Source of the DNA: Phycisphaerales bacterium
Lineage (GTDB): Bacteria; Planctomycetota; Phycisphaerae; Tepidisphaerales; Tepidisphaeraceae
Length of the DNA stretch: 64,000 bases
Direction of reading: 5' to 3'
NCBI GenBank assembly: GCA_020853095.1
Contig: JADYZN010000014.1
Span: 1-64,000 of the forward strand
Shown: in pieces, positions 1 through 64,000 of the stretch
Layout: the number at the start of each line of letters is the position of its first letter
How positions within the stretch are numbered: the first letter of the stretch is position 1
Translations under genes and position numbers: made by a program
The notes under the pieces: generated by a model
Database searches by the model: none
The model's input: the letters and a program-made list of their open reading frames with translations, nothing else
What the model was told of the DNA's origin: nothing

Positions 1-970
1 AGCGAAGTTCCTTGTCGGGTAAGTTCCGACGTGCATGAACGGCGTAACGACTTGGGCGCTGTCTCAACCGCAGACTCGGTGAAATTGAAGTGGCGGTGAA
101 GATACCGTCTCCCCGCAGCAAGACGGAAAGACCCCATGGACCTTTACTGTAGCCTGGTAGCGACGCCGGTTGTGGACTGCGTAGGATAGGTGGGAGGCTG
201 TGATGCTCTGGTTCTGGCCAGAGTGGAGCCAACGGTGAAATACCACCCTGTTTGCATTCGTCGTCTCACCCTGATTCCGTGAATCCGGACAGGGAACACT
301 GCTAGGTGGTCAGTTTGACTGGGGCGGTCTCCTCCAAAAGAGTAACGGAGGAGTGCAATGGCAGGCTCAGACCGGTTGGCAATCGGTCGTCGAGCGTAAA
401 GGTAGAAGCCTGCTTGACTGCGAGTGCTACAGCACGAGCAGAGCTGAAAGGCGGCCTTAGTGATCCTGTGGTAGCGTGTGGAAGCGCCATAGCTCAACGG
501 ATAAAAGGTACCCTGGGGATAACAGGCTGATCGCCTCCGAGCGTCCATAGCGGCGAGGCGGTTTGGCACCTCGATGTCGGCCCATCGCATCCTGGGGCTG
601 TAGGCGGTCCCAAGGGTTTGGCTGTTCGCCAATTAAAGCGGTACGCGAGCTGGGTTCAGACCGGCGTGAGCCAGGTCGGTCCCTATCTGCTGTGGGCGCA
701 GGAATCTTGACGGCACCTCTTCCATAGTACGAGAGGATTTGGAAGGACGGACCCCTGGTGTACCAGTTGTCGCGCTAGCGGCACGGCTGGGTAGCTATGT
801 CCGGAACGGATAAACGCTGAAAGCATCTAAGCGTGAAGCCTATGCCAAGACGAGGATTCCACGGGGCTTGTCCCCGAGAGACCCCGAGTAGACCACTCGG
901 TTGATAGGCCGGAGCTGTAAGGACAGAAATGTCTTCAGGTTACCGGTACTAACGGTCGATTGCTTGACCA
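1..970 (+). rRNA. rrl: 23S ribosomal RNA, 3' part (5' end outside window)
   Basis: This is the 3' third of a large-subunit rRNA. It contains the peptidyl-transferase region (GGGGATAACAGGCTGAT at about 515-531) and the sarcin-ricin loop (AGTACGAGAGGA at about 726-737). It closes with the conserved CCGGTACTAA segment and a CTTGACCA end near 970. Only the last 970 of roughly 2,900 nucleotides lie in the window, and the exact 3' end is estimated from the family pattern. Short open frames inside it are ignored. No tRNA is seen between it and the 5S gene. Confidence 0.97.
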
Positions 971-1112
971 CTTTTATCGATCATCGTTGGACGTGAGTCT
1001 TGAAACTGATTGTTCAGTCAGAGTCTCAGGTCAGGCGAAGTGGATAAAAGCGAATCCCGAAAAGTTGTTCGACGAAAGTCGCGGATGAACCTCGTTTTCA
1101 CTTGAAATTCAG

Positions 1113-1145
1113 CCCGGTCGGTCTTTACCGGCCGACCGGGTCTTT
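1113..1145 (+). other. Hairpin in the 23S-5S spacer
   Basis: A perfect 9-bp stem (CCCGGTCGG at 1113-1121 with CCGACCGGG at 1132-1140) with a 10-nt loop is followed by TCTTT, just before the 5S gene. It may be part of an rRNA processing stem. It also resembles a weak intrinsic terminator or attenuator, but the following T run is short. The rest of the 971-1112 spacer shows no gene. Confidence 0.5.
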
Positions 1146-1253
1146 GTCGGTGGCTATACCTGGAGGGTCACACCCGTTCCCATTCCGAACACGGTCGTTA
1201 AGCCTCCCGGGCCAATGATACTGCTTCAGCGGGAAAGTAGGTTACTGCCGGCA
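1145..1253 (+). rRNA. rrf: 5S ribosomal RNA
   Basis: A 5S-like sequence lies about 175 nt behind the 23S gene. The conserved CCGTTCCCATTCCGAACACGG block is at about 1172-1192. The GTAGGTTACTGCCGGCA 3' end can pair with TGTCGGTGG at the 5' end. Length is about 109 nt, near the usual 110-120. The ends are set by helix I pairing and may shift by a few bases. Confidence 0.93.
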
Positions 1254-1264
1254 TTTTAATACAA

Positions 1265-1299
1265 GACCCCGGTCCTCACGGATCGGGGTTCTTTTTTTT
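1265..1299 (+). terminator. Rho-independent terminator of the rRNA operon
   Basis: The stem ACCCCG (1266-1271) pairs with CGGGGT (1284-1289) and is followed by an eight-T run at 1292-1299, directly behind the 5S gene. It closes the rRNA transcript before the converging carbonic anhydrase gene. Confidence 0.85.
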
Positions 1300-1328
1300 A
1301 CGCTTTCCCACGGATTATTATTTTTGAT

Positions 1329-1898
1329 TTATTTCGTCGTTTCGTATCCGTCGCGGATCAGGTTCAGTTTTCCCGTTTCAGGGTTGATGACCAGGCCGTG
1401 AATCGGGATGCCCGGCCGCATCAACGGGTGGTTTCGGATCAGTTTCACGCTGCCGCGAACCCCTTCCTCCACTTTCTCAAACCCGGTCAGCCATCGTTCC
1501 AGATCAATGCCGGCGTTGTTCAGGGTGTCGATGACATCCTGTGAAACGCCCGATTGGACGGCCTGGTCCAGCAGGGCCTTGCAATGAAAATTGATCATGC
1601 CGCAGTCGTGATGGCCGACGACCGCGATTTCCTGGACGTGAAGCTGATGCACCGCGATCAGGATGCTGCGCATCACCGACCCGAACGGATGGGTGATCAC
1701 TGCGCCGGCCACCTTGATCATCTTCACGTCGCCGTTGCGCAGATTCATCGCCCGCGGCAATAATTCCACCAGCCGCGTGTCCATGCAGGTGATGACCAGC
1801 AGTTTTTTATTGGGGAACTGGTCGGTGCGATACGATTCGTATTCACGATTTTGGACAAACCGGACGTTGTGATCGAGTATTTCGGAGATCAGCGACAT
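1329..1898 (-). CDS. Beta-class carbonic anhydrase
   Basis: It probably interconverts CO2 and bicarbonate with a zinc ion in the cytoplasm. The zinc-site motifs of the beta class are present: ITCMDTRL near the N-terminus (Cys plus the Asp-Arg dyad) and VVGHHDCGM in the middle (His and Cys ligands). I chose the ATG at 1898 (about 189 aa). A TTG at 1940 would add 14 residues and overlap the upstream SDR gene, with no usable Shine-Dalgarno spacing. The bicarbonate could feed acetyl-CoA carboxylase, whose accB and accC genes lie in this window, but that link is inference. The family is clear; substrate kinetics cannot be seen. Confidence 0.88.
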   Translation of the reverse strand: MSLISEILDHNVRFVQNREYESYRTDQFPNKKLLVITCMDTRLVELLPRAMNLRNGDVKMIKVAGAVITHPFGSVMRSILIAVHQLHVQEIAVVGHHDCGMINFHCKALLDQAVQSGVSQDVIDTLNNAGIDLERWLTGFEKVEEGVRGSVKLIRNHPLMRPGIPIHGLVINPETGKLNLIRDGYETTK

Positions 1899-1929
1899 GC
1901 CCGCATGTTGACCACGCGGCCAATCCGGG

Positions 1930-2766
1930 TCAAGGGACAATCCTTTGTTCGTTCGCCCTGCCCATTGCCCGGCGGTGTTTTGACATGACCCAGTCGGTCA
2001 GGCGGGGCATCAAAATTCCCATACCCACCAGAATTCGCGCCACTCGCAGCGGCCAGATTTCCGGCTTGGGGTGTTGGATTCCACGGAGGATGGCCCGCGC
2101 CACGGTGTCGGCCGACTGGTGTCTTTCGACCGCGCTGCGGGGCGGGATGGTGGCTCCGGATAATTTTTCGGCGGTGGTGAAAAAATCAGTGTCCGTGCCG
2201 ATCGGATGAACGCTGGTGACGGCGATGTTCATCGACCGAAGCTCCACACGCAACGATTCGGCCAGGCTCAGTTGAGCGGCCTTGGTGGCGCTGTACGCGC
2301 CAAACCAGGGCAATCCGCGCCGTCCGGCGGCCGACGAGACGATCACGATCTGGCCGCGATAACCATCGCGAAGGTCTTGCCTGCCCATGATCGGCACGGC
2401 CGGCCGGATGCAATCGATTGTCCCGAACAGATTGGTCTGGAAGATCGCCTCATATTCCTGCCGGCTCATTTGTGCAGCGGGACGGGGCAGGCCGTAACCG
2501 GCATTGCAGATCAGTGTGTCGAGTCGGCCAAAATGGTCGGCCGCGAGCTGAATGAGCCGTTCACATTGATCGGCCCGGCTGACATCGGTGGGAATGACCA
2601 GGTGTCGGCCGCCGAGTTGCGCGTTGAGCTGGTTCAGCCGGTCCTCCCGCCGGGCCGCCAACGCCAGTTTCGCACCGGCGGCTGAGAGTTGTTCGGCCAG
2701 TGCCTTGCCGATGCCGGCGCTGGCGCCGGTGATGACAATCACCATTTCCCGTATGTCGCGTTTCAT
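1930..2766 (-). CDS. Short-chain dehydrogenase/reductase (SDR)
   Basis: This is a classical SDR of 278 aa. The Rossmann cofactor motif TGASAGIG lies near the N-terminus and CNAGYG follows at about residue 90. The catalytic Ser (IVSSAAGRRG) and YSATK (Tyr and Lys) are in the usual order. The C-terminal extension of about 40 residues, with a hydrophobic patch (LVGMGILMP), is longer than in minimal SDRs and resembles membrane-associated members. The start is an ATG at 2766. It stands upstream of the carbonic anhydrase gene and diverges from the phosphodiesterase gene across 74 bp. The substrate cannot be told. Confidence 0.88.
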   Translation of the reverse strand: MKRDIREMVIVITGASAGIGKALAEQLSAAGAKLALAARREDRLNQLNAQLGGRHLVIPTDVSRADQCERLIQLAADHFGRLDTLICNAGYGLPRPAAQMSRQEYEAIFQTNLFGTIDCIRPAVPIMGRQDLRDGYRGQIVIVSSAAGRRGLPWFGAYSATKAAQLSLAESLRVELRSMNIAVTSVHPIGTDTDFFTTAEKLSGATIPPRSAVERHQSADTVARAILRGIQHPKPEIWPLRVARILVGMGILMPRLTDWVMSKHRRAMGRANEQRIVP

Positions 2767-2840
2767 GGCGTCGATTGTACTCCGATGGAGGATGCGAGGC
2801 AGCTTGCCCGGTGGGGCGGACGGGGGTACAAGGTTGGGCC

Positions 2841-3815
2841 ATGCGACGATTTCTTCTGGTTTTTATCGTGGCGTTGGGGGGATGTACCGGGCGTAAAGCG
2901 CCTGCACAGACCACCCGGCCGGTGGATGAGATTCGCCAGGTGGTGGTGATTTCGGTCGATGGGATGCGGCCGGACGTGATGCTGCGGGCCGATGCGCCGA
3001 ACCTGCGCAGCCTGATGAACCGCGGATCGTTCACCTTCTGGGCCTGGACGACCGAGGTTTCCATCACGCTGCCTTCGCACACCAGCATGTTGACCGGCTG
3101 CATTCCCGAACACCACGGCATCCTGTTCAACGATGATGGCCCGCAACCGCAGGTCTATCCCAAAGTGCCCACGCTTTTTGAGCTGGCCCATCGGTCGGGA
3201 TACTCCACGGCACTGTGCGCCAGCAAATCCAAATTCGCCGCGCTGGCCCGGCCGGGAAGCGTCGATTGGCTGGTGTTGCCGCCGAAAGGCTCGATGTATC
3301 CCGATCGTTACGTGGCCGAACAGGCGGCGAAAATCATTGTCGATCACGCACCGCAAGTGTTGTTCGTTCACCTGGGGGGCGTCGATTCGGCCGGCCATCA
3401 CATCGGGTGGGGAACGCCCCAGCAGCTTGCGGCGATGCACGAGGCGGATGCATCCATCGGCATTGTTCTCGACGCCCTGAAAAAACAAGGTCTGCTGGAT
3501 TCAACGTTCATCCTCGTCAGCGCCGACCATGGCGGTTCGGGACGTACGCACGGCCGGGATGACTGGCGCTCGCGGTTCATCCCATGGATCACCGCGGGGC
3601 CGGGCATCAAGGCCGGTTATGATCTGACCCTGGATCGTGAATTGAAGGTTCACACCGAAGACACGTTTGCCACCGTCTGCTGGTTGATGAACATCGCCGT
3701 GCCCGGTGCCATCGACGGCCATCCCGTTCGACAGATCGTTGATGAAAGGTCATCACCCTCCGGCCAGTCATCCTCACAGGCGCCGCCCTCGATCCCGTCG
3801 GCCCATGGTTCTTAA
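2841..3815 (+). CDS. Alkaline phosphatase superfamily phosphodiesterase, lipoprotein
   Basis: It resembles type I phosphodiesterases/nucleotide pyrophosphatases, which hydrolyse phosphodiester or pyrophosphate bonds with two metal ions. VSVDGMRPD gives the first metal Asp, and PSHTSMLTG carries the nucleophilic Thr. DSAGHHIGW and SADHGGSGRTHG supply the remaining Asp and His ligands. The start is set at the ATG at 2841, because MRRFLLVFIVALGGC is a lipoprotein signal with a lipobox Cys and AAGG lies upstream. The 324-aa product should be anchored in the cell envelope. The C-terminal tail is rich in Ser and Pro. Substrate unknown. Confidence 0.85.
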   Translation: MRRFLLVFIVALGGCTGRKAPAQTTRPVDEIRQVVVISVDGMRPDVMLRADAPNLRSLMNRGSFTFWAWTTEVSITLPSHTSMLTGCIPEHHGILFNDDGPQPQVYPKVPTLFELAHRSGYSTALCASKSKFAALARPGSVDWLVLPPKGSMYPDRYVAEQAAKIIVDHAPQVLFVHLGGVDSAGHHIGWGTPQQLAAMHEADASIGIVLDALKKQGLLDSTFILVSADHGGSGRTHGRDDWRSRFIPWITAGPGIKAGYDLTLDRELKVHTEDTFATVCWLMNIAVPGAIDGHPVRQIVDERSSPSGQSSSQAPPSIPSAHGS

Positions 3816-3840
3816 TCGTCTTCAACGGTAGCTTTCACCC

Positions 3841-4230
3841 ATGCCCATTCTCGGCCACGGCATCGACATTGTTGAAACCTCCCGCGTTCGCCGGATGCAC
3901 GATGAGCATGGCCAGCGATTCCTGGACCGCTGTTTCACCGTGCTGGAACAGCGATATTGCGCCGCCAGCCACAAACGCTATTACGAACATCTGGCCGGCC
4001 GATTCGCCGCCAAGGAGGCGGTGTTGAAGGTCCTGGGAACCGGTTGGCGCGGCGGCATCGCCTGGACGGACATCGAGATCGCTCCCGAACCCTCCGGCCA
4101 GCCGCGCATCCGCCTGTCGGGCGAATGCGCCCGCATCGCTTCGGCGATGGGCATCGTCCACTGGCATCTGTCCATCTCCCACATCGAAACCCACGCCACC
4201 GCCAGCGCCATCGGATTGCGGGGGGAGTGA
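3841..4230 (+). CDS. acpS: Holo-[acyl-carrier-protein] synthase
   Basis: It transfers 4'-phosphopantetheine from CoA to the serine of acyl carrier protein; the acpP gene is at 28529-28768. The 129-aa length fits the family. GIDIVETSRV contains the magnesium-binding Asp near residue 8, and RFAAKEAVLKVLGTG contains the second motif with Glu and Lys. The C-terminal HLSISH strand is typical. It begins 25 bp after the phosphodiesterase stop and precedes mutS on the same strand. Confidence 0.93.
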   Translation: MPILGHGIDIVETSRVRRMHDEHGQRFLDRCFTVLEQRYCAASHKRYYEHLAGRFAAKEAVLKVLGTGWRGGIAWTDIEIAPEPSGQPRIRLSGECARIASAMGIVHWHLSISHIETHATASAIGLRGE

Positions 4231-4333
4231 TCCGAGGCTGGGATTTGCCGCCGTTGCGGGACGGCGTCGATGGTCAGAGTCGTTGAACGCTTGCCCCATT
4301 TCCGCCCATCCTCTACCTTTGCCTTATTCACCC

Positions 4334-6979
4334 ATGGCACAGGCCGGATCATCTTCCCAATCTCAGTCGCTGTCGCCGGCGATGCGTCAATATCAGCAGT
4401 TCAAGGCGCAATATCCGGGATACGTTCTGTTTTTTCGAATGGGGGATTTTTACGAGATGTTCTGGGAGGATGCCCGGATCGCGGCGCGGGCGCTGGGGGT
4501 GGCGCTGACCTCGCGCAGCAGGGGCGGGGTGGATGCGGAAGATGCCATTCCCATGGCGGGGGTGCCGTTTCACGCGGTGGAGGGTTATCTGCGGAAAATG
4601 ATCGCCGCGGGTCACAAAGTCGCCCTGTGCGAGCAGATGGAAGACGCCGCCCTGGCCAAGGGTCTGGTGAAACGTGAAGTCGTTCGGCTGATGACCCCCG
4701 GCACGTTGACCGATGAACCGCTGCTGGATGGCCGGGCCGACAATTATCTGGCGGCCGTCGCCTTCGCGCTGACCAAATCCGCCGGCTATCAGGCGGGGTT
4801 GGTCTGGGTGGAACTCTCCACCGGTTCGTGCATCGCCATGAACGGCGGCGAAGGGGATGTTCTCGATGAATTGTCCCGCCTGCGACCGGCCGAAATCCTG
4901 GTCCCCGAACTGCCCAGCGGCCAACCCCATGCCATCGGCGCCTCCATCCAGTCGCTTGGCCTTCATGCCATCACCGCCCGGCCGGGGTGGCAGTTCACCT
5001 TCAATCACGCACGGGAGCAGTTTCAGCGGCAATGGGGGACATCCACCGCCGGCGGTTTTGGGTTTGCCGATCAGGACCCGGCCGTGCTGGCCACCGGCGC
5101 GATCCTGGCGTATCTCCAGGAGACGCAGAAAACCGGCCTGTCGCACCTGCGCGCCCTTCGCCGTCACGAGCCGGCCGACCATCTCAACATCGACCCGGCG
5201 AGCTGGCGCAGTCTCGAAATCGACCGCACCGTTCGCAGCGGCACCACCGAAGGGTCGCTCCTGTCCGCCATCGACCGCACCCGCACCGCCATGGGCGCGC
5301 GGATGCTTCGCCAGTGGTTGCGATTCCCATTGCGAGATGTCGAACACATCCTGGCCCGGCAATCCGCCATCGCCGCGTTGCTCGAAGAGGCGGCCGCGCT
5401 CCAGCGGATCATCGGCCAGCTCGAAAAAGTCTGCGACATCGAGCGGATCGTCGCGCGCATCGCCGTCGGGCGTTGCGGCCCGCGCGACCTGTCGGCGCTG
5501 GGCAAATGTCTGGCCGCCTTGCCCAAACTTCTGGACATCCTGCAAGATCTGCCCCACAGCGCCGACATCGCGCCGGAACTGCTCCGGCTGCGCGATTTTT
5601 GTGGAACGCAGGCGAAATACCTTCAAGATGCCATTCAAGCCGATCCCGCGCCCCATCTGCGCGAAGGTGGGGTCATCGCCGACCGGTTTGACGCCGAACT
5701 GGACCGGTTGCGTTCCATGACCACCAACAGCCGCCAGTGGCTCGCCCAATACCAGGGGGAACTGTCCGCCGAAAGCTCGATTCCATCCTTGAAGGTGGGT
5801 TTCAACAAGGTCTTCGGCTATTACATTGAAGTCACCGACACCCACCGCGACAAAGTCCCACCGCATTGGACCCGCAAGCAGACGATCAAAAACGCCGAGC
5901 GGTACATCACCGAAAAACTCAAAACGTTTGAAGAAGAAGCCCTGGGCGCGCAGGATAAATCCATCGCCCTCGAACAACTTCTGTTTGAGCGCATCCGGCA
6001 GGAATTGCTGCCGCACCTGGCCTCGTTTCAGGAATTGGCCGATGGGTTGGCGCGGCTGGATGTATTGACTTCCATGGCGGATTTGGCTCGCGACCGGCGA
6101 TATTGCCGCCCGCAAATCGTCCCCGAACGGCTGCTCCAGATCGTCGATGGCCGCCATCCCGTGCTGGATCAGCAGCTTGGCGGCGAATTTGTCTCCAACG
6201 ATACGAACTTCGGTTCCGATGATTCGCTGCTGTTGATCACCGGCCCGAACATGGCCGGCAAAAGCACCTACATCCGCCAGACCGCGCTGATCGTTCTGCT
6301 GGCGCAGATCGGCTCCTTTGTCCCGGCCAAGAGCGTCACGATGGGGCTTGTTGACCGGCTTTTCACCCGCATCGGCGCCAGCGATGAGCTGCACAGCGGC
6401 CAGTCCACCTTCATGGTCGAAATGACCGAAACGGCCAATCTGCTCAACAACGCCACCGACCGGAGCCTGGTCATCCTCGACGAGATCGGCCGTGGAACCA
6501 GCACGCTGGACGGCCTGAGCCTTGCCTGGGCCATCGCCGAACACATCGCCTCCACCGTGCGCTGTCGAACCCTCTTCGCCACCCACTATCATGAACTGAC
6601 CGACCTGTCCGACCGATTCAAAGGCGTGCGCAATCTCAACGTGGCGGTGCGCGAATGGGAGGATCAGGTCATCTTCCTGCATCGGATCGTCGAAGGGGGG
6701 ACCGACCGCAGCTATGGCATCCACGTTGCGCGGTTGGCGGGCGTGCCCAAGGCGGTTCTGGATCGGGCCAGGCAGTTGCTGGGCGAACTGGCCGTCCAGC
6801 ACGTCGGCCGGCCGCGCGTTCGATCCAAGGCACAAAAGCCGGCCGAGATCGATCAACTCCAGCTCTTTGAAGACCCCGCCCATGCCATCGCCAAAGAACT
6901 GGCATCGCTGGACATCCAGCAACTGTCCCCCATCGCGGCCTTTGACCTGATTCGTCAATGGCGTGACAAGCTGACGTAG
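4334..6979 (+). CDS. mutS: DNA mismatch repair protein MutS
   Basis: It recognises mismatches and small loops and starts repair with MutL. The N-terminal mismatch-binding motif is present (GDFYEMF, with the Phe-x-Glu wedge), followed by connector, lever and clamp regions. The C-terminal ATPase has Walker A GPNMAGKST and Walker B VILDEIGRGTSTLDG. The ATG at 4334 gives 881 aa, close to the usual 850-880. The frame is open further upstream to 4283, but that stretch does not resemble MutS. A TATAAT-like hexamer follows the stop. Confidence 0.97.
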   Translation: MAQAGSSSQSQSLSPAMRQYQQFKAQYPGYVLFFRMGDFYEMFWEDARIAARALGVALTSRSRGGVDAEDAIPMAGVPFHAVEGYLRKMIAAGHKVALCEQMEDAALAKGLVKREVVRLMTPGTLTDEPLLDGRADNYLAAVAFALTKSAGYQAGLVWVELSTGSCIAMNGGEGDVLDELSRLRPAEILVPELPSGQPHAIGASIQSLGLHAITARPGWQFTFNHAREQFQRQWGTSTAGGFGFADQDPAVLATGAILAYLQETQKTGLSHLRALRRHEPADHLNIDPASWRSLEIDRTVRSGTTEGSLLSAIDRTRTAMGARMLRQWLRFPLRDVEHILARQSAIAALLEEAAALQRIIGQLEKVCDIERIVARIAVGRCGPRDLSALGKCLAALPKLLDILQDLPHSADIAPELLRLRDFCGTQAKYLQDAIQADPAPHLREGGVIADRFDAELDRLRSMTTNSRQWLAQYQGELSAESSIPSLKVGFNKVFGYYIEVTDTHRDKVPPHWTRKQTIKNAERYITEKLKTFEEEALGAQDKSIALEQLLFERIRQELLPHLASFQELADGLARLDVLTSMADLARDRRYCRPQIVPERLLQIVDGRHPVLDQQLGGEFVSNDTNFGSDDSLLLITGPNMAGKSTYIRQTALIVLLAQIGSFVPAKSVTMGLVDRLFTRIGASDELHSGQSTFMVEMTETANLLNNATDRSLVILDEIGRGTSTLDGLSLAWAIAEHIASTVRCRTLFATHYHELTDLSDRFKGVRNLNVAVREWEDQVIFLHRIVEGGTDRSYGIHVARLAGVPKAVLDRARQLLGELAVQHVGRPRVRSKAQKPAEIDQLQLFEDPAHAIAKELASLDIQQLSPIAAFDLIRQWRDKLT

Positions 6980-7000
6980 GCGTATAATTCATCCCGTTCG

Positions 7001-7396
7001 ATGGAGTCGCAGAGCAACCATCTTCATCCGCTACCAGGGCTGGCGTGGACGGCGGGCATTGTGCTTGGATTGCTGGCGGCCGCCCTGTTTGTGGTGACCG
7101 ATGATCATGCGGTGGGGCGGTTGCGCCGGCTGTGGCGGGAACTGGGCAAAGGCATTCCACCCGGCCGATGGAGCCAGGCGATCCTCGGCAGCACGATGCG
7201 GGCCGTCGCGACCGCGTGGGGGCCGCCGCCGATCACCTCCGCGCCGCATGGGCATGCAACCGGCACGCACGAACCGGCATATTTCGCCGCCGACACCTGG
7301 TATTATCCGATTCATCCCGCCAGAAGACTTGGAATGGCGATTCACTTTTCGCGCGGCATCGTCCGGCGGGTGCGGATCATTCGATCGCCTCGATAG
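7001..7396 (+). CDS. Hypothetical single-span membrane protein
   Basis: I do not recognise this 131-aa protein. One hydrophobic segment (about residues 14-34) follows a short polar N-terminus. The rest is a basic domain with the aromatic stretch ADTWYYPIHPARRLGMAIHF. A TATAAT hexamer at 6983-6988 suggests a start site only a few bases before the ATG, but no convincing -35 box is present. The 3' end overlaps the converging flippase gene by 20 bp. The composition looks coding, but the call rests on position and the membrane segment only. Confidence 0.55.
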   Translation: MESQSNHLHPLPGLAWTAGIVLGLLAAALFVVTDDHAVGRLRRLWRELGKGIPPGRWSQAILGSTMRAVATAWGPPPITSAPHGHATGTHEPAYFAADTWYYPIHPARRLGMAIHFSRGIVRRVRIIRSPR

Positions 7397-8699
7397 GGGA
7401 ACTCAGCACAATCCGATTCGACTGGCCGATGGACCGCAACACGTACCAAGGCATCCAGATCGCGCATCGACCGACCACCGCCAGCACGGTTCCATACACG
7501 ATGCCGGCCAGGCCCAGGTTAAAAGCGTAAACAAACAGGAAACTCAGGATCACGTTGGCCGCGCCCCCGATCAACACGGCGGCCGTGAAGGCTTTGACCT
7601 TTCCCATGCCCAGCAGAATCGACCGGCCCACCGCGCTGGAACCGCCAATGACCGTGTGAATCAACACCAACGGCAAAATCGCCACCGTTTCCGGCATGGG
7701 ATTGCCCAGCCATCGCTCCAGCAATCGCGGGCCGATCAGCCAGACCGCGACCGCGGCCATCAACAACAGGAGCGTGCTGATGAAAGTGCCGCGCAGGTAA
7801 TATCGTCTCACGGTCGCCGAATCGCCCGCCGCGTGGGCCAGCGCGGCTTTGGGCAACAGCACCGCCGCCAAACCACCCACCAGCACCAGCAAACCGGCGT
7901 CGATCTGCACCGCCGGCGCATAGGCCGCCACCACCTGCGGGCCGAGCAGGCGGTTGATCAGAATGTAATCGGTGGGGGCATACAGATAATCGGCCAGTTG
8001 CGCCAGCACGACCATCACTCCAAACGCCAACAACGTCCGAACCGTTTTCCAATCCCCCCCGATGCGCGATGAGGTGCGCGTCAATCGACTGGCGAAAAAC
8101 CAGCGGGCTGCCAGCAGCAACAATCCCGCGCCGGCATAGATCGCCGCCACCTGGTCGATTTGAGCGGCGTGCCAATACACCGCCCATCCCACGCCAATCG
8201 CCCAGAAAGCTTCGGCCGATGCCAGCAGGATGTTGTCCAGGGCGATGCGGTGTCGAACCTGCAGGACGGCGGATGCCGGGTCGCCGCACAGTCGAAACAG
8301 GATGCCCAGGCCCATCCAGAAGGTCGTCAGCGGGGCGATTTTCAGATAATTGTCCGGAACGGAATGAAGCGAATCGAACGCCCATGCATAGGCGCCTAGC
8401 ATCAACAACCCCGCGCCCGCGCCCAACAAGACCAGCCGCAATCCACTGGAGAGGATGGCCCGATGAGAGTCATGGTCGCGCTTCGCCAGCAGGTGAATCA
8501 TGGCCGGCGAGAGGCCCAGCATGGTGTAACTCATCAGTCCGATCGTGCCGCGGATGAGGGCCAGCAGTCCAAAGGCGTATTCGCCCAGCTCGCGAAATAC
8601 AATGGCCGTCACCGCCGCCCAGCTCGCGATGCGCGTGGCCGATACGACATAAGCGCTGATCAGGTCGCGGCGGAGTGTGCTGGGGGCGGGTTCGCTCAT
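7377..8699 (-). CDS. Oligosaccharide flippase family membrane protein (Wzx-like)
   Basis: This 440-aa polytopic membrane protein has about 12 hydrophobic segments and resembles Wzx/polysaccharide biosynthesis flippases of the MOP superfamily, which move lipid-linked sugars across the inner membrane. The N-terminus (DLISAYVVSATRIASWAAVTA) is typical. It is last in a minus-strand set of GT87-type glycosyltransferase, small membrane protein and flippase, with gaps of only 13 and 11 bp. That supports a role in surface-glycan assembly. The ATG is at 8699. Substrate unknown. Confidence 0.82.
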   Translation of the reverse strand: MSEPAPSTLRRDLISAYVVSATRIASWAAVTAIVFRELGEYAFGLLALIRGTIGLMSYTMLGLSPAMIHLLAKRDHDSHRAILSSGLRLVLLGAGAGLLMLGAYAWAFDSLHSVPDNYLKIAPLTTFWMGLGILFRLCGDPASAVLQVRHRIALDNILLASAEAFWAIGVGWAVYWHAAQIDQVAAIYAGAGLLLLAARWFFASRLTRTSSRIGGDWKTVRTLLAFGVMVVLAQLADYLYAPTDYILINRLLGPQVVAAYAPAVQIDAGLLVLVGGLAAVLLPKAALAHAAGDSATVRRYYLRGTFISTLLLLMAAVAVWLIGPRLLERWLGNPMPETVAILPLVLIHTVIGGSSAVGRSILLGMGKVKAFTAAVLIGGAANVILSFLFVYAFNLGLAGIVYGTVLAVVGRCAIWMPWYVLRSIGQSNRIVLSSPIEAIE

Positions 8700-8710
8700 G
8701 CCGGTCGCCC

Positions 8711-8923
8711 CTACATTGACGGGGCGGTGGCCGTCGTGGGAGATGGGTTGTGTTCCTGCTGGCGACGAAGCCGTTCTTCGCGAAGGCGATCAACCAGTGG
8801 ACGAGTGGTCGGTTGAGTGGAAGCGGGAGCGGGAGGATTGTGCAACTGGTGATACAACCCCCAGCCGAGCAGCACGGCGAACAACGACAAGGCAAACCAG
8901 AGCACCAAGTATGGGCGATCCAT
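8711..8923 (-). CDS. Small membrane protein between glycan genes
   Basis: This 70-aa protein has one N-terminal transmembrane helix (YLVLWFALSLFAVLLGWGL) and a charged, Pro/Thr-rich cytoplasmic or periplasmic tail. I know of no family for it. It is tightly spaced between the GT87-like gene and the flippase gene, so it is probably co-expressed and may be an accessory subunit. The ATG at 8923 is preferred over the TTG at 8935, which would put three residues before it. Neither start has a strong Shine-Dalgarno. Confidence 0.6.
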   Translation of the reverse strand: MDRPYLVLWFALSLFAVLLGWGLYHQLHNPPAPASTQPTTRPLVDRLREERLRRQQEHNPSPTTATAPSM

Positions 8924-8936
8924 GAAAATGTCCAAA

Positions 8937-10286
8937 TCAAGCGGCCGTGCGAAGCATCGCCGGTTGAGGCTGGTCGACCTTCAGAGTGGATTCACGATCC
9001 ACCCGGCGGATCGTCATCACCGCCAAGGTCGCCAGCAACGGCACGGCCAAGTTCACCCGAAGATATCCGGCAATGGAACTGTTGAACATCATCCAGGTTC
9101 CAAGGGCAACCCAATTCATGCGCAGCCACCATTCGGATCGATATTCCGTGGCCAGCAACGTGGCCGGCACCGCCAGCAGCAGCAGATCGTAATCGAAATA
9201 AAAGGGCATCAGCAGGGGGGTGGTGACGATGGTCGCGGCAATGATGCGGTCGAGTTGTACATGGCTTTGGTGGCTGGGGTTACGCAGATACCGCCACAGG
9301 ATCAAACCCAATCCGCCGGACAAGGCCAGGCCGCAGATTCCGGTCAGGATCGTGGCCAGCGGCAGGGCCTCGCCGGCCGAGCGGCCTTGTAAAAGCAGTC
9401 GCCAAAAGGCTTTAAGTGTGACATGGCGTTCCCAAAGATAAGTGTTTTCCACCTGCATGAAGTGGATGTTCTGGGGCAGGCGATACAGATAATCGGACAG
9501 GATGCCGGGCATCGTCAGAAAAGAGATCAGCAGCAGGGCCGTTCCGGTGATGGCCACCCCCATCATGGCGCGCCGGCCGCGCGTCAGGATCAAAACCCCT
9601 GCCAGGACTGTGGCCAGTTGTGGTTTGTAAAATAACAATCCACAAATCAGGCCGGCCCACAGTCGCGGGTCGGACCAGAAGGTTGGGTTGAGCCGCGGCT
9701 CTTTTCGCCAGCAATGGACCACGAGCGTGACCAGGAGCAATGAGCAGCAGGTGTTCTGAGCATGGTTGAGAGCTTGCAGGCAGGGGATGGAGACCAACAC
9801 CAAAAGGGGAACCATCAACCGGGTTCCAATTGTGACATTGGCCGGCAACCATCGAATCAGCAGGAACAGGGCCAATGCCAGGCAGATGGCGTTGAACACC
9901 ATCCAGACCGACAAGGCGGCGTGATACGGTAGGGCGGACAGGGGCGCGAAGACCCAGGCATAAAAGGGTGGATTCCAGTACGGGCCGAAACTTTGGCCAA
10001 TCTCCAGATGTTCAGTGGAAGCCAGTTGGTGTTGAAAATCCCTGGCGGCGTCGAGGTCGTAGAGGCGATCAAATTGCCCTTGTCGGGCAAACGTTCCCGC
10101 AGTGTAAAAAGCGAGAAAATCATGCCCCAGCATGTTGCCGGTGATGGATCGGGTCGCGGGCAGAACCATGTTTCCGGCCGCCAACGTCAGCAGGAACAGG
10201 GCCATGGCCCATCCGGCGAGCCGTAAACGCTTTTGAAACAAGGAAATAGATGGCGCGTGCGGACGGGGTGGGCCAATGGAAACCAT
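8937..10286 (-). CDS. GT87/DUF2029-type membrane glycosyltransferase
   Basis: This 449-aa protein has about 10-12 hydrophobic segments and looks like the DUF2029/GT87 family of polyprenyl-phosphate-sugar mannosyltransferases. GHDFLAFYTAG in the first extracytoplasmic loop holds the conserved acidic residue typical of GT-C folds. YWNPPFYAWVFAPLS follows, also typical of the family. It heads the minus-strand glycan set (8.7-10.3 kb). It probably adds a sugar to a lipid-linked or exported glycan outside the cytoplasmic membrane; the donor and acceptor are not known. Confidence 0.8.
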   Translation of the reverse strand: MVSIGPPRPHAPSISLFQKRLRLAGWAMALFLLTLAAGNMVLPATRSITGNMLGHDFLAFYTAGTFARQGQFDRLYDLDAARDFQHQLASTEHLEIGQSFGPYWNPPFYAWVFAPLSALPYHAALSVWMVFNAICLALALFLLIRWLPANVTIGTRLMVPLLVLVSIPCLQALNHAQNTCCSLLLVTLVVHCWRKEPRLNPTFWSDPRLWAGLICGLLFYKPQLATVLAGVLILTRGRRAMMGVAITGTALLLISFLTMPGILSDYLYRLPQNIHFMQVENTYLWERHVTLKAFWRLLLQGRSAGEALPLATILTGICGLALSGGLGLILWRYLRNPSHQSHVQLDRIIAATIVTTPLLMPFYFDYDLLLLAVPATLLATEYRSEWWLRMNWVALGTWMMFNSSIAGYLRVNLAVPLLATLAVMTIRRVDRESTLKVDQPQPAMLRTAA

Positions 10287-10353
10287 AGATGGTTTGTATC
10301 GGCCAGTTGGCGGAAATTTGTTTGTTGTGATGGATTATCGGACGAGAGCGACT

Positions 10354-10818
10354 TCAGCTTACGCCAACGGCTTCGAGGGGTACGTCGATGCGGTGGCCGG
10401 GCAGGATCAGGTCGGAGAGTTTGACCGCTTTCAAAAATCGCACGAGCCGGTGATGCAACGCCTGCAAAGGGGCCTGAACGGGGCATTCGCCGCTGATCCG
10501 GCAGCATCCATCTTCGCAATCGCTGTTGGGCGTGCGATTGGCGCAGTCAATCAGTTGGATCTGGCCGTCCACGTGCAGCACCAGATCGTGCAGTGAGAAG
10601 CGATGGGGGTCGATGATGATGCGATAGCCCCCTTTGATTCCGCGCGTGCTGGCGAGGATTTTGGCCTGGTGCAGGGATTTGAGGATGTTCATCAACAACG
10701 GCAGCGGGAGATTATGGGCGGCGGCGATTTCGCGGGCCGAGATCGTGCGATCGGTGCGATCGGCCAGATAGGCCAGCGCAATCAGGGCGTAGTCGGTCTT
10801 TTTGCTGAGACTGAGCAT
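10354..10818 (-). CDS. Rrf2 family transcriptional regulator with Cys cluster
   Basis: The N-terminal winged helix-turn-helix (MLSLSKKTDYALIALAYLAD, then SAREIAAAHNLPLPLLMNIL) is typical of Rrf2/IscR/NsrR. At about residues 90-115 there are six Cys (CANRTPNSDCEDGCCRISGEC), so an iron-sulfur cluster sensing redox state, oxygen or nitric oxide is likely. The 154-aa length is usual. It lies downstream of the PEP carboxykinase gene on the same strand, separated by a 108-bp gap holding a strong hairpin. Its targets are unknown; the dyads at 12826-12878 are candidates. Confidence 0.88.
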   Translation of the reverse strand: MLSLSKKTDYALIALAYLADRTDRTISAREIAAAHNLPLPLLMNILKSLHQAKILASTRGIKGGYRIIIDPHRFSLHDLVLHVDGQIQLIDCANRTPNSDCEDGCCRISGECPVQAPLQALHHRLVRFLKAVKLSDLILPGHRIDVPLEAVGVS

Positions 10819-10885
10819 GAAAATCCGCTCCGGTTGTGCGAATTAACTGTAGTCGTGCTGATGTCCGGAGGCAAATGCACATCAT

Positions 10886-10913
10886 CCCTCCCCCGGAACG
10901 ACCCGGGGGAGGG
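10886..10913 (-). terminator. Hairpin behind the PEP carboxykinase gene
   Basis: An 11-bp perfect stem (CCCTCCCCCGG at 10886-10896, CCGGGGGAGGG at 10903-10913) with a 6-nt loop lies 13 bp past the stop codon. The pairing extends further with one bulge. No T run follows on the minus strand, so it is either a weak or factor-assisted terminator or an mRNA-stabilising hairpin before the Rrf2 gene. Confidence 0.5.
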
Positions 10914-10926
10914 TGATGAGTGGAGG

Positions 10927-12735
10927 TTACAGCCGACTGATGAGCAGCTCGCGCTGGAAGACCATTTCCTTGGGAAGGTCGCCGGCGAGTTTGAGGAACA
11001 ATTCCTCCTGGCTGAGAATTTCGGCTTTGAATTCAGGGTTGTCGATGGTCTGCATTGCCAGAAAATCCGCCGGGGTGATGTTGAGACCTTCGAGGTCGAT
11101 GTCCTGGACGCGGGGCATCCAGCCCAGCGGCGTTTCAACCGCGTAGGCCCGACCGTGGCAGCGGTCGATGATCCACTTGAGGACGCGCATGTTTTCGCCA
11201 AAGCCCGGCCACATGAACCGGCCCTGGTCGTCCTTGCGGAACCAGTTGACGTGAAAGATGCGGGGGCAATCCTTCATCTTTTTGCGCATCCGGAACCAGT
11301 GGACGAGGTAGTCGCGGATGTTGTAGCCGATGAACGGGAGCATGGCCATCGGGTCTCGCCGGACAACGCCGACCTGGCCGGTGGCTGCGGCGGTGGTTTC
11401 CGAACCGAGCGTGGCGCCCAGATAAACACCGTGGACCCAGTTGAAGGCCTGATAGACCAGCGGGATGGCGCGGGAGCGCCGACCGCCGAAGATGATGGCC
11501 GAGACCGGCACGCCGGCGGGATCGTTGGTGGCCGGGTCGAGCGCGGGATTATTCACCACGGGCGCGGTGAACCGGCTGTTGGGGTGGGCGGCTTTGCGGC
11601 CGCAATCCGGAGTCCATTTCTGGCCGGTCCAGTCGATGCATTCCTTTGGAGGTTCTTCGGTTTTGCCTTCCCACCAGACATCCCCATCGCCCAGCAATGC
11701 GACGTTGGTGTAGATGGAGTTTTTGGCCATGGTGGTCATGGCGTTGGGGTTGGTGTGATAGTTGGTTCCGGGGACGACGCCGAAATAGCCGGCTTCGGGG
11801 TTGATGGCGCGCAGCCGGCCGGTTTTTTCATCGACCCACATCCACACGATGTCATCCCCGACGGTGGTGATTTTCCATCCTTCCTCGCGATATCGCTGGG
11901 GCGGGATGAGCATCGCGAAATTGGTTTTGCCGCAGGCGCTGGGGAAGGCGGCGGCGACGTAGGTTTTTTCGCCGTTGGGGGCCGTGGCGCCCATCAGGAG
12001 CATGTGCTCGGCCATCCATTCCTGCTGGTGGCCCAGATAGCTGGCGATGCGAAGTGCGAGACATTTCTTGCCCAGCAGCGCGTTGCCGCCATAACCGGAG
12101 CCGAAGGACCAGATGGTGTTGTCGATCGGGAAATGGCAGATGTAACGACGTTCGGGGTTGCAGTCGCCGACGCTGTGCAGGCAGCGGGTGAATTCCTCGC
12201 TGTCGCCCAGTTGTTTCCAGGCGACATCCCCCATGCGGGTCATGATGCTCATGGAGACCGCGACATCGAGCTAATCGGTCAGCTCGATGCCGACCTTGGC
12301 CAGCGGCGATCCGATCGGCCCCATGACAAACGGACAGACGTACATCGTGCGGCCGCGCATGCACCCGTCGAACAGCGGCCTCAGCTTGGCGTAGGCGGCC
12401 TTGTCGTTCATCCAGTTGTTGGTCGGCCCGACCACGTCTTCGGAGGGGGTGCAGATGAAGGTCAGATGTTCGGAACGGGCAACGTCGTTCTGGTTGGAAC
12501 GGTGCAGATAGCAGCCGGGGAGTTTTTGTTGATTGAGCTGGATGAAGACGTTGTCCTTGACGCCTTGTTCAAACATCGACTGGCGTTCCTGGGCGGAACC
12601 ATCGCACCAGTAAACCTGATCGGGTTTGCACAGTTGGATGCACTGGTCGATCCATTGCTGGACGAGCGGATTGAGATCGTTCGGTCGGGTGTTGTGGGAT
12701 TTGGCGGGAGGAGGACGAACGGCTGCGGCGGTCAT
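10927..12735 (-). pseudogene. pckG: GTP-dependent phosphoenolpyruvate carboxykinase, interrupted by an in-frame TAG
   Basis: PEP carboxykinase converts oxaloacetate and GTP to PEP, CO2 and GDP in gluconeogenesis. Read through, the frame gives about 601 aa, the normal length of the GTP family. It has GVKDNVFIQ and GPIGSPLAKVG in the N-terminal part. [13 protein letters not shown] and the P-loop [13 protein letters not shown] with its reactive Cys lie in the C-terminal part. At 12271-12273 a TAG splits it into 154 and about 446 residues without any change of frame. In relatives this place reads Ser (TDSPY). An AAAGGAG stands before the ATG at 12735. It could be a recent nonsense mutation, a strain variant, a sequence error or a recoded stop. 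Internal re-initiation at ATG 12252 would give 441 aa but has no Shine-Dalgarno. TAG ends other genes here (fliG, flgB, tpiA), so general reassignment is unlikely. Confidence 0.85.
12271..12273 (-). other. In-frame TAG stop inside pckG
   Basis: The codon order on the minus strand is CTG ACC GAT TAG CTC GAT GTC GCG GTC, and both sides keep PEP carboxykinase similarity in the same frame. A Ser codon TCG would become TAG by one base change. The neighbouring codons (Leu, Asp) also differ from the TDSPY pattern of known enzymes. Confidence 0.9.
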
Positions 12736-12771
12736 GGCACGACTCCTTTTGTTGGCCGGACTTCTGGCCGG

Positions 12772-12800
12772 ATTATCATGGGCGGGAGGATTCCTGCCAA
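12772..12800 (-). promoter_or_regulatory. Candidate promoter of pckG
   Basis: On the minus strand TTGGCA (12800-12795) and GATAAT (12777-12772) are 17 bp apart, close to the sigma70 consensus. The transcript would start about 30 nt before the ATG at 12735. The CRP-like dyad at 12826-12843 would then be centred near -70, a position used by class I activators. Confidence 0.5.
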
Positions 12801-12825
12801 CGCATGAACCGGGCCAGCGGGCCGG

Positions 12826-12843
12826 TTGTGAATTTATTCACAA
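12826..12843. promoter_or_regulatory. Perfect CRP-type dyad (TGTGA-N6-TCACA)
   Basis: The 18-bp sequence TTGTGAATTTATTCACAA has 8-bp perfect arms and matches the CRP/FNR-superfamily consensus TGTGA-N6-TCACA. It lies between the divergent pckG and patatin-like genes. Its place suits control of gluconeogenesis by a CRP-type protein. An Rrf2 or other dimeric regulator could also use it. Confidence 0.55.
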
Positions 12844-12854
12844 TTATCATCGGC

Positions 12855-12878
12855 AAATCGGACAAGTCAATCCGATTT
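12855..12878. promoter_or_regulatory. Second operator-like dyad (8-8-8)
   Basis: AAATCGGA (12855-12862) and TCCGATTT (12871-12878) form perfect inverted arms around an 8-bp spacer. The right arm touches the -35 box of the candidate patatin-gene promoter, a position typical of a repressor site. The binding protein is unknown. Confidence 0.45.
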
Positions 12879-12904
12879 GAGCAGGGGCCAATTTGTCGTA
12901 CAAT
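12877..12904 (+). promoter_or_regulatory. Candidate promoter of the patatin-like gene
   Basis: TTGAGC (12877-12882) and TACAAT (12899-12904) are 16 bp apart. The predicted start near 12911 would give a leader of about 50 nt before ATG 12960, or a nearly leaderless message from ATG 12912. Confidence 0.45.
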
Positions 12905-12959
12905 TTTCGTCATGCGGCGAGGAAAATCTCTCTCGGTCGTTTCAAGTCGTTGTATATCA

Positions 12960-14408
12960 ATGTCTTACATCAAATTTGCGGCGGCAGTCTCTGTGGCCGC
13001 GGTGATTGGATGCAGCAACGTCAACGTGCCGTTGAATGGTCCGGCAGTGGCGTTGGAAGATCGGGTTGGAAATCAGACCCGTGCCGCGTTGCATGCGCAA
13101 ATTGCGCCGTTGGATGCGCGCGGTGGGACGGTGGTTCGGCCGCGACGATGGGGACGACCTTTGGGGGCGTCGGCGGAGGTTGCGGCAAGCCGGCCTGCGG
13201 TGAAGGAAGACCCTCGTCACGATGGATATTTTGTCGGGGTTGCGATCAGCGGCGGGGGGTCGCGTTCGGCGAATTTTTCGGCCGCGTGTTTGTTCCAGTT
13301 GCAGCGGATCGGGTTGATGGAACACGTGGATTATCTCTCATCCGTCAGCGGTGGTTCGTTGACGGCGGCCTGTTATTGCCTGTGGGGTGATCAGTGGAAC
13401 CTCGCCAACGCGCAGGCCAAATTGTCGCACTCATTTGCCACGGACATGATCGTTGATTTTCTGATGCCATGGAACATGGTGGCGCTGGGGATCAGCGATT
13501 ACGACCGCAGCGACCTGCTGGCAAAGAGCCTGCGCAAGACGCTGTTCACGCAGGATGGGCATGAGTTGACGTTCGGGGATTTGCGAAACGACCGGCCTCA
13601 TCTGCTGATCAACGCGACGGATTTGCAATCGGGCCGGCGTTTCGTGTTCTGCAACGAATCGTTTGACGAGATCAATTCGGACCTGGCGAAATATCCCATG
13701 GCGTATGCGGTGGCGGCCAGCTCGGCGGTGCCGGTGGTGATGCACCAGGTGACGTTGCGCGATTATTCAACCATTTTCAAACAGTATCGACACCTGGTGG
13801 ATGGGGGCGTGGTGGACAATCTGGGCGTGCAGACGCTGGCCGAGGTGTACGAGGCCCATCTGCGCGATGCCGAGGATGCTGGCGGGCCATCGCCCTATCC
13901 GCGCGGTGCGGTGTTGATCGTGATCGACGCGGCGACGAACAACGACTCGCAGATTTCAAGCAAGAGCGATACGGGGATCCTGGAGACGTTGCAGGCGGGG
14001 GCGGGAGTGGCGACGAGGAATCTGCTCAATCGATCCAGCACTGCGACGCTGGCGGAGATGATCGTCAAGTATTCGCCCGATACGGTGGATGCCAAAACCC
14101 TGCGTCAGCAGATGTGGGCGTTGCAGCGGGATGGGTACGTCGAGATGCGCGATCGCGATGGCCGGCCGGTTCGGATCGTGCATCTTTCGATAAGCCGGGT
14201 GGCGGAGTTGAGCAAGCTGCCGTTTCACGGTTTTGGCGAGAGCCTGAACAACATCCAGACCTATTTCAACATCGACCCCACGGAGGCGTATTACCTTTAT
14301 CAGGCGGCCGACCTGCTGGTGGAACAGAAATTCAAGCCGGTGCTGGATCGCATCGCCGAAGATGTGCGGGCCGCCAGCACGCAACCGGCGAGCGAGGGCC
14401 AGCGGTAA
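12960..14408 (+). CDS. Patatin-like phospholipase lipoprotein
   Basis: This is a patatin-family lipid acyl hydrolase with a Ser-Asp dyad. GVAISGGGSRSANF gives the oxyanion-hole motif, SSVSGGSLTAA the nucleophile elbow and DGGVVDNLG the catalytic Asp. The start chosen is ATG 12960, because MSYIKFAAAVSVAAVIGC is a lipoprotein signal with a lipobox; the product is 482 aa. ATG 12912 in frame would lengthen the N-terminal region by 16 residues, and neither has a Shine-Dalgarno. It is probably attached to the envelope and may act on membrane lipids. It diverges from pckG and converges with the VCBS-repeat gene with only 2 bp between stops. Confidence 0.82.
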   Translation: MSYIKFAAAVSVAAVIGCSNVNVPLNGPAVALEDRVGNQTRAALHAQIAPLDARGGTVVRPRRWGRPLGASAEVAASRPAVKEDPRHDGYFVGVAISGGGSRSANFSAACLFQLQRIGLMEHVDYLSSVSGGSLTAACYCLWGDQWNLANAQAKLSHSFATDMIVDFLMPWNMVALGISDYDRSDLLAKSLRKTLFTQDGHELTFGDLRNDRPHLLINATDLQSGRRFVFCNESFDEINSDLAKYPMAYAVAASSAVPVVMHQVTLRDYSTIFKQYRHLVDGGVVDNLGVQTLAEVYEAHLRDAEDAGGPSPYPRGAVLIVIDAATNNDSQISSKSDTGILETLQAGAGVATRNLLNRSSTATLAEMIVKYSPDTVDAKTLRQQMWALQRDGYVEMRDRDGRPVRIVHLSISRVAELSKLPFHGFGESLNNIQTYFNIDPTEAYYLYQAADLLVEQKFKPVLDRIAEDVRAASTQPASEGQR

Positions 14409-14410
14409 CG

Positions 14411-17140
14411 TCACAGATCATAGCTGAGCGTGACGCGGGTGATGCGCGGGGTGGCAGCGCTGTTGGGGGAGGAGAGTCTCAGGCGATACTGCACGAATTT
14501 GGACGCATTGAAGTTGGCCGGGATGTTGCCCGGCGCGGTGAAATAGGTGTCGGGGCCTGCGGGGCCGGTCCAGGGGGCCTTGGCGAGCGATTCAGGTGAA
14601 TCGGCGGTGCGCAACTGGGCATCGACGCTGGTTGCGGGGGGAAGTTGTGCCTCCCATTCGATTTTGCGCAAGGTGGCCGGGCCTTCCAATGGATGCGGTT
14701 CGGAGACGTAGTATTCGTGCGGCGAGCGGTCCATGATGTTGCCCGGGCCGGGGCTGACCATGCCGTGCGGGCCGGCGGTGGGGAGCAGGGTGATGCGCCG
14801 TTCGTCAAAGCCTTCGGGTGAGTTCCACCAGATGCGGGACCAGCCGACGTGGTCGCCGTGGTGCTTGTGGTTGGCGACGACCAGATCGACCCAGCCATCC
14901 CCGTTGAGATCGGCGGCGAAATCGCCGGAAGCGGAGTGATTGAACAGCCGGGTGTATCGTTCCTTGCTGAATCCGCGCCCGCCGGCGTTCAGATACAGAT
15001 ACGAGTCGATGTCGCGGCGGTGTCGGCCATCCGTGTAGTTGCCGACGAACAGATCCAGGTGTCCATCGTTGTTGAAATCGGCGATCGACATGGAATTGAC
15101 GGCTTCGGCCGGCAGGATGGTGCAGCGGTCTTCGCGCAGACCATCGGGGCCGTTCCAGAAGATGTAGACGAACGAGTCGTGCGGCCCGACGGACGACGCG
15201 GCGTGACCGCCCATCACCAGGTCGAGATATCCATCCCCATCCAGATCGGCCGCGCGGGCGCTGCAGGCATGGCGAACGGCGATCTTTTGTGATCGTTTGA
15301 TGTCATACCCCTGCGGTCCGCCCCAGAGAATCAGGCTGTGATCGCTGGCGATCAGGGGAAGAATCAGGTCCAGCCATCCATCGTGATTCAGATCCGCCAA
15401 GTAGATGAAACGCACTTCGGTGTACGTCTGGCCATCGAGTTCGAGCTTGATGCGCTGGGGGTTGGTCGTATCGAACCCGTTGGGACCTTGGCGGAAAATG
15501 GTCAGCTCATTGTTCTGGAAGCCGGCAAAGAGCAGTTCAAGATATCCATCGTGGTCGATGTCCCCGCACGCGATGCCATGGGCGCGGGTGGTGGCCAGGG
15601 TTTGCGTGGGCCGATTGGCGAAACCCTTGTCGGTTTGCAGATAGATGTATGAACCGGGGTCCCGGTCGATGGAATTTTCGGCGGTGTTGGCGAAGGCGAC
15701 ATCTACGATGCCGTCGTCATTGAGGTCGGTGCAGACCGCGACGGTGGCGCCCCAGCCGGGCAGGTCGATGCGACGATCGACATCGTACCCATCCGGGCCG
15801 CCGAGGTAGGCGGTGGCGGGGATGTTGCCCAGTTTGTTTCGTCCCTGGCGGTTGATCAGCAGAAGCTCATCCTGATTTGATCCGGGGCGGCGAACGCAAA
15901 AACCCTGCTGGGCATCGTGTGCTTCAACTTGCTGCCAGAGGCTGGGTTTGCGGCCGGCCAGTCGATAAATCAACGCGGTGGTGGTGAACCGTTCATCGTT
16001 AAAGGCCTGGCAAATCGTGACTTCCAGGCGGCCATCCCCGTCAAAATCGCCGATGACGACATCGGCGGCCCGCGCGCTGGGGAGATGAATGCGTTCGCCG
16101 GTGAATCCTTTGGCGCCACCCCAGAAAATCCATGAGCTTTCCTGGCCGTTGTTGGGATCGCGGCAGGCCAGCGCCAGATCGAGATGGCCATCGCCATCCA
16201 GATCGGCGGCCGCGATGGAATAGGCCTGCGGGCAATTCAGGTGGATGGGCTGGCCGATTTTCCGGCCGGAATGGATCGGGACCAGATACGCCGAATCGGG
16301 CCGTGCGACAAAAACATGCGGCACGCCCTGTATCCCAATCACCTTGGGCAGCGGATGGGCATCCTCGGCCCATTCCATCATGCCGTTGGGGGCGACGGGC
16401 TTGGGCGCATTGGGTTTGGCGTCGGCCGGCGCATCGCCGTCGATGGGCAGCAACGTCGATCGCTCGATGGAGAGGCCATCTTTGCCGCCCCACAAAATAC
16501 GGGTGGTTCCATCGCGATCACGGAGAATCAGGTCGGCGAATCCATCGCCATCCAGGTCGGCCGAGGCCAGCCGGTCGGTGCTGACCGGCAGATCGGTGAA
16601 TCGACTCCGCTCAAGTCCCAGGTCGTGCTGGTAAAAAACCCGCAACTGGTCGCGGCATTGAACCGCCACATCTGCCTTGCCGTCGCCGTTGAAGTCTCCG
16701 ATGGCCGTTGAATAGGCCAGCGGCGCGGGGAAATATTGCACGGCCTGTTCGCCAAAGCCATGATCGCCGGCGAAATAGGCCAGGGCGTTGACATCCCAGG
16801 TGATGCCATTGTACCAGCGCCCGATGAACAGATCCGGCCGGCCATCCTGATTCAGGTCGGCAAAGTCGGCGCAGCTGGCCCCGTTGGTGGGGATGGACAA
16901 CCGTTCAAATTGATCGCGGTTCCAGCGATACAGATACGAAGGTGGAATTTCCCAGTGATTCTGGCTGTTGCAGAACAGCAGCTCAACGTATCCGTCGGCG
17001 TTCAAGTCATATTGATGGATCCGCTGAAGCACGCCGGCGCGCGAGACGTACAGATTCTGGCCGCCATTGCCGAATGTGCCCCGCCGAAATGCTTCAAATC
17101 CCTTGGTGGTCCATTGACGGGGTGGTGTCGGTGAGTTCAT
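14411..17140 (-). CDS. Large FG-GAP/VCBS beta-propeller repeat protein
   Basis: The 909-aa product consists of about a dozen repeats carrying Ca-binding D-x-[ND]-x-DG loops such as DFNGDGKADVAV, DLDGDGFADLIL, DLDGDGHLDLAL, DLNHDGWLDLIL and DLDGDGYLDLVM. These fold into beta-propellers like those of integrin alpha chains. The last about 130 residues (from around DRSPHEYYVSEPHPLEG) lack the repeat and may form a beta-sandwich. No signal peptide is visible at the ATG at 17140. That ATG overlaps the TGA of the upstream hydrolase gene (ATGA), so translation is probably coupled. The role may be carbohydrate or protein binding; this is inference. Confidence 0.82.
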   Translation of the reverse strand: MNSPTPPRQWTTKGFEAFRRGTFGNGGQNLYVSRAGVLQRIHQYDLNADGYVELLFCNSQNHWEIPPSYLYRWNRDQFERLSIPTNGASCADFADLNQDGRPDLFIGRWYNGITWDVNALAYFAGDHGFGEQAVQYFPAPLAYSTAIGDFNGDGKADVAVQCRDQLRVFYQHDLGLERSRFTDLPVSTDRLASADLDGDGFADLILRDRDGTTRILWGGKDGLSIERSTLLPIDGDAPADAKPNAPKPVAPNGMMEWAEDAHPLPKVIGIQGVPHVFVARPDSAYLVPIHSGRKIGQPIHLNCPQAYSIAAADLDGDGHLDLALACRDPNNGQESSWIFWGGAKGFTGERIHLPSARAADVVIGDFDGDGRLEVTICQAFNDERFTTTALIYRLAGRKPSLWQQVEAHDAQQGFCVRRPGSNQDELLLINRQGRNKLGNIPATAYLGGPDGYDVDRRIDLPGWGATVAVCTDLNDDGIVDVAFANTAENSIDRDPGSYIYLQTDKGFANRPTQTLATTRAHGIACGDIDHDGYLELLFAGFQNNELTIFRQGPNGFDTTNPQRIKLELDGQTYTEVRFIYLADLNHDGWLDLILPLIASDHSLILWGGPQGYDIKRSQKIAVRHACSARAADLDGDGYLDLVMGGHAASSVGPHDSFVYIFWNGPDGLREDRCTILPAEAVNSMSIADFNNDGHLDLFVGNYTDGRHRRDIDSYLYLNAGGRGFSKERYTRLFNHSASGDFAADLNGDGWVDLVVANHKHHGDHVGWSRIWWNSPEGFDERRITLLPTAGPHGMVSPGPGNIMDRSPHEYYVSEPHPLEGPATLRKIEWEAQLPPATSVDAQLRTADSPESLAKAPWTGPAGPDTYFTAPGNIPANFNASKFVQYRLRLSSPNSAATPRITRVTLSYDL

Positions 17141-18195
17141 GTTGTCAATAATTTCGTGAGCCACGGCACCGACCGGGTTCCATGCCAGCGGTGGTTGCCT
17201 TCAAAGACATCGTGTTGGAGATTTTTGCCAGCGCCAAACAGTCGATACGCCCTGGCCGCGATTCGCATCTGTGGAAGGACGTTGTTCACGCCGTCCGCGC
17301 CATTCAATGGGTCCTGCGTTCCGGTTTCGACCATCAGCGGACGGGGTGCGATCATCGCCGCCAGATCGCCCATGTCAATGGTTTCATACAGGTGGGGGAC
17401 GTAGTTGCACGAACAATTTCCAAACCGTTCCAGCAACGCCTGTTGATAGCCGTAAAAATAGCCGCTGACGACCGCGCCGCGGATGCGATCGTCCAGCGCG
17501 GTGGTCCAGAGGGTTTGCAAACCGCCGCCGGACAGGCCAGCGCATCCGATTCGGTCGGCGTCGCAATCCTTGCGGGTTTGGATGTAATCGATCAACCGGT
17601 GCAATTCCCATGCCCACATGCCGGTGACGGTCTGGCCCAGCGGATGGCCCATGTTGTTCAGCCAGGTGCAGGAGGAGGCCAGCGGATCGCCGCGGGCGGG
17701 TTCTTCCTGACGTTCGCCAAATCCGCGGGCATCGGGGCAGAAGCTGATCAGGCCGGCCCTGGCGAATTGCACGCCGTAATCGTAATTGTGATCGTCGATG
17801 GATTTCGCCACCTGTGGATTGTCGCGGATGCCGGCCACGGCGACTTTGCCACCGCCGCCGTGTCCGTGGGGGTTGATGACCGCCGCCGTGCGCCCGCGTG
17901 CGGATTTGGGGATCAGGACGAACAGCGGCATGATGATGCCCGGCTCGGTCTGAATCTCGACGCGCTGACGCCGATACTCGCCGCAGTCCACCTCATCGGT
18001 GATTTTCGGTTTCAGCGGACAGCGCACCATCGTGTCGTAACCGGTCAGCTCCATGAGTTTTTCGCGCAGTGCCTTGCGCCACTTGCGCCATTGGGCGGGG
18101 GTGGTGGCGCGAAGCCCCATGGATCGTTTCACACGTCCAAAGCGGCGGTGCATGGAGGGGAGGAGGGAATACTTGTTGATCTCTTGTGTGGCCAT
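17137..18195 (-). CDS. Alpha/beta hydrolase (acetyl-xylan-esterase/dienelactone-hydrolase type)
   Basis: The 352-aa protein has GCAGLSGGGLQT with the GxSxG nucleophile Ser. DPLNGADGV would hold the acidic residue and EGNHRWHGT the catalytic His. INPHGHGGGG precedes the core as in planctomycete esterases. The start is ATG 18195 (MATQEINKY); the frame is open upstream but with no family likeness. No signal peptide is seen. It is followed by the VCBS-repeat gene with a 4-bp overlap, so the two probably act together on one, perhaps glycan-related, substrate. Confidence 0.78.
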   Translation of the reverse strand: MATQEINKYSLLPSMHRRFGRVKRSMGLRATTPAQWRKWRKALREKLMELTGYDTMVRCPLKPKITDEVDCGEYRRQRVEIQTEPGIIMPLFVLIPKSARGRTAAVINPHGHGGGGKVAVAGIRDNPQVAKSIDDHNYDYGVQFARAGLISFCPDARGFGERQEEPARGDPLASSCTWLNNMGHPLGQTVTGMWAWELHRLIDYIQTRKDCDADRIGCAGLSGGGLQTLWTTALDDRIRGAVVSGYFYGYQQALLERFGNCSCNYVPHLYETIDMGDLAAMIAPRPLMVETGTQDPLNGADGVNNVLPQMRIAARAYRLFGAGKNLQHDVFEGNHRWHGTRSVPWLTKLLTT

Positions 18196-18209
18196 ATGAG
18201 GAGACGATC

Positions 18210-18593
18210 TTATCGACCGGACGATTCGACGGCCAGCGGGTTGCGTGCGAAGCACAAATCCTCGACCACCTTGCCCCCGATGAGATGCTGCTGAATGATG
18301 CGTTCGAGATTCTCCGGGTTGGCGTGGTGATACCAGGTTCCTTCGGGATAGACCACGCAGATCGGGCCGTCGATGCAGATGCGCAGACAGTCGCATTTGG
18401 TGCGATAGCAGGGGCCGTCGCTTCCAGCAAGATTCAGTTGTTTTAACCGTTTTTTGAGATAATCCCACGCCTGCTGGCCCTGTTCGGAGTCGATGCAATT
18501 GGGGCCGATGCAGAGAAGCAGGTGCCGCTTCAGTTTGCCGACGCCGAATTTGGCGGCCATCACGGGCGGAGCAAGTCGTTCGGGATTCGCCAT
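18210..18593 (-). CDS. Thioredoxin-like [2Fe-2S] ferredoxin
   Basis: The 127-aa protein has [10 protein letters not shown] near residue 25 and [24 protein letters not shown] in the middle, followed by WYHHANPEN. This matches thioredoxin-fold [2Fe-2S] ferredoxins, where two N-terminal and two central Cys bind the cluster. The protein probably carries electrons or holds iron in the cytoplasm. It sits 14 bp upstream of the hydrolase gene on the same strand. The ATG at 18593 is used. Confidence 0.85.
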
Positions 18594-18677
18594 GTCATGG
18601 GATTATACCCCTCTTTGTGCCGCATCATAGATTCGGTAGATTAAACGAATGTTCAGGGAACGATTGGAGAGCAACCC

Positions 18678-19868
18678 ATGCCCAGGGAAATGAACGTTTG
18701 TCTGATCGGCCAGAAATTCATGGGGCGGACGCACAGCAACGCCTATCTGAACGTAGCGAAGTTTTTTGATCTGCCGGTCGAGCCGAGGATGTATTGCATC
18801 TCTGGTCGAAACCGGATGGAACTGGAGGCTTTTGCCCATCGATGGGGCTGGCAGCATGCGCGGACCGACTGGCGGCAGGCCGTATCGGACCCGCAGGTGG
18901 GGCTGGTGGATGTCGGCACGCCCAATCACCTGCATTGCGAAATGTCGATCGCCGCGTTGGAGGCCGGCAAGCACGTCGCCTGCGAAAAGCCGCTGGCCGG
19001 CACGCTGGATGAGGCCCGTCAGATGCGTGATGCGGCCAAAAAACACCGGCGGCAAAAAACCTTCGTCTGGTACAACTATCGACGCACGCCGGCGGTGGCG
19101 CTGGCGTATCAACTGGCCCGCGAGGGTCGGCTGGGGCGGATTTATCACGTTCGGGCGTTTTATTTGCAGGAATGGGCCAAACCGGAGGTGCCGCTCCTGT
19201 GGCGATTTGACAAGCAGGCGGCCGGATCCGGGGCGCATGGCGACTTAGGGGCGCACATCATCGACATGGCGCGGTTCATCACCGCCGATGAGATCGTCGA
19301 GGTCAGCGGAGCGATTCAGGAAACATTCATCAAGGAACGCGACATCCCATCGCAAGGCGCCAAAGGGGGCATCGCCGGCGGGGCCAGATCGACCGGTCAG
19401 CGCAAAGGAAAAGTCACCATCGACGACGCCACGCTTTTTCTGGCGCGATTCAGGCAGGGGGCGGTGGCGTCGTTTGAATCGACCCGCATGGCCACCGGCA
19501 ATCAGAATAAAAACGGGCTGGAGATCAACGGGGACAAAGGCTCGATTTATTTCAACTTCGAGTCGATGAACGAGCTGATGTATTATGATGCCACGCTGCC
19601 GCGAAAAGTGCAGGGATGGCAGCGGATCCTGGTGACCAACGGGCCGAATCATCCCTATGCGTCGGCGTGGTGGCCGGATGGACATGGGCTTGGCTATGAG
19701 CACACCTTCGTCAATCAGGCGGCCGACATCATGAAAGTGCTGGGCGGGCAAAAGCCCCTGGTTCCGATGCCGGATTTTGAAGATGCCTATCAGACCCAGC
19801 GCGTGATGGAGGCGGCGGTCGTCAGCGCCCGCCAGTGGTGCGCGGTGAAATTGAACGAAATAAAATAA
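18678..19868 (+). CDS. Gfo/Idh/MocA family oxidoreductase
   Basis: This NAD(P)-dependent sugar or inositol dehydrogenase-type protein has 396 aa. The Rossmann N-terminus (MNVCLIGQKFMGRTHSNAY) carries a variant glycine motif, VDVGTPNHLH follows, and CEKPLAGT holds the catalytic Lys. GSGAHGDLGAHIIDMARF contains the conserved C-terminal-domain His. GGAG-type spacing lies before the ATG at 18678. There is no signal peptide, so it acts in the cytoplasm. A coiled-coil lipoprotein and a Rieske protein follow. Substrate unknown. Confidence 0.88.
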   Translation: MPREMNVCLIGQKFMGRTHSNAYLNVAKFFDLPVEPRMYCISGRNRMELEAFAHRWGWQHARTDWRQAVSDPQVGLVDVGTPNHLHCEMSIAALEAGKHVACEKPLAGTLDEARQMRDAAKKHRRQKTFVWYNYRRTPAVALAYQLAREGRLGRIYHVRAFYLQEWAKPEVPLLWRFDKQAAGSGAHGDLGAHIIDMARFITADEIVEVSGAIQETFIKERDIPSQGAKGGIAGGARSTGQRKGKVTIDDATLFLARFRQGAVASFESTRMATGNQNKNGLEINGDKGSIYFNFESMNELMYYDATLPRKVQGWQRILVTNGPNHPYASAWWPDGHGLGYEHTFVNQAADIMKVLGGQKPLVPMPDFEDAYQTQRVMEAAVVSARQWCAVKLNEIK

Positions 19869-19888
19869 AGCTGGTTTTCGGAGCAGAC

Positions 19889-20536
19889 ATGAATCGGATG
19901 AGATGGATTTTGGGGATGGCGGCGGGATGCGCGGTGCTGGCGGGTTGCGCCAAAAAAGGACCGCCGGCCACGCAACCGGCGACGCTGCCGACGGCCGTGT
20001 CAACCCGCTCGGAACTGGAACAGAAGATCCAACAGTTGCGACAGCGTTCGGAGGCGTTGGCCGATCACGCCGAACAACTGGCCGGCCGGACCGACCAGGA
20101 TCATCGGATGCTGGTCGGGCAGTCCCTGGCGGGTTTGGCGCAGGTGCTGCCGATCCTGGCCGGGTCACGGGCCGATGGAAGCCTTGATCAACGAATCGGG
20201 ATCATCGAGTCGTCGCTGAACAAACTGCGACACGAGGGGGATGAACCGCTGGCCGAGCCGACCATCAACACCGCCCTGCGCAGCGCTTCGGGATCGCTGG
20301 AACGAATCACGGAGGATCGTTTTGCCGATCAACCACAGGTTTTGGAGGCTCTGCGGCAGATCAAGGAGAAAATCGGCGAATTGGACACCACCCACGGGGC
20401 GATCCACCGGCTGGTGGTGGCCCGATGCCTGGAATTGATGTCTCAGGCGGTGTCGGAGATGTCTCAAACGACAATTGATCGGTGGCAGGATCAGATTCAG
20501 TTGATCCAACCGGCCGGCGATTCAGCGGGAGGATGA
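19889..20536 (+). CDS. Coiled-coil lipoprotein of unknown function
   Basis: MNRMRWILGMAAGCAVLAGC is a lipoprotein signal with lipobox LAGC, which decides the start at ATG 19889 (215 aa). After a Pro/Thr-rich linker the chain is mainly helical with heptad-like regions (LEQKIQQLRQRSEALADHAEQ and later segments). No enzyme motif is seen. It lies 20 bp after the Gfo/Idh/MocA gene and 6 bp before the Rieske gene. Confidence 0.7.
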   Translation: MNRMRWILGMAAGCAVLAGCAKKGPPATQPATLPTAVSTRSELEQKIQQLRQRSEALADHAEQLAGRTDQDHRMLVGQSLAGLAQVLPILAGSRADGSLDQRIGIIESSLNKLRHEGDEPLAEPTINTALRSASGSLERITEDRFADQPQVLEALRQIKEKIGELDTTHGAIHRLVVARCLELMSQAVSEMSQTTIDRWQDQIQLIQPAGDSAGG

Positions 20537-20542
20537 ACGAAC

Positions 20543-20854
20543 ATGCCCTGGACGAGCCTGTGCGAGCTAAGTGAGCTGACCGAAAACCAGGGGACATACG
20601 TCGAGATCGGCGGATTCCAACTGGCGGTCTTTTTAAGCGCCGGCAAGGTCCACGTGCTGGACAATCTTTGCCCGCACGCGGGAGGGAGCCTGGCGGGCGG
20701 CCACGTTGAAGAGGGCTGCGCGGTCTGCCCGGTGCATCACTGGTGTTTTCAGTTGGACAACGGGCAGATTCCCGGGTCGCCAGGGGTGGCGGTGAGGGTC
20801 TATCCGACGCGGTTGAAGCAGCGCGAAGGAGCGGGGACGCTGGTGCAGGCGTAA
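20543..20854 (+). CDS. Rieske [2Fe-2S] protein (NirD/ferredoxin-like)
   Basis: This 103-aa single-domain protein has the Rieske ligands in CPHAG and CPVHHWCFQL (Cys-x-His and Cys-x2-His). It resembles the small subunit of nitrite reductase and Rieske-type ferredoxins. It probably carries electrons in the cytoplasm. No partner oxygenase or reductase large subunit is adjacent; the nearest oxidoreductase is the Gfo/Idh/MocA gene two genes upstream. Confidence 0.88.
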   Translation: MPWTSLCELSELTENQGTYVEIGGFQLAVFLSAGKVHVLDNLCPHAGGSLAGGHVEEGCAVCPVHHWCFQLDNGQIPGSPGVAVRVYPTRLKQREGAGTLVQA

Positions 20855-20903
20855 TTGCCGATCTATTGAACACATCGCGGGATGAAGGCCGGGGTGGACG
20901 GCT

Positions 20904-22250
20904 TTATTTTCCCAGCAGCGCGCGCTCAACAAACCCGGTGTCCACGTCGCCGGACTGGAAAAACTGGTTGTCCATGATCTGAAGGTGCAGCGGGATGGTG
21001 GTTTTGACCGGCCAGATGTGAAACTCTCCCAGCGCCCGCCGCATGGCGGCGATCGCCTGGGCGCGGGTGGGGCGGTGTACGATCAGCTTGCCGATCATCG
21101 AATCATAGTTGGGCGGGATGCGGTATCCCGCGTAGGCGTGCGAATCCAATCGAACGCCCGGCCCGCCGGGAGCGCGAAATTCCTCAATCAATCCCGGCGA
21201 CGGGGCGAAATTGCGGGCCGGATCCTCCGCGTTGATGCGGCATTCAATGGCGCAGCCAAGCTGCGGGATCTCTTTTTGTTTGAACGGAAGCGGCTCGCCG
21301 GCGGCGATGCGAATCTGCTGCTTGATCAGGTCGATGCCGGTGACCTGTTCGGTGACCGGATGCTCGACCTGGATGCGGGCGTTGACTTCGAGGATGTAGA
21401 AATTCTGTTTTTTATCGACCAGGAATTCCACCGTGCCGGCGTTGGTGTAGCCGGCGGCTTTGACCAGCCGGACGGCCGATTCGCACAGTTTTTCGCGGAC
21501 ATCCTGCTTCAATACCGGGCAGGGGGATTCCTCGACCAGCTTCTGGTGACGCCGCTGCATGGAGCAGTCCCGCTCCCACAGATGCACGGCGTTGCCATGG
21601 TTGTCGGCCAGCACCTGCACCTCGACGTGCCGGCCGAATTCGACGTATTTTTCAATGTAGACGGTGGAATCCTTGAAGGCGTTTTCGGCCTCGGCCTGCG
21701 CCTGCTTCAATCCCGCGCGCAAGGACACATCATTGTGAGCCACCCGCATTCCGCGCCCGCCGCCGCCGGCCGCGGCCTTGATGATGACCGGATAGCCGAT
21801 CTCGGCCGCGAGTTTCAGCGCGGTCTTCTCGTCTTCGATGGCCCCATCCGAGCCGGGAACGGTGGGAACCTTGGCTTTTTTCGCCAGTTTCTTGCAGGCC
21901 ACCTTGTCGCCCACGGCCGCCATGGCGCTGACCGGCGGGCCGATGAATTCGATCTTGCAACTTCGGCAGATTTCCGCGAAATGGGCGTTTTCCGCCAAAA
22001 ACCCATACCCCGGATGAATCGCCTGCACGTCCGCGATTTCGGCCGCGGAGATGATGTGCGGTATGTTCAAATACGATTCGGCCGGCGGGGCGTCGCCGAT
22101 GCAAATGGCCTGGTCGGCGAGCTTCAGATAGGCCGCATCCTTGTCGGCGGTCGAATAGACGACGGCGGTCTGCACCCCCATCTCGCGGCAGGCGCGAATG
22201 ATTCGTAGGGCGATTTCACCACGGTTGGCAATAAGAATCTTGGAAAACAT
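20904..22250 (-). CDS. accC: Biotin carboxylase subunit of acetyl-CoA carboxylase
   Basis: It carboxylates biotin on AccB using ATP and bicarbonate, the first half of malonyl-CoA formation. The 448-aa protein begins with [17 protein letters not shown]. It has the ATP-grasp loop [11 protein letters not shown], the [17 protein letters not shown] segment and [14 protein letters not shown]. The length is standard. It follows accB with the DUF1569 gene between them, which is unusual. The start is ATG 22250, and it converges with the Rieske gene. Confidence 0.96.
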
Positions 22251-22260
22251 GGGTGGAAAT

Positions 22261-22716
22261 TCAGCTCCCCGCGGAAACCGGTGACAGATACGACAAGTGA
22301 TGCGCGCAATGAATCAGATTCAATTTCCGGGCATCGGCGTCATTGAGTTGGCCGAATATCCGGTGCGGCGGAATCGGGCCAGGAAACGTCTTGAAGGTTT
22401 GAAGGCTGGCGATCAGGGCGTCGATCGCCGAATCGCCCGCATCCGGCGGAGGAACCATCCCCTCCGGCGCGACGATTCCATCCGGAAGCCGGCCGGTCGC
22501 CAGCACCTGCTGAAATTGCGCCTTGCGGGCATCCTGTTCGGGCGTGTTTGGGGCAAACGGCCCGGCTTTCATGCGATTATGCACGCCGACATTCAGATGC
22601 CAGCACACCTGTGGCAAATTCCATCTACCGGCCTGCGTATAGCCGCTCCTCAATTTCCTGACGTCCGCGATGACGTCATCTTCGGTGTTGAAATTGAGCG
22701 ATCGTCGCTGGTTCAT
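22261..22716 (-). CDS. DUF1569 family protein (DinB-like fold)
   Basis: [22 protein letters not shown] and [20 protein letters not shown], with His at helix ends, match DUF1569, a helical family related to DinB-like metal proteins. The product is 151 aa and its role is unknown. The ATG at 22716 overlaps the accB stop (ATGA), and 10 bp separate it from accC, so it is embedded in the acetyl-CoA carboxylase operon. Confidence 0.78.
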
Positions 22717-23225
22717 GGCTTGACCAGAAAGAGGGTTTGTCCGAATTCGACGCTCTGGCCGTTGTTGATCAGAACCTTGGCGATGGTGCCGCGGGTCTCG
22801 GCTTTGATGTTGTTGAAAACCTTCATCGCCTCGATGACGCACACGTCCGTCTCCTCGTCGACGCGCGTGCCGACTGAGACAAACGGCTTGGCATCCGGCG
22901 ATGAGGCGGCGTAAAAAGTGCCGACCATGGGGGATTTGATGGGGACCAGCCCCGCATCCGCGTCGGCCGTCGCCGGCGTTGCCGCGGCGGGAGCGGACGA
23001 TGCCGCGGGCGAAACGACGGCGGCGGGTGGGGCGGCATAGGTTGGCGCCCCCATCACCACGCCCTGCGGGCCGCGTTTGAGGATGATCCGCTGTTTGCCT
23101 TCGCGGACGTCCACGGTCGTCAGGTCGTTGTCGGCCATCAGCCGGACGATCTCCTGCAACAGACGAACGTCCATGGGGGAACTGGTCGCCGGTTCGGAAG
23201 TTTTCTTTGTTTTTTTCTCGCTCAA
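22713..23225 (-). CDS. accB: Biotin carboxyl carrier protein of acetyl-CoA carboxylase
   Basis: This 170-aa protein has an N-terminal helical region ([20 protein letters not shown]), an Ala/Pro-rich linker at about residues 65-95 and a C-terminal biotinyl domain. The biotin-accepting Lys lies in [12 protein letters not shown], where Val replaces the usual Met after Lys. [16 protein letters not shown] is typical of AccB. It carries carboxyl-biotin from AccC to the carboxyltransferase, whose genes are not in this window. Confidence 0.94.
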
Positions 23226-23264
23226 GGTCCAGGTCCTTGTTCAGGGTCGGCCGTCCGAGGACGG

Positions 23265-24395
23265 CTATTCCATATGGTTGGCTTCAAAACTACGGTCGAG
23301 GCTGGACAGAACCTCGCAACCGGAGTGCGTGATGAGGACATCATCCTCAATCCGCACGCCTCCAAAGCCGGGCAGATAAATTCCCGGCTCAACGGTCACA
23401 ATCATGCCCGGCCGCAACTCTTCCTCGCCGCCGGTTCGACGGAGCGTGGGCAGCTCGTGAATCTCGCGTCCGATGCCATGACCCAGCCCGTGCCCGAATT
23501 CATTGCCATACCCGCCGCGGGTGATGATGTCCCGGGCCACGGCGTCCGCCTGCTGGGTGGTCACCCCGGGACGCAAAAACTTGATGGCGGCCTTTTGCGC
23601 CTCGTGCACCAGGTTGTAAATTTCCTTGAATTTCGGGTTGACCCTTCCGATCATCAACGTCCGGGTCAGGTCCGAACAGTATCCTTTGAACAACGCCCCC
23701 CAGTCAATCAGCAACGGCTGATCCCGCTGGATGAGGGTTTCGCCGGGGCGGTAATGAGGCAGGGAGCTGTTGACCCCCGATGCGACGATCACCGGAAAAC
23801 TGCTGTTGGTCGCCCCCCGCGAGCGAAGCTCAAAAACCAGCAATCCCGCGAGATAGTTTTCGCTTTGCCCCACCTCGATCGCGCCGCGAAACGCCTCAAA
23901 CGCCTCTTCGGCGATGCCGACCGATTTACGGATCAGGTCGGTTTCGGTGTCATCCTTGACCTTGCGAATGTTGGTCAGGACGTTTTCCAGGGGAACCAGT
24001 TCAGGGGCGATCTTGTTTTTTTGCTGTTTGAATGCGGTCAGAAGTGCGTCAATTTGTCCGACCGTCGTAAAGTTGGCCTCAAAGCCGACTTTTTTCAGAT
24101 TCGCCCCCGCGACGACCCCCGCCACGCTATCGGACATTTTGCCATCGCGAATGGTGGTTTTCAGCCAGCCCGCCTCGATTTCAGCTTGTTCCTTGTATCG
24201 AAAATCCGTGATGAGGAAAAAATCCTTCTGCGTGATCAGGCCGATGGAATCATCGCCGGTAAAATTCGTCAGGTAAGCCAGGTCCGGCGGGTGGGTCAGC
24301 AACAGGCCATCAATGCCAACGTGCTTCATCGCATCACGGACGCTTTTATGGCGAACTTTAAGATAAGCCTTGGCTCGTGAAACGATGGTCTTCAT
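23265..24395 (-). CDS. Xaa-Pro aminopeptidase-type M24 metallopeptidase
   Basis: This is a 376-aa creatinase-like protein with a pita-bread metallopeptidase domain. Metal ligands appear as Asp in IDWGALFKGYCSDLTR, His in GHGLGHGIGREIHELP, Glu in VTVEPGIYLPG and Glu in GVRIEDD. It probably removes N-terminal residues before proline. It stands 39 bp upstream of accB on the same strand, an arrangement also common in other bacteria (pepP/pepQ with accBC). The ATG is at 24395. Confidence 0.9.
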   Translation of the reverse strand: MKTIVSRAKAYLKVRHKSVRDAMKHVGIDGLLLTHPPDLAYLTNFTGDDSIGLITQKDFFLITDFRYKEQAEIEAGWLKTTIRDGKMSDSVAGVVAGANLKKVGFEANFTTVGQIDALLTAFKQQKNKIAPELVPLENVLTNIRKVKDDTETDLIRKSVGIAEEAFEAFRGAIEVGQSENYLAGLLVFELRSRGATNSSFPVIVASGVNSSLPHYRPGETLIQRDQPLLIDWGALFKGYCSDLTRTLMIGRVNPKFKEIYNLVHEAQKAAIKFLRPGVTTQQADAVARDIITRGGYGNEFGHGLGHGIGREIHELPTLRRTGGEEELRPGMIVTVEPGIYLPGFGGVRIEDDVLITHSGCEVLSSLDRSFEANHME

Positions 24396-24500
24396 GCCGC
24401 AAATTCACCCGTGACAAGAGATTAACGACTGTTGCCGTGCATTGGACAGTAATCGGGAGGATGGTCGGATGTCAACGGATGTCGATGGGGAGACGGCCCG

Positions 24501-25292
24501 TCAAACCGCTGGTGATTTGAGCGTATTGGTCTGATCCAACGCCCCAAATCGTCGATGCCGCCCGGAAAAGGCCACAATCGCCTCGTGAAGGTCCATTTCT
24601 GCGAAATCGGGCCACAAGACCGGGCTGACAAACAGCTCGGCATAACTGATCTGCCATAGCAGATAATTGCTAATCCGCATCTCGCCGGCGGTGCGAATCA
24701 ACAAATCCGGGTCGGGCATCGCGGCCGTGTACAAATGATCGCCGATGGTCTGTTCGTCGATCTGATCGGCCTGTAATTGCCCCTGCTGCACCTTGCGCAC
24801 GATCTCACGGACGGCGTCGGTGATCTCGGCCCGGCTGCCATAATTGATTGCCAGAACAAGGTTTAAGCCATCGTTGTTTCGGGTCTGATCAAGCGTGATG
24901 CGCATCTCCTCCAGCACCGGTTCGGGAAGATGATCCAGCCGACCGATCTGGTGGAAACGGATGTTGTTCTTCATCATCGTCGGCCGTTCCTGTTGCAGGT
25001 AGTCAATGTACATTTGCATCAGGAACTCGACTTCCTGGGCCGGCCGTTTCCAGTTTTCGATGCTGAACGAGTAGAGCGTCAGAAAATCCGGGCCGCCGTA
25101 TTCTTTGCGAAGACGGGCCGCCTCGGTGACGATCCGGCGAACCGTATCCGCACCGGCCTGGTGTCCCTGAATGCGCGGACGCCCCTGGCGGACCGCCCAG
25201 CGGCCGTTGCCATCCATGATGATGGCGATGTGACGGGGAAATCGCTCCGGGGCGATGGCCTTCAACGGATGGTTTGGCGGATCGGTGTTCAT
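24501..25292 (-). CDS. uppS: Isoprenyl (undecaprenyl) diphosphate synthase
   Basis: It condenses isopentenyl diphosphate onto farnesyl diphosphate to make the lipid carrier of wall and surface glycans. HIAIIMDGNGRWA contains the catalytic Asp. LYSFSIENWKRP and the C-terminal DLLIRTAGEMRISNYLLWQ motifs are typical. The start is ATG 25292 (263 aa), because upstream codons in the same frame overlap cimA and lack similarity. It is 26 bp behind cimA. Confidence 0.95.
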   Translation of the reverse strand: MNTDPPNHPLKAIAPERFPRHIAIIMDGNGRWAVRQGRPRIQGHQAGADTVRRIVTEAARLRKEYGGPDFLTLYSFSIENWKRPAQEVEFLMQMYIDYLQQERPTMMKNNIRFHQIGRLDHLPEPVLEEMRITLDQTRNNDGLNLVLAINYGSRAEITDAVREIVRKVQQGQLQADQIDEQTIGDHLYTAAMPDPDLLIRTAGEMRISNYLLWQISYAELFVSPVLWPDFAEMDLHEAIVAFSGRHRRFGALDQTNTLKSPAV

Positions 25293-25318
25293 AACGCTTA
25301 TTTGGATGCCTCGGATCC

Positions 25319-26956
25319 TCAGACGCCGGCGGCCGCACGTTCGGCTCTCACGAGCGTTTCGGGGTGGCGTTCCTCCTCGCAATGGATCAGATGATACTCG
25401 TACGCATCCAGCAATGCCTGCCAACTGGCGTCGATGATGTTGGCGCTGACGCCGATGGTCCCGAAATTTTCCCGCGACCCATCGAGACGCTCGCGGCGGC
25501 ATTCGATGATCACCCGCACCGCGGCGGCCGTCTCCTCGCGGCTGTTGATCACCCTCACCTTGTAGTCGGTCAGCCGCACCTGTTCAATCTGCGGATAGTG
25601 CTTCATCAGCGCCTTGCGGATCGCTCCATCGAGCGAATTGACCGGGCCATCCCCCTCGGCCACGCGATGTTCCACCTGGTCGCCGATCCGCAGTTTTAAC
25701 GTCGCCTCGGCGACCGGCTCGGCGTTGTTCATTCTCTGGATGATCACCCGGTAATGGTCCAGGTCGAAAAATTGCTTGTGCCGTCCGATCTGCTTTCGCA
25801 GCAGCAGTTCAAAGCTCCCCTCGGCCGCTTCAAACTGATAGCCGGCGTTTTCCATGTCCTGGACTTTTCCCAGCACCTTTCGCAAAGCCACCTTGTCCGA
25901 AGCGATGTCGAACTTGGTGCCGAGTTTGGCGGTGATGTTGCTGGCCCCGGACATTTCGCTGATGAGGATTTTTCGCGTATTTCCCACGGTTTCCGGCTTG
26001 ACGTGCTCGTAGGTGCTGGCGTCCTTCTGCACCGCGTGGACGTGCATTCCTCCCTTGTGGGCGAATGCGCTGGAACCGACGTATGGGCGGCTGGGCACGA
26101 GGTTGACGTTGGCGGTTTCGTAGACGTACCGGCTGACCTCGGTCAATTTACGCAGTGAATCCTCCCGCATGCAGTCATAACCATACTTGACCCTCAGGTT
26201 GGCGATCAGCGGGATCAGGTCCATGTTGCCGCAGCGTTCGCCGACGCCGTTGATGGTCCCCTGGACGTGATTGGCGCCGCCGCGAACGCCCGCCAGGCCG
26301 TTGGCGGTGGCCACGTCGCTATCGTTGTGGGTGTGAACGCCGATCACCGCCCCGGTCTCTTTCAGCACGGCGGCGACGGTGGATTCGACAAATTCCGGCA
26401 TGCTGCCCCCCAGCGTGTCGCACAGGCACAACACCGATGCGCCGGCCTTCAGCGCCGCGTGCAACGTCCGCAGGGCGTATTGCGGGTTGTCGCGATAGGT
26501 GTCGAAAAACAGCTCGGCATCATAGACGACTTTTCGGCCGGCCGATGTCATAAGCCCGACGGTGTCCGAGATCATCTCCAGGTTTTCCTCCAGCGAGACG
26601 TTCAGCACTTTTTTGACGTGGAAATCGCTGGTCTTGCCGACGATCGTCACCACGGGCGTTTGCGCATCCAGCAGCGACTTCATCCCCGGATCCTCCTGGG
26701 CTTTCATGCCGCGGCGGCGGGTCATGCCGAACGCCGACACCTGCGCGTGCTTCATGCGGATCTGTCGGATTTCGCGGAAGAACGCTTCATCCTTGGGGTT
26801 GGACAGGGGAAACCCCCCCTCGACGTAATCAACGCCCAGATCGTCGAGCTTTTGTGCGATCAGCAACTTGTCCTGTAGGGATAGATTGAAACCCTCCCCC
26901 TGCGTGCCGTCGCGGAGGGTGGTGTCGTAGATTTCGATTCGGCGTGTCGTGGCCAT
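25319..26956 (-). CDS. cimA: (R)-citramalate synthase
   Basis: It probably condenses pyruvate with acetyl-CoA to citramalate, the start of the threonine-independent isoleucine route. The HMGL-like domain has IEIYDTTLRDGTQGEGFNLS at residues 6-25 and metal-binding HTHND. A LeuA-type regulatory domain is at the C-terminus. The 545-aa length and the YVEGGFPLSNPKD motif fit the cimA (LeuA-like) branch rather than isopropylmalate synthase. Feedback inhibition through the C-terminal domain is likely. Confidence 0.9.
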   Translation of the reverse strand: MATTRRIEIYDTTLRDGTQGEGFNLSLQDKLLIAQKLDDLGVDYVEGGFPLSNPKDEAFFREIRQIRMKHAQVSAFGMTRRRGMKAQEDPGMKSLLDAQTPVVTIVGKTSDFHVKKVLNVSLEENLEMISDTVGLMTSAGRKVVYDAELFFDTYRDNPQYALRTLHAALKAGASVLCLCDTLGGSMPEFVESTVAAVLKETGAVIGVHTHNDSDVATANGLAGVRGGANHVQGTINGVGERCGNMDLIPLIANLRVKYGYDCMREDSLRKLTEVSRYVYETANVNLVPSRPYVGSSAFAHKGGMHVHAVQKDASTYEHVKPETVGNTRKILISEMSGASNITAKLGTKFDIASDKVALRKVLGKVQDMENAGYQFEAAEGSFELLLRKQIGRHKQFFDLDHYRVIIQRMNNAEPVAEATLKLRIGDQVEHRVAEGDGPVNSLDGAIRKALMKHYPQIEQVRLTDYKVRVINSREETAAAVRVIIECRRERLDGSRENFGTIGVSANIIDASWQALLDAYEYHLIHCEEERHPETLVRAERAAAGV

Positions 26957-27190
26957 GGTCGCCTTTCAGTCCATAAACAAAATCGCCCCGCCATCATGGG
27001 CAGGGCTGGTCGGTCTCAATCGTTGCACACAAAGGCCCTACCCGCGTTGCCGAGGGGTAATTTGAATCGGGCCGGTCTGGGTGCGAAAAAAGTTCATTGG
27101 GAAGATGATATCTCGCCCGCGGGTGCAGGTCAAATCAGCAGACTCCGTCGAAGGAGGTCAATTTTGCAGGATCCGTTCCTCGTGCGGTCC
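26957..27190. other. 234-bp gap between fabF and cimA
   Basis: No gene is seen in this gap. It separates the fatty-acid operon from cimA-uppS, so a cimA promoter and an unidentified 5' leader are expected on the minus strand. I could not find a convincing -35/-10 pair, a leucine- or isoleucine-rich leader peptide, or a terminator. Confidence 0.4.
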
Positions 27191-28432
27191 CTATATTTTC
27201 TTGAGCAGAATGCTCGCGTTGTGGCCGCCAAAGCCGAAGCTGTTGCTCATGGCGTAGGTAATTTTGTGGTCGCGCGCCTTGTGCGGCACGTAATCGAGGT
27301 CGCATTCGGGGTCCGGGTCGTCGAGGTTGATGGTGGGGGGGGCGAGGTTTCGATTGACCGCCATCGCGGTGATCAGGGCTTCCATGCCGCCGCTGGCGCC
27401 CAGCGAATGGCCCATCTGGCTCTTGGTCGAGCTGACCACCAGTTTGCGGGCATGCGGCCCGAAACACGCCTTCATCGCCTTGGTTTCGGCGATATCCCCC
27501 AGCGGGGTGCTGGTTCCGTGGGCGTTGATGTAATCGACGACGTCCGGATTGACCTGCGCATCGGCCAAGGCCCGGCGCATCGCCAGCGTCGCCCCGCGGC
27601 CTTCGGGTTCGGGCGCGGTGATGTGCGAGGCGTCGCCGCTCATGCCATAGCCCACCAGCTCGGCGTAAATTTTGGCGCCGCGTTTTTTGGCGTGCTCGTA
27701 TTCCTCCAGCACCACCACCCCGGCCCCTTCGCTCATGACAAAGCCATTTCGTCCCTTGTCAAACGGCCGGCTGGCGATTTGCGGGTATTCGTTGCTGGTT
27801 GACAACGCCCGGGCGGCACAAAAGCTCGCCATGCCCAGCTCGCACAGCGCCGCCTCCGAACCGCCGGCGATCATCACGTCCGCCATGTCGTACTGGATGT
27901 ACCGGCCGGCATCGCCGATGGCGTTGGAACCGGTGGCGCAGGCGGTCGCCACCGCGCTGTTGGGGCCTTGAATGCCGAACAGGATCGAGACGTTGCCGCT
28001 GGCGGCGTTGACCATCAAACGGGGAACCGTGAACGGGCTGACCCGGCCCGGCCCGCGTTCGATCAGGATTTTGTTCTGCTCTTCCAGCGTCTCGATGCCC
28101 CCGATGCCGCTGCCGATCATCACGCCGCAGCGAAGGCGGTCTTCGGATTCAAAATTCAAACCCGAATCCTTGACCGCGCTGACGGACGCCGCCAGACCGA
28201 ACTGACCGAATCGATCCAGCCGTTTGGCTTCGCGGCCGTCGATCCCGTATTTCGTCACGTCAAAATCAAAGCATTCGCCGCCGATCTTGACGGGATATTT
28301 GCCGGTGTCCCAGCGGCGGATGGTGACGATGCCGCTCTTGCCGGCGCAAACCGCCTCCCATACCTGGTCGGCCAGTTCGCCCAGCGAGGAGACGATCCCG
28401 AGGCCCGTTATGACGACACGGCGTTTGCTCAT
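27191..28432 (-). CDS. fabF: Beta-ketoacyl-ACP synthase II
   Basis: It elongates acyl-ACP with malonyl-ACP. The Cys-His-His triad appears as VATACATGSNAIGDA, INAHGTSTPLGD and SQMGHSLGASGG, and the C-terminus is SNSFGFGGHNASILL. ATG 28432 (MSKRRVVITGLG) gives 413 aa. It is the last gene of the minus-strand rpmF-plsX-fab block, about 100 bp after acpP. Confidence 0.96.
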   Translation of the reverse strand: MSKRRVVITGLGIVSSLGELADQVWEAVCAGKSGIVTIRRWDTGKYPVKIGGECFDFDVTKYGIDGREAKRLDRFGQFGLAASVSAVKDSGLNFESEDRLRCGVMIGSGIGGIETLEEQNKILIERGPGRVSPFTVPRLMVNAASGNVSILFGIQGPNSAVATACATGSNAIGDAGRYIQYDMADVMIAGGSEAALCELGMASFCAARALSTSNEYPQIASRPFDKGRNGFVMSEGAGVVVLEEYEHAKKRGAKIYAELVGYGMSGDASHITAPEPEGRGATLAMRRALADAQVNPDVVDYINAHGTSTPLGDIAETKAMKACFGPHARKLVVSSTKSQMGHSLGASGGMEALITAMAVNRNLAPPTINLDDPDPECDLDYVPHKARDHKITYAMSNSFGFGGHNASILLKKI

Positions 28433-28528
28433 ATCCTGTTTCCGACCCCGCGGACTTTCGGTCGCCGGCCATCCGCCGCGCAGACGGGTGGCGAGGCTCA
28501 ATCCCGATCCCGATCGGCCCGGTGACGA

Positions 28529-28768
28529 TTACTTGCTGGAATGTTCCTTGATGTAGTCGATCGCCTGCCCGACGGTCTGGATCTTCTCCGCCTCTTCGTC
28601 GGGAATGGACAGCTCGAATTCATCCTCAAATTCCATCACCAGCTCGACGGTGTCCAGCGAGTCGGCGTTGAGGTCGTTGATAAAATGCGTCTCGCGCGTG
28701 ATCTCGCTTTTATCAACGCCCATCTGCTCGCTGACAATCTCGATTACCTTCTGCTCGATCTCTTCCAT
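28529..28768 (-). CDS. acpP: Acyl carrier protein
   Basis: This 79-aa acidic protein carries the phosphopantetheine Ser in [23 protein letters not shown] 28768 is preferred, with AGGTGG five bases upstream. A GTG at 28777 would add three residues. AcpS at 3841-4230 would activate it. It lies between fabG and fabF, the usual order. Confidence 0.97.
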
Positions 28769-28901
28769 AGGCTCCACCTGTGATGCAAAGTTATGCCCCG
28801 GCCACCCGGCCGGAACGTTCGCAAACTATAGCCGTCACATACCCATTTGCAACAGCCTTTACCACCTCGAATTACGTCCTTTGGCGGGGGATGGGCACGG
28901 C

Positions 28902-29639
28902 TTACATCACCATCCCGCCATCCACGCAAATCACCTGTCCGGTCACGTAACTGGCATCCGCACCGGCCAGGAACGACACCGCCGCCGCGATTTCATCGGG
29001 CACGCCGAACCGCTTCATCGGAATGTGCCCCTTGACCGTCTCCTTGATCTGGTCATTGAGCACGTCCGTCATGTCCGTGGTGATGAATCCCGGCGCCACG
29101 CAGTTGCAGGTGATGTTTTTGCCCGCCAGCTCCTTGGCCACGCTCTTGGACAGGCCGATCAGCCCCGCCTTGCTGGCGGCATAGTTGGCCTGTCCGGCGT
29201 TGCCCGCGACGCCCGCGACGCTGCTGATGTTGATGATCCGGCCGCCCTTGGACCGCATCATCGGCCGGGCGGCCGAGCGAATCGCCACGAACGCGCTTTT
29301 CAGGTTCGTATTGATCACCTGGTCGAAATCCGCATCCTCCATCCGCAGGATCAATCCATCCCGCGTGATGCCGGCGTTGTTGACCAGCACGTCCAGCCGG
29401 CCGTGCGCATCGGCGACTTTTTCAATCGCCCCGGCCAGCGCCTGCGAATCGGCGATGTCGCACGCCAGCGCCTCGGCCGAGCCGCCGGCGTCTTTCACCT
29501 GGGCGCAAATTTCCTGCAACTTGTCGGCGCTGCGCGCCACCGCCACCACGTGAAAACCATCCTTCGCCAGCCGGCGCACGATCGCCGCTCCGATCCCCCG
29601 TGATCCGCCGGTCACAAATGCCACTTTTTTCTGATCCAT
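28902..29639 (-). CDS. fabG: 3-oxoacyl-ACP reductase
   Basis: This is an SDR enzyme that reduces 3-oxoacyl-ACP with NADPH. It has TGGSRGIG near residue 10, NNAGITRDGLILRM, the catalytic Ser in NISSVAG and YAASKAGL with Tyr and Lys, and ends DGGMVM as FabG does. ATG 29639 gives 245 aa. A REP-like repeat lies just upstream between it and fabD. Confidence 0.95.
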   Translation of the reverse strand: MDQKKVAFVTGGSRGIGAAIVRRLAKDGFHVVAVARSADKLQEICAQVKDAGGSAEALACDIADSQALAGAIEKVADAHGRLDVLVNNAGITRDGLILRMEDADFDQVINTNLKSAFVAIRSAARPMMRSKGGRIINISSVAGVAGNAGQANYAASKAGLIGLSKSVAKELAGKNITCNCVAPGFITTDMTDVLNDQIKETVKGHIPMKRFGVPDEIAAAVSFLAGADASYVTGQVICVDGGMVM

Positions 29640-29656
29640 GTTCCTTGTCTCCTGCT

Positions 29657-29759
29657 CCCTCTCCCTCCGGGAGAGGGTCGGGGTGAGGGTCTGTTCCACC
29701 TCAAAACCGTCGCGACGCCAAACCCACCCTCACCCTATCCCTCTCCCGGAGGGAGAGGG
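29657..29759. repeat. REP-like inverted repeat pair at the fabD/fabG junction
   Basis: Two hairpins with identical 9-bp arms (CCCTCTCCC/GGGAGAGGG) stand at 29657-29677 and 29739-29759. GGGTGAGGGT (29681-29690) and its complement ACCCTCACCC (29726-29735) extend the symmetry, with about 35 unique bases in the centre. The right copy covers the last codons and stop of fabD. The pattern looks like a dispersed palindromic element; other copies lie outside my view. Confidence 0.75.
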
Positions 29760-30680
29760 GACCAGCGCCTCCGCCGTGGCCAGGCTCTCGATGGGAAGCC
29801 GGCGGTTGATCCGCTTGGCCAGGCCCGCCAGCGTTCGGCCGGGGGCCAGTTCCACAAACCGCGACCCATCCTGAGCCACCAGTTTCACCATGATCTGTTC
29901 CCACCGCACCGGCTTGACGATCTGATCCACCAGCAGACGGCGAATCGAATCCGCGTCGCCGTGCGGTTCGGCCGTGACGTTGGAATAAACCATCGTCCGG
30001 GCCGGTTGAAAATTCACTTTTGCCAGCTCGGCCGCCATCCGGTCGGCGGCGCTTTGCATCAGCGGGCTGTGAAACGCACCGGCCACCTTGAGCGACACCG
30101 CCTTGAATCCTTTTGCCTCCGCCCCCTTCAATGCCCGCTCGCACGCTTCGATGGCCCCACTGACCACGACCTGGCCGGGCGCGTTGAAATTGGCCGTCAC
30201 CAGCACCTGCCCATCGGCATGGTCCTGGCACAACTGTTCCACGGCCGCGTGATCGGCCCCCATGATCGCCACCATGCCGCTGGGCGATGACACCGCCGCC
30301 TGCTGCATGTAACGCCCGCGGGCCGCCACCAGCTTCAACCCCTCCTCAAACGAAAACACCCCGGCCAGATGCAGCGCCGTGTATTCGCCGAGGCTCAATC
30401 CCGCATAGGCCGACACCGCGGTTTGGTCGATCAACCCCGCCTGCCGGGCCGCGCGAAATGCCGCGATGCTGGTGACGTAAATCGCCGGCTGGCTGATGTC
30501 GGTTTGATTCAACCGTTCTTCGGGGCCATTAAAACAGATCGAAGACAGGTCAAATCCCAATACGGAATCGGCCTGCGCGAATGTCTGTTTCGCCACCTCG
30601 ATGGAGGCGTCAAAATCCTTCCCCATCCCAACGGCCTGCGCTCCCTGGCCCGGACACAAAATGAACGTTGCTTGACCCAT
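29730..30680 (-). CDS. fabD: Malonyl-CoA:ACP transacylase
   Basis: It moves malonyl from CoA to ACP. It has the N-terminal FILCPGQGAQAVGMG, the nucleophile elbow YAGLSLGEYTALH (Ser) and a later catalytic His (VAGAFHSPLM). The 316-aa length is near the norm. The last residues, VPSPSGRGIG, and the stop codon are encoded by a REP-like repeat, so the natural C-terminus has probably been replaced by the insertion. The core is intact and function is likely kept. Confidence 0.95.
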   Translation of the reverse strand: MGQATFILCPGQGAQAVGMGKDFDASIEVAKQTFAQADSVLGFDLSSICFNGPEERLNQTDISQPAIYVTSIAAFRAARQAGLIDQTAVSAYAGLSLGEYTALHLAGVFSFEEGLKLVAARGRYMQQAAVSSPSGMVAIMGADHAAVEQLCQDHADGQVLVTANFNAPGQVVVSGAIEACERALKGAEAKGFKAVSLKVAGAFHSPLMQSAADRMAAELAKVNFQPARTMVYSNVTAEPHGDADSIRRLLVDQIVKPVRWEQIMVKLVAQDGSRFVELAPGRTLAGLAKRINRRLPIESLATAEALVPSPSGRGIG

Positions 30681-30710
30681 GCTTCAGCGCCCAAGTCCCT
30701 GAGTTGCGAG

Positions 30711-31697
30711 CTACATCCTGACAACCGCGTTGGCCCAGGTCAGGCCGCCGCCAAATGCCACGAATATCGCCACATCCCCCTGATTCAGCCTTCCTTCCCG
30801 GATCGCCTCATCCAGCGCGATCGGGATCGAGGCGGCCGAAGTGTTGCCATATTTCCCGATGTTCACGAAGGCTTTTTCCGGCGGCAACCCCAGCTTCTCC
30901 ATCGCCGAATCGATGATCCGCTGATTGACCTGGTGCGGCACGATCAACTTGACCTGATCGACCGACAATTCGCACGCCCGCATCGCGTTTTCGATCAGTT
31001 CTTCAAATCGCGTGACGGCGAACTTGTACACTTCCCGTCCTTTGATCTTCATGAATTGATGGCGGCCGGCCACCATGTCCGCGTTGATCGGATGGCGGCT
31101 GCCGGGATCGCAATGGAGCAATTCCCAACCATGCCCATCGGCATGCAGGCTGCTATAGATCAATCCTCGATTGCGATCGGCGCTGCTCTGCAGGATGACC
31201 GCTCCGGCCCCATCGCCGAACAGAATGCAACTGCCCCGATCGGTGTAATCGACGATCCGGCTGAGCGTCTCGGCCCCGATCACCATGACGTTGCGATACC
31301 GTTCAGCTTTCACGAACGCCGCCCCGGTGTCCAGGGCGTAAATAAACCCGCTGCACGCCGCCCCCACATCCATCGCCGGTGTGCTGTCCAACCCCAACGA
31401 CGCCGCCACGAAGCAGGCGGTCGATGGAAAAACCATCTCGCCCGAGACCGTGGCGCACAGGATCAAATCCAGGTCTTTGGGTTCAAGTGAAGCGGACTTC
31501 AGCGCCCGCGTGGCGGCATGGCTGGCCAGCGTCGCGGTCGATTCGCCCGTGCCGGCGATTCGACGCTCGCGGATGCCCGTCCGTTGAACGATCCATTCAT
31601 CGTTGGTGTCCACCATTTTGGACAGGTCATCATTGGTCAGCCGTTTTTCCGGCACAAAGCTGCCCGTCCCGACGATGATGGCTCCGACATTTGGCAT
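30711..31697 (-). CDS. fabH: Beta-ketoacyl-ACP synthase III
   Basis: It starts fatty-acid synthesis by joining acetyl-CoA (or another acyl-CoA) to malonyl-ACP. The active Cys lies in VGAACSGFIYAL, His in IVPHQVNQRI and Asn in NIGKYGNTSAAS. ATG 31697 (MPNVGAIIVGTG, 328 aa) has AGGGAA five bases upstream. ATG 31718 would add seven residues. Confidence 0.95.
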   Translation of the reverse strand: MPNVGAIIVGTGSFVPEKRLTNDDLSKMVDTNDEWIVQRTGIRERRIAGTGESTATLASHAATRALKSASLEPKDLDLILCATVSGEMVFPSTACFVAASLGLDSTPAMDVGAACSGFIYALDTGAAFVKAERYRNVMVIGAETLSRIVDYTDRGSCILFGDGAGAVILQSSADRNRGLIYSSLHADGHGWELLHCDPGSRHPINADMVAGRHQFMKIKGREVYKFAVTRFEELIENAMRACELSVDQVKLIVPHQVNQRIIDSAMEKLGLPPEKAFVNIGKYGNTSAASIPIALDEAIREGRLNQGDVAIFVAFGGGLTWANAVVRM

Positions 31698-31737
31698 GAT
31701 CTTTCCCTGATCTGGCATCCGTAATCAACGGCAACCG

Positions 31738-32757
31738 TTATTCTTCCCCCACCGGAATGCTGCTTTCAATCCGCTGGACGATTTTCTGGTTGACGCCGCT
31801 GTTGACCAGTTGCTTGCCGATGCGAATGGCGTTTTTGATCGCCCGGCTGTCCGATTTGCCATGACAGATCAGGCAATAACCACTCACACCCAGCAACGGA
31901 GCGCCGCCATATTCCTGCCAGTCGTGCTTCTGATAGATTTTCTTCATCACCGGCTTGAATTGCTCCAACAGCTCCGGCGCAAACTCCTGCAATTCCGCCA
32001 GGATGGTCTGAAACAACCCTTCGGCCATCCCTTCGGTGAATTTCAGGACAATGTTACCCACAAATCCATCGCACACCACCACATCCACCACGCCTTTGAA
32101 CAGGTCGCGGCCTTCGACGTTGCCCACGAAATTGATCTGCGGCTCATCCCGCATCAATTTGCGGGCCTCCTTGACGGTCGTGGTCCCTTTGGCGTCTTCT
32201 TCGCCGATGGAAAGCAGCCCCACACGCGGGTTTTCAACCCCGCAGACGGCATGGGCATAAGCGCCGGCCATCAGGGCGTATTGCTGTAAGTGCTTTGGTT
32301 TGGGGGAGATGTTGGCGCCCACGTCGCAGATGACGATGGGGCCGTGAAACGTGGGTAAAATCACCGCGATGCCGGGCCGGCTCACGCCCGACAGCGTCCT
32401 CATCCGCAACTGCGCCGCCGCCACGCATGCCCCGGTGTTGCCGGCGGAAATCACCACGTCCGCCTCACCCTTGGCGGCCATTTTGCACATCACCGCGATC
32501 GAGCTGTCCGGCTTGCCCCGGATCGCCTCCACCGGCGGATCATCCATCTCGATGATCTGTGTCGTCGCAACAATCTTAAAAATGGATCGAATCGCAGGCG
32601 GCAGCCCGCAGTGTTCCAATCCCTGCTTGATGATGCCTTCATCCCCGACAAGATGGACGACATCCTGTTCGTCCAGAAGGGCGGCCGCCTCCCAGCAACC
32701 CTTGAGGATTGCCTCCGGCGCATGATCGCCTCCCATCACATCAACCGCAGCTCGCAC
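31738..32757 (-). CDS. plsX: Phosphate acyltransferase PlsX
   Basis: It makes acyl phosphate from acyl-ACP for phospholipid synthesis. The 339-aa protein has AVDVMGGDHAPEAIL at the N-terminus and the SAGNTGA segment typical of PlsX. The start codon is GTG at 32757. It lies between rpmF and fabH, a conserved order in many bacteria. Confidence 0.95.
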   Translation of the reverse strand: MRAAVDVMGGDHAPEAILKGCWEAAALLDEQDVVHLVGDEGIIKQGLEHCGLPPAIRSIFKIVATTQIIEMDDPPVEAIRGKPDSSIAVMCKMAAKGEADVVISAGNTGACVAAAQLRMRTLSGVSRPGIAVILPTFHGPIVICDVGANISPKPKHLQQYALMAGAYAHAVCGVENPRVGLLSIGEEDAKGTTTVKEARKLMRDEPQINFVGNVEGRDLFKGVVDVVVCDGFVGNIVLKFTEGMAEGLFQTILAELQEFAPELLEQFKPVMKKIYQKHDWQEYGGAPLLGVSGYCLICHGKSDSRAIKNAIRIGKQLVNSGVNQKIVQRIESSIPVGEE

Positions 32758-32787
32758 CGTTGACTCCTATGGCTTTGAAAATTGGGG

Positions 32788-32973
32788 TCAGGCGCTTTCC
32801 TGATCCATCTGCAGCGCCAATTTCGGATTGACAAACCCGCAATTGTCGCACGCACAGTGCGGCAGCTTGGCGTTGCCGCATTGCGGACAACGCACGTAAT
32901 GAATCGGCTTTAACGCCTGATGAGATCGGCGCTTGCGCTTACGCGACTTGCTGTGTTTCTGTACCGGGACCAT
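32788..32973 (-). CDS. rpmF: 50S ribosomal protein L32
   Basis: This 61-aa basic protein starts MVPVQKHSKSRKRKRRSHQ. It has a four-Cys zinc knuckle (CPQCG and, further on, CACDNCG). ATG 32973 has AGGAG nine bases upstream. It heads the plsX-fab block, as in many bacteria. Confidence 0.94.
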   Translation of the reverse strand: MVPVQKHSKSRKRKRRSHQALKPIHYVRCPQCGNAKLPHCACDNCGFVNPKLALQMDQESA

Positions 32974-33092
32974 GTATCCAACTCCTGCAACCAACGCGGC
33001 GGAACGCACGCGCCGTAAACCGCTTAAGGATAAGCGATTAGATCAACCAAGGCCGGCGGATACCTCGACCCGCGACCAGCGGAAAGAGCGGT

Positions 33093-33121
33093 ACGTTAGG
33101 CCCTGACCATGCTTCTGTCAA
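33093..33121 (-). promoter_or_regulatory. Candidate promoter of the rpmF-plsX-fab operon
   Basis: A perfect TTGACA (complement of 33116-33121) is 17 bp from TAACGT (complement of 33093-33098), about 120 bp upstream of rpmF. The -10 box is weak, so this is tentative. No coding region is seen from 33010 to 33278. Confidence 0.4.
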
Positions 33122-33278
33122 GTTTTCGCAATCATCCCTGGCGGCGAATATACGTCAGGGTTCCAATTTCCCGCTGTTGAAGCGCCCGGCCAAACAGCCA
33201 AAAAGGAAAAGCGGCGGTGATGAAAGTCAAGACATTGTCATCCCATGAACCATGAAATAAGACATTTATATGATAATA

Positions 33279-33306
33279 TTGATATTTCAGGGTTTTGTAG
33301 TATAAT
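33279..33306 (+). promoter_or_regulatory. Sigma70-type promoter of the PEP-CTERM-like gene
   Basis: TTGATA (33279-33284) and TATAAT (33301-33306) are 16 bp apart in an AT-rich patch, about 115 bp before the ATG at 33422. This is the best consensus promoter in the window. The leader between them shows no recognised riboswitch. Confidence 0.7.
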
Positions 33307-33421
33307 CCGTGTGTGTCATTGAAATGCGTCCGTGGTTTGCCAGGTTGTGGACTATGATGCGGCACGGTGCCGTCAGCCTTGTGGTGGGTTCTGATTTTGG
33401 CCGACTGGAGACAGGAGAAAA

Positions 33422-34105
33422 ATGATGAAGGGTAATGTGATTTTAACCGCCATGACATTGGCGGCGGGTGTGGGTCTTTGGGGCATGTCGGGTTCCGCCT
33501 CGGCCGCGATGTCTGATCCATCATCCATAACCATCAACACAATCAATAGAACCGAGATCGAGCAGGATGTTCAAAAAACTCTGGTCTGGCAATTGTTGCC
33601 GTCGTTGACGCCTCCGATCGGGCCGGCAGATGCGCGGTTCAACGATCTTCTGAGCGAAGTCATGGCCGAACCCGGCTCGCCGATCAATGTATCGGATTAC
33701 CAGCAGCCATTCTATTTCGCCGGCGGACTTGATTTTGATGACCAGACACTGGTCTCGCTGGTGGGGTTTGACCTGTCGGAGGTCGATCTGGGTATGACCA
33801 GCCGGCCTGACCAACAAGTCGAAGTGGAGCCGGGGAAAATCGAGGGCGTGGACTATGTGACCGGTGGTTCTTCCAATCCCAGCGATTGGGTTGCCCTCAC
33901 TGATGTGATCGTCACCGTCACGAATACGACCACGGAAACTTATCACTCCAGTCGCACGGTGTATGCCTTGGTGTCGCCGGCGGCCGCTCCGCCCGTCGCG
34001 GCGGTGCCGCTGCCACCGGCCGCATGGGCCAGCGCCGGCCTCCTGGGGATGCTGGGCGTCTGCAGATGGATTCAGCGTCGTGGTGGGCGCCATCAGTCTG
34101 TGTAA
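33422..34105 (+). CDS. Secreted protein with PEP-CTERM-like sorting tail
   Basis: This 227-aa protein starts with a signal peptide (MMKGNVILTAMTLAAGVGLWGMSGSASA). It ends with VPLPPAAWASAGLLGMLG and basic residues (WIQRRGGR). That is the short motif, membrane helix and positive tail of exosortase targets, in the VPLP form seen in planctomycetes. The middle is acidic, with no known domain. The Shine-Dalgarno AGGAG precedes ATG 33422, with ATG 33425 also possible. It should be exported and processed by an exosortase-like enzyme not present in the window. Confidence 0.75.
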   Translation: MMKGNVILTAMTLAAGVGLWGMSGSASAAMSDPSSITINTINRTEIEQDVQKTLVWQLLPSLTPPIGPADARFNDLLSEVMAEPGSPINVSDYQQPFYFAGGLDFDDQTLVSLVGFDLSEVDLGMTSRPDQQVEVEPGKIEGVDYVTGGSSNPSDWVALTDVIVTVTNTTTETYHSSRTVYALVSPAAAPPVAAVPLPPAAWASAGLLGMLGVCRWIQRRGGRHQSV

Positions 34106-34118
34106 CCACGGACTGATG
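34091..34118 (+). terminator. Hairpin enclosing the stop codon of the PEP-CTERM-like gene
   Basis: A 12-bp stem (CATCAGTCTGTG with CACGGACTGATG, one G-U pair) has a TAAC loop, and the loop contains the TAA stop. No T run follows, so it may slow exonucleases or act as a weak terminator. Confidence 0.45.
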
Positions 34119-34183
34119 CTGTGCCGGCCGGGTGGAACGAGGCCGATAAATCAACATGACCCCATTATCATCCGAGGTGGGAT

Positions 34184-34212
34184 TTGACGTTGTGGGTTGC
34201 ATGACCTATTTT
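34184..34212 (+). promoter_or_regulatory. Candidate promoter in front of the czc region
   Basis: TTGACG (34184-34189) and TATTTT (34207-34212) are 17 bp apart. The predicted start is about 34219, right at the GTG at 34221, so the message would be almost leaderless. No MerR- or CzcR-type operator is evident. Confidence 0.35.
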
Positions 34213-34220
34213 CTCGTGCC

Positions 34221-34598
34221 GTGAAATCGATCGTTTTTCTATGTCTGGCCTGTCTGGTGTTGCAATCGACGCCGATGCGGGCGTGCGCATGGGAGGAATT
34301 GACGCGGGGGAACAGTTGTCACGATCGGGCGAAAGAATCTGATAAATCCGATGCCGAACGGGTGGCGATGGATGGGTGTGTATCGCATCCGGCCGATCAG
34401 ACGCACCAGTGCGTTTGCGAACGGCCAAAGGCATCGGCGGATCGGTCGGGGCTGATTCATTTTGGGGTGGATATGCTGCCGGCGGCAGATCACGCCCCGG
34501 TTTTGGTGATGGAGCCTGTCTCCTTTTATCCGAATTGTGCGGGTCAGATTCTCCTTGAGCCGTGCCCGCCGGCTCGAATCCTGCCTTTGCTGAATTGA
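34221..34598 (+). CDS. Small secreted Cys-containing protein preceding czcCBA
   Basis: I do not recognise a family. Read from GTG 34221 it has a signal-like start (MKSIVFLCLACLVLQSTPMRA) and about 125 aa. Several Cys and His follow (CAWEE, SCHDR, GCVSHPADQTHQCVCERP, HFG, DHAP, YPNC). TTG 34197 would add eight residues. Its place directly before a heavy-metal efflux operon and its thiol and His content suggest a periplasmic metal-binding or sensing accessory; this is inference. Confidence 0.55.
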   Translation: MKSIVFLCLACLVLQSTPMRACAWEELTRGNSCHDRAKESDKSDAERVAMDGCVSHPADQTHQCVCERPKASADRSGLIHFGVDMLPAADHAPVLVMEPVSFYPNCAGQILLEPCPPARILPLLN

Positions 34599-34688
34599 TC
34601 CTTGCATTCCAAGCCAATGGAAACCAACGCCCATGATGGGTGTTGGCGGGTGTTGTGCTGCGCATTGGGGTGGAAGCGAGGATCGAGC

Positions 34689-36059
34689 TTGAATTGCAAG
34701 TGTTTATTACTACTGGCTTTAGGTGGGATTGTGTCTGTTTCCGGTTGTGCGGGGCCGCCGCGGGTTGATCCGGCGGAGCGGATCGCACATGAATTGGGGT
34801 TGGGCCATGCCATCGAATATCGCGTGACAGGCGGGCCGGATGATGCGGCGGAGCTGTCGGGCGATTTGCTGACAATGGAGCAGGCAGTGCGGTGGGGTTT
34901 GGAGCATTCGCCGGAGGTTCAACAGGCGTTGGCGCGCACACGGTCGGCTCTGGCCGAGGCCCGGCAGGTTCGGTTGTTGCCCAATCCGATTCTCAGTGTT
35001 GTGTTCCGGTTTCCTGAAGGCGGGGGCAATCCAACGATCGAGGCGGGGTTGGCGGCGGAGTTGTTTTCGTTGTTGCGCCGGCCGGGCGAGATCAGGGTTG
35101 CGGACATGAAATTGCGGTCGGCCGGCGCTGAGGCGCTGACCGAAGCATTGGACGTGGTGCTGGGTGTGCAGGAGCGGTTTATCGAGGTGCAGGGGTTGGA
35201 GGCGGAACTGGCGTTGTTGGAACGACGACGCAAGGAATTGGAGGGGGTTCTGGAGCGTGAGAAGTCGCGAAAGTCGGCGGGCGAAGCATCGGGATTGGAC
35301 GTGTTGGGATTGAAGTTGGAACGCGCCAAAGTGGATGCAGACCTGCTGGACCGTCGATCGTCGTTGCGCGAGGCGCAACTGGGGCTGTCGAGGATCATCG
35401 GGATGCCTTCCGGTACGTTGCAATGGCGTGTTGTCGCGTGGCAACCTGAGGAGATGGATGGGGGCGATGAAACGGCGTGGATTGAATCCGCGCTGGAACG
35501 TCGGCCGGAAATTCAGGCGATTCGGTGGGAATTGGCGAGCCTGGGAGAACAAGCGGAATTGGCTTCATCGCCGTGGCTGGACGGTTCGGAAGCGGGCGTG
35601 GCGGCCGAGCGCGATGAGGGCAAATGGTCTGTGGGGCCGGCGGTGTCGGTGCCGATCCCGTTTCTGGATTGGGGACAGGCCAGAACGATGCGGGCGGAGG
35701 CGCACCTGGTGGAAGCCCGCCACAAGCTGACGCAGCTTCGTCGGCAGGTGATCGAGGAGGTTCGGCGGGCATGGGGTGTGGTGCGGGATGGGCAAAAAAC
35801 TCACGCATTGTTGCAGGATGAACTGATTCCGCTGCTCCAACAGCAGCAAGATCGTTTTCAGGCGATGTTTCTGGCCGGCGAGGTGGATCAGGCGCGTTTG
35901 CTGTTGGCGCAACAGCAGTTGCAGGAGGCGCTTGTTCGCAAAATCGAATTGGAATGCCGGCTGGCAACCGCCCAGGCCCGGCTGTCACGGGCGGCGGGAG
36001 GTGCGCGGGCGGCTCATCAGGACAAGTCAACAACTCAGAAAGTAAACGAGAGGAAATGA
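34689..36059 (+). CDS. czcC: TolC-family outer-membrane component CzcC
   Basis: It is the outer-membrane channel of a tripartite metal exporter. MNCKCLLLLALGGIVSVSGC read from TTG 34689 is a lipoprotein signal with GAGGA upstream, so I prefer it (456 aa). ATG 34617 is the other choice and lacks a Shine-Dalgarno. Two long helical repeats follow: TMEQAVRWGLEHSPEVQQALA near residue 65 and a second one in the C-terminal half. Its stop overlaps the czcB start (ATGA). Confidence 0.85.
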   Translation: MNCKCLLLLALGGIVSVSGCAGPPRVDPAERIAHELGLGHAIEYRVTGGPDDAAELSGDLLTMEQAVRWGLEHSPEVQQALARTRSALAEARQVRLLPNPILSVVFRFPEGGGNPTIEAGLAAELFSLLRRPGEIRVADMKLRSAGAEALTEALDVVLGVQERFIEVQGLEAELALLERRRKELEGVLEREKSRKSAGEASGLDVLGLKLERAKVDADLLDRRSSLREAQLGLSRIIGMPSGTLQWRVVAWQPEEMDGGDETAWIESALERRPEIQAIRWELASLGEQAELASSPWLDGSEAGVAAERDEGKWSVGPAVSVPIPFLDWGQARTMRAEAHLVEARHKLTQLRRQVIEEVRRAWGVVRDGQKTHALLQDELIPLLQQQQDRFQAMFLAGEVDQARLLLAQQQLQEALVRKIELECRLATAQARLSRAAGGARAAHQDKSTTQKVNERK

Positions 36060-37294
36060 AGATGAAAATCAGTCGAATCATCGGAATTGGATGTGTATTG
36101 GCGATGGCCTGGTGCGGCCCGTGGGCCGCCGGCAGCGACGACCACGATCATGATCACGAACACGATCATGGGCATGGAGAGACCGAACACGTTGACGAGG
36201 TGCGATTGAGCGCGGAGGAAATCGCCCGTCATGGGGTGAAAACCCAGCCGGTGAAACGCCAATCCAACGGTTCTTCCTTCACGGCCCCGGCGCGGGTGGC
36301 GTTGAACGCCGATGCGTTGGCGCACGTGGGTTCGCCATTGAGCGGCCGGGTGGTGGAACTGAAGGCCAAACTGGGGGATGAGGTGAAAAAAGGGGATGTG
36401 GTTTTGGTGCTGGAGAGCGCGGAGCTGGCCGAGGCGCAGGGGGAATTGCTGGTGAGATTCGCCGAGGTGAAGGTGGCCGAGATGGCGGTCGCTCCGGCAA
36501 AGCGGGCATACGAGCGGGCGAAGAAATTGTTTGAGGATCACGAGGGGATCGCCGAGGCGGAGGTGTATCGCCGGCAGACGGAGTGGGAACTGGCCGAGGG
36601 GAAACTGGCCGGCGCGCTGGCCGCGCAGTCTGCGGCCGAGAACCGGCTTCGGTTGTTGGGGATGGACCCGCCGGCGATGGATCGACTGAAGAAAGACCAG
36701 GCGATTCAGTGGCGCTTTGACGTTCGCAGTCCGATCGACGGGAAGGTGATCGAGCGGGAGGTGACGCTCGGCGAATGGATCGGCGCGGATCGGGATGCGT
36801 TGATGGTGGTGGCGGATGTGTCGAGGTTGTGGGTGATCGCGGAGGTTCCTGAAAGCCGGTTGGCGGAGGTGAGCGAAGGGTCGGCGGCCTGGGTGGAGGT
36901 TGCGGGGAAAAAAGAAGTGGCGGGGAAGATCGGCCATGTCGCGGCGGTATTGAACGCCCAATTGCGCACGGCGGCGGTGCGGATTGAATTGGAGCACAGC
37001 GATGGATTGCGCGCGGGGATGTTCGTGCGGGCGCGAATCGGCGATGGGGCGGCCGAAGGGGTGCTGGCGGTTCCCGCCGGCGCGGTGCAGGTGGTCGAAG
37101 GTGGGCCGGCCGTGTTCGTGGCGGTGGATGGGGAGGAAAACACGTTTGCCAAACGGGGGGTGAAGCTTGGGAAACAGTTGGCGGAGCAGGTGGAAATCGT
37201 GCAGGGGTTGAAGGAAGGGGAACAGGTGGTGGTGGAAGGAGCGTTTATTTTGAAGGCGGAGATGGGCAAAGAGGGCGTGGGGCATGAGCATTGA
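36056..37294 (+). CDS. czcB: Periplasmic adaptor CzcB with His-rich N-terminus
   Basis: This 412-aa membrane fusion protein links CzcA to CzcC. After the signal peptide (about 25 residues) comes a His/Asp cluster (DDHDHDHEHDHGHGETEH) that should bind divalent metal. It is followed by a lipoyl/hairpin region (residues 75-200) and beta domains (DVRSPIDGKVIEREV, VPAGAVQVVEGGPAVFVAV). ATG 36056 overlaps the czcC stop; ATG 36062 is better spaced from AGAGGA and may be the true start. Confidence 0.9.
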   Translation: MKMKISRIIGIGCVLAMAWCGPWAAGSDDHDHDHEHDHGHGETEHVDEVRLSAEEIARHGVKTQPVKRQSNGSSFTAPARVALNADALAHVGSPLSGRVVELKAKLGDEVKKGDVVLVLESAELAEAQGELLVRFAEVKVAEMAVAPAKRAYERAKKLFEDHEGIAEAEVYRRQTEWELAEGKLAGALAAQSAAENRLRLLGMDPPAMDRLKKDQAIQWRFDVRSPIDGKVIEREVTLGEWIGADRDALMVVADVSRLWVIAEVPESRLAEVSEGSAAWVEVAGKKEVAGKIGHVAAVLNAQLRTAAVRIELEHSDGLRAGMFVRARIGDGAAEGVLAVPAGAVQVVEGGPAVFVAVDGEENTFAKRGVKLGKQLAEQVEIVQGLKEGEQVVVEGAFILKAEMGKEGVGHEH

Positions 37295-37300
37295 TGAGTG

Positions 37301-37368
37301 TGGAGGGCGGTGGTTCTCCGCCGTCGGGGGAGGCAGAAATTTCGGCGTCGCGGGAGCGACGCCCTCCA
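37301..37368. repeat. Palindromic repeat unit between czcB and czcA
   Basis: Outer arms TGGAGGGC (37301-37308) and GCCCTCCA (37361-37368) are perfect complements. They enclose a small hairpin (GGCGG/CCGCC) and a perfect 8-bp stem GGCGTCGC-GGGA-GCGACGCC at 37344-37363. It looks like a mobile REP/BIME-like element and could also reduce czcA expression relative to czcCB. Confidence 0.6.
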
Positions 37369-37412
37369 GGTTGTGGCGGTGATGTGGTTCGGCAAGATCA
37401 AAGGATGCGAAC

Positions 37413-40400
37413 ATGCTTGAGCGGTTGTTGAAATTTTCGGTGGAGCATCGGTTTCTGGTCGTGATGCTGACGGCGCTGGCGGCGGGGGTGGGGGTGTGGT
37501 CGGTTCGACACGTGGCGATCGACGCGGTGCCGGACATCACCAGCAATCAGGTGCAGATCAACACGGAATACGCGGCGTTGTCCCCCACGGAGATCGAGAC
37601 GAGGGTGACTTATCCGGTGGAGACGGCGCTGGCGGGGATTTCGGGGTTGAAACAGACCCGATCGATCAGCCGAAACGGATTTTCGCAGGTGACGGCGGTG
37701 TTTGATGATGGGGTGGATTTGTATTTCGCCCGCCAGCAGGTGGCGGAACGACTGGCCTCGGCGCGCGACCAGTTGCCGGCCGGCGCCCAGCCGCAAATGG
37801 GGCCGATCACCACCGGTCTGGGTGAAGTGTACATGTGGGCGGTGCAGTTTGAGCATCCGCAGGGCGTCGGGGCGGCCGTGCGGGATGGACAGGCGGGGTG
37901 GCAGTCGGATGGAAGCTATCTGACGGTGGAAGGGGAGCGGCTCAAAAGCGACGTGGAGCGGGCGAGTTATCTGCGGACGGTGCAGGACTGGATCATCCGG
38001 CCGCAATTGAAGGGGATTCAGGATGTGGCGGACATCGACGCGATCGGCGGGTACGTCAAACAATATCACGTCACCCCCGACCCGATGAAGCTGGTCAGTT
38101 ACGGACTGAGTTTCGCGCAGGTGATCGAGGCGCTGGAGCGAAACAACGCCAGCATCGGCGCCGGTTACATCGAGCGCGGGGGGGAGGCGTTGAACGTGAA
38201 GGTGGATGGGCGGATCGAATCGGTTCAGCAGATCATGCAGGTGGTGGTGGCCGTTCGACAGGGGACGCCGATCACCATCGCGCAGGTGGCGCAGGTGGGG
38301 ATCGGGCGTGAATTGCGCACCGGCTCCGCGTCGGGAAACGGGCGGGAGCTGGTGGTCGGGACGGCGATGATGCGGATCGGCGGCAACAGCCGGACGGTGG
38401 CGGCCGCGGTGGATCGGAAACTGGCACAGGTGAACCTGTCGTTGCCGCCGGATGTGGTTGCCAAGCCGGTGCTTAACCGCATGAAACTGGTGGATGCGAC
38501 CATCGGCACGGTGCGGAAAAATCTGGTGGAGGGGGCGATCCTGGTGATCGTGGTGCTGTTCGTGCTGCTGGGGAATTTTCGAGCGGCGCTGCTGACGTCG
38601 CTGGCGATTCCGATTTCGATGCTGTTGACGGCCACCGGCATGGTGCAAAGCGGCATCAGCGGCAACCTGTTGAGCCTGGGAGCGATCGATTTCGGCCTGA
38701 TCGTCGATGGATCGGTCATCCTGGTGGAAAACTGTCTGCGCAGACTGGCCGAACGGCAGCACGAGTTGGGCCGGAAACTCACGCTCCGCGAGCGGCTGGA
38801 CACGGTCTTCGCCGCCAGCAAACAGGTGCGTTCGGCGACGGCGTTCGGCGAGGCGATCATCATCACGGTCTATCTGCCGATCCTGGCGTTGACGGGGATC
38901 GAGGGGAAGATGTTTCGGCCGATGGCGATCACGGTGATTTTCGCGCTGACGGCGGCGTTCGTGCTGTCGTTGACGTTCGTGCCGGCGATGCTGGCCATCC
39001 TGATGCGGGGAAAAATCAAGGAAAAGGAGAATTTCTTGATCCGGCTGGCCAAGTGGGCCTATGAGCCGACCGTCCGGCTGGCGGTGCGGTGGCGGTGGGG
39101 CGTGATGGGGGTGGCGGCCGGCGCGTTCGTGCTGTCGATGGCGCTGTTCACCCGGCTGGGGCAGGAGTTTGTCCCGACGCTGGATGAACAGGACATCGCG
39201 ATGCACGCGATCCGGATTCCATCCACCGGCATCACACAATCCACGATGATGCAGATGGAGGTGGAGAAGGCGATCAGCGCGATTCCGGAGGTGGAATTCG
39301 TCTTTTCAAAGACCGGGACGGCCGAGATGGCGGCCGATCCGATGCCGGCGAACGTGTCCGATGCGTTTGTCATCCTTAAGCCGAGGGATCAATGGCGAAG
39401 CGAGGCGCAAATGGGAGAGTTGATCGAACGGATGGAACGCCAGGTCGAGCCGGCGCACGAAAACCATTCGGACAAGGAGCATGGGCACGGTTCATTGCCT
39501 GAAGGTCACAAGGGCAAATTGATCCGGCTGATCGAGCTGACGGTCGGTCAACTGGCGGGGAACAATTATGAATTCACCCAGCCGATCCAGATGCGGTTCA
39601 ACGAGTTGATTTCCGGGGTGCGGTCGGACGTGGCGGTGAAGGTGTATGGGGATGATTTTGACCGGATGAGACAAACGGCCGCGCGGATCGCCGGGGTGTT
39701 GGAGAATGTGAAAGGGGCGGCGGACGTGAAGGTGGAACAGACCCAGGGGCTTCCGATGTTGCAGGTGGTGATCGACCGCGAGGCGGCATCGCGTCACGGA
39801 TTGAACGTGGTGGATGTGCAGGAGGTGATCGCGGCGGCGGTGGGAGGGCGCGAGGCGGGGCAGATGTTTGAAGGGGACCGGCGGTTTGACGTGGTGGTGC
39901 GGTTGCCGGAAGGGTTGAGAGGGGATGTTTCGGAGCTGGCGAACCTGCCGATTCCGTTGCCGGCCGGAGATTCAAAAGGAGGCTCGCACGTGGCACTCGC
40001 GGCGGAGGGCGCAGGGCAGGATGCGGATCGGGTGGGATTTGTGCCGCTGGATGCGGTGGCGGAGATCAAGATGGTGGAGGGGCCGAACCAGATCAGCCGG
40101 GAAAATGGCAAACGGCGCGTGGTGGTGCAGGCCAATGTGCGGGGGAGGGACATCGCATCGTTTGTGGAGGAGGCGCAGTCGGCCATCGCGGCCCAGGCGG
40201 CGCCGTCGCCGGGAACGTGGCTGGACTGGGGCGGGCAGTTTGAACATCTGATGGAGGCGCGACAACGCCTGGCGGTGGTGGTTCCAGCCTGCTTTTTCCT
40301 GATTTTCGTGCTGCTGTTCAGCACGTTCAACAGCGCCAAATACGCGGTGATGGTTTTTACCTGCGTGCCGCTGGCGCTGGGGGGCGGCGTGGCGGCGTTG

Positions 40401-40784
40401 TGGATGCGCGGGATGCCCTTCAGCATCTCGGCGGCGGTGGGATTCATCGCGCTCAGCGGCGTGGCGGTGTTGAACGGGCTGGTGATGATCACGTTCATCA
40501 ATCAGCTCAGACAGGAAGGGCGTTCGCTGGAGGAGTCGATCGTGGCCGGATCGTTGACAAGATTGCGGCCGGTGATGATGACGGCGCTGGTGGCGTCGCT
40601 GGGGTTTGTGCCGATGGCCCTGGCCAACGGAACGGGCGCGGAGGTGCAAAAACCGCTGGCGACGGTGGTGATTGGAGGGATTGTTTCCTCAACGTTTTTG
40701 ACGTTGGTGGTGTTGCCTGCGCTCTATCGCATCTGGCATCGTCCCGAAGCCAACCTGTCCGCCAAAACACGTTTTGAGGATTGA
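37413..40784 (+). CDS. czcA: Heavy-metal efflux RND transporter CzcA
   Basis: This 1,123-aa inner-membrane pump uses the proton gradient. It has 12 predicted membrane helices in two halves. The TM4 motif DFGLIVDGSVILVEN of the Zn/Co/Cd HME group is present, and HVAIDAVPDITSNQVQ is at the N-terminus. A His-rich loop (HSDKEHGHGSLPEGH) in the periplasmic region could bind metal. It is separated from czcB by 118 bp containing a palindromic repeat. Zn, Co or Cd export is likely; Ni or Cu cannot be excluded from sequence alone. Confidence 0.93.
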   Translation: MLERLLKFSVEHRFLVVMLTALAAGVGVWSVRHVAIDAVPDITSNQVQINTEYAALSPTEIETRVTYPVETALAGISGLKQTRSISRNGFSQVTAVFDDGVDLYFARQQVAERLASARDQLPAGAQPQMGPITTGLGEVYMWAVQFEHPQGVGAAVRDGQAGWQSDGSYLTVEGERLKSDVERASYLRTVQDWIIRPQLKGIQDVADIDAIGGYVKQYHVTPDPMKLVSYGLSFAQVIEALERNNASIGAGYIERGGEALNVKVDGRIESVQQIMQVVVAVRQGTPITIAQVAQVGIGRELRTGSASGNGRELVVGTAMMRIGGNSRTVAAAVDRKLAQVNLSLPPDVVAKPVLNRMKLVDATIGTVRKNLVEGAILVIVVLFVLLGNFRAALLTSLAIPISMLLTATGMVQSGISGNLLSLGAIDFGLIVDGSVILVENCLRRLAERQHELGRKLTLRERLDTVFAASKQVRSATAFGEAIIITVYLPILALTGIEGKMFRPMAITVIFALTAAFVLSLTFVPAMLAILMRGKIKEKENFLIRLAKWAYEPTVRLAVRWRWGVMGVAAGAFVLSMALFTRLGQEFVPTLDEQDIAMHAIRIPSTGITQSTMMQMEVEKAISAIPEVEFVFSKTGTAEMAADPMPANVSDAFVILKPRDQWRSEAQMGELIERMERQVEPAHENHSDKEHGHGSLPEGHKGKLIRLIELTVGQLAGNNYEFTQPIQMRFNELISGVRSDVAVKVYGDDFDRMRQTAARIAGVLENVKGAADVKVEQTQGLPMLQVVIDREAASRHGLNVVDVQEVIAAAVGGREAGQMFEGDRRFDVVVRLPEGLRGDVSELANLPIPLPAGDSKGGSHVALAAEGAGQDADRVGFVPLDAVAEIKMVEGPNQISRENGKRRVVVQANVRGRDIASFVEEAQSAIAAQAAPSPGTWLDWGGQFEHLMEARQRLAVVVPACFFLIFVLLFSTFNSAKYAVMVFTCVPLALGGGVAALWMRGMPFSISAAVGFIALSGVAVLNGLVMITFINQLRQEGRSLEESIVAGSLTRLRPVMMTALVASLGFVPMALANGTGAEVQKPLATVVIGGIVSSTFLTLVVLPALYRIWHRPEANLSAKTRFED

Positions 40785-40918
40785 ACCCGTTGCGTGGGCG
40801 TAGTATGCTGGCGTGCGCCCGGACAGGCGTCAAGGACGTAAATAATCTCTAATTATTACAGGAAAGCACGCTGTTTACCTTGTCCGGACAGACGGCGGGC
40901 TTTTCAGGAATCAGGATC
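40785..40918. promoter_or_regulatory. Intergenic control region before the DegT-type gene
   Basis: CCGGACAG occurs twice in the same orientation (40819-40826 and 40884-40891). Between them is an AT-rich dyad (AATAATCTCTAATTATT at about 40840-40857), striking in this GC-rich genome. A promoter and operator for the 40.9-43.2 kb genes are likely here, but no clean -35/-10 pair stands out. Confidence 0.35.
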
Positions 40919-42223
40919 ATGGCAACCACAGTTAGTTCCAGTTCATTGGCGATTAATGGGGGTCCCAAGGCGGTTGAAAAGCTGGATGAAAAGCTGTTTC
41001 ACTGGCCGATCGTGACGTCTGAGGATGAACAGGCGGTATTGGAGGTGCTGCGAGCCGGCAATATGTCGGGCACCGACATCACCCAGAAATTCGAGGCCGA
41101 ATGGGGCCAGTACCTGGGTACGCGCTATAACCTGGGGCATTGCAACGGAACGATGGCGTTGTTGTCGGCGATGTTCGCGGTGGGGCTGGGCCGGGGCGAT
41201 GAGTTGATTCTGCCGTCGATCACCTACTGGGCCAGCGGCCTGCAGGCCTATTCGCTGGGGGCGACGCCGGTCTTTGCCGACATCGATCCGGTCACGCTGA
41301 CGATTGATCCCAAGGACATCGAACACCGCATCACGCCGAAAACCAAGGCGATTTGCGTGGTCCACTATTGCGGGCATCCATGCGACATGGATGCGATCCT
41401 GCCCATCGCCCGCAAGCACAAGCTGAAAGTGATCGAGGATGTCTCGCACGCACAGGGGACGCTATATAAAGGCAGGCGGGTGGGTGCGATGGGCGACGTG
41501 GCGGGCATCTCGATGATGGCCGGCAAGAGCTTTCCGATCGGTGAAGGGGGGATGTTCAGCACCAACGATTCGCAGATTTATCAGCGGGCCGTGGCGTTTG
41601 CTCATTATGAACGCATCGGCGGCGAAGTGACCGACCCGAAGTTGCGCAGCCAGTGCATCGGCGAAGGCCGGATCAGCGCGCTGCCGCTGGGCGGGGTGAA
41701 AGGTCGGATGAATCAGACCTCGTCGGCGATGGGCCGGGTGCAGTTGAAGCATTATGAGAAGCGGATCAAGGAGATTCAGGATGCGCTCAACCGGTTCTGG
41801 GATTTGCTGGAAGGCGTTCCGGGGATTCGTCCGCACCGGCCGGCCAAGGGGAGCGGATCGACCATGGGCGGATGGTACAACCCGCTGGGCCATTATCTGC
41901 CCGAAGAATTGGGCGGCCTGCACGTGGACAAATTTGTCAAAGCGGTCGATGCCGAGGGTGGCAGGGTGGGGCGGAACATCAACTTTCCGCTGCATCTAAG
42001 CCCGGTGTTTTTGCAGGCGGATATCTATCGCGATGGGAAGCCGACCCGAAACGCCTTTACGGATCGGGACGTTCGCCAACCGGCCGGTTCGTTGCCGCAC
42101 AGCGAGGCCGCAGGCGAGCGGTGCGTCGGCGTGCCCTATTTCAAGCACGATGATGCGCAGGCCATCGCACGGTACGCCGAAGCCTACAAGAAAGTGGCGC
42201 TGCGGGCGGATGAATTGCTGTAA
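40919..42223 (+). CDS. DegT/DnrJ/EryC1/StrS-family aminotransferase-like protein
   Basis: This 434-aa PLP-dependent protein is of the kind that forms amino sugars from keto sugars. VIEDVSHAQGTLYKG provides the cofactor-contacting Asp and Gln. AGISMMAGKSFPIGEGG holds the Lys for the internal aldimine, and GTRYNLGHCNGTMAL is near the N-terminus. ATG 40919 has AGGA upstream. It is 36 bp from a Gfo/Idh/MocA gene, a pair often found where a keto sugar is made and then aminated or degraded. Substrate unknown. Confidence 0.88.
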   Translation: MATTVSSSSLAINGGPKAVEKLDEKLFHWPIVTSEDEQAVLEVLRAGNMSGTDITQKFEAEWGQYLGTRYNLGHCNGTMALLSAMFAVGLGRGDELILPSITYWASGLQAYSLGATPVFADIDPVTLTIDPKDIEHRITPKTKAICVVHYCGHPCDMDAILPIARKHKLKVIEDVSHAQGTLYKGRRVGAMGDVAGISMMAGKSFPIGEGGMFSTNDSQIYQRAVAFAHYERIGGEVTDPKLRSQCIGEGRISALPLGGVKGRMNQTSSAMGRVQLKHYEKRIKEIQDALNRFWDLLEGVPGIRPHRPAKGSGSTMGGWYNPLGHYLPEELGGLHVDKFVKAVDAEGGRVGRNINFPLHLSPVFLQADIYRDGKPTRNAFTDRDVRQPAGSLPHSEAAGERCVGVPYFKHDDAQAIARYAEAYKKVALRADELL

Positions 42224-42259
42224 TTTTGGCAAATATCTGAAAAGAAAAAGGTTTTTAAG

Positions 42260-43174
42260 ATGGCGGAGTCATTGCGCATCGGTTTGATCGGGCTGGACAC
42301 ATCCCACGCGCCGGCGTTTGCGCGGTTGTTCAACGTGGCGGACGATCCGGAGCATCTGTCCGGCGGAAAAGTGGTCACGGCGTATCCGGGCGGATCAAAG
42401 GATTTTGAGTTGAGCTGGTCGCGGGTGGGCAAGTTTACGGAGGAAATCCGTGACAAGTTCGGCGTGTCGATGGTGGACAGCCCCGAGGCGGTGGCCGAGG
42501 CATCGGACCTGGTCCTGATGACGGCCGTCGATGGGCGGGTGCATCGTGAATTGTTTGAGCGGATCGTCAAGTTCAAACGCCCGACGTTCATTGACAAGCC
42601 GCTGGCCACCACCAGCGAGGATGCGAAGGCGATTTTCAAGCTCGCCGGGGACCATGGCGTCGCGGTGATGAGCTGCTCGTCGCTGCGATATGCCGACAGC
42701 TTGACCGATGCGCTGAAGGATCCCAAGGCGCAGGAACTGGGGCGGGTTGTCGGATGTGATGTTTATGGGCCGATGGATATCCAGCCGCCGTTGCCGGGGC
42801 TTTTCTGGTATGGCATCCACACCGTTGAGATCATGAGTTACGTGATGGGGCTGGGATGCAAACAAGTGCGGGTGGCGACCAGCGAGAAGTTCGACCTGAT
42901 CACCGGCATCTGGGAAGATGGCCGGATGGCCAGCATCCGCGGGAATCGCAATGAAAACTGGACCTATGGCGTCACGCTGCAACGCGAAAAGGGCGCTCAA
43001 TATGTCAACATGAGCGTCAACAAGCGTTCGTATTACGCCAACATGCTGACGGCGATTATGGCGACGCTGCCCAACGGCAAGAGCGATGTGCCGGCCGCCG
43101 AGACGATGCAGGTCATCCGGTTCCTGGAAGCGGCCAACCAAAGCCGATCGTCCGGAAATTCGGTTGATCTGTAG
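42260..43174 (+). CDS. Gfo/Idh/MocA family oxidoreductase
   Basis: This 304-aa NAD(P)-binding protein has an N-terminal Rossmann domain (LRIGLIGLDTSHAPAFARLF), IDKPLATTSEDAK with the catalytic-site Lys, and YGIHTVEIMSYVMG in the C-terminal domain. The glycine motif is unusual (GLIGLDTSH instead of GxGxxG/A). It is shorter than the gene at 18678. It probably works with the aminotransferase just upstream on the same sugar compound. No signal peptide is seen. Confidence 0.85.
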   Translation: MAESLRIGLIGLDTSHAPAFARLFNVADDPEHLSGGKVVTAYPGGSKDFELSWSRVGKFTEEIRDKFGVSMVDSPEAVAEASDLVLMTAVDGRVHRELFERIVKFKRPTFIDKPLATTSEDAKAIFKLAGDHGVAVMSCSSLRYADSLTDALKDPKAQELGRVVGCDVYGPMDIQPPLPGLFWYGIHTVEIMSYVMGLGCKQVRVATSEKFDLITGIWEDGRMASIRGNRNENWTYGVTLQREKGAQYVNMSVNKRSYYANMLTAIMATLPNGKSDVPAAETMQVIRFLEAANQSRSSGNSVDL

Positions 43175-43262
43175 ATCAGCCGAAACGGGTATACCAAGGA
43201 TCCTCGGCTTGCCCCATTCGTGACGGCAATTACATTAAAATCCCTCGATCGGAGATTATAAT

Positions 43263-43304
43263 CCCTTCGCCCGATGGCTGAATCATCGGGCGAAGGGTTT
43301 TTTT
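43263..43304 (+). terminator. Strong rho-independent terminator, 12 bp before the next start codon
   Basis: A perfect 13-bp stem (43263-43275 with 43285-43297) and 9-nt loop are followed by seven T. It ends the oxidoreductase transcript. The Shine-Dalgarno AAGGA of the next gene starts right after the T run, and a TATAAT hexamer overlaps the foot of the stem (43257-43262). Confidence 0.88.
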
Positions 43305-43316
43305 AAGGAATATTGC

Positions 43317-44393
43317 ATGGCCATCCCAGTGAAGGTCGTCACCATCGCCCAGGCCACCCCGCACAATCCCCGTCATTCAGAGCCGGCGATGATCGAGCTG
43401 AAAGATGGCTCGTTGATGATCGTCTGGCAGGAGTTTGATGGCAGTGAATTGGGAGCGGATGATCACGCGCCGGGTCATCTTTCGACCATGGTCTCCCGCG
43501 ACGGTGGCATGAGTTGGGGCGAACGGCGGGTGTTGGTGGAGAATCTGCCCGGCGATGTCAACGTATTCAGCCCGAGCCTGATCCGTTCACGGGAGGGGGA
43601 TATTCTGATGGTGTTTTTCCGGTACAACGAATTTGTGCCTGAAAAACCGCCCTCCACGACCGCATATCTGTGGCGGTCTTGCGATGAAGGGAAGACCTTT
43701 ACGCCAGTGTCGTTGCTCTGGTCATGCAGGCCTCTGGCATTTGCCAGCGGAGTGATTAAACGCTTGAAAAGCGGGCGACTGTTGATGCCGATTTGCCGGC
43801 AGACGGGCCAGGTTTGGTCGCCGACCGACCATGAAGTTTCCGGATCGGCCTACAGCGACGACGATGGCCGTTCGTGGACGATCAGCGATGGCTGGGTCGA
43901 TCTGCCGATGCGCGGGGCGATGGAGCCGCACGTCGCCGAACTGCCCGATGGCCGCGTGATGATGGTCGCGCGGACGCAGTTGGGGGCGGTGTTTCAGTCG
44001 ATCTCATCCGATGGCGGCATCACCTGGAGCAAGGGACAGACCACGGGATTGAAAGCGCCCGAATCGTGTCCGGAACTGGTCAATCTTCCCGATTCGGATG
44101 ATTTGCTGATCGTCTGGAACAACAGCGAATACGACATGAAATTCGGCAGTCATTACGGCAAACGCAGCCCGTTGACGCTGGCGGTTTCAAAGGATGGGGC
44201 AAAGACCTGGTCGGCACCGAAAAACGTCGTGGACGATCCCAAACGCTGTTATACCAACCCGGTGATCTATTTTATGCGGTCGGGCAGGTGCGTACTGGCG
44301 TGGTTTGAAATGGGATACAACGACAAATGGCAGATGTTCGGCCGTATCGACCTGCGGGGGGCGATCTTTGACCGGTCGTGGCTGGATCAATAG
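43317..44393 (+). CDS. Sialidase-like BNR/Asp-box beta-propeller protein
   Basis: This 358-aa protein has four Asp boxes (SRDGGMSWG, SDDDGRSWT, SSDGGITWS, SKDGAKTWS), the hallmark of sialidase-fold propellers. HSEPAMIELKDGSLMIVWQEF at the start is like planctomycete exo-alpha-sialidase-type genes. No signal peptide is present, so it would act inside the cell. True sialidase activity is not shown; other glycoside hydrolases share the fold. AAGGA precedes the ATG at 43317. Confidence 0.82.
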   Translation: MAIPVKVVTIAQATPHNPRHSEPAMIELKDGSLMIVWQEFDGSELGADDHAPGHLSTMVSRDGGMSWGERRVLVENLPGDVNVFSPSLIRSREGDILMVFFRYNEFVPEKPPSTTAYLWRSCDEGKTFTPVSLLWSCRPLAFASGVIKRLKSGRLLMPICRQTGQVWSPTDHEVSGSAYSDDDGRSWTISDGWVDLPMRGAMEPHVAELPDGRVMMVARTQLGAVFQSISSDGGITWSKGQTTGLKAPESCPELVNLPDSDDLLIVWNNSEYDMKFGSHYGKRSPLTLAVSKDGAKTWSAPKNVVDDPKRCYTNPVIYFMRSGRCVLAWFEMGYNDKWQMFGRIDLRGAIFDRSWLDQ

Positions 44394-44461
44394 GCCGTCA
44401 TTGAAACCGAAACAGGGGATGGGGCTTTACAAATCGGACGTTTGCGGAAACCATCACCGGC

Positions 44462-45781
44462 ATGAATTCGACACCAAATCCCAAGGAACAATCCCATTGG
44501 CGCGCGGGGCTTGCATCGGTGGACATTACGCCGCCGGAACCGATCTGGCAGGCGGGATGGGGCAATCGCACCCAGCCGTCGATCGGCGTGACGACACCCA
44601 TCTTCGCCAAGGCGCTGGCGCTCAAACACCAGGATGAGCCGGTCTCGATCCTGCTCAGCAGCGACCTGATGGCCTACAGCGTCGAGTTTGTCGATGAAGT
44701 GGTCGCGACGGCCAAAAAGCGGTTCGGCATCGATCGCGCCCGGCTTATTCTATGCGCCTCGCACAATCACAGCGCGCCGGTCACGACCAACGTGCTGCCG
44801 TTGTATTACGAGTTCACACCCCAGCAGTACGACGTGATTCAACGTTACAGCGACACCCTGCACGACAAGTTTGTCGAGGCCATCGGCCGGGCGATTGAGA
44901 ATCTCGCCCCCGCGACGCTGGAATTCGGCAACAACATGGCGGGTTTCGCAATCAATCGCCGCCGGTCGCGGCCGGATGGGCGGGCGTGGGCGAACGTGGT
45001 CGATCAGGATGTGCCGGTGCTGTGCGTGCGCGACTTGGAGGGCAAAGTGAAGGGGATCGCGTTTGGTTATGCCTGTCACACCACCACCGTGCAGGATGAC
45101 ACCATCAATGGCGATTACGCGGGGTTCGCGCAGGAGGAACTGGAAAAACTCTACCCGGGCGCGGTGGCGCTGTTCATCAACGGTTGCGGCGGGGATCAGG
45201 GTCCGCACCCGCGGTTTAAGACCGAACTCGGCCGGACGTATGGGCATCTTCTGGCGACCGCGGTGGATGATCTGATCAAGCGGAGGATGTGCCCGCCGGC
45301 GACGCCCGTGCATGGCCCGCTGAACGCGGCGGCCGGCGTGGCGACGTTGCGGTTTCAAAAACCGCCGACACTGGCGGAATATGAGGCGATGCTGCCTGGA
45401 CGATCCGCGCAGTATTTGCGCGAGGTTCAGCACCAGATCGACCTGCTCAAGGCCGGCAAGCCGCAAATCAGCGAATATCCCTATTCGATGCAGGTCTGGC
45501 GTTTTGGCAGCGGCCAGACGTTCATCATCATGTCCAGCGAAGTGGTGATCGATTACCAGATCAAATTCAAGCAGAAATACGGCGTCGATTCGACCTGGGT
45601 GCTGGCGTACGCCAACGAACACATCGCCTACATTCCATCGCGTCGGGTGCTGGAGGAAGGCGGGTATGAAGGAACCCTCGGCATGTTGGAATGCGGATTC
45701 CCATCCCCCTTCACCGACGACATTGAATCGTCCATCACTCGCACCGTCGAACAACTTTGGAAACAGGCCGAACCGAAATGA
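44462..45781 (+). CDS. Neutral/alkaline ceramidase N-terminal domain protein
   Basis: The 439-aa protein starts with WRAGLASVDITPPEPIWQAGWGNRTQP. It has LCASHNHSAP and GYACHTTTVQDDTINGDYAGFAQ, matching the zinc-dependent ceramidase-like N-terminal domain (amidase on N-acyl compounds). It lacks a signal peptide and the C-terminal Ig-like domain of secreted ceramidases. In this setting an N-acyl sugar or other amide may be the substrate; that is inference. Its stop overlaps the next start (ATGA). Confidence 0.8.
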   Translation: MNSTPNPKEQSHWRAGLASVDITPPEPIWQAGWGNRTQPSIGVTTPIFAKALALKHQDEPVSILLSSDLMAYSVEFVDEVVATAKKRFGIDRARLILCASHNHSAPVTTNVLPLYYEFTPQQYDVIQRYSDTLHDKFVEAIGRAIENLAPATLEFGNNMAGFAINRRRSRPDGRAWANVVDQDVPVLCVRDLEGKVKGIAFGYACHTTTVQDDTINGDYAGFAQEELEKLYPGAVALFINGCGGDQGPHPRFKTELGRTYGHLLATAVDDLIKRRMCPPATPVHGPLNAAAGVATLRFQKPPTLAEYEAMLPGRSAQYLREVQHQIDLLKAGKPQISEYPYSMQVWRFGSGQTFIIMSSEVVIDYQIKFKQKYGVDSTWVLAYANEHIAYIPSRRVLEEGGYEGTLGMLECGFPSPFTDDIESSITRTVEQLWKQAEPK

Positions 45782-46980
45782 AACTCAACGGCAAAAAAGT
45801 TTATCTGAATTCTCCCGGCAACGGCACGCTGGTTTACGGCATTTCGTTTTACGTCCGGGCGGCCGGTTTGGAAAAAATGCGCACGCGGATGCTCGAGACC
45901 CGCAGCGACCTGTTTGACAACAACGATGTGGCTTGGTCGGCCGACAACGGGCAAAGCTGGACCCAATGGAAGGACATCCCCTGCAATTTCAAAGAGCCGC
46001 AGGGGATGCGCCGGCTCTGGACGACGCCGGGGTTTGTCGATCCGGTGCGCGACCGCCTGATCAGCATCGTGCTCGAAGGAACGTTGCCCAACGACAATCC
46101 GGAAGATGGGATGAAGAACTATTTTCTTCGCTATCGCATCTCCGAGGATGGCGGCCGGACCAGCGTGACCGATCAGATCATCGTCCAGCCGGGATACACC
46201 CCCGATCACCCCTTTGAATGCATCTGGGTGGGTAAAAATTCGATCATGATCGGCGACATGGGCAGCCGCCCGATCCGCACGCGGCAGGGAACGATCCTCG
46301 TGCCGGTGCAAACAAGCCCCATCGGTCCCGATGGGGAATATTACAACCCCGGCGGCGGCTATACGTTCCACGAATCGGCCGTGCTGATCGGCCGCTGGAT
46401 CGACGACCGCCGAATCGACTGGACCTTGTCCGATCGCATCCAGATCGATCCCCGCCGATCCACCCGCGGCGCGGTTGAACCCACCATCATCGAAATGCCC
46501 GATGGACGCATTTTGATGGTCATTCGCGGCAGCAACGGCGGCAGCAAAGACACCGACCACCAGATTCCAAGCTATCGCTGGATGTGTATCAGCGACGATG
46601 GCGGCCAAACCTGGAGCACACCCCAACCCTGGACCGACATGGATGGACATGCGTTTTTCTCCCCCAGCAGTTGTTCGCAACTTCTGGCCCATTCCAACGG
46701 CCGGATTTACTGGCTGGGCAACATCAGCCCGACCAATTGCCAGGCCAATTCACCGCGATACCCCTTCATCATCGCCGAGGTGGATGCCAGGTCCCTTCGA
46801 CTGAAAACCAGTTCACTGCTGGTGGTCGATGACCGCGCGCCGGATGAAGACCTTTCAATGACGCTTTCCAATTTCATAGCCCACGAGGATCGACAAACCG
46901 GCGAAATCATCCTGCACATGAGCCGGTTTTTTCCTGACAAATGGTTCGGCAACGCCTATGAATACCGCATCGGCGTTTGA
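45778..46980 (+). CDS. Second sialidase-like BNR/Asp-box protein
   Basis: This 400-aa protein has Asp boxes SADNGQSWT, SEDGGRTSV and SDDGGQTWS and many Trp, typical of six-bladed sialidase-fold propellers. It is translationally coupled to the ceramidase-like gene (4-bp overlap). It lacks a signal peptide, like the other genes of the set. ATG 45778 is decided by the overlap and the MKLNGKKVYLNSPGNG start. Confidence 0.8.
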   Translation: MKLNGKKVYLNSPGNGTLVYGISFYVRAAGLEKMRTRMLETRSDLFDNNDVAWSADNGQSWTQWKDIPCNFKEPQGMRRLWTTPGFVDPVRDRLISIVLEGTLPNDNPEDGMKNYFLRYRISEDGGRTSVTDQIIVQPGYTPDHPFECIWVGKNSIMIGDMGSRPIRTRQGTILVPVQTSPIGPDGEYYNPGGGYTFHESAVLIGRWIDDRRIDWTLSDRIQIDPRRSTRGAVEPTIIEMPDGRILMVIRGSNGGSKDTDHQIPSYRWMCISDDGGQTWSTPQPWTDMDGHAFFSPSSCSQLLAHSNGRIYWLGNISPTNCQANSPRYPFIIAEVDARSLRLKTSSLLVVDDRAPDEDLSMTLSNFIAHEDRQTGEIILHMSRFFPDKWFGNAYEYRIGV

Positions 46981-47023
46981 TCTGATTGCGGTAAGTCCAT
47001 GTTTTGAAACGAGTTATGTAAAC

Positions 47024-47052
47024 TTGTTTTGCATGTGATCTTGGGCTAAACT
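47024..47052 (+). promoter_or_regulatory. Candidate promoter of aroF
   Basis: TTGTTT (47024-47029) and TAAACT (47047-47052) are 17 bp apart, about 34 nt before the TTG start of aroF. The match is moderate. Confidence 0.35.
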
Positions 47053-47085
47053 ACGGGACTTTACCGGCCGTAGCAGGAGTTTCCC

Positions 47086-48141
47086 TTGATTATTGTAATG
47101 AACCCCGAGGTTTCCCAGCAGTCGATTGACCGGGTGGTGGAGACGATCGAGCGCATGGGGTTTAAGGCCCATCTGTCGCGTGGACAGTTCCGCACTGTGA
47201 TCGGGGCGGTGGGGGAAGAGGGTTCGCTGGATCAGAACCATCTGGCTTCGTTGGACGGCGTTGAAAAAGTCGTTCCGATCATGAAGCCCTACAAGCTGGC
47301 CAGCCGCGATTTTCATGAAGATGACAGCGTCATCGAGGTCGGCGGCGGAAGCGTCCCCAAGGTCAAGATCGGCGGCGTTCACGCCGTCTGCATCGCCGGG
47401 CCGTGTGCGGTCGAAAACGAGGGGATGCTGAACAAGATCGCCCGCCAGGTCCGCGATGGCGGGGCGACGATCCTTCGTGGCGGGGCGTTCAAGCCGCGCA
47501 CCAGCCCATATTCCTTCCAGGGTCACGGCGAAGAGGCGCTCAAATGGATGCGGGCGTGCGGTGATGAGCTGGAGATGCCCATCTGCACCGAGGTGATGGA
47601 CACCCGGCAGGTGGAATTGATCGAGCGATACACCGATTCGTTCCAGATCGGCGCCCGCAACATGCAGAACTTCGATCTGCTCCGCGAGGTGGGCAAAACC
47701 CGCAAACCGGTCCTGCTCAAGCGGGGGCTGGCGGCCACGGTCAAGGATTGGCTCCTGTCGGCCGAGTACGTTCTGAGCCAGGGCAATCGCGGCGTGATCC
47801 TGTGCGAACGGGGGATTAAAACCTTTGAAGACAGCATCCGATATTCGCTGGATGTCACCAGCATTCCGGTGGCGCGGCAATTGTCCCACCTGCCGATCAT
47901 CATTGATCCTTCGCACGCCGCCGGCAAACGCGATTTCGTGCCGGCCATCGCGGCGGCGGGGATGGCCGCCGGGGCGCATGGGGCGATCATCGAGGTGCAT
48001 TACTGCCCCAGCGAAGCCCAGTGCGATGGGCCGCAGGCTCTTTTGCCGGAAGTATTCACCGAGCTGATGGGCCAGTTGAGGCAGATCGCGGCGATTTTCA
48101 ACAAACAATTTGCCGGGTCGGCCGTGCCGGCCGGGGCATAA
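47086..48141 (+). CDS. aroF: 3-deoxy-7-phosphoheptulonate synthase (DAHP synthase, type I beta)
   Basis: It joins PEP and erythrose 4-phosphate, the first step of aromatic synthesis. An N-terminal ferredoxin-like regulatory domain (residues 1-85) precedes the barrel (AGPCAVENEGML, RGGAFKPRTSPYSFQG, IDPSHAAGKR). It starts at TTG 47086, with AGGAG six bases upstream. The 351-aa length fits the AroA-beta group. It is followed by tpiA after 12 bp. Confidence 0.95.
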   Translation: MIIVMNPEVSQQSIDRVVETIERMGFKAHLSRGQFRTVIGAVGEEGSLDQNHLASLDGVEKVVPIMKPYKLASRDFHEDDSVIEVGGGSVPKVKIGGVHAVCIAGPCAVENEGMLNKIARQVRDGGATILRGGAFKPRTSPYSFQGHGEEALKWMRACGDELEMPICTEVMDTRQVELIERYTDSFQIGARNMQNFDLLREVGKTRKPVLLKRGLAATVKDWLLSAEYVLSQGNRGVILCERGIKTFEDSIRYSLDVTSIPVARQLSHLPIIIDPSHAAGKRDFVPAIAAAGMAAGAHGAIIEVHYCPSEAQCDGPQALLPEVFTELMGQLRQIAAIFNKQFAGSAVPAGA

Positions 48142-48153
48142 AGGAACAGATTC

Positions 48154-48900
48154 ATGGCGAGAACACCATTTGTCGCGGGCAACTGGAAGATGAACACCAA
48201 CAAGGCCTCGGCCATCGAACTGGCCAAGGCCGTCGCCAAAGGAGCGCCGGCCGGCGTGCAGGTGGGCGTGGCCGCGCCGTTTGTTTATCTCGATGCGGTG
48301 GGGCAGGCGCTGGCGGGATCAAAAGTGCAGTTGGGGGCACAGGATGCCTATTTCGAGAAAAGCGGAGCCTTCACGGGCGAAATCTCGGTGGAGATGCTCA
48401 AGGACCTTGGGGTTTCATTCTGCCTGGTCGGCCACAGTGAACGCCGGCACGTGCTGGGTGAATCATCCGAACTGGTCAGCCAGAAAGCCCATGCGGTCGT
48501 GGCCGGCGGGTTGACGTTGATTCATTGCGTAGGCGAAAAACTGGAACAGCGGGATGCCGGGCACACCTTGAACGTGGTGCAGGGCCAGCTTGAGGAGTTG
48601 CGCGGCGGCGTGGACGATCCCAATCGACTGGTGATCGCCTACGAGCCGGTCTGGGCGATCGGCACCGGCCGCAACGCCACCGACCAGCAGGCCCAGGAGG
48701 TTCATGCCTACATCCGCCAGGCGATGGGCCGGTTGTGGAACGCGGACTTTGCCGACCGCGTACGCATTCAATATGGCGGCAGCATGAAGCCGGACAACGC
48801 CGCCGGCCTGATGGCGCAACCGGACGTGGACGGCGGGTTGATCGGCGGGGCTTCATTGAAGGGCGAATCCTTCCTTGCGATTGTGAACGCGGCGAAATAG
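48154..48900 (+). CDS. tpiA: Triosephosphate isomerase
   Basis: It interconverts dihydroxyacetone phosphate and glyceraldehyde 3-phosphate. FVAGNWKMN holds the catalytic Asn and Lys. VGHSERR holds the His, AYEPVWAIGTGR the Glu, and GGSMKPDNA the phosphate-binding loop. The length is 248 aa with AAGGA before the ATG. It lies between aroF and secG. Confidence 0.97.
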   Translation: MARTPFVAGNWKMNTNKASAIELAKAVAKGAPAGVQVGVAAPFVYLDAVGQALAGSKVQLGAQDAYFEKSGAFTGEISVEMLKDLGVSFCLVGHSERRHVLGESSELVSQKAHAVVAGGLTLIHCVGEKLEQRDAGHTLNVVQGQLEELRGGVDDPNRLVIAYEPVWAIGTGRNATDQQAQEVHAYIRQAMGRLWNADFADRVRIQYGGSMKPDNAAGLMAQPDVDGGLIGGASLKGESFLAIVNAAK

Positions 48901-48916
48901 CGGCGACGGAGCGAAT

Positions 48917-49231
48917 ATGTCGACTTTCTTTCTCTGGTTTTTCTTCGTGCTGTTCATCCTGGTGTCGGTGCTGATGGTGCTCATCGTGCTGATCCAGAAA
49001 GGACGGGGCGGCGGGCTGTCCAGCGCCTTTGGCGGATCGGGCGGCAACACGGCCTTCGGTTCCAAAACCGGCGACGTACTGACGTGGGCGACCAGCATCA
49101 TCTTCGGCATCTTCCTGCTGCTGGCGATGGTTCTGAACCTGCTGACCAACAACACGCGCACCATCCCCGCCAACTCAGCCGCGCCTCCCGTTCAACAACC
49201 GGCCCCGCAGGCCCCGGCCGCGCCCCAATAA
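48917..49231 (+). CDS. secG: Protein-export membrane protein SecG
   Basis: This 104-aa protein has two membrane helices (about residues 4-25 and 55-75) around the conserved IVLIQKGRGGGLSSAFGGSGG loop. The Pro/Ala-rich tail is longer than needed for SecG function. It assists SecYE protein export and sits in the usual tpiA-secG order. Confidence 0.93.
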   Translation: MSTFFLWFFFVLFILVSVLMVLIVLIQKGRGGGLSSAFGGSGGNTAFGSKTGDVLTWATSIIFGIFLLLAMVLNLLTNNTRTIPANSAAPPVQQPAPQAPAAPQ

Positions 49232-49255
49232 CCCCGCGCCAGAAAGTTTTCCCCG

Positions 49256-50137
49256 ATGATCGTCAGCATGACTGGTTTTGGAGACGCCACCGCCGAATGC
49301 GATGGGACGCATTACGCGGTCGAAATCCGTTCCCTGAACAATCGATTTTTCAAACCCGTCATCAAATTGCCCGAAAATGTCAGCGGTTTGGAACCCGAAC
49401 TGGAATCCAACCTGCGAGAGCGTCTGGGACGGGGGTCCATCACCTACATCCTGAAGATGCGGATGGACAGCGCCGAAGCGGCGTACCACATTAACACGCC
49501 CGCGCTGAAGGCGTATTTGTCGCAGCTTCAGGAGGTCAAAGGGCTGGACCGGCTGGTCCACATCGACCTCGCCGGCCTGATGGCCCTGCCGGGCGTCTGT
49601 CAGGAACCGCGCGATGAGAGCGATGAGATCGACCGGCACGGCCCGACCATCCGCCGGATCACCGATCAGGCGATCGTCAAGTTGCAGGCCATGCGCGACC
49701 GCGAGGGGCAGGCGCTGTTCAGCGATCTGATGAAACACGCCGACGTGATCCGAACGCACCTGTCGCAGATCGAACAGCGGGCGCCGTTCGTGATTGACGA
49801 CTATCACCGCAAACTCTCGCAGCGGGTCAACCAGCTTTTGAGCAAGGCGGAATTGCAGGTCAATCAGGCGGATTTGCTCAAGGAGGTCGCGGTATTCGCC
49901 GAACGGGCGGACATCAGCGAGGAGATTCAGCGGCTCAACAGCCATCTCGATGCGTTTGAGAACGCCTGCCGGACGGGCGAACACGCCGGCCGCAAGCTGG
50001 ATTTCATCACACAGGAAATGCTGCGCGAGGCGAACACCATCGCCAGCAAAGCTAACGACGCCCAGATCGCCCGGCACATCGTCGAGATCAAAGGCTCGAT
50101 CGACCGGCTCAAGGAACAGGTGCAGAACGTCGAGTGA
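49256..50137 (+). CDS. YicC family endoribonuclease
   Basis: This 293-aa protein starts MIVSMTGFGDATAE and has VEIRSLNNRFFKP. It ends with LDFITQEMLREANTIASKAN and EIKGSIDRLKEQVQNVE, the YicC-like N-terminal domain and DUF1732 C-terminal region. YicC proteins cut RNA. It is followed 12 bp later by gmk, a widespread pairing. Confidence 0.93.
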   Translation: MIVSMTGFGDATAECDGTHYAVEIRSLNNRFFKPVIKLPENVSGLEPELESNLRERLGRGSITYILKMRMDSAEAAYHINTPALKAYLSQLQEVKGLDRLVHIDLAGLMALPGVCQEPRDESDEIDRHGPTIRRITDQAIVKLQAMRDREGQALFSDLMKHADVIRTHLSQIEQRAPFVIDDYHRKLSQRVNQLLSKAELQVNQADLLKEVAVFAERADISEEIQRLNSHLDAFENACRTGEHAGRKLDFITQEMLREANTIASKANDAQIARHIVEIKGSIDRLKEQVQNVE

Positions 50138-50149
50138 TTCCGATTTGTC

Positions 50150-50740
50150 ATGTCACAGGAACCCAACCATCCCGGTTTGTTGATCGTTCTGTGCGGCCCG
50201 TCGGGGGTCGGCAAGAGCACCATCTCGCGACAACTGGCCGAGTCGATGCACGTCTGGTACACCGTCAGCGCCACCACCCGCACCAAACGGCCAGGGGATG
50301 ACAACGGCAAAATTTACGACCACATCTCCAGGGATGAGTTTTTTCGCCGGCTCGATGCGGATGAATTTCTGGAATACGCCCAGGTCTATGGCGATTATTA
50401 CGGCACGCCCAAGCATCCAGCGCTGGATCACCTGTCGGCGGGGCGGGATGTGCTGCTGGAAATCGACGTGCAGGGGGCGTTGCAGGTGCGGTTTGCCTAT
50501 CCGCGGGCGCTATTGGTGTTCATTTTACCGCCGGATGAGCCTACACTATTGAAGCGGCTGAACGACCGCGGCCGGGATTCGGCCGAAGACATCAACAAGC
50601 GATTTCGGGCGGCCAGGCGCGAAATCCAGATGGCCAAGGGCAGCCGGGCCTTTGATTACATGGTGATCAACGACCGCCTCGAAGCGGCGGTGGAAGAAAT
50701 TATCAAGATCGTCAAACACCGCCGATCGGGCGGCATCTAA
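50150..50740 (+). CDS. gmk: Guanylate kinase
   Basis: It makes GDP from GMP and ATP. The P-loop GPSGVGKSTI lies near residue 15. TTRTKRPGDDNGK is the GMP-binding part, and DVQGALQVR and the later arginine-rich segment complete the fold. The length is 196 aa. It belongs to the yicC-gmk-rpoZ-coa set. Confidence 0.96.
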   Translation: MSQEPNHPGLLIVLCGPSGVGKSTISRQLAESMHVWYTVSATTRTKRPGDDNGKIYDHISRDEFFRRLDADEFLEYAQVYGDYYGTPKHPALDHLSAGRDVLLEIDVQGALQVRFAYPRALLVFILPPDEPTLLKRLNDRGRDSAEDINKRFRAARREIQMAKGSRAFDYMVINDRLEAAVEEIIKIVKHRRSGGI

Positions 50741-50759
50741 CCTTCATTTGAGGACAGCG

Positions 50760-50984
50760 ATGATTGAAGCATTGAAAAGCGATGAGATCGTGAACAAGGT
50801 CGGCGGCCGGTTCAAACTGACCGCCCTGATCCAGAAACGCGCCCTGGAACTGATGAACGGCGCCCGTCCACTGGTCGAGCACGACAATTTGACGGACCTG
50901 GAGATCGTCGTGCAGGAAATCCTGCAAGACAAGATCGCCATCGATTACGAGGCCAGCGGCCTGATCACGCCCGGACAAAAGTAA
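50760..50984 (+). CDS. rpoZ: RNA polymerase omega subunit
   Basis: This 74-aa protein starts MIEALKSDEIVNKVGGRFKLTALIQKR, typical of omega, which helps beta' fold and assemble. ATG 50760 is chosen with GAGGA six bases upstream; an upstream in-frame TTG is less likely. Standing between gmk and the coa gene is usual. Confidence 0.85.
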   Translation: MIEALKSDEIVNKVGGRFKLTALIQKRALELMNGARPLVEHDNLTDLEIVVQEILQDKIAIDYEASGLITPGQK

Positions 50985-51044
50985 TTCAATCGCGGCGTCC
51001 GCGCGGGATGACGTTGTTCGGCCAAGGGTACGGGGGAGGAAAGA

Positions 51045-51677
51045 ATGGCCAACATGTCCAATGCTGAAGATAAATCGGCTTGCCAAGGCTCGTTCGAGGG
51101 CCGCGAGATCGTCGTCGGCGTCTGCGGCGGAATCGCGGCCTACAAAGTGGCGGATGTGGTCTCCAAACTGGTGCAGGGTGGGGCGGGGGTGACGGTCTGC
51201 ATGACCGCCGAGGCGCAACGGTTCATCACGCCGTTGACGCTGGAGACGTTGTCGGGCCGGCCGGTGCGAACACAGATGTTCGATCTGATGGACTCCTCCG
51301 ACCCGCAGCACATCGGGTTGACCGAACGGGCGGATTTGCTCCTGGTGGCCCCGGCGACGGCGCACAATCTGGCCAAGGCCGCGCATGGGTTGTGCGATGA
51401 CCTGATCAGCCTGCTGATCTGCGCCGCGGCCTGCCCGGTCTTGTTCGCGCCGGCGATGAACAATCGCATGTGGGAAAACCCGATCACCCGCCAGAATGTC
51501 AAAAGATTGCGGGATGCGGGGCATTTTTTCGTCGGCCCGGAAGATGGCTGGCTGGCCTGTCGAAACGTCGGCCCGGGCCGGATGAGCGAACCCAAGACGA
51601 TTCTTGAGGCGATCTCAGGAATGCTGGCCGAACGCGGGCCGGCGACCCCTGCGAACCTTCCGGCCGATCCATCGTAA
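51045..51677 (+). CDS. coaC: Phosphopantothenoylcysteine decarboxylase (CoaC-type flavoprotein)
   Basis: This 210-aa flavoprotein decarboxylates phosphopantothenoylcysteine in CoA synthesis. GVCGGIAAYKVADVV is the flavin site, VAPATAHNLAKAAHG contains the domain's conserved Asn, and FAPAMNNRMWENP follows. Only the decarboxylase half is present. The ligase (CoaB) domain usually fused in bacteria is absent from the frame and from the window. GGGAGGA precedes the ATG. Confidence 0.88.
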   Translation: MANMSNAEDKSACQGSFEGREIVVGVCGGIAAYKVADVVSKLVQGGAGVTVCMTAEAQRFITPLTLETLSGRPVRTQMFDLMDSSDPQHIGLTERADLLLVAPATAHNLAKAAHGLCDDLISLLICAAACPVLFAPAMNNRMWENPITRQNVKRLRDAGHFFVGPEDGWLACRNVGPGRMSEPKTILEAISGMLAERGPATPANLPADPS

Positions 51678-51882
51678 AATTTCCATAATCGGAACGTGGG
51701 AAAACACTTGCGTTTGCCTTTGGCGGATGTAGGATGTTTATCGGACGCTCAGGGCGCCCTGGGATGGGCGCTTTGATTTGGGCAGGTTTGATCCTGTTTT
51801 CGAGCCAAGGATGGCGTCGAAACGGGCGTGCTGGCCAGGATGGCCGGGCGAATCACGTTGGCGGGGGAAAGGCACGGATGCC

Positions 51883-54225
51883 ATGGTCTCAGGACGCACA
51901 AAAGGGCGGATTTCCCAGCTTTGGCAGATGCCGTTGCTGCTGGTGTCCTTGGGATTGTTCGGCTATGCCGCCTACTTGTTCATTGATCCCAAGGCGGGGC
52001 CGTCGATTGATCAGAAGATCGAATGGGCGCAGACCTATCTGAAGCAGGATCGGCCGGAAGCGGCGATCGAATATCTCAATCAACTGCTGGAAACCGAAAA
52101 GATGGATCGCGAGCACGAAGCCCGCGTTCATCTTCTGCTGGCCGAGGCGCTGGACCAGGGACAGAGACAGAAAAAGATCGACATCCCGGCCAACCACGAA
52201 CGGATCATCGAGCAGATTCGCCTGGCGTTGGCGCTGGGCGCCAAACCGGATGCGGCGATGTATCTGCGATTGGGCGAGGCCTTTGAGGCGTTGGGTCGGA
52301 CGGCCGAGGCGCTGGCGAATTATCGGCAGGCGATGGCGTTGGACCCGAACCAGTCCCTGCGGTTGCAAAAGCGGGTGATCGAGCTGCAGGTGGATCAGGG
52401 GGAGCCATCGGCGGCCGAGGCGCTGCTGGACAATTATCTCAAGAGCAGGGATTTGACCAGCGCCGAGCGGGCCTGGGCGTTGGGCCAGCGGGCGCAGCTG
52501 CTGATCGACCGCGGTTCGGTTCCCGAGGCGCGCACGCTGCTGATGGAGGCGCTGAAACTGCAACTCGATCCCGTGGCGCAGGGGGAATTGAATTACCGGC
52601 TGGGATATTGCGCGTTGAAACTGGGCGATCCGGCCGAGGCCGAACGCTATCTGCGGGTGGCGCGGGATCAGCTTCGCGTGCAGCATCCGGTCGATGCGGA
52701 TGCGTGTTATCTGCTGGGCAAAATATATCAGGATCGCAAACAGCCCGAACAGGCCAATTCGTTTTATCAGATCGTGCTGGTGAGCCACCCGGAGGCGAAG
52801 GTCGCCCCGCTGGCCCGTCTGGGCAGAGGGCTTTGCCGGATCATGCTCAACGAGGATGATCCGGGGTTGACGGACCTGCATGACCTGGTGGGAGAAGTGG
52901 GCCGCAAATCCTCGCGGGCAAAGTACAAACCCGAGGCGCTGGAGTCGCTGCGGCAGGCGTGCGGGATGCTGGCCGACAAGGGCAATTTCTCCGGCGCGTT
53001 GGAAGTGCTGGCGTACGAGCAGCAGTTGCAGCCGGACCCGCCGGCGGCGTTTTTCGCGCGGCTGGGGCGAGTGTATGAAAAACGGGCGGATCAACTGGAG
53101 GCGAGCCTGGCGGATGCCCGGCCGGCCGACCAGGCCCGCCGCGGCCAGCAGGTTTGGGACATGCGATCCAGGGCGGGGGATGCGTACATCGCCTATTCGC
53201 GGGCGCTGACGCTGGCGGATGACAAGGGGTATGGGGAGGCGATGTGGAAGGGGATCGAGCTGTACGACCGGGCGGCCGATTTGCAGCGGGTGATCAGCGC
53301 CCTGGAAGTGTTCATCGCCGAGCGGCCGGAAGACCCGTTGACGCCCGATGCGTTGTTGCGGCTGGGAAGAGCGTTGCAGGCCGGCGGGCAGATCGACAAG
53401 GCGATTGCCGCATACGTGCGCATCGCGTTTCGTTATCCCAACAGCCTGGCGGCCAGCAAGTCGGCCGTGCCGTTGGCGCAGGCGTATCTGGCCAAGGGGC
53501 CTGAGCAGTATTCCAAGGCCGAAAGCGTTCTCCTGAGCGTGTTGGAGAACAACCCGCTGCTGACGCCCGATGCGATGGAATTTCGCCGGGCGTTGTTTGA
53601 ACTGGGGCAGTTGTATTACCGCACCGGCCGGTACGAGGAGGCGGTGTCGCGGCTGGAGGAATGGATCGGGAGGTATCCCAGGGAACAACAGGTCGGTCAG
53701 TTGATCTTTTTGATGGCCGACAGTTATCGAAAAAGCGCGGGGCTGCTGGACAGCCGGCTGGCGGTCGACAAGGAGCCGCCGGCCACCATGCCGGCCGATC
53801 AGGCGGAGGCGACGGCGGCCCGGCGGGATCGGCTGGCCAAGGCGCGAAAGCTGTATGACCGGGTGATCGAGACCTATCGCGTCGGAGGGACGGCCGCGGA
53901 GGTGGACCGGCTGTATCTGAAGCTCAGTTATTTTTATCGCGCGGATTGCACCTACGACCTGGGGGATTACGAGGAGGCGATCCGGCTCTACGACGCGGCG
54001 GCGTTTCGGTATCAGGAAGACCCCTCGGCGCTGGCGGCGTACGTTCAGATCGTCAACTCGTATTGCGCGTTGGGAAAAATCGCCGAAGCCCGGACCGCCA
54101 ACGAGCGGGCCAAATGGCTGCTTCGACGCATGCCGGCCAGCGCCTTTGAGGATGGCTCGTTTGTGATGCCCAAGACGTACTGGGAGCAATGGCTGGCGTG
54201 GACCAGCCAGTCGGGAATGTGGTGA
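51883..54225 (+). CDS. Membrane-anchored TPR-repeat protein
   Basis: This 780-aa protein has one N-terminal membrane helix (MPLLLVSLGLFGYAAYLFID, about residues 16-35). The rest is almost wholly tetratricopeptide repeats (for example AMYLRLGEAFEALGRTAEALA and LYYRTGRYEEAVSRLEEWI). ATG 51883 is chosen because the earlier in-frame ATG (51811) would prefix an unrelated Trp-rich stretch. Its stop overlaps the FlgN-like start, so it is probably part of the flagellar unit, as a scaffold. The partner is unknown. Confidence 0.78.
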   Translation: MVSGRTKGRISQLWQMPLLLVSLGLFGYAAYLFIDPKAGPSIDQKIEWAQTYLKQDRPEAAIEYLNQLLETEKMDREHEARVHLLLAEALDQGQRQKKIDIPANHERIIEQIRLALALGAKPDAAMYLRLGEAFEALGRTAEALANYRQAMALDPNQSLRLQKRVIELQVDQGEPSAAEALLDNYLKSRDLTSAERAWALGQRAQLLIDRGSVPEARTLLMEALKLQLDPVAQGELNYRLGYCALKLGDPAEAERYLRVARDQLRVQHPVDADACYLLGKIYQDRKQPEQANSFYQIVLVSHPEAKVAPLARLGRGLCRIMLNEDDPGLTDLHDLVGEVGRKSSRAKYKPEALESLRQACGMLADKGNFSGALEVLAYEQQLQPDPPAAFFARLGRVYEKRADQLEASLADARPADQARRGQQVWDMRSRAGDAYIAYSRALTLADDKGYGEAMWKGIELYDRAADLQRVISALEVFIAERPEDPLTPDALLRLGRALQAGGQIDKAIAAYVRIAFRYPNSLAASKSAVPLAQAYLAKGPEQYSKAESVLLSVLENNPLLTPDAMEFRRALFELGQLYYRTGRYEEAVSRLEEWIGRYPREQQVGQLIFLMADSYRKSAGLLDSRLAVDKEPPATMPADQAEATAARRDRLAKARKLYDRVIETYRVGGTAAEVDRLYLKLSYFYRADCTYDLGDYEEAIRLYDAAAFRYQEDPSALAAYVQIVNSYCALGKIAEARTANERAKWLLRRMPASAFEDGSFVMPKTYWEQWLAWTSQSGMW

Positions 54226-54665
54226 TGAGCGATGCGGTGATCGAAGCTCTGGAGGAGCAGGTGGCCTGCTATCGGCGGCTGGCGAAACTGGCCGAGCAGC
54301 AGCACGAACACGTTCAGCACGCGCAGACCGAGCGGCTGCTGGAGGTTTTGTGCCGCCGTCAGGAGGTGCTGGATGACGTGGCCCGGCTGGAACGCGACAT
54401 CGCGCCGGCCCGGCGAAAATGGAGCGAATACGCCGCGGCGCTGGACAATCCGCAACGGCAGCGGGCCGAATTGCTGCTGGGCGAGACCCGCCGGCTGTTG
54501 GAGCAGATCACGGCGGCGGATCGGGATGATGCGCTGATGTTGCAGCAGCGCAAGCTCAACCTCGGCCGGCAGATCAGCGCGGCCCGGACGGCCGGGCAGG
54601 TGAACCGAAATTACGCCGCCGCCGCGTATGGCGTGCGATCGGCCCGCGTGGACGTTGGCGGGTGA
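54225..54665 (+). CDS. FlgN-like flagellar chaperone
   Basis: This 146-aa, wholly helical protein has no Trp-rich core (MSDAVIEALEEQVACYRRLAK at the N-terminus and a Gln/Arg-rich coiled coil after it). It matches the FlgN type of export chaperone for hook-associated proteins in size and pattern. The C-terminus GQVNRNYAAAAYG fits the family's NRxYxxx ending. ATG 54225 overlaps the TPR gene stop. Sequence similarity in this family is weak, so context weighs heavily. Confidence 0.7.
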   Translation: MSDAVIEALEEQVACYRRLAKLAEQQHEHVQHAQTERLLEVLCRRQEVLDDVARLERDIAPARRKWSEYAAALDNPQRQRAELLLGETRRLLEQITAADRDDALMLQQRKLNLGRQISAARTAGQVNRNYAAAAYGVRSARVDVGG

Positions 54666-54678
54666 GGGAAACGTTGCG

Positions 54679-55515
54679 ATGACCGTGATGACCAAGCCAA
54701 TTTCCGATGCGAGCCAGAGAATCGAGGAGCTGGGGCGGATCATCATGGCCTATTCGGAAGTGACCGAGAGATTGCAGGAGTCGCACGAACGGCTTGAAAA
54801 GACGGTCGCCGCATTGCGAGAGGAACTGGGAGATAAAAACCGCCAGCTTGAGCGTCGAAACCGACTGGCGGCCCTGGGCGAAATGGCGGCGGGAATGGCG
54901 CACGAGATTCGCAACCCGCTGGGTGGAATCCAGTTGTATGCCTCCATGCTGGCCGGCGACGTGGCGGATCGGGAGGAACCACTGCAACGGGTGAGGAAAA
55001 TTTCAGCCGGCGTCAAACGGCTCGAAGGGCTGGTCGGTCAGGTGCTGCAATTCGCCCGTGAAATTCGTCCGAATTATTCGCCGGTGAACCTGAGTGAATT
55101 GGTCACACAGGTGATCGAATGGACGCAGGAATCCGCGACAAGCCGCGACGTTCGCTGCCAAACAAGCGGGCCGGAAGACCTGATTGTCCAAGTCGATGAG
55201 CTGCTGATGGGCCAGGCGGTGATGAACCTGGTCCAGAACGCGATTCAGGCGTGCGGGCCGGGCGGATGCGTGCGGGTGGAATTTGATCGAGGCGAAAAAT
55301 CGCGGGAAGCCCAATTTCATCTGGCGGTCAGCGACAACGGGACCGGTGTCGATCCGGCCGTGATGGACCGCATTTTCAATCCGTTTTTCACCACGCGGGA
55401 GACCGGCACGGGGCTTGGATTGGCGATCGTGCATCGGATCGTCGAAGCGCACGAAGGGACGATCACGCTGCGAAATCAGGAACAAGGCGGAGCGAGGTTC
55501 GAAATCTCCATTTGA
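54679..55515 (+). CDS. Soluble histidine kinase of the flagellar two-component pair (FlgS/FleS-like)
   Basis: This 278-aa protein has an N-terminal coiled coil (residues 25-65). The phosphoacceptor His is in MAAGMAHEIRNPLGG. The HATPase domain follows (NLVQNAIQACGPGG, VSDNGTGVDP, FTTRETGTGLGLAIVHRIVEAHEG). There is no membrane segment or known sensor domain, as in FlgS, which responds to assembly of the export apparatus. The response regulator follows 17 bp later. Start ATG 54679. Confidence 0.88.
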   Translation: MTVMTKPISDASQRIEELGRIIMAYSEVTERLQESHERLEKTVAALREELGDKNRQLERRNRLAALGEMAAGMAHEIRNPLGGIQLYASMLAGDVADREEPLQRVRKISAGVKRLEGLVGQVLQFAREIRPNYSPVNLSELVTQVIEWTQESATSRDVRCQTSGPEDLIVQVDELLMGQAVMNLVQNAIQACGPGGCVRVEFDRGEKSREAQFHLAVSDNGTGVDPAVMDRIFNPFFTTRETGTGLGLAIVHRIVEAHEGTITLRNQEQGGARFEISI

Positions 55516-55532
55516 ACGGGAGGAGCGGGCAC

Positions 55533-56900
55533 ATGGCACGAATTTTAATCGCGGACGATCAGGAAATGATGCGGGATTCGCTGGCGGCGACGCTGGTGCG
55601 GCAGGGTCACGAGGTGGTCGCCTGTTCGGATGGGGCGATGGCGGCTTCCAAGCTGGCCGAGGGGCGGTTTGATCTGCTGATCACCGATCTGAAAATGCCC
55701 AAACTGACCGGCATCGAACTGCTGGCCGAGTCGCGGAAATTGCGGCCGGAAATGCCCGTGGTGCTGATGACCGCCTTCGCCACCGTCCAAACGGCCGTCG
55801 AGGCGATGAAACTGGGGGCGTACGACTACATCCAAAAGCCCTTCGATGGCGAAGAAATCAAACTGCTGGTCGAACGCACGCTCGAACACAACCGGCTGAT
55901 CAAGGAAAACGACGCCCTGCGGGCCATGGCGGAATTGTCCACCCAGCGGCCGCTGATCGGCTCCAGCGAATCGATGCAGGCGATCCGCGCTACCATCGAA
56001 CAGATCGGCCGCAGCAGCGCGACCGTCCTGATCCGGGGTGAGTCGGGAACCGGCAAGGAGCTGGTGGCGCGGGCGATCCACCAGGCCTCCGATCGGCGCG
56101 ACCGCCCGATGCTGGCGGTCAATTGCGCCGCGTTGAGCGAGAACCTGCTGGAAAGCGAATTGTTCGGCCATGAAAAAGGCTCGTTCACCGGCGCGGATCG
56201 CCTTCGTCGCGGCCGCTTTGAACTGGCCGACGGGGGGACGTTGCTGCTGGATGAGATCAGCGAAATCGCCCCGGCCATGCAGGCCAAACTGCTGCGGGTG
56301 TTGCAGGAAAACCAGTTTGAACGGGTCGGCAGCAGCCTCACGCAGCAGGTGGACGTCCGCGTGGTGGCGACCAGCAACCGCGACCTGGAAAAAGAGGTCG
56401 AGGCGGGGCGGTTTCGACAGGACCTGTATTACCGCCTGAACGTCGTCCCGATCGACCTGCCGCCGCTGCGACAGCGGGCGGAGGATGTGCCGGAATTGGC
56501 CCGCCATTTTCTGCACCAGATTGCCCGCCGCGAAAACACGGCCTTTCGACACCTCGAATCCGAGGCGATGCGGCTGCTGCAGAAGTATCCCTGGCCGGGA
56601 AACGTGCGTGAATTGCAGAACATCGTCGAGCGGGCCAGCGTACTGGAACGACAGGAAGGGGTTGTGCGGGCTTCCACCCTCGAACCCTGGCTCAAGACGC
56701 GCGCCGTTGAACAGGTCGGCGACCTGGCCGGCAAGCCACTGGCGGACGTCGAAAAGCACGTCATCCTCAGCACGCTGGAACGGTTCAAAGGCCACCGCAT
56801 CAAGACGGCCGGCGCGCTGGGCATCGGCGTGCGGACGCTGGGCATGAAATTGAAAAAATGGCGTGAAGAAGGCGTCGAGATGGTCGAGATCAGCGTGTGA
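55533..56900 (+). CDS. Sigma54-dependent response regulator (FlgR/FlrC-like)
   Basis: This 455-aa NtrC-family activator has a receiver domain (residues 1-120) with the phosphorylation Asp in LLITDLKMP. A AAA+ domain follows with Walker A GESGTGKE and the loop GSFTGA. The loop contacts sigma54 and is usually GAFTGA. A Fis-type HTH closes the protein (ERFKGHRIKTAGALGIGVRTL). It probably turns on the flagellar operon behind it from a sigma54 promoter. GGGAGGAG precedes ATG 55533. Confidence 0.92.
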   Translation: MARILIADDQEMMRDSLAATLVRQGHEVVACSDGAMAASKLAEGRFDLLITDLKMPKLTGIELLAESRKLRPEMPVVLMTAFATVQTAVEAMKLGAYDYIQKPFDGEEIKLLVERTLEHNRLIKENDALRAMAELSTQRPLIGSSESMQAIRATIEQIGRSSATVLIRGESGTGKELVARAIHQASDRRDRPMLAVNCAALSENLLESELFGHEKGSFTGADRLRRGRFELADGGTLLLDEISEIAPAMQAKLLRVLQENQFERVGSSLTQQVDVRVVATSNRDLEKEVEAGRFRQDLYYRLNVVPIDLPPLRQRAEDVPELARHFLHQIARRENTAFRHLESEAMRLLQKYPWPGNVRELQNIVERASVLERQEGVVRASTLEPWLKTRAVEQVGDLAGKPLADVEKHVILSTLERFKGHRIKTAGALGIGVRTLGMKLKKWREEGVEMVEISV

Positions 56901-56942
56901 TGCGCAGCGCGGGTTTTGCGCATCGGGCGCAGGTATTGCGCC
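56900..56942. promoter_or_regulatory. Candidate upstream activator sites of the flagellar operon
   Basis: Two dyads lie directly behind the response-regulator gene: ATGCGCA (56900-56906) with TGCGCAT (56917-56923), and GGCGCA (56926-56931) with TGCGCC (56937-56942). They are about 55-95 bp upstream of the -24 element, as expected for binding sites of a sigma54 activator. Confidence 0.5.
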
Positions 56943-56994
56943 GATGTTCGTTGGAGATCGGCGGGACTTGAGGAAAAATCGCCGCGACCATCCG

Positions 56995-57010
56995 TGGCAC
57001 GGGTTTTGAT
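56995..57010 (+). promoter_or_regulatory. Sigma54 promoter of the flgB operon
   Basis: TGGCAC (56995-57000) and TTGAT (57006-57010) with five bases between match the -24/-12 pattern TGGCAC-N5-TTGCW except for one base in the -12 element. It lies 15 bp upstream of the flgB ATG. That is a short distance, so the leader would be only a few bases long. The sigma54 activator gene stands just upstream. Confidence 0.6.
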
Positions 57011-57025
57011 AAGCGAGTACGGGCT

Positions 57026-57427
57026 ATGTTTGTCGAAAGGCTATTGAACCAGGGAAGCGCGCCGCTGCTGGAGCGGGTGCTCAAGTTCACGGCCGCCCGG
57101 CACCGCCTGATCGCGGAAAACGTCGTCAACATCGACACGCCCAACTACCGCCAGAAGGATCTGTCGGTTGAAAAATTTCAGGCGATGCTCCGCCAGCGCG
57201 TGGCGCTGCGGGATGCGGCCGGCCCCGGGGCGATCGGTTTTAACGACATCGACGCCGAGATCGAACACCCCCGGCGCAACGTGCTGTTTCACGATGGAAA
57301 CAACCGTTCCATGGAGCAGTTGATGACCGACCAGGCCAAGAACGCCATGATGCACAATTTTGTCGTCGAGCTGCTCCGCAAACAGTATGCGACGATGGAA
57401 ATGGCCCTTAAGGAACGCATCGCCTAG
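57026..57427 (+). CDS. flgB: Flagellar basal-body rod protein FlgB
   Basis: This 133-aa rod protein has the N-terminal ERVLKFTAARHRLIAENVVNIDTPNYRQKDL motif. MALKERIA is the C-terminus, with NAMMHNFVVELLRKQYATMEM before it. It is exported through the flagellar type III apparatus and forms the proximal rod. It heads flgB-flgC-fliE-fliF-fliG-fliH-fliI-fliJ. Confidence 0.92.
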   Translation: MFVERLLNQGSAPLLERVLKFTAARHRLIAENVVNIDTPNYRQKDLSVEKFQAMLRQRVALRDAAGPGAIGFNDIDAEIEHPRRNVLFHDGNNRSMEQLMTDQAKNAMMHNFVVELLRKQYATMEMALKERIA

Positions 57428-57456
57428 TTGATGCGCAAATGAAAGGATGGTGAAAA

Positions 57457-57858
57457 ATGTTTGATATTCTTGACGTTGGCGCCAGCGGCCTTCAGGCCCA
57501 GCGCGTGCGGATGGACACCATTGCCGCGAACATCCTGAACATCAACACCACCCGCAACGAGAAAGGGGAAAAAATCCCCTTTCGACGGCGCTTCGTGACC
57601 ATGGCCGCCGGCATGGCGGGCAACCGCGCCAAACCCGGTGTTCACGCGCGAATCGAAATCGACAAAACCCCGTTCCGCACGCAATATGAACCGGGACACC
57701 CCGACGCCGATGCCAACGGCTACGTCAAATATCCCAACATCGACCTGGCCATCGAGCAGGTCAACGCCATGGAGGCGTCGCGGGCCTACGAGGCCAACGT
57801 CACGATGATGGAAGTGACCAAGGCGATGTTGAATTCGTCGCTGCGGTTGATTGCATGA
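57457..57858 (+). CDS. flgC: Flagellar basal-body rod protein FlgC
   Basis: This 133-aa protein has GASGLQAQRVRMDTIAANILNINTT at the start and YVKYPNIDLAIEQVNAMEAS with EANVTMMEVTKAM at the end, as in FlgC. It has no signal peptide because it is exported by the flagellar system. It follows flgB by 29 bp with a good AAAGGA. Confidence 0.92.
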   Translation: MFDILDVGASGLQAQRVRMDTIAANILNINTTRNEKGEKIPFRRRFVTMAAGMAGNRAKPGVHARIEIDKTPFRTQYEPGHPDADANGYVKYPNIDLAIEQVNAMEASRAYEANVTMMEVTKAMLNSSLRLIA

Positions 57859-57882
57859 TGAGGATCCGTTAAGAGACACCAC

Positions 57883-58191
57883 ATGATCGATGGACTGAAC
57901 AACGCGATTAACACGGCCGCCAAAACGGCCGCCACCGGCGGCAAGGCCCCGGCGGCGGGCGGGGCCAACGGATCGAGCTTTTCGGACATGCTCAAGAACA
58001 GCATTGACGAGGTGTCGCGTCTTCAGATGGACGCCAGCAAGGCCGTCGAGGACCTGGCCACCGGCAAGACCGAGGACGTCACCGGCGTCATGACGGCGAT
58101 GGAAAAATCCGACCTGGCGTTCAAAACGCTTCTGGCTATCCGCTCCAAGCTGATGGACGCCTATGAGGAGATCAAGAACATCGCGATGTAG
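57883..58191 (+). CDS. fliE: Flagellar hook-basal body complex protein FliE
   Basis: This 102-aa protein joins the MS ring to the rod. The C-terminal half has SFSDMLKNSIDEVSRLQ and DVTGVMTAMEKSDLAFKTLLAIRSKLMDAYEEI, typical of FliE. An Ala/Gly-rich N-terminal part is normal. Confidence 0.92.
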   Translation: MIDGLNNAINTAAKTAATGGKAPAAGGANGSSFSDMLKNSIDEVSRLQMDASKAVEDLATGKTEDVTGVMTAMEKSDLAFKTLLAIRSKLMDAYEEIKNIAM

Positions 58192-58267
58192 TTGATGGTT
58201 GTCGCGCGGCGGAGCCGCGTGGACAGTATGAAGTTGTGAAATCTTTTAGGCCAGGGAGGGCCGAAAG

Positions 58268-59920
58268 ATGGACATGATCAAATCGCAGTTGCTGCGCATA
58301 CAGCAACAGTTGTCGGGCCTCAGCGCCAGCCAGAAGATGCTGGTGGCCGCGCTGGTCACCATCATGGTGATGACGATGCTCTATTGGGCGCGTTACGCCG
58401 GCACCGCCGAGATGGAAGCGCTGCTTGACCAGCCGTTCAGCTCGGACGAGATCGCCCGCGTCACCGCCAAGCTGGCCTCCCGCGGCATCCGCTACCAGGT
58501 CTCCGGCGACCGCGTGATGGTCCCGTCCGACCGCAAATACGAAGCCCTGGCGGACCTCAGCTACGAACAGCTTCTTCCCCGCAACACCGAAACCGGCTTT
58601 GACATCATCGCCAAGCAGATCAACGCCTTCATGCCCAACAGCCAGGTGCAGGCGATGTACGTCCAGGCCAAGCAGATCACGCTCGCCCGCGTCATCGGCA
58701 ATTATCCCGGCGTCAGCAGCGCCACGGTCCTGATCGATCCCAAGGACGAGGTGCGGCTGGGCAAAAATTCGATCTCGCCCACCGCCATGGTCACCATCCA
58801 GACCCGCGGCGGCGAACGGTTCGACGTCAAACGTCTCGTGGCCGCATCCGCCGACGCGGTGGTGGGGGCGCAGGCCGGCCTTCAACGTAAAAACATCACC
58901 GTGATCATCGACGGCCGGTCCTACCCGGTGCAGGACCGCGAGGATGATTCGGTGCTGGCCGGCGATCAACTGGAATGGAAATACCAGAGCGAACACCTGA
59001 TGGAGGACAAGATCCGCGAACAGTTCTCCTACATCCAGGGTCTGATCGCCTCCGTCACCGTTGACGTCAACATCCGCTCCGAACAGGCCCAGGAGGTCAT
59101 CGTCGACAAAAATAATTTCCTCTACAAGGAAACCTCCATCAGCAACCGCACCGAGGAAGGCTCCTCCGCCAGCCGGGGCATCGCGGACGTCGGCGCTTCG
59201 GCCAACACCCAGATCAGCATCGACGGCGGCGCCGGCGGCGACAACACCACCAGCACCACCTCCGAAGACAAAACCCAGTTCACGCTGATCCCCAGCCAGA
59301 AAACGATCTCCAGCCGAACCCCCGCGGGCAAACCCACCGTGGTGGGCGCTTCGGTGCGCGTGCCGCGGAGTTATTTCGTGCGGATGTACAAGACGTTGCA
59401 CACCGCATCCACCGGCGAACCTTCCGATGCCCAGCTCAAGGACGTGATGGACAACGAGCTGGCGAGCATTCGGGATGGGATCAAAAAATGCACCGGCCTG
59501 AAGGATGACACGGACGTTTCCGTGGCCACCTATGCCGACGTGACGCCCGACCTGGCGATGGCCGCCGCGCAGACGACGGCGGTCTCCTCCCCCGTCACCA
59601 TGATGCTCGGAGGCCACGTCAAGGAAATCGGCGTCGGGGTGCTGGCGGTCGTCAGCCTGCTGATGGTGATGATGATGGTGCGAAAGGGCGCGCCCGTGCC
59701 GGTGGTGGCGGCGGCGGAAGAGCCGGTCCTGCCGCAGATGCTTTCGGCCGGCGAACACCTGGCCGGCGAAGCCGGCGAAGGCGATCCGGCGCTGGATGGG
59801 ATGGAACTGGACGAAGATGCCGTGCGGGCACAGCAGATGCTCGGGCAGGTCTCCACGCTGGTCAAGGAAAACCCCGAAGCGGCGGCGAACCTGGTCAAGC
59901 GCTGGCTGAATCGCACCTGA
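58268..59920 (+). CDS. fliF: Flagellar MS-ring protein FliF
   Basis: This 550-aa membrane protein has N-terminal (about residues 25-42) and C-terminal (about residues 455-475) helices flanking the periplasmic ring-building domains. The short C-terminal cytoplasmic tail (VRAQQMLGQVSTLVKENPEAAANLVKRWL) binds FliG. A 76-bp gap with a small GC hairpin separates it from fliE; GGAGGG lies upstream. Confidence 0.93.
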   Translation: MDMIKSQLLRIQQQLSGLSASQKMLVAALVTIMVMTMLYWARYAGTAEMEALLDQPFSSDEIARVTAKLASRGIRYQVSGDRVMVPSDRKYEALADLSYEQLLPRNTETGFDIIAKQINAFMPNSQVQAMYVQAKQITLARVIGNYPGVSSATVLIDPKDEVRLGKNSISPTAMVTIQTRGGERFDVKRLVAASADAVVGAQAGLQRKNITVIIDGRSYPVQDREDDSVLAGDQLEWKYQSEHLMEDKIREQFSYIQGLIASVTVDVNIRSEQAQEVIVDKNNFLYKETSISNRTEEGSSASRGIADVGASANTQISIDGGAGGDNTTSTTSEDKTQFTLIPSQKTISSRTPAGKPTVVGASVRVPRSYFVRMYKTLHTASTGEPSDAQLKDVMDNELASIRDGIKKCTGLKDDTDVSVATYADVTPDLAMAAAQTTAVSSPVTMMLGGHVKEIGVGVLAVVSLLMVMMMVRKGAPVPVVAAAEEPVLPQMLSAGEHLAGEAGEGDPALDGMELDEDAVRAQQMLGQVSTLVKENPEAAANLVKRWLNRT

Positions 59921-59938
59921 TGACCCGTTGCAGATTGG

Positions 59939-60955
59939 ATGGCGACCATGGCCGGTGAGTTGAGCGGAGTGCGAAAGGCGGCGGTGCTGCTGTTGTCCCT
60001 GGAACAGGACCAGGCGGCGGAGATTCTCAAACGCCTGTCGCCCGAAGCGGTCGAGGAAGTCAGCCGCGAAATCGCCTCGCTGGGCGAAATCTCCCTGGGT
60101 TCGCGCAAGGAAGTCTTCGGCGAATTTTACAACCTGGCGCTGGCCAATTCGTACTTGAGCGAAGGGGGGCTGGAATACGCCAAGTCTTTGTTGAAAAAGT
60201 CGCTCAGCGAAAACGATGCCGACCGCGTGATCAAGCAGGTCACCCAGCAGGTCCAGACCACGCCGTTTTCCTTTTTACAGAAGGCCGAAAGCGAAAACCT
60301 GCTGACGTTCATCCAAGATGAACACCCGCAGACGATCGCGCTGATCCTGGCGCATCTGCCCGCCCAGAAAGCCTCTGAAATTCTCGTCGGTCTGCCCAGC
60401 CAGAAACAGATCGAGGTCGTCAAGCGCGTCGCCAACATGGAGCAGACCAACCCCGAGGTCATCAAGGAGGTCGAACGCGGCCTTGAACACCGCCTCAGCG
60501 ACATCGTCAGCCAGACTTTCGAAAAAGCCGGCGGGGTCGACACCGTCGCCGAAATCCTCAATCTCGCCGACCGCTCCACCGAAAAAGGAATCATGGAGGG
60601 CCTCGAAGCCGAGGACCCCGATCTGGTCGAGCAGATTCGCCGGCTCATGTTCGTCTTCGAGGACATCCTGCTGGTCAACGACAAGGGCATCCAGTCGGTT
60701 CTCAAGGAAGTGGACAACGAGGAGCTGTCGCTGGCCCTGAAGACCGCCAGCGAGGAATTGAAGCAGAAAATCTTCAAGAACATGTCCGAGCGGGCCGCCC
60801 AGCTCATCCAGGAGGACATGCAGTACATGGGGCCGGTTCGCGTCAGCGACGTCGAATCCGCCCAGCAGAAGATCGTGGACATCGTACGTCGGCTCGAAGA
60901 CGCCGGCGAAATCATCATCGCCGGCCGCGGCGGCGAAAAGGAGATGGTGGTCTAG
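59939..60955 (+). CDS. fliG: Flagellar motor switch protein FliG
   Basis: This 338-aa switch protein sits on FliF and contacts the stator. It has RKAAVLLLSLEQDQAAEIL at the start, LTFIQDEHPQTIALILAHL in the middle domain, and MFVFEDILLVNDKGIQSVLKEV in the torque-generating C-terminal domain. It ends one base before fliH. Confidence 0.96.
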   Translation: MATMAGELSGVRKAAVLLLSLEQDQAAEILKRLSPEAVEEVSREIASLGEISLGSRKEVFGEFYNLALANSYLSEGGLEYAKSLLKKSLSENDADRVIKQVTQQVQTTPFSFLQKAESENLLTFIQDEHPQTIALILAHLPAQKASEILVGLPSQKQIEVVKRVANMEQTNPEVIKEVERGLEHRLSDIVSQTFEKAGGVDTVAEILNLADRSTEKGIMEGLEAEDPDLVEQIRRLMFVFEDILLVNDKGIQSVLKEVDNEELSLALKTASEELKQKIFKNMSERAAQLIQEDMQYMGPVRVSDVESAQQKIVDIVRRLEDAGEIIIAGRGGEKEMVV

Positions 60956-61657
60956 ATGCCCCTCATCAAAGCCAACCAGGCGCCCGCCGCGCTGGCGGCC
61001 TTTTCGATGAAGAGCATCGAGGAGCAGGCCCGCGCCATCCTGCTGCGCGCCAAACAACAGGCCGACGCCCTCCTCGCCGAAGCCCGGCTCGAAGCCGAAT
61101 TTCTCAAACAGCGGGCCGCGGATGAAGGCGCTGAAACCGGCCGCCAGGAAGGGTTCGCCTGCGGGTTGCGCCAGGGCAAGCAGGCCGGCCACGAACAGGC
61201 CCTGTCCGAACATCGCGAGTCTTTTTCCAAGACCCTTTCCGCGCTCACCGAGGCCGCCGGCCGGATCGATCAATCCCGCCAGCAGCTCGAAGCGCAGGCC
61301 CTGACCGAGGTCGTCGAGCTGGCGATCGCCATCGCCCGCCGGATCACCTGCCGGCAGGGTGAACTGGACCCGCGCATCCTGGAACAAAATCTGTGCGAGG
61401 CGATGAAACTGGTCGTCCACGCCGCCGATGTCCGCATCGCCATTCACCCCGCCCAGAAATCAACCCTCGCCGATGCCCTGCCGCGGCTTCAACTGCAATG
61501 GCCCCAACTGCGGCACGTCGATATGATCGAAGATTCCGAATTAACCCCCGGCGGTTGCCGGATTTTTACCGCCCATGGTTCGGTGGATGCCGACTTGAAC
61601 TCCCAACTGGACCGCATCGTGGCCGATTTGCTGCCCCAGGAACAATCAACCGCCTGA
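60956..61657 (+). CDS. fliH: Flagellar assembly protein FliH
   Basis: This 233-aa protein has an Ala/Glu/Gln-rich coiled-coil start (ARAILLRAKQQADALLAEARLE) and a C-terminal FliH/HrpE-type domain (LVVHAADVRIAIHPAQKS, GGCRIFTAHGSVDADLNSQLDRI). It binds and restrains FliI. It starts directly after fliG with no gap. Confidence 0.9.
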   Translation: MPLIKANQAPAALAAFSMKSIEEQARAILLRAKQQADALLAEARLEAEFLKQRAADEGAETGRQEGFACGLRQGKQAGHEQALSEHRESFSKTLSALTEAAGRIDQSRQQLEAQALTEVVELAIAIARRITCRQGELDPRILEQNLCEAMKLVVHAADVRIAIHPAQKSTLADALPRLQLQWPQLRHVDMIEDSELTPGGCRIFTAHGSVDADLNSQLDRIVADLLPQEQSTA

Positions 61658-61659
61658 AC

Positions 61660-63033
61660 ATGAGTTATCTTTCGGCACAACTCCAGGCCGTTCACGGCGC
61701 CATGCCCTTCGGCGTCGCCGGACAGGTGGACTCCATCAGCGGACTGACCATCGAGGCTATCGCGCTGCCTCTGCCGCTGGGTTCGCGTTGCCGCATCCAA
61801 AGCCTCGGCGGCCGCTCCAGCGTGGCCGAGGTGATCGGATTTCAGGGGGACAAGACGCTGCTGATGCCGCTGACCTCGCCGGTTGGCGTCTCCCGCGGCG
61901 ACCGCGTTGAAAACGTCGAGGCCGCCCCCCGCATCTGGTGTTCACGACAACTCCTGGGGCGCGTCCTCAATGGATTTGGCGAACCGATCGACGGCCAGGG
62001 ACCGCTGTTGCTCAGCGAATCCCGCCGCATCGACGGCCGGGGCGTCACCCCTCTCCAGCGGGTCAACATCCGCCAGCCCATCGGCACCAGCGTGCGCTCC
62101 ATTGATGCGCTGCACACCTGCGGCCTCGGCCAGCGGATGGGCATCTTTTCCGGCCCCGGCGTCGGCAAAAGCACCCTGATGTCCTCCATCGCCAAACACA
62201 CCAGCGCCGATGTCTCGATCATCGCCCTGATCGGTGAACGCGGCCGCGAGGTGCAGGAATTTCTCCACAACAGCCTCGGCCCCGACGGCATGGCCCGCTG
62301 CGTCGTCATCGTCTCCACCAGCGATGACCCCGCGCTGCTGCGCGTCCGCGCCGCCAAAGTCGCCACCACCATCGCCGAATACTTTCGCGATCAGGGCCTC
62401 AACGTCCTGCTTCTGATGGATTCGCTGACCCGATTGTGTCAGGCCCAGCGCCAGATCGGCCTTGCCGCACGCGAACCGCCCGCCACCAAGGGCTTTCCAC
62501 CCAGCGTTTTCGCTTTGATTCCCGAACTGCTCGAACGAGCCGGTACGACCGCCATCGGCTCGATCACCGGATTTTACACCGTGCTGGTCGAGGGGGATGA
62601 TTTCAACGAGCCGATCCCCGATGCCGTCAAAGGCATCACCGACGGCCACCTGTGGCTCAGCCGCGCGCTGGCCAATCGCGGCCATTTCCCCGCCATCGAC
62701 GTTCTGCAAAGCATCAGCCGTGTTCGCGGGGATGTGACCGATTCAAGCCACGTGCGCATGGCCCGTCGCATCCTGTCGCTGACGGCCGTCTATCACGAAA
62801 TTGAAGACATGGTGAACATCGGCGCGTACGTCGCCGGAACCAATCCCGAATTCGACCTGGCGGTCCAATCCCGCCCCAAAATCGTGCAGTTTTTACAACA
62901 GGAGCCGACCGCCCCCAGCACGCTGGATCAATCCTTCAAACAACTGGCCGAACTGGTGGCCTGGATCGATCAGATGGACAAGGCGTTCAAGGCGCAGGCG
63001 GCCAAACTCGCCCGCCAGCCGGCGCGAAATTGA
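61660..63033 (+). CDS. fliI: Flagellum-specific ATP synthase FliI
   Basis: This 457-aa export ATPase resembles the F1 beta subunit. It has Walker A GIFSGPGVGKST and the region LLLMDSLTRLCQAQRQIGLAAREPPATKGFPPSVF. The start is ATG 61660 (MSYLSAQLQAV), two bases after the fliH stop. Its open frame extends further upstream inside fliH but is not coding there. Confidence 0.95.
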   Translation: MSYLSAQLQAVHGAMPFGVAGQVDSISGLTIEAIALPLPLGSRCRIQSLGGRSSVAEVIGFQGDKTLLMPLTSPVGVSRGDRVENVEAAPRIWCSRQLLGRVLNGFGEPIDGQGPLLLSESRRIDGRGVTPLQRVNIRQPIGTSVRSIDALHTCGLGQRMGIFSGPGVGKSTLMSSIAKHTSADVSIIALIGERGREVQEFLHNSLGPDGMARCVVIVSTSDDPALLRVRAAKVATTIAEYFRDQGLNVLLLMDSLTRLCQAQRQIGLAAREPPATKGFPPSVFALIPELLERAGTTAIGSITGFYTVLVEGDDFNEPIPDAVKGITDGHLWLSRALANRGHFPAIDVLQSISRVRGDVTDSSHVRMARRILSLTAVYHEIEDMVNIGAYVAGTNPEFDLAVQSRPKIVQFLQQEPTAPSTLDQSFKQLAELVAWIDQMDKAFKAQAAKLARQPARN

Positions 63034-63063
63034 ACGCCCTCGTAGAGTGGAGAACCGCATTCG

Positions 63064-63540
63064 ATGCCCAAATTCAGCTTCCAACTCGAAGGCGTGCTCA
63101 AACATCGCAAGCACATCGAACGGCTGCGCCAGCGCACGCTGGCCGAGGCGCAATCCCAGATGACGCAGTTGCAGGCCCAGTTGCGCCAACTCGATGAAAC
63201 AGCGCGACAGGCCGGCGTCGATCTGCGTCAAAATCATCTGACCGGCCGGCTCGACATGAATTTCCTGGCCGCCCACCGGCGATTCACGCTGGCCTCCCAG
63301 CGTCAGGCCCTGGCGTTGGCCCAGAAAATGGCCCTGGTGCAACGGCAGGTGCTGGAAGCACAGTCCGCCCTGGCCCATGCCGCCAAACAACGAAAAGTCA
63401 TCGAAAAACTTCGCGAACGCCACCACGAGCGCTGGTCCACCGCACTGGGTCGGCGCGAACTGAGCGAACAGGATGAAATCGCCATGCAGCTCAGCTATTG
63501 GCACGGCGTCGAACTTGAAGAAGCGGAGCCGGTGGGATGA
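63064..63540 (+). CDS. fliJ: Flagellar export protein FliJ
   Basis: This 158-aa, Gln/Arg-rich coiled coil starts MPKFSFQLEGVLKHRKHIER, typical of FliJ, the stalk-like partner of FliI. It ends overlapping the next gene (ATGA). Position after fliI is canonical. Confidence 0.9.
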   Translation: MPKFSFQLEGVLKHRKHIERLRQRTLAEAQSQMTQLQAQLRQLDETARQAGVDLRQNHLTGRLDMNFLAAHRRFTLASQRQALALAQKMALVQRQVLEAQSALAHAAKQRKVIEKLRERHHERWSTALGRRELSEQDEIAMQLSYWHGVELEEAEPVG

Positions 63541-64000
63541 AAAAAATCTTCAACGTCCTGGTTTTGACCCTCGCGATCAACTTCCTCGCTTTGGCGGGTG
63601 GAGCGGGTTGGCTCTATCGTGCCGGCCGGCTCAATCGCGAGAACGTTCACGCCATCAAGGAAATGCTCTTTCCGCCGCCACCCCCCAGCGACGTGAAACT
63701 CGAAACCACCACCCAGCCGGCCACCCAGCCCGCCGCCCGCCTGGAAGAACTTCTCGCCCGCCACACCGGCCGAACCGCCTCCGAGCAGATCGAATTCATC
63801 CGCCACACCTTCGACGCCCAGATGGTCCAGCTCGACCGTCGCCAGCGCGAATTGGACGACTTGCAACGGCAGGTTGACCTCGCCCGCGAACAAATGGCCC
63901 GCGACCGTTCCCAGTTGGAACAGGAACGTCAGAAACTCCAGAATCGCGAACAGGAAGCCGCCCGGCTGCAAACCGACCAGGGCTTCCAGGACAGCCTGCT
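63537..64000 (+). CDS. Membrane-anchored coiled-coil protein (MotE-like), partial at window end
   Basis: The first 154 residues are seen. One N-terminal membrane helix (MKKIFNVLVLTLAINFLALA) is followed by a Pro-rich linker (FPPPPPP, TTQPATQPAA) and a long coiled coil (QRELDDLQRQVDLAREQMAR). Proteins of this build (MotE/FlbB type, MgtE-N tail) follow fliJ in many flagellar operons and help anchor or activate the stator. The C-terminal part lies outside the window, so the family is provisional. Confidence 0.6.
   Translation, partial: MKKIFNVLVLTLAINFLALAGGAGWLYRAGRLNRENVHAIKEMLFPPPPPSDVKLETTTQPATQPAARLEELLARHTGRTASEQIEFIRHTFDAQMVQLDRRQRELDDLQRQVDLAREQMARDRSQLEQERQKLQNREQEAARLQTDQGFQDSL

Follow-up and report, generated by a model that had tools for sequence, protein, structure and literature searches.

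The 64,000-nucleotide stretch of Phycisphaerales DNA analysed here (the window) raises the question of how a stop codon came to lie inside an otherwise well-preserved gene for GTP-dependent phosphoenolpyruvate carboxykinase (PEPCK), and what this would mean for the cell. The gene, pck (10927..12735, minus strand), comprises 602 codons followed by TAA and is broken at codon 155 by one in-frame TAG (12271..12273, minus). The initial annotation had described it as clean apart from this codon, and our searches agreed. The joined frame (12735..10927, minus) translates into 602 residues matching the Pfam profiles PEPCK_N (1.8e-85, 286.4 bits) and PEPCK_GTP (1.8e-158, 527.4 bits), each with a cut-off of 23.8, as well as NCBIfam NF003253, phosphoenolpyruvate carboxykinase (GTP), with 872.9 bits (cut-off 504). 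Both halves also score separately in Pfam, the PEPCK_N profile being divided into 1-126 and 134-217. The SGYGGN motif and the P-loop (FPSACGKTN) are undamaged, and the translation matches solved GTP-PEPCK structures along its whole length, for example chain 9e34_A, with which both motifs align. Ahead of the stop lies an N-terminal fragment of 154 residues (12274..12735, minus), with an AAGGAG ribosome-binding site (12743..12748, minus) upstream of the ATG at 12735. Behind it, a C-terminal open frame of 441 amino acids (10927..12252, minus) starts at an in-frame ATG soon after the TAG and carries SGYGGN and the P-loop.

For comparison within the genus one other genome, G001, was available; its pck is intact and encodes a protein 94% identical to that of the window. 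The two genes differ at 183 bases, 138 of them at third codon positions, and given this bias and the protein identity the frame is not due to chance. The TAG replaces a serine found in 21 of 21 relatives, as had been claimed from the sequence; the codon is TCA in G001 and TCG in several others, none of the 21 has a stop there, and no other listed relative has a stop anywhere inside pck. Around this position, ACC GAT TCA CTC TAT GTC in G001 corresponds to ACC GAT TAG CTC GAT GTC in the window. A further remark, that Leu-Asp stands next to the stop in place of Pro-Tyr, held for the second residue and failed for the first: GAT (12265..12267, minus) encodes Asp157, a position occupied by Tyr in all 21 relatives, whereas most family relatives read T-D-S-L-Y-V here, and Leu156 is thus normal for the lineage. 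Set against GTP-dependent PEPCKs in general (PF17297 and PF00821; NF003253), the gene shares the full domain order and both motifs, and differs in the TAG at residue 155 and in Asp replacing the invariant Tyr157.

The initial annotation had also considered that decay may have begun. Among positions otherwise invariant in the family, pck departs at three only, namely the stop at 155, Tyr157Asp and Gly62Asn. Since Asn62 is the only departure beyond those next to the stop, the gene is not decaying elsewhere. Of 392 genomes sampled across the phylum, 124 had a PEPCK match, and an internal stop occurred in the window genome and in G345 only. The G345 gene (C185:71500-74800) has a real in-frame TAG near the N-terminus (GSQAE*DGLM), at another position and independent of that in the window. 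A TGA in the pck of G197 was rejected as an interruption, because it precedes the start codon.

A full-length enzyme could still be made if the TAG were read through, by amber suppression or by the recoding that the initial annotation had envisaged, and the conservation of the remaining gene and its intact promoter region would suit such a reading. However, none of the 44 tRNA genes in the assembly, which is about 96% complete, has a CUA anticodon, and PylS was not found in the genome. TAG behaves as an ordinary terminator, ending 33 of 203 coding-like frames in a 464-kb DNA sample, and no other gene is interrupted in the 53 kb that are collinear with G001. Read-through would moreover leave Tyr157Asp unexplained, and the genus relative has Ser at the position of the stop. 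The literature on amber reading in planctomycetes provided nothing decisive. We consider read-through very unlikely, and it seems extremely unlikely that the TAG is decoded efficiently to give full-length PEPCK with an inserted residue at 155 and Asp157, which would mean that this Phycisphaerales bacterium decodes amber by a route that has escaped detection. A two-piece enzyme, in which translation would restart at the ATG at 12252 and the 154- and 441-residue pieces would assemble, could make use of the motifs retained in the C-terminal piece and of the closeness of that ATG to the stop. The break, however, cuts through the interior of the N-terminal domain, between the two parts of the PEPCK_N match, and no relative is split at the same place; we give this arrangement almost no credence.

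The explanation that we favour concerns an inverted repeat at the stop. In the window it reads CATCGAGCT-GACCGATT-AGCTCGATG (12289-12264, minus), with a 5' arm (12281..12289, minus) and a 3' arm (12264..12272, minus) separated by an 8-nt spacer. The 5' arm and the spacer are unaltered relative to G001, and all three differences are confined to the 3' arm, which is CACTCTATG in G001. Each of them introduces the base that completes the repeat, so that a pre-existing imperfect repeat has become a perfect one by substitutions within a single arm, as is characteristic of template switching. These three base differences in one 9-bp arm, a count that falls to two should the ancestral codon have been the TCG seen in several relatives, yield both the stop and Tyr157Asp. 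The predicted hairpin has an energy of -10.1 kcal/mol in the window, compared with -3.3 (the G001 sequence) and -4.8 for the unaltered versions.

With moderate confidence, we propose that a single short-range template switch (quasipalindrome correction) broke an otherwise functional, single-copy pck, the ancestral sequence being deduced from a single close relative together with others further removed. During DNA synthesis, the imperfect repeat CATCGAGCT...C(A/G)CTCTATG probably allowed the nascent strand to fold back, and the 5' arm, the presumed template, would have been copied in place of the true template. The arms would thereby have been made perfect, and one step would have turned Ser155 into TAG and Tyr157 into Asp. 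E. coli provides documented cases of quasipalindrome template switching (PMC7202029), in which, with lacZ reporters, an imperfect repeat likewise becomes perfect in one event that alters several bases at once; those reporters score 4-bp frameshifts, whereas the pck change consists of substitutions only and is known only as a sequence difference in an assembly. In yeast coding genes, template switching at inverted repeats involves arms of 7-16 bp (PMC8604942), and the homogenised arms resemble the pck case in that one of the two arms carries a multinucleotide change that alters one or two residues, the repeat being short. The difference is that one codon of pck, a gene of central metabolism, became a stop.

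We then asked how often such an arm is met by chance. Substitutions of the same spacing, placed at random in the G001 sequence, gave one in 217 of 250000 trials (0.087%) with three changes, and in 237 of 250000 trials (0.095%) for the two-substitution version; these values of about 0.09% overstate the strength of the case, because the site was picked for its stop and one substitution, or two starting from TCA, was therefore already given. The aligned window contains 5861 overlapping substitution sub-clusters, of which the one in pck is unique in combining three substitutions with a perfect 9-bp arm. The alignment as a whole had no general excess of repeat-perfecting clusters (5 sub-clusters with arms of at least 8, compared with 4-16 per randomised set), so the argument rests on a single cluster that was itself chosen for holding the stop. 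Relative to G001, a 9-bp inverted repeat is also completed by each of two weaker clusters of two substitutions, at window positions 29244 and 41374, and these lie within random expectation.

An alternative is an ordinary nonsense mutation accompanied by a missense mutation that arose independently at a distance of two codons, with the perfect repeat being coincidental. Both changes can be reached by simple substitutions in the common codons TCG and TAT, and the window holds 14 perfect 9-bp repeats with loops of 3-12 nt. Independence would nevertheless put two changes at invariant positions within 5 bases of each other, although the rest of the 602 codons has almost no such change, and would have them complete a 9-bp repeat by a chance of about 0.1%. 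We regard this combination as unlikely.

More weight attaches to the possibility that the change arose outside the cell, either because the near-palindrome folded back and was filled in while the library was prepared, or by the assembler picking a minor strain variant, in which case the organism's pck would be intact. False substitutions at near-palindromes are a known fault of short-read libraries (PMC10908179); these match the complementary arm, as in pck, and are usually of low allele frequency, whereas the pck change is in the consensus. The genome is assembled in 77 contigs and its named relatives are metagenome bins. In addition, pck is a single-copy gene that is conserved in the family and has no other decay, and the aligned 53 kb are free of further interruptions, all of which would suit an artefact. 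On the other hand, low-frequency errors should, except at low coverage, lose the vote in a consensus, a consensus change on a contig of 126 kb makes an artefact less likely, and G345 shows that an interrupted pck occurs in another Planctomycetota genome. An artefact is in our view possible, if rather doubtful. One quasipalindrome event is the best reading of the sequence in either case, and would represent a recent nonsense mutation or a library or assembly artefact of the same chemistry.

If the change is real, it is recent, and we infer that a single event present in the living population would consequently leave the cell without PEPCK. The 154 residues that remain would lack both SGYGGN and the P-loop, and the 3.6-Mb assembly holds this one copy, with no second PEPCK. 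Neither an ATP-type PEPCK nor a PEP carboxylase was found in the genome. In that case the cell would lose the flow between oxaloacetate and PEP. Pyruvate phosphate dikinase (PPDK), which the initial annotation had named as a possible stand-in, is intact (906 amino acids; TIGR01828, 1382.7 bits), so that conversion of pyruvate to PEP is still possible. PPDK makes PEP from pyruvate and not directly from oxaloacetate. The C-terminal region of a pyruvate carboxylase is also present, at the edge of one of the genome stretches examined. A real event would be a well-resolved natural example of a hairpin-templated mutation that knocks out a gene of central metabolism in one step, ordinary in kind yet a neat one-event case, and would imply that a stop with an adjacent missense change need not signal progressive decay or recoding. 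If it is an artefact, near-palindromes may create false pseudogenes in metagenome assemblies.

Upstream of the gene, a promoter and a dyad are both in place, as had been reported. The promoter is of the sigma-70-like type, TTGACT-16 nt-GATAAT (12843..12870, minus), and is conserved in G001 as TTGACA-17 nt-GATAAT. The dyad TTGTGAATAAATTCACAA (12826..12843, minus) directly follows GATAAT, touching the -10 element, and is conserved upstream of the G001 pck. Its earlier assignment to CRP was set aside, as the full TTGTGAA-N4-TTCACAA form and the presence of a rex gene suit Rex better. Its sequence fits the consensus TTGTGAAW4TTCACAA of Rex operators (PMC2883068), and the genome encodes a Rex protein (NF003995, 267 bits; cut-off 126). 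The dyad is one of only two exact matches in the genome, the other lying within a birA reading frame. Rex is thus the more likely regulator of pck, with the putative operator at its promoter. The contact of the predicted site with the -10 element suggests repression, and a Rex-type operator at this position suggests control of PEPCK by the NADH/NAD+ ratio, that is, by redox state, in Phycisphaerales. We found nothing decisive in the literature on Rex control of pck. A Rex-type site with one mismatch is conserved in both genomes, that of the window (G000 C10:29745-29762) and G001 (C114:38015-38032), adjoining a reading frame that by eye resembles CBS-domain proteins.

Finally, collinearity with the G001 contig (C109) ends at window position 10882, just beyond the 3' end of pck. 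To the left of this point the window matches another G001 contig (C3:26022-29473) with 81% identity, which reflects either a rearrangement or an assembly join. On the other side of pck, a divergent gene for a patatin-like phospholipase (12960-14408) adjoins the gene for a large FG-GAP repeat protein of 917 amino acids (14411-17164, minus).

Follow-up and report, generated by a model that had tools for sequence, protein, structure and literature searches.

What could an aminotransferase, an oxidoreductase, two β-propellers and a protein of the neutral ceramidase family be doing side by side in the genome of a Phycisphaerales bacterium? The question is raised by five consecutive genes found in a stretch of 64,000 nucleotides from one contig, hereafter the window. 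An earlier note on this DNA had suggested that their products handle an N-acylated amino sugar or a sphingolipid-like headgroup inside the cell.

Five co-directional genes and a terminator-like hairpin

All five open reading frames (ORFs) lie in a row on the + strand, in the order DegT, Gfo, BNR1, Cer, and BNR2:

40919..42223, + strand: DegT, a DegT/DnrJ/EryC1/StrS aminotransferase (434 aa; PF01041 254 bits, E 3e-75)
42260..43174, + strand: Gfo, a Gfo/Idh/MocA-type oxidoreductase (304 aa; PF01408 34 bits, E 4e-8)
43263..43304, + strand: intrinsic-terminator-like hairpin in the Gfo/BNR1 spacer (15 bp stem, 7 T)
43317..44393, + strand: BNR1, an Asp-box β-propeller of the sialidase superfamily (358 aa; PF13088 108 bits, E 8e-31)
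44462..45781, + strand: Cer, a PF04734 zinc amidohydrolase with the neutral ceramidase fold (439 aa; PF04734 53 bits, E 4e-14)
45778..46980, + strand: BNR2, a second, divergent Asp-box propeller (400 aa; PF13088 43 bits, E 5e-11)

The Pfam matches support the family names given in the earlier note, and the ORF positions agree with its description of genes in one direction with an overlapping last pair: the stop codon of Cer overlaps the start codon of BNR2 (ATGA). This start is most likely the ATG at 45778, rather than the TTG at 45757. Judging by eye, we saw no Sec or Tat signal at any of the five N-termini, in line with the absence of signal peptides reported before.

The idea of a single operon fared less well. 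The hairpin between Gfo and BNR1 has a perfect 15-bp stem followed by seven T (-29 kcal/mol, z -5.7), and within the window we found no second copy beyond chance that would make it a repeat. Because this putative intrinsic terminator (43263-43304) separates DegT-Gfo from BNR1-Cer-BNR2, a single transcription unit is unsupported, and we discarded the claim of one demonstrated operon. In a sister species, the Gfo/BNR1 spacer is shorter and the hairpin is absent.

Catalytic residues of the five proteins

The earlier note asked for comparisons of the catalytic sites with those of true enzymes. The sites are intact in Cer, DegT, and Gfo and probably for the most part in BNR1, but not in BNR2. In DegT, the PLP lysine K203 is invariant in 38 homologs. 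The protein belongs, in our tree, to a distinct Planctomycetota clade (50-68% identity), and it scores far below the cut-off of all NCBIfam equivalogs. Its PDB matches include entries of NtdA, which is not the best match. Gfo exceeds the cut-off of PF01408 (34.4 bits vs. 24), carries a GLDTSH signature where the end of GxGxxG is usual, and has the catalytic residues K113 and H187, neither of which varies among 24 homologs. It does not qualify as a GnnA-like UDP-GlcNAc 3-dehydrogenase by NF040723, an archaeal model (29.8 bits vs. a cut-off of 450).

Cer matches PF04734 with 52.8 bits (cut-off 32.1) and the profile of the neutral ceramidase 2zws with an E of 1e-36. Alignment with 2zws places the zinc ligands at H101, H206, E360, and Y390, and the catalytic H103, R166, and Y402 are conserved. 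The AlphaFold model (pLDDT 78.6) has the same fold, with Foldseek TM-scores of 0.65-0.67 to 2zws and 4wgk. Neutral ceramidases have the amidase motif GDVSPN, whose serine is Ser354 in the human enzyme (PMC6952831). In Cer this serine is replaced by G247 (GDQGPH), and most relatives have an N (ADQNP). Cer also has the N-terminal Pfam domain only and lacks the C-terminal ceramidase domain (439 aa vs. about 650-690). Because the residues for zinc binding and amide cleavage are kept, while the ceramidase serine and the C-terminal domain are lost, the sequence indicates that Cer is probably a zinc amidase rather than a ceramidase. On the two losses we rejected a bona fide ceramidase, and they count against the sphingolipid-like substrate proposed earlier. 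The "ceramidase" of inositol clusters (PMC9430895) is SrfJ.

In profile comparisons with the PDB, BNR1 matches sialidases best (2bf6, E 1e-23), and its E203 and R219 align with catalytic residues. R19, D49, R283, and Y312 probably match such residues too; D49 is one column off, and the other three were assigned by motif and conservation only. The RIP motif is absent at the first arginine in the alignment, where PRHSEP or PRNSE is found instead. In BNR2, the alignments contain no conserved tyrosine nucleophile, the segment after R327 being TLSNF, and the predicted structure (pLDDT 39.9, from a two-sequence alignment) is unusable. As far as these alignments go, most of a sialidase-type active site is kept in BNR1 and not in BNR2.

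DegT is recurrently linked to PF04734 genes

The block of five genes does not extend beyond one genus. A single sister species (L021/L068) has the whole set in collinear order, with 81-91% amino-acid identity, and none of the 59 other relatives searched has the genes as a block; a scan of genome contigs returned five loci only. The BNR2 of the sister assembly has an in-frame TAG. The conserved synteny that the earlier note proposed to look for thus holds for the sister species and for subsets of the genes that recur elsewhere, but in most relatives the components are scattered. Among these subsets, genome G183 has Cer and BNR2 as a single ORF with neither DegT nor Gfo adjoining (L120), and at another locus a DegT (61%) adjoining a BNR2 (41%) (L117). 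Leaving out the window's own genome and that of the sister species, 12 of the 58 places in relatives where PF04734 occurs have a DegT gene no more than 3 kb away, around 14 times the 0.83 expected. One further locus (G114, L186) associates the DegT clade of the window with a NodB-like deacetylase ORF, an Amidohydro_2 gene, and a PF04734 gene. Across the loci scanned, neighbors of this clade include transporters, a LacI regulator, and amidohydrolases, and no genes for nucleotide-sugar biosynthesis. Adjoining the window block itself there is no NagA, NagB, or sugar transporter, and no glycosyltransferase or nucleotide-sugar gene; the genome has only weak relatives of NagA (best 29% identity).

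A comparable cluster is present in Cytophagales, where Gfo, DegT, and Cer are contiguous and co-directional in 12 of the 17 loci fetched, and all within about 5 kb in two more. It is often flanked by NagP, NagA, and NagB. The NagA scores above the cut-off of TIGR00221 (294 bits), and the NagP-like transporter and NagB-like deaminase are both under theirs. Other neighbors are a GH20 in one locus, and LacI and SusC/D in several. The Gfo proteins of the window and of Cytophagales are of a common subfamily and the Cer proteins are 34-37% identical, but the DegT proteins fall in different clades. Since the tree shows that the window DegT is not orthologous to that of Cytophagales, we rejected orthology of the whole three-gene set as far as DegT is concerned, and the set appears to have been assembled separately. 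The Cytophagales Gfo and DegT have Tat-like signals and the Cer a Sec-like one (many Pirellulales relatives of Cer also carry a signal peptide). These enzymes thus appear to be periplasmic, which leaves their transaminase and reductase chemistry unexplained because 2-oxoglutarate and NADH are not expected in the periplasm.

Proposed function, alternatives and known systems

Tentatively, and with somewhat less than even confidence, we propose that the products of the locus act as a module that breaks down an N-acylated amino sugar or aminocyclitol inside the cell. BNR1, and perhaps BNR2, would cleave or recognize a glycoside. Cer would hydrolyze the N-acyl group to free the amine, which DegT would move, using PLP, to a keto acid. 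The ketone of the resulting keto sugar would then be reduced by Gfo with NAD(P)H to give an ordinary sugar. The last two steps would be the reverse of those of the biosynthetic pairs GnnA/GnnB and NtdC/NtdA. The gene content, the catalytic residues kept in Cer, DegT, and Gfo, the Cer fold, and the repeated linkage of DegT and of Gfo to PF04734 genes are observed, and from them we infer the substrate, the order and direction of the reactions, and the participation of all five proteins in one pathway. That an N-acylated amino sugar is handled inside the cell, as suggested earlier, fits the Cytophagales cluster with NagP, NagA, and NagB, and a link between DegT and PF04734 far above chance. The proposal also draws on the G183 and G114 loci, the neighbors of the DegT clade, and the invariant catalytic residues. 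Counting against it are the absence of NagA, NagB, and a sugar transporter beside the window block, the different clade of the Cytophagales DegT, the restriction to one genus, the terminator that splits the block, the apparently periplasmic enzymes of Cytophagales, and the in-frame TAG in the BNR2 of the sister assembly. A more specific version, which we hold to be improbable, is the breakdown of 3-amino-3-deoxy sugars, for instance N-acylated GlcNAc3N (the 2,3-diamino sugar of lipid A), by reversed GnnA/GnnB chemistry. The ceramidase-fold amidase would remove the N3 acyl chain, DegT would convert the amine to a ketone, and Gfo would produce GlcNAc. In Cytophagales this route would supply NagP-NagA-NagB and depend on a Tat-exported PLP enzyme; in the Phycisphaerales genus it would be cytoplasmic.

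The genes might instead form two neighboring units with no shared pathway: DegT-Gfo interconverting amine, ketone, and hydroxyl on a sugar, and BNR1-Cer-BNR2 cleaving a glycoside and an amide or ester. The terminator, the restriction of the block to one genus with components scattered in other relatives, and the Cer-BNR2 fusion of G183 are consistent with this. Yet the sister species keeps the gene order across a spacer devoid of the hairpin, linkages of DegT, or Gfo and DegT, with PF04734 recur elsewhere, and the DegT-BNR2 adjacency in G183 bridges both halves. We regard two units as somewhat unlikely. An intracellular ceramidase acting with sialidases on glycosphingolipid-like lipids would account for the fold and zinc site of Cer and for the superfamily of the propellers, but it is highly improbable given the changed serine, the short Cer protein without its C-terminal domain, and the lack of an evident role for DegT and Gfo.

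There are two further readings, and we consider both unlikely. One is the handling of nonulosonates, in which BNR1 would free a sialic-acid-like sugar, Gfo would act like NanOx/YjhC via a keto intermediate, Cer would deacylate, and DegT would deaminate. The sialidase profiles and aligned E203 and R219 of BNR1 agree with it, as does the match, though weak, of Gfo to YjhC in the PDB (E 0.019), and there is a precedent in RgNanOx, a Gfo/Idh/MocA oxidoreductase that works through 4-keto-DANA (PMC7535918). However, other oxidoreductases match Gfo better than YjhC does, the location of the proteins is cytoplasmic, the tyrosine nucleophile is missing from BNR2, and no neuraminate lyase, kinase, or epimerase was seen adjoining the block or in the scanned genes of the Cytophagales clusters. 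The other is biosynthesis, where Gfo would oxidize, DegT aminate, and Cer acylate, the resulting N-acyl amino sugar being destined for a glycan or lipid of the cell. The cytoplasmic location of the enzymes and the biosynthetic nature of the pairs GnnA/GnnB (PMC7663294) and NtdC/NtdA (PMC8788734) point this way. Against it, transporters, LacI regulators, amidohydrolases, NagA/NagB, and SusC/D are encoded around the DegT clade and Cer relatives, and the window block has no adjoining glycosyltransferase or nucleotide-sugar gene.

Genome annotations commonly label PF04734 proteins as ceramidases. In both phyla many of them adjoin sugar aminotransferases and oxidoreductases. In the relatives that we aligned, the conserved serine of the amidase motif is missing. 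Should these proteins be amino-sugar amidases, the annotations of many genomes are in error and a carbohydrate route has escaped notice. The Cytophagales cluster, with its apparently Tat-exported PLP aminotransferase beside NagP/NagA/NagB, offers a system that can be tested directly, probably in species that can be cultured.

We found no description of this enzyme combination in the literature searched, and within these limits the earlier statement that no known pathway matches stands. Several known systems resemble parts of it. GnnA and GnnB (UDP-GlcNAc 3-dehydrogenase and transaminase) combine an oxidoreductase and a transaminase on a sugar, as Gfo and DegT would, but they are biosynthetic, whereas the window pair is beside an amidase and its relatives occur in catabolic-type settings. 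The NtdC/NtdA/NtdB kanosamine pathway also uses a dehydrogenase and a PLP transaminase, to turn the C3 hydroxyl of a sugar into an amine; the locus has no phosphatase NtdB, and its direction and substrate may differ. The BT2158 glycoside 3-dehydrogenase pathway of Bacteroidota employs exported Gfo/Idh/MocA enzymes in sugar utilization, but the parts of its description that we consulted include no DegT or PF04734 protein (PMC11300592); the BT2158-like Gfo of the Cytophagales cluster reaches 158 bits vs. a cut-off of 750. The GH33 sialidases (NanI 2bf6, 1eur) share with BNR1 the propeller and the catalytic positions of E203 and R219, and differ in their RIP motif, in the signal peptide that BNR1 lacks, and in the tyrosine missing from BNR2. 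Finally, Cer has the fold, the zinc ligands, and the catalytic H103, R166, and Y402 of neutral ceramidases (PaCD 2zws; human ASAH2 4wgk) but, unlike them, it has no signal peptide and is clustered with sugar enzymes.

The gene block and its transcription

Pfam agrees with all five family names that the earlier note had proposed, Gfo being a weak member of its family (34 bits), and no named NCBIfam equivalog was assigned to any of the five proteins. The claim that none carries a signal peptide was also borne out, with N-termini judged by eye; by the same reading, the N-terminus is Sec-like or Tat-like in many Cer relatives and in Gfo and DegT of Cytophagales. The genes and their flanks are as follows.

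37413-40784, CusA-type efflux gene, flank before the block (named from its translation)
40919-42223, +, DegT, DegT/DnrJ/EryC1/StrS aminotransferase
42260-43174, +, Gfo, Gfo/Idh/MocA-type oxidoreductase
43317-44393, +, BNR1, Asp-box propeller
44462-45781, +, Cer, PF04734 ceramidase-fold protein
45778-46980, +, BNR2, Asp-box propeller
47086-48141, DAHP-synthase-like gene, flank after the block (named from its translation)

Directly upstream (34602-40784), three genes look like a heavy-metal RND efflux set of the CusCBA type. The same genome encodes a PF04734-like paralogous family, with seven further matches at 24-32% identity (C35, C55, C32, C14:103841-104593 and C39), one of them beyond the window on the same contig.

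The Gfo/BNR1 spacer contains a perfect 15-bp stem that closes a five-base loop and is followed by seven T (43263-43297 plus tail); its RNA fold reaches -29 kcal/mol versus -12.9 +/- 2.8 for shuffles. The region scanned has five matches of this terminator-like kind, as a class not above chance expectation, and this one is by far the strongest. Just upstream lies a promoter-like TTAAAA-16-TATAAT (43235-43262), a kind of match also expected by chance. In the sister species the spacer is shorter, unrelated in sequence, and has no hairpin. Given this strong hairpin and T run, DegT-Gfo may terminate there and BNR1-Cer-BNR2 may form a second unit.

Catalytic residues

Residues H101, H206, E360, and Y390 of Cer align with H97, H204, E411, and Y448, the zinc ligands of P. 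aeruginosa 2zws, and H103, R166, and Y402 are also kept. The only credible structural relatives of a Cer model built from six sequences (pLDDT 78.6, pTM 0.84) are neutral ceramidases (TM 0.65-0.67). The serine of the ceramidase amidase motif GDVSPN is G247 in the window Cer and mostly N in its relatives. Because Ser354 is reported to position Arg257 (PMC6952831), this loss speaks less against amide cleavage than against membership of the ceramidases.

In homolog alignments, K203 of DegT and K113/H187 of Gfo are invariant. In BNR1, E203 and R219 align with sialidases, and D49 is one column off the acid/base Asp; for R19, R283, and Y312, the fit comes from motif and conservation. BNR2 keeps the E/R part (E234, R250), and its alignments reveal no tyrosine at the expected sialidase place.

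Distribution of the block and of related clusters

All five genes occur in identical order, at 81-91% identity, in the sister species Phycisphaerales bacterium SJ194 of the same genus, and the block is absent from every other relative searched. The sister BNR2 (L021:11320-12525, G001:C109) is interrupted in frame by a TAG near codon 59, reflecting decay or an assembly error. Planctomycetota genomes carry the components as single genes: 26 of 246 have Cer-like genes (E < 1e-40), 6 of 246 have BNR2 (E < 1e-30), 35 of 294 have Gfo, and 15 of 294 have the window's DegT clade. PF04734 domains also lie within open frames of ~1,400-2,000 aa (L060, L063, L025, and several other places) in Planctomycetota and one Verrucomicrobiales MAG, which suggests fusions to large secreted proteins.

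Leaving out the window's own genome and the sister genome, DegT lies within 3 kb at at least 12 of the 58 PF04734 places in the relatives, versus 0.83 expected under random scatter; the Poisson P of ~1e-10 is only a guide, because it is based on the DegT matches listed, the 12 places share 10 DegT genes between them, and the genomes are not independent of one another by descent. At ~20-33% identity, the PF04734 proteins concerned are remote relatives of Cer, and in the tree the DegT proteins paired with them are spread over several distinct clades. One genome, G183, has Cer and BNR2 homologs within one 881-aa ORF (L120) and, elsewhere, a window-clade DegT directly upstream of a BNR2 homolog (L117). 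In G114 (L186), two DegT genes, one of the window clade, are followed by an ORF whose translation reads like a NodB polysaccharide deacetylase, then Amidohydro_2 and PF04734. In G180, G133, and G574, the window-type DegT is accompanied by another DegT and by an Amidohydro_2 gene or a homolog of one, and in G041 by a Gfo, Amidohydro_2, and a sodium:solute symporter. These five settings look catabolic. At loci L178, L180, L184, and L186, a second, different DegT precedes or follows the window-type one, together with Amidohydro_2; this double-DegT cluster of other Planctomycetota is apparently undescribed.

Of the 242 Cytophagales genomes sampled, 18 encode a protein closely related to the Persicitalea Cer, and Gfo, DegT, and Cer are contiguous and co-directional in 12 of the 17 loci fetched. 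All three lie within ~5 kb in L168 and L169; L155 has Gfo-Cer, L170 DegT-Cer, and L167 a Cer fragment alone. By eye, the N-termini are twin-arginine-like in Gfo and DegT and Sec-like in Cer. The Tat-like signal is present on DegT in 15 of the 17 loci (L155-L171), and the periplasm would be an unusual place for a PLP aminotransferase. Unk440, a propeller-looking protein of ~430 aa without Pfam match, adjoins Cer in most of these loci. A neighbouring second Gfo resembles the glycoside 3-dehydrogenase BT2158 (158 bits versus a cut-off of 750), an enzyme described as periplasmic (PMC11300592). Other neighbours are NagA (294 bits, exceeding the cut-off of 226), a NagP-like transporter (382 versus 625), a NagB-like protein (130 versus 237), LacI, SusC/D, and, once, GH20. 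That these clusters end in NagP-NagA-NagB suggests a GlcNAc-like product there. In trees built by a quick method, the window and Cytophagales Gfo form one distinct subfamily with a GLDTSH signature, and the DegT of the window falls outside the Tat-exported Cytophagales clade, in a distinct one from Planctomycetota. Hence, the two sets are alike in families but separately assembled, at least for DegT.

A possible pathway and known systems

The most economical reading of the block is stepwise removal of acyl, amine, and ketone. Cer would remove the acyl group from an N-acyl amino sugar or aminocyclitol, DegT would then remove the amine and Gfo the ketone, and BNR1, perhaps also BNR2, would act on a glycosidic bond. 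By analogy with Cytophagales, the product of the window block might be GlcNAc-like. The weak points of this stepwise model are the terminator inside the block, the separate origin of DegT, the lack of nag genes adjoining the window block, and the puzzling periplasmic placement of a transaminase.

Each of the five proteins falls in a known superfamily. In the open-licence papers searched, we found neither the five-family combination, nor the recurrent DegT-PF04734 link, nor the exported Gfo-DegT-Cer cluster. The known oxidase-transaminase pairs GnnA/GnnB (PMC7663294) and NtdC/NtdA (PMC8788734) work in the opposite direction to that proposed here for DegT and Gfo.
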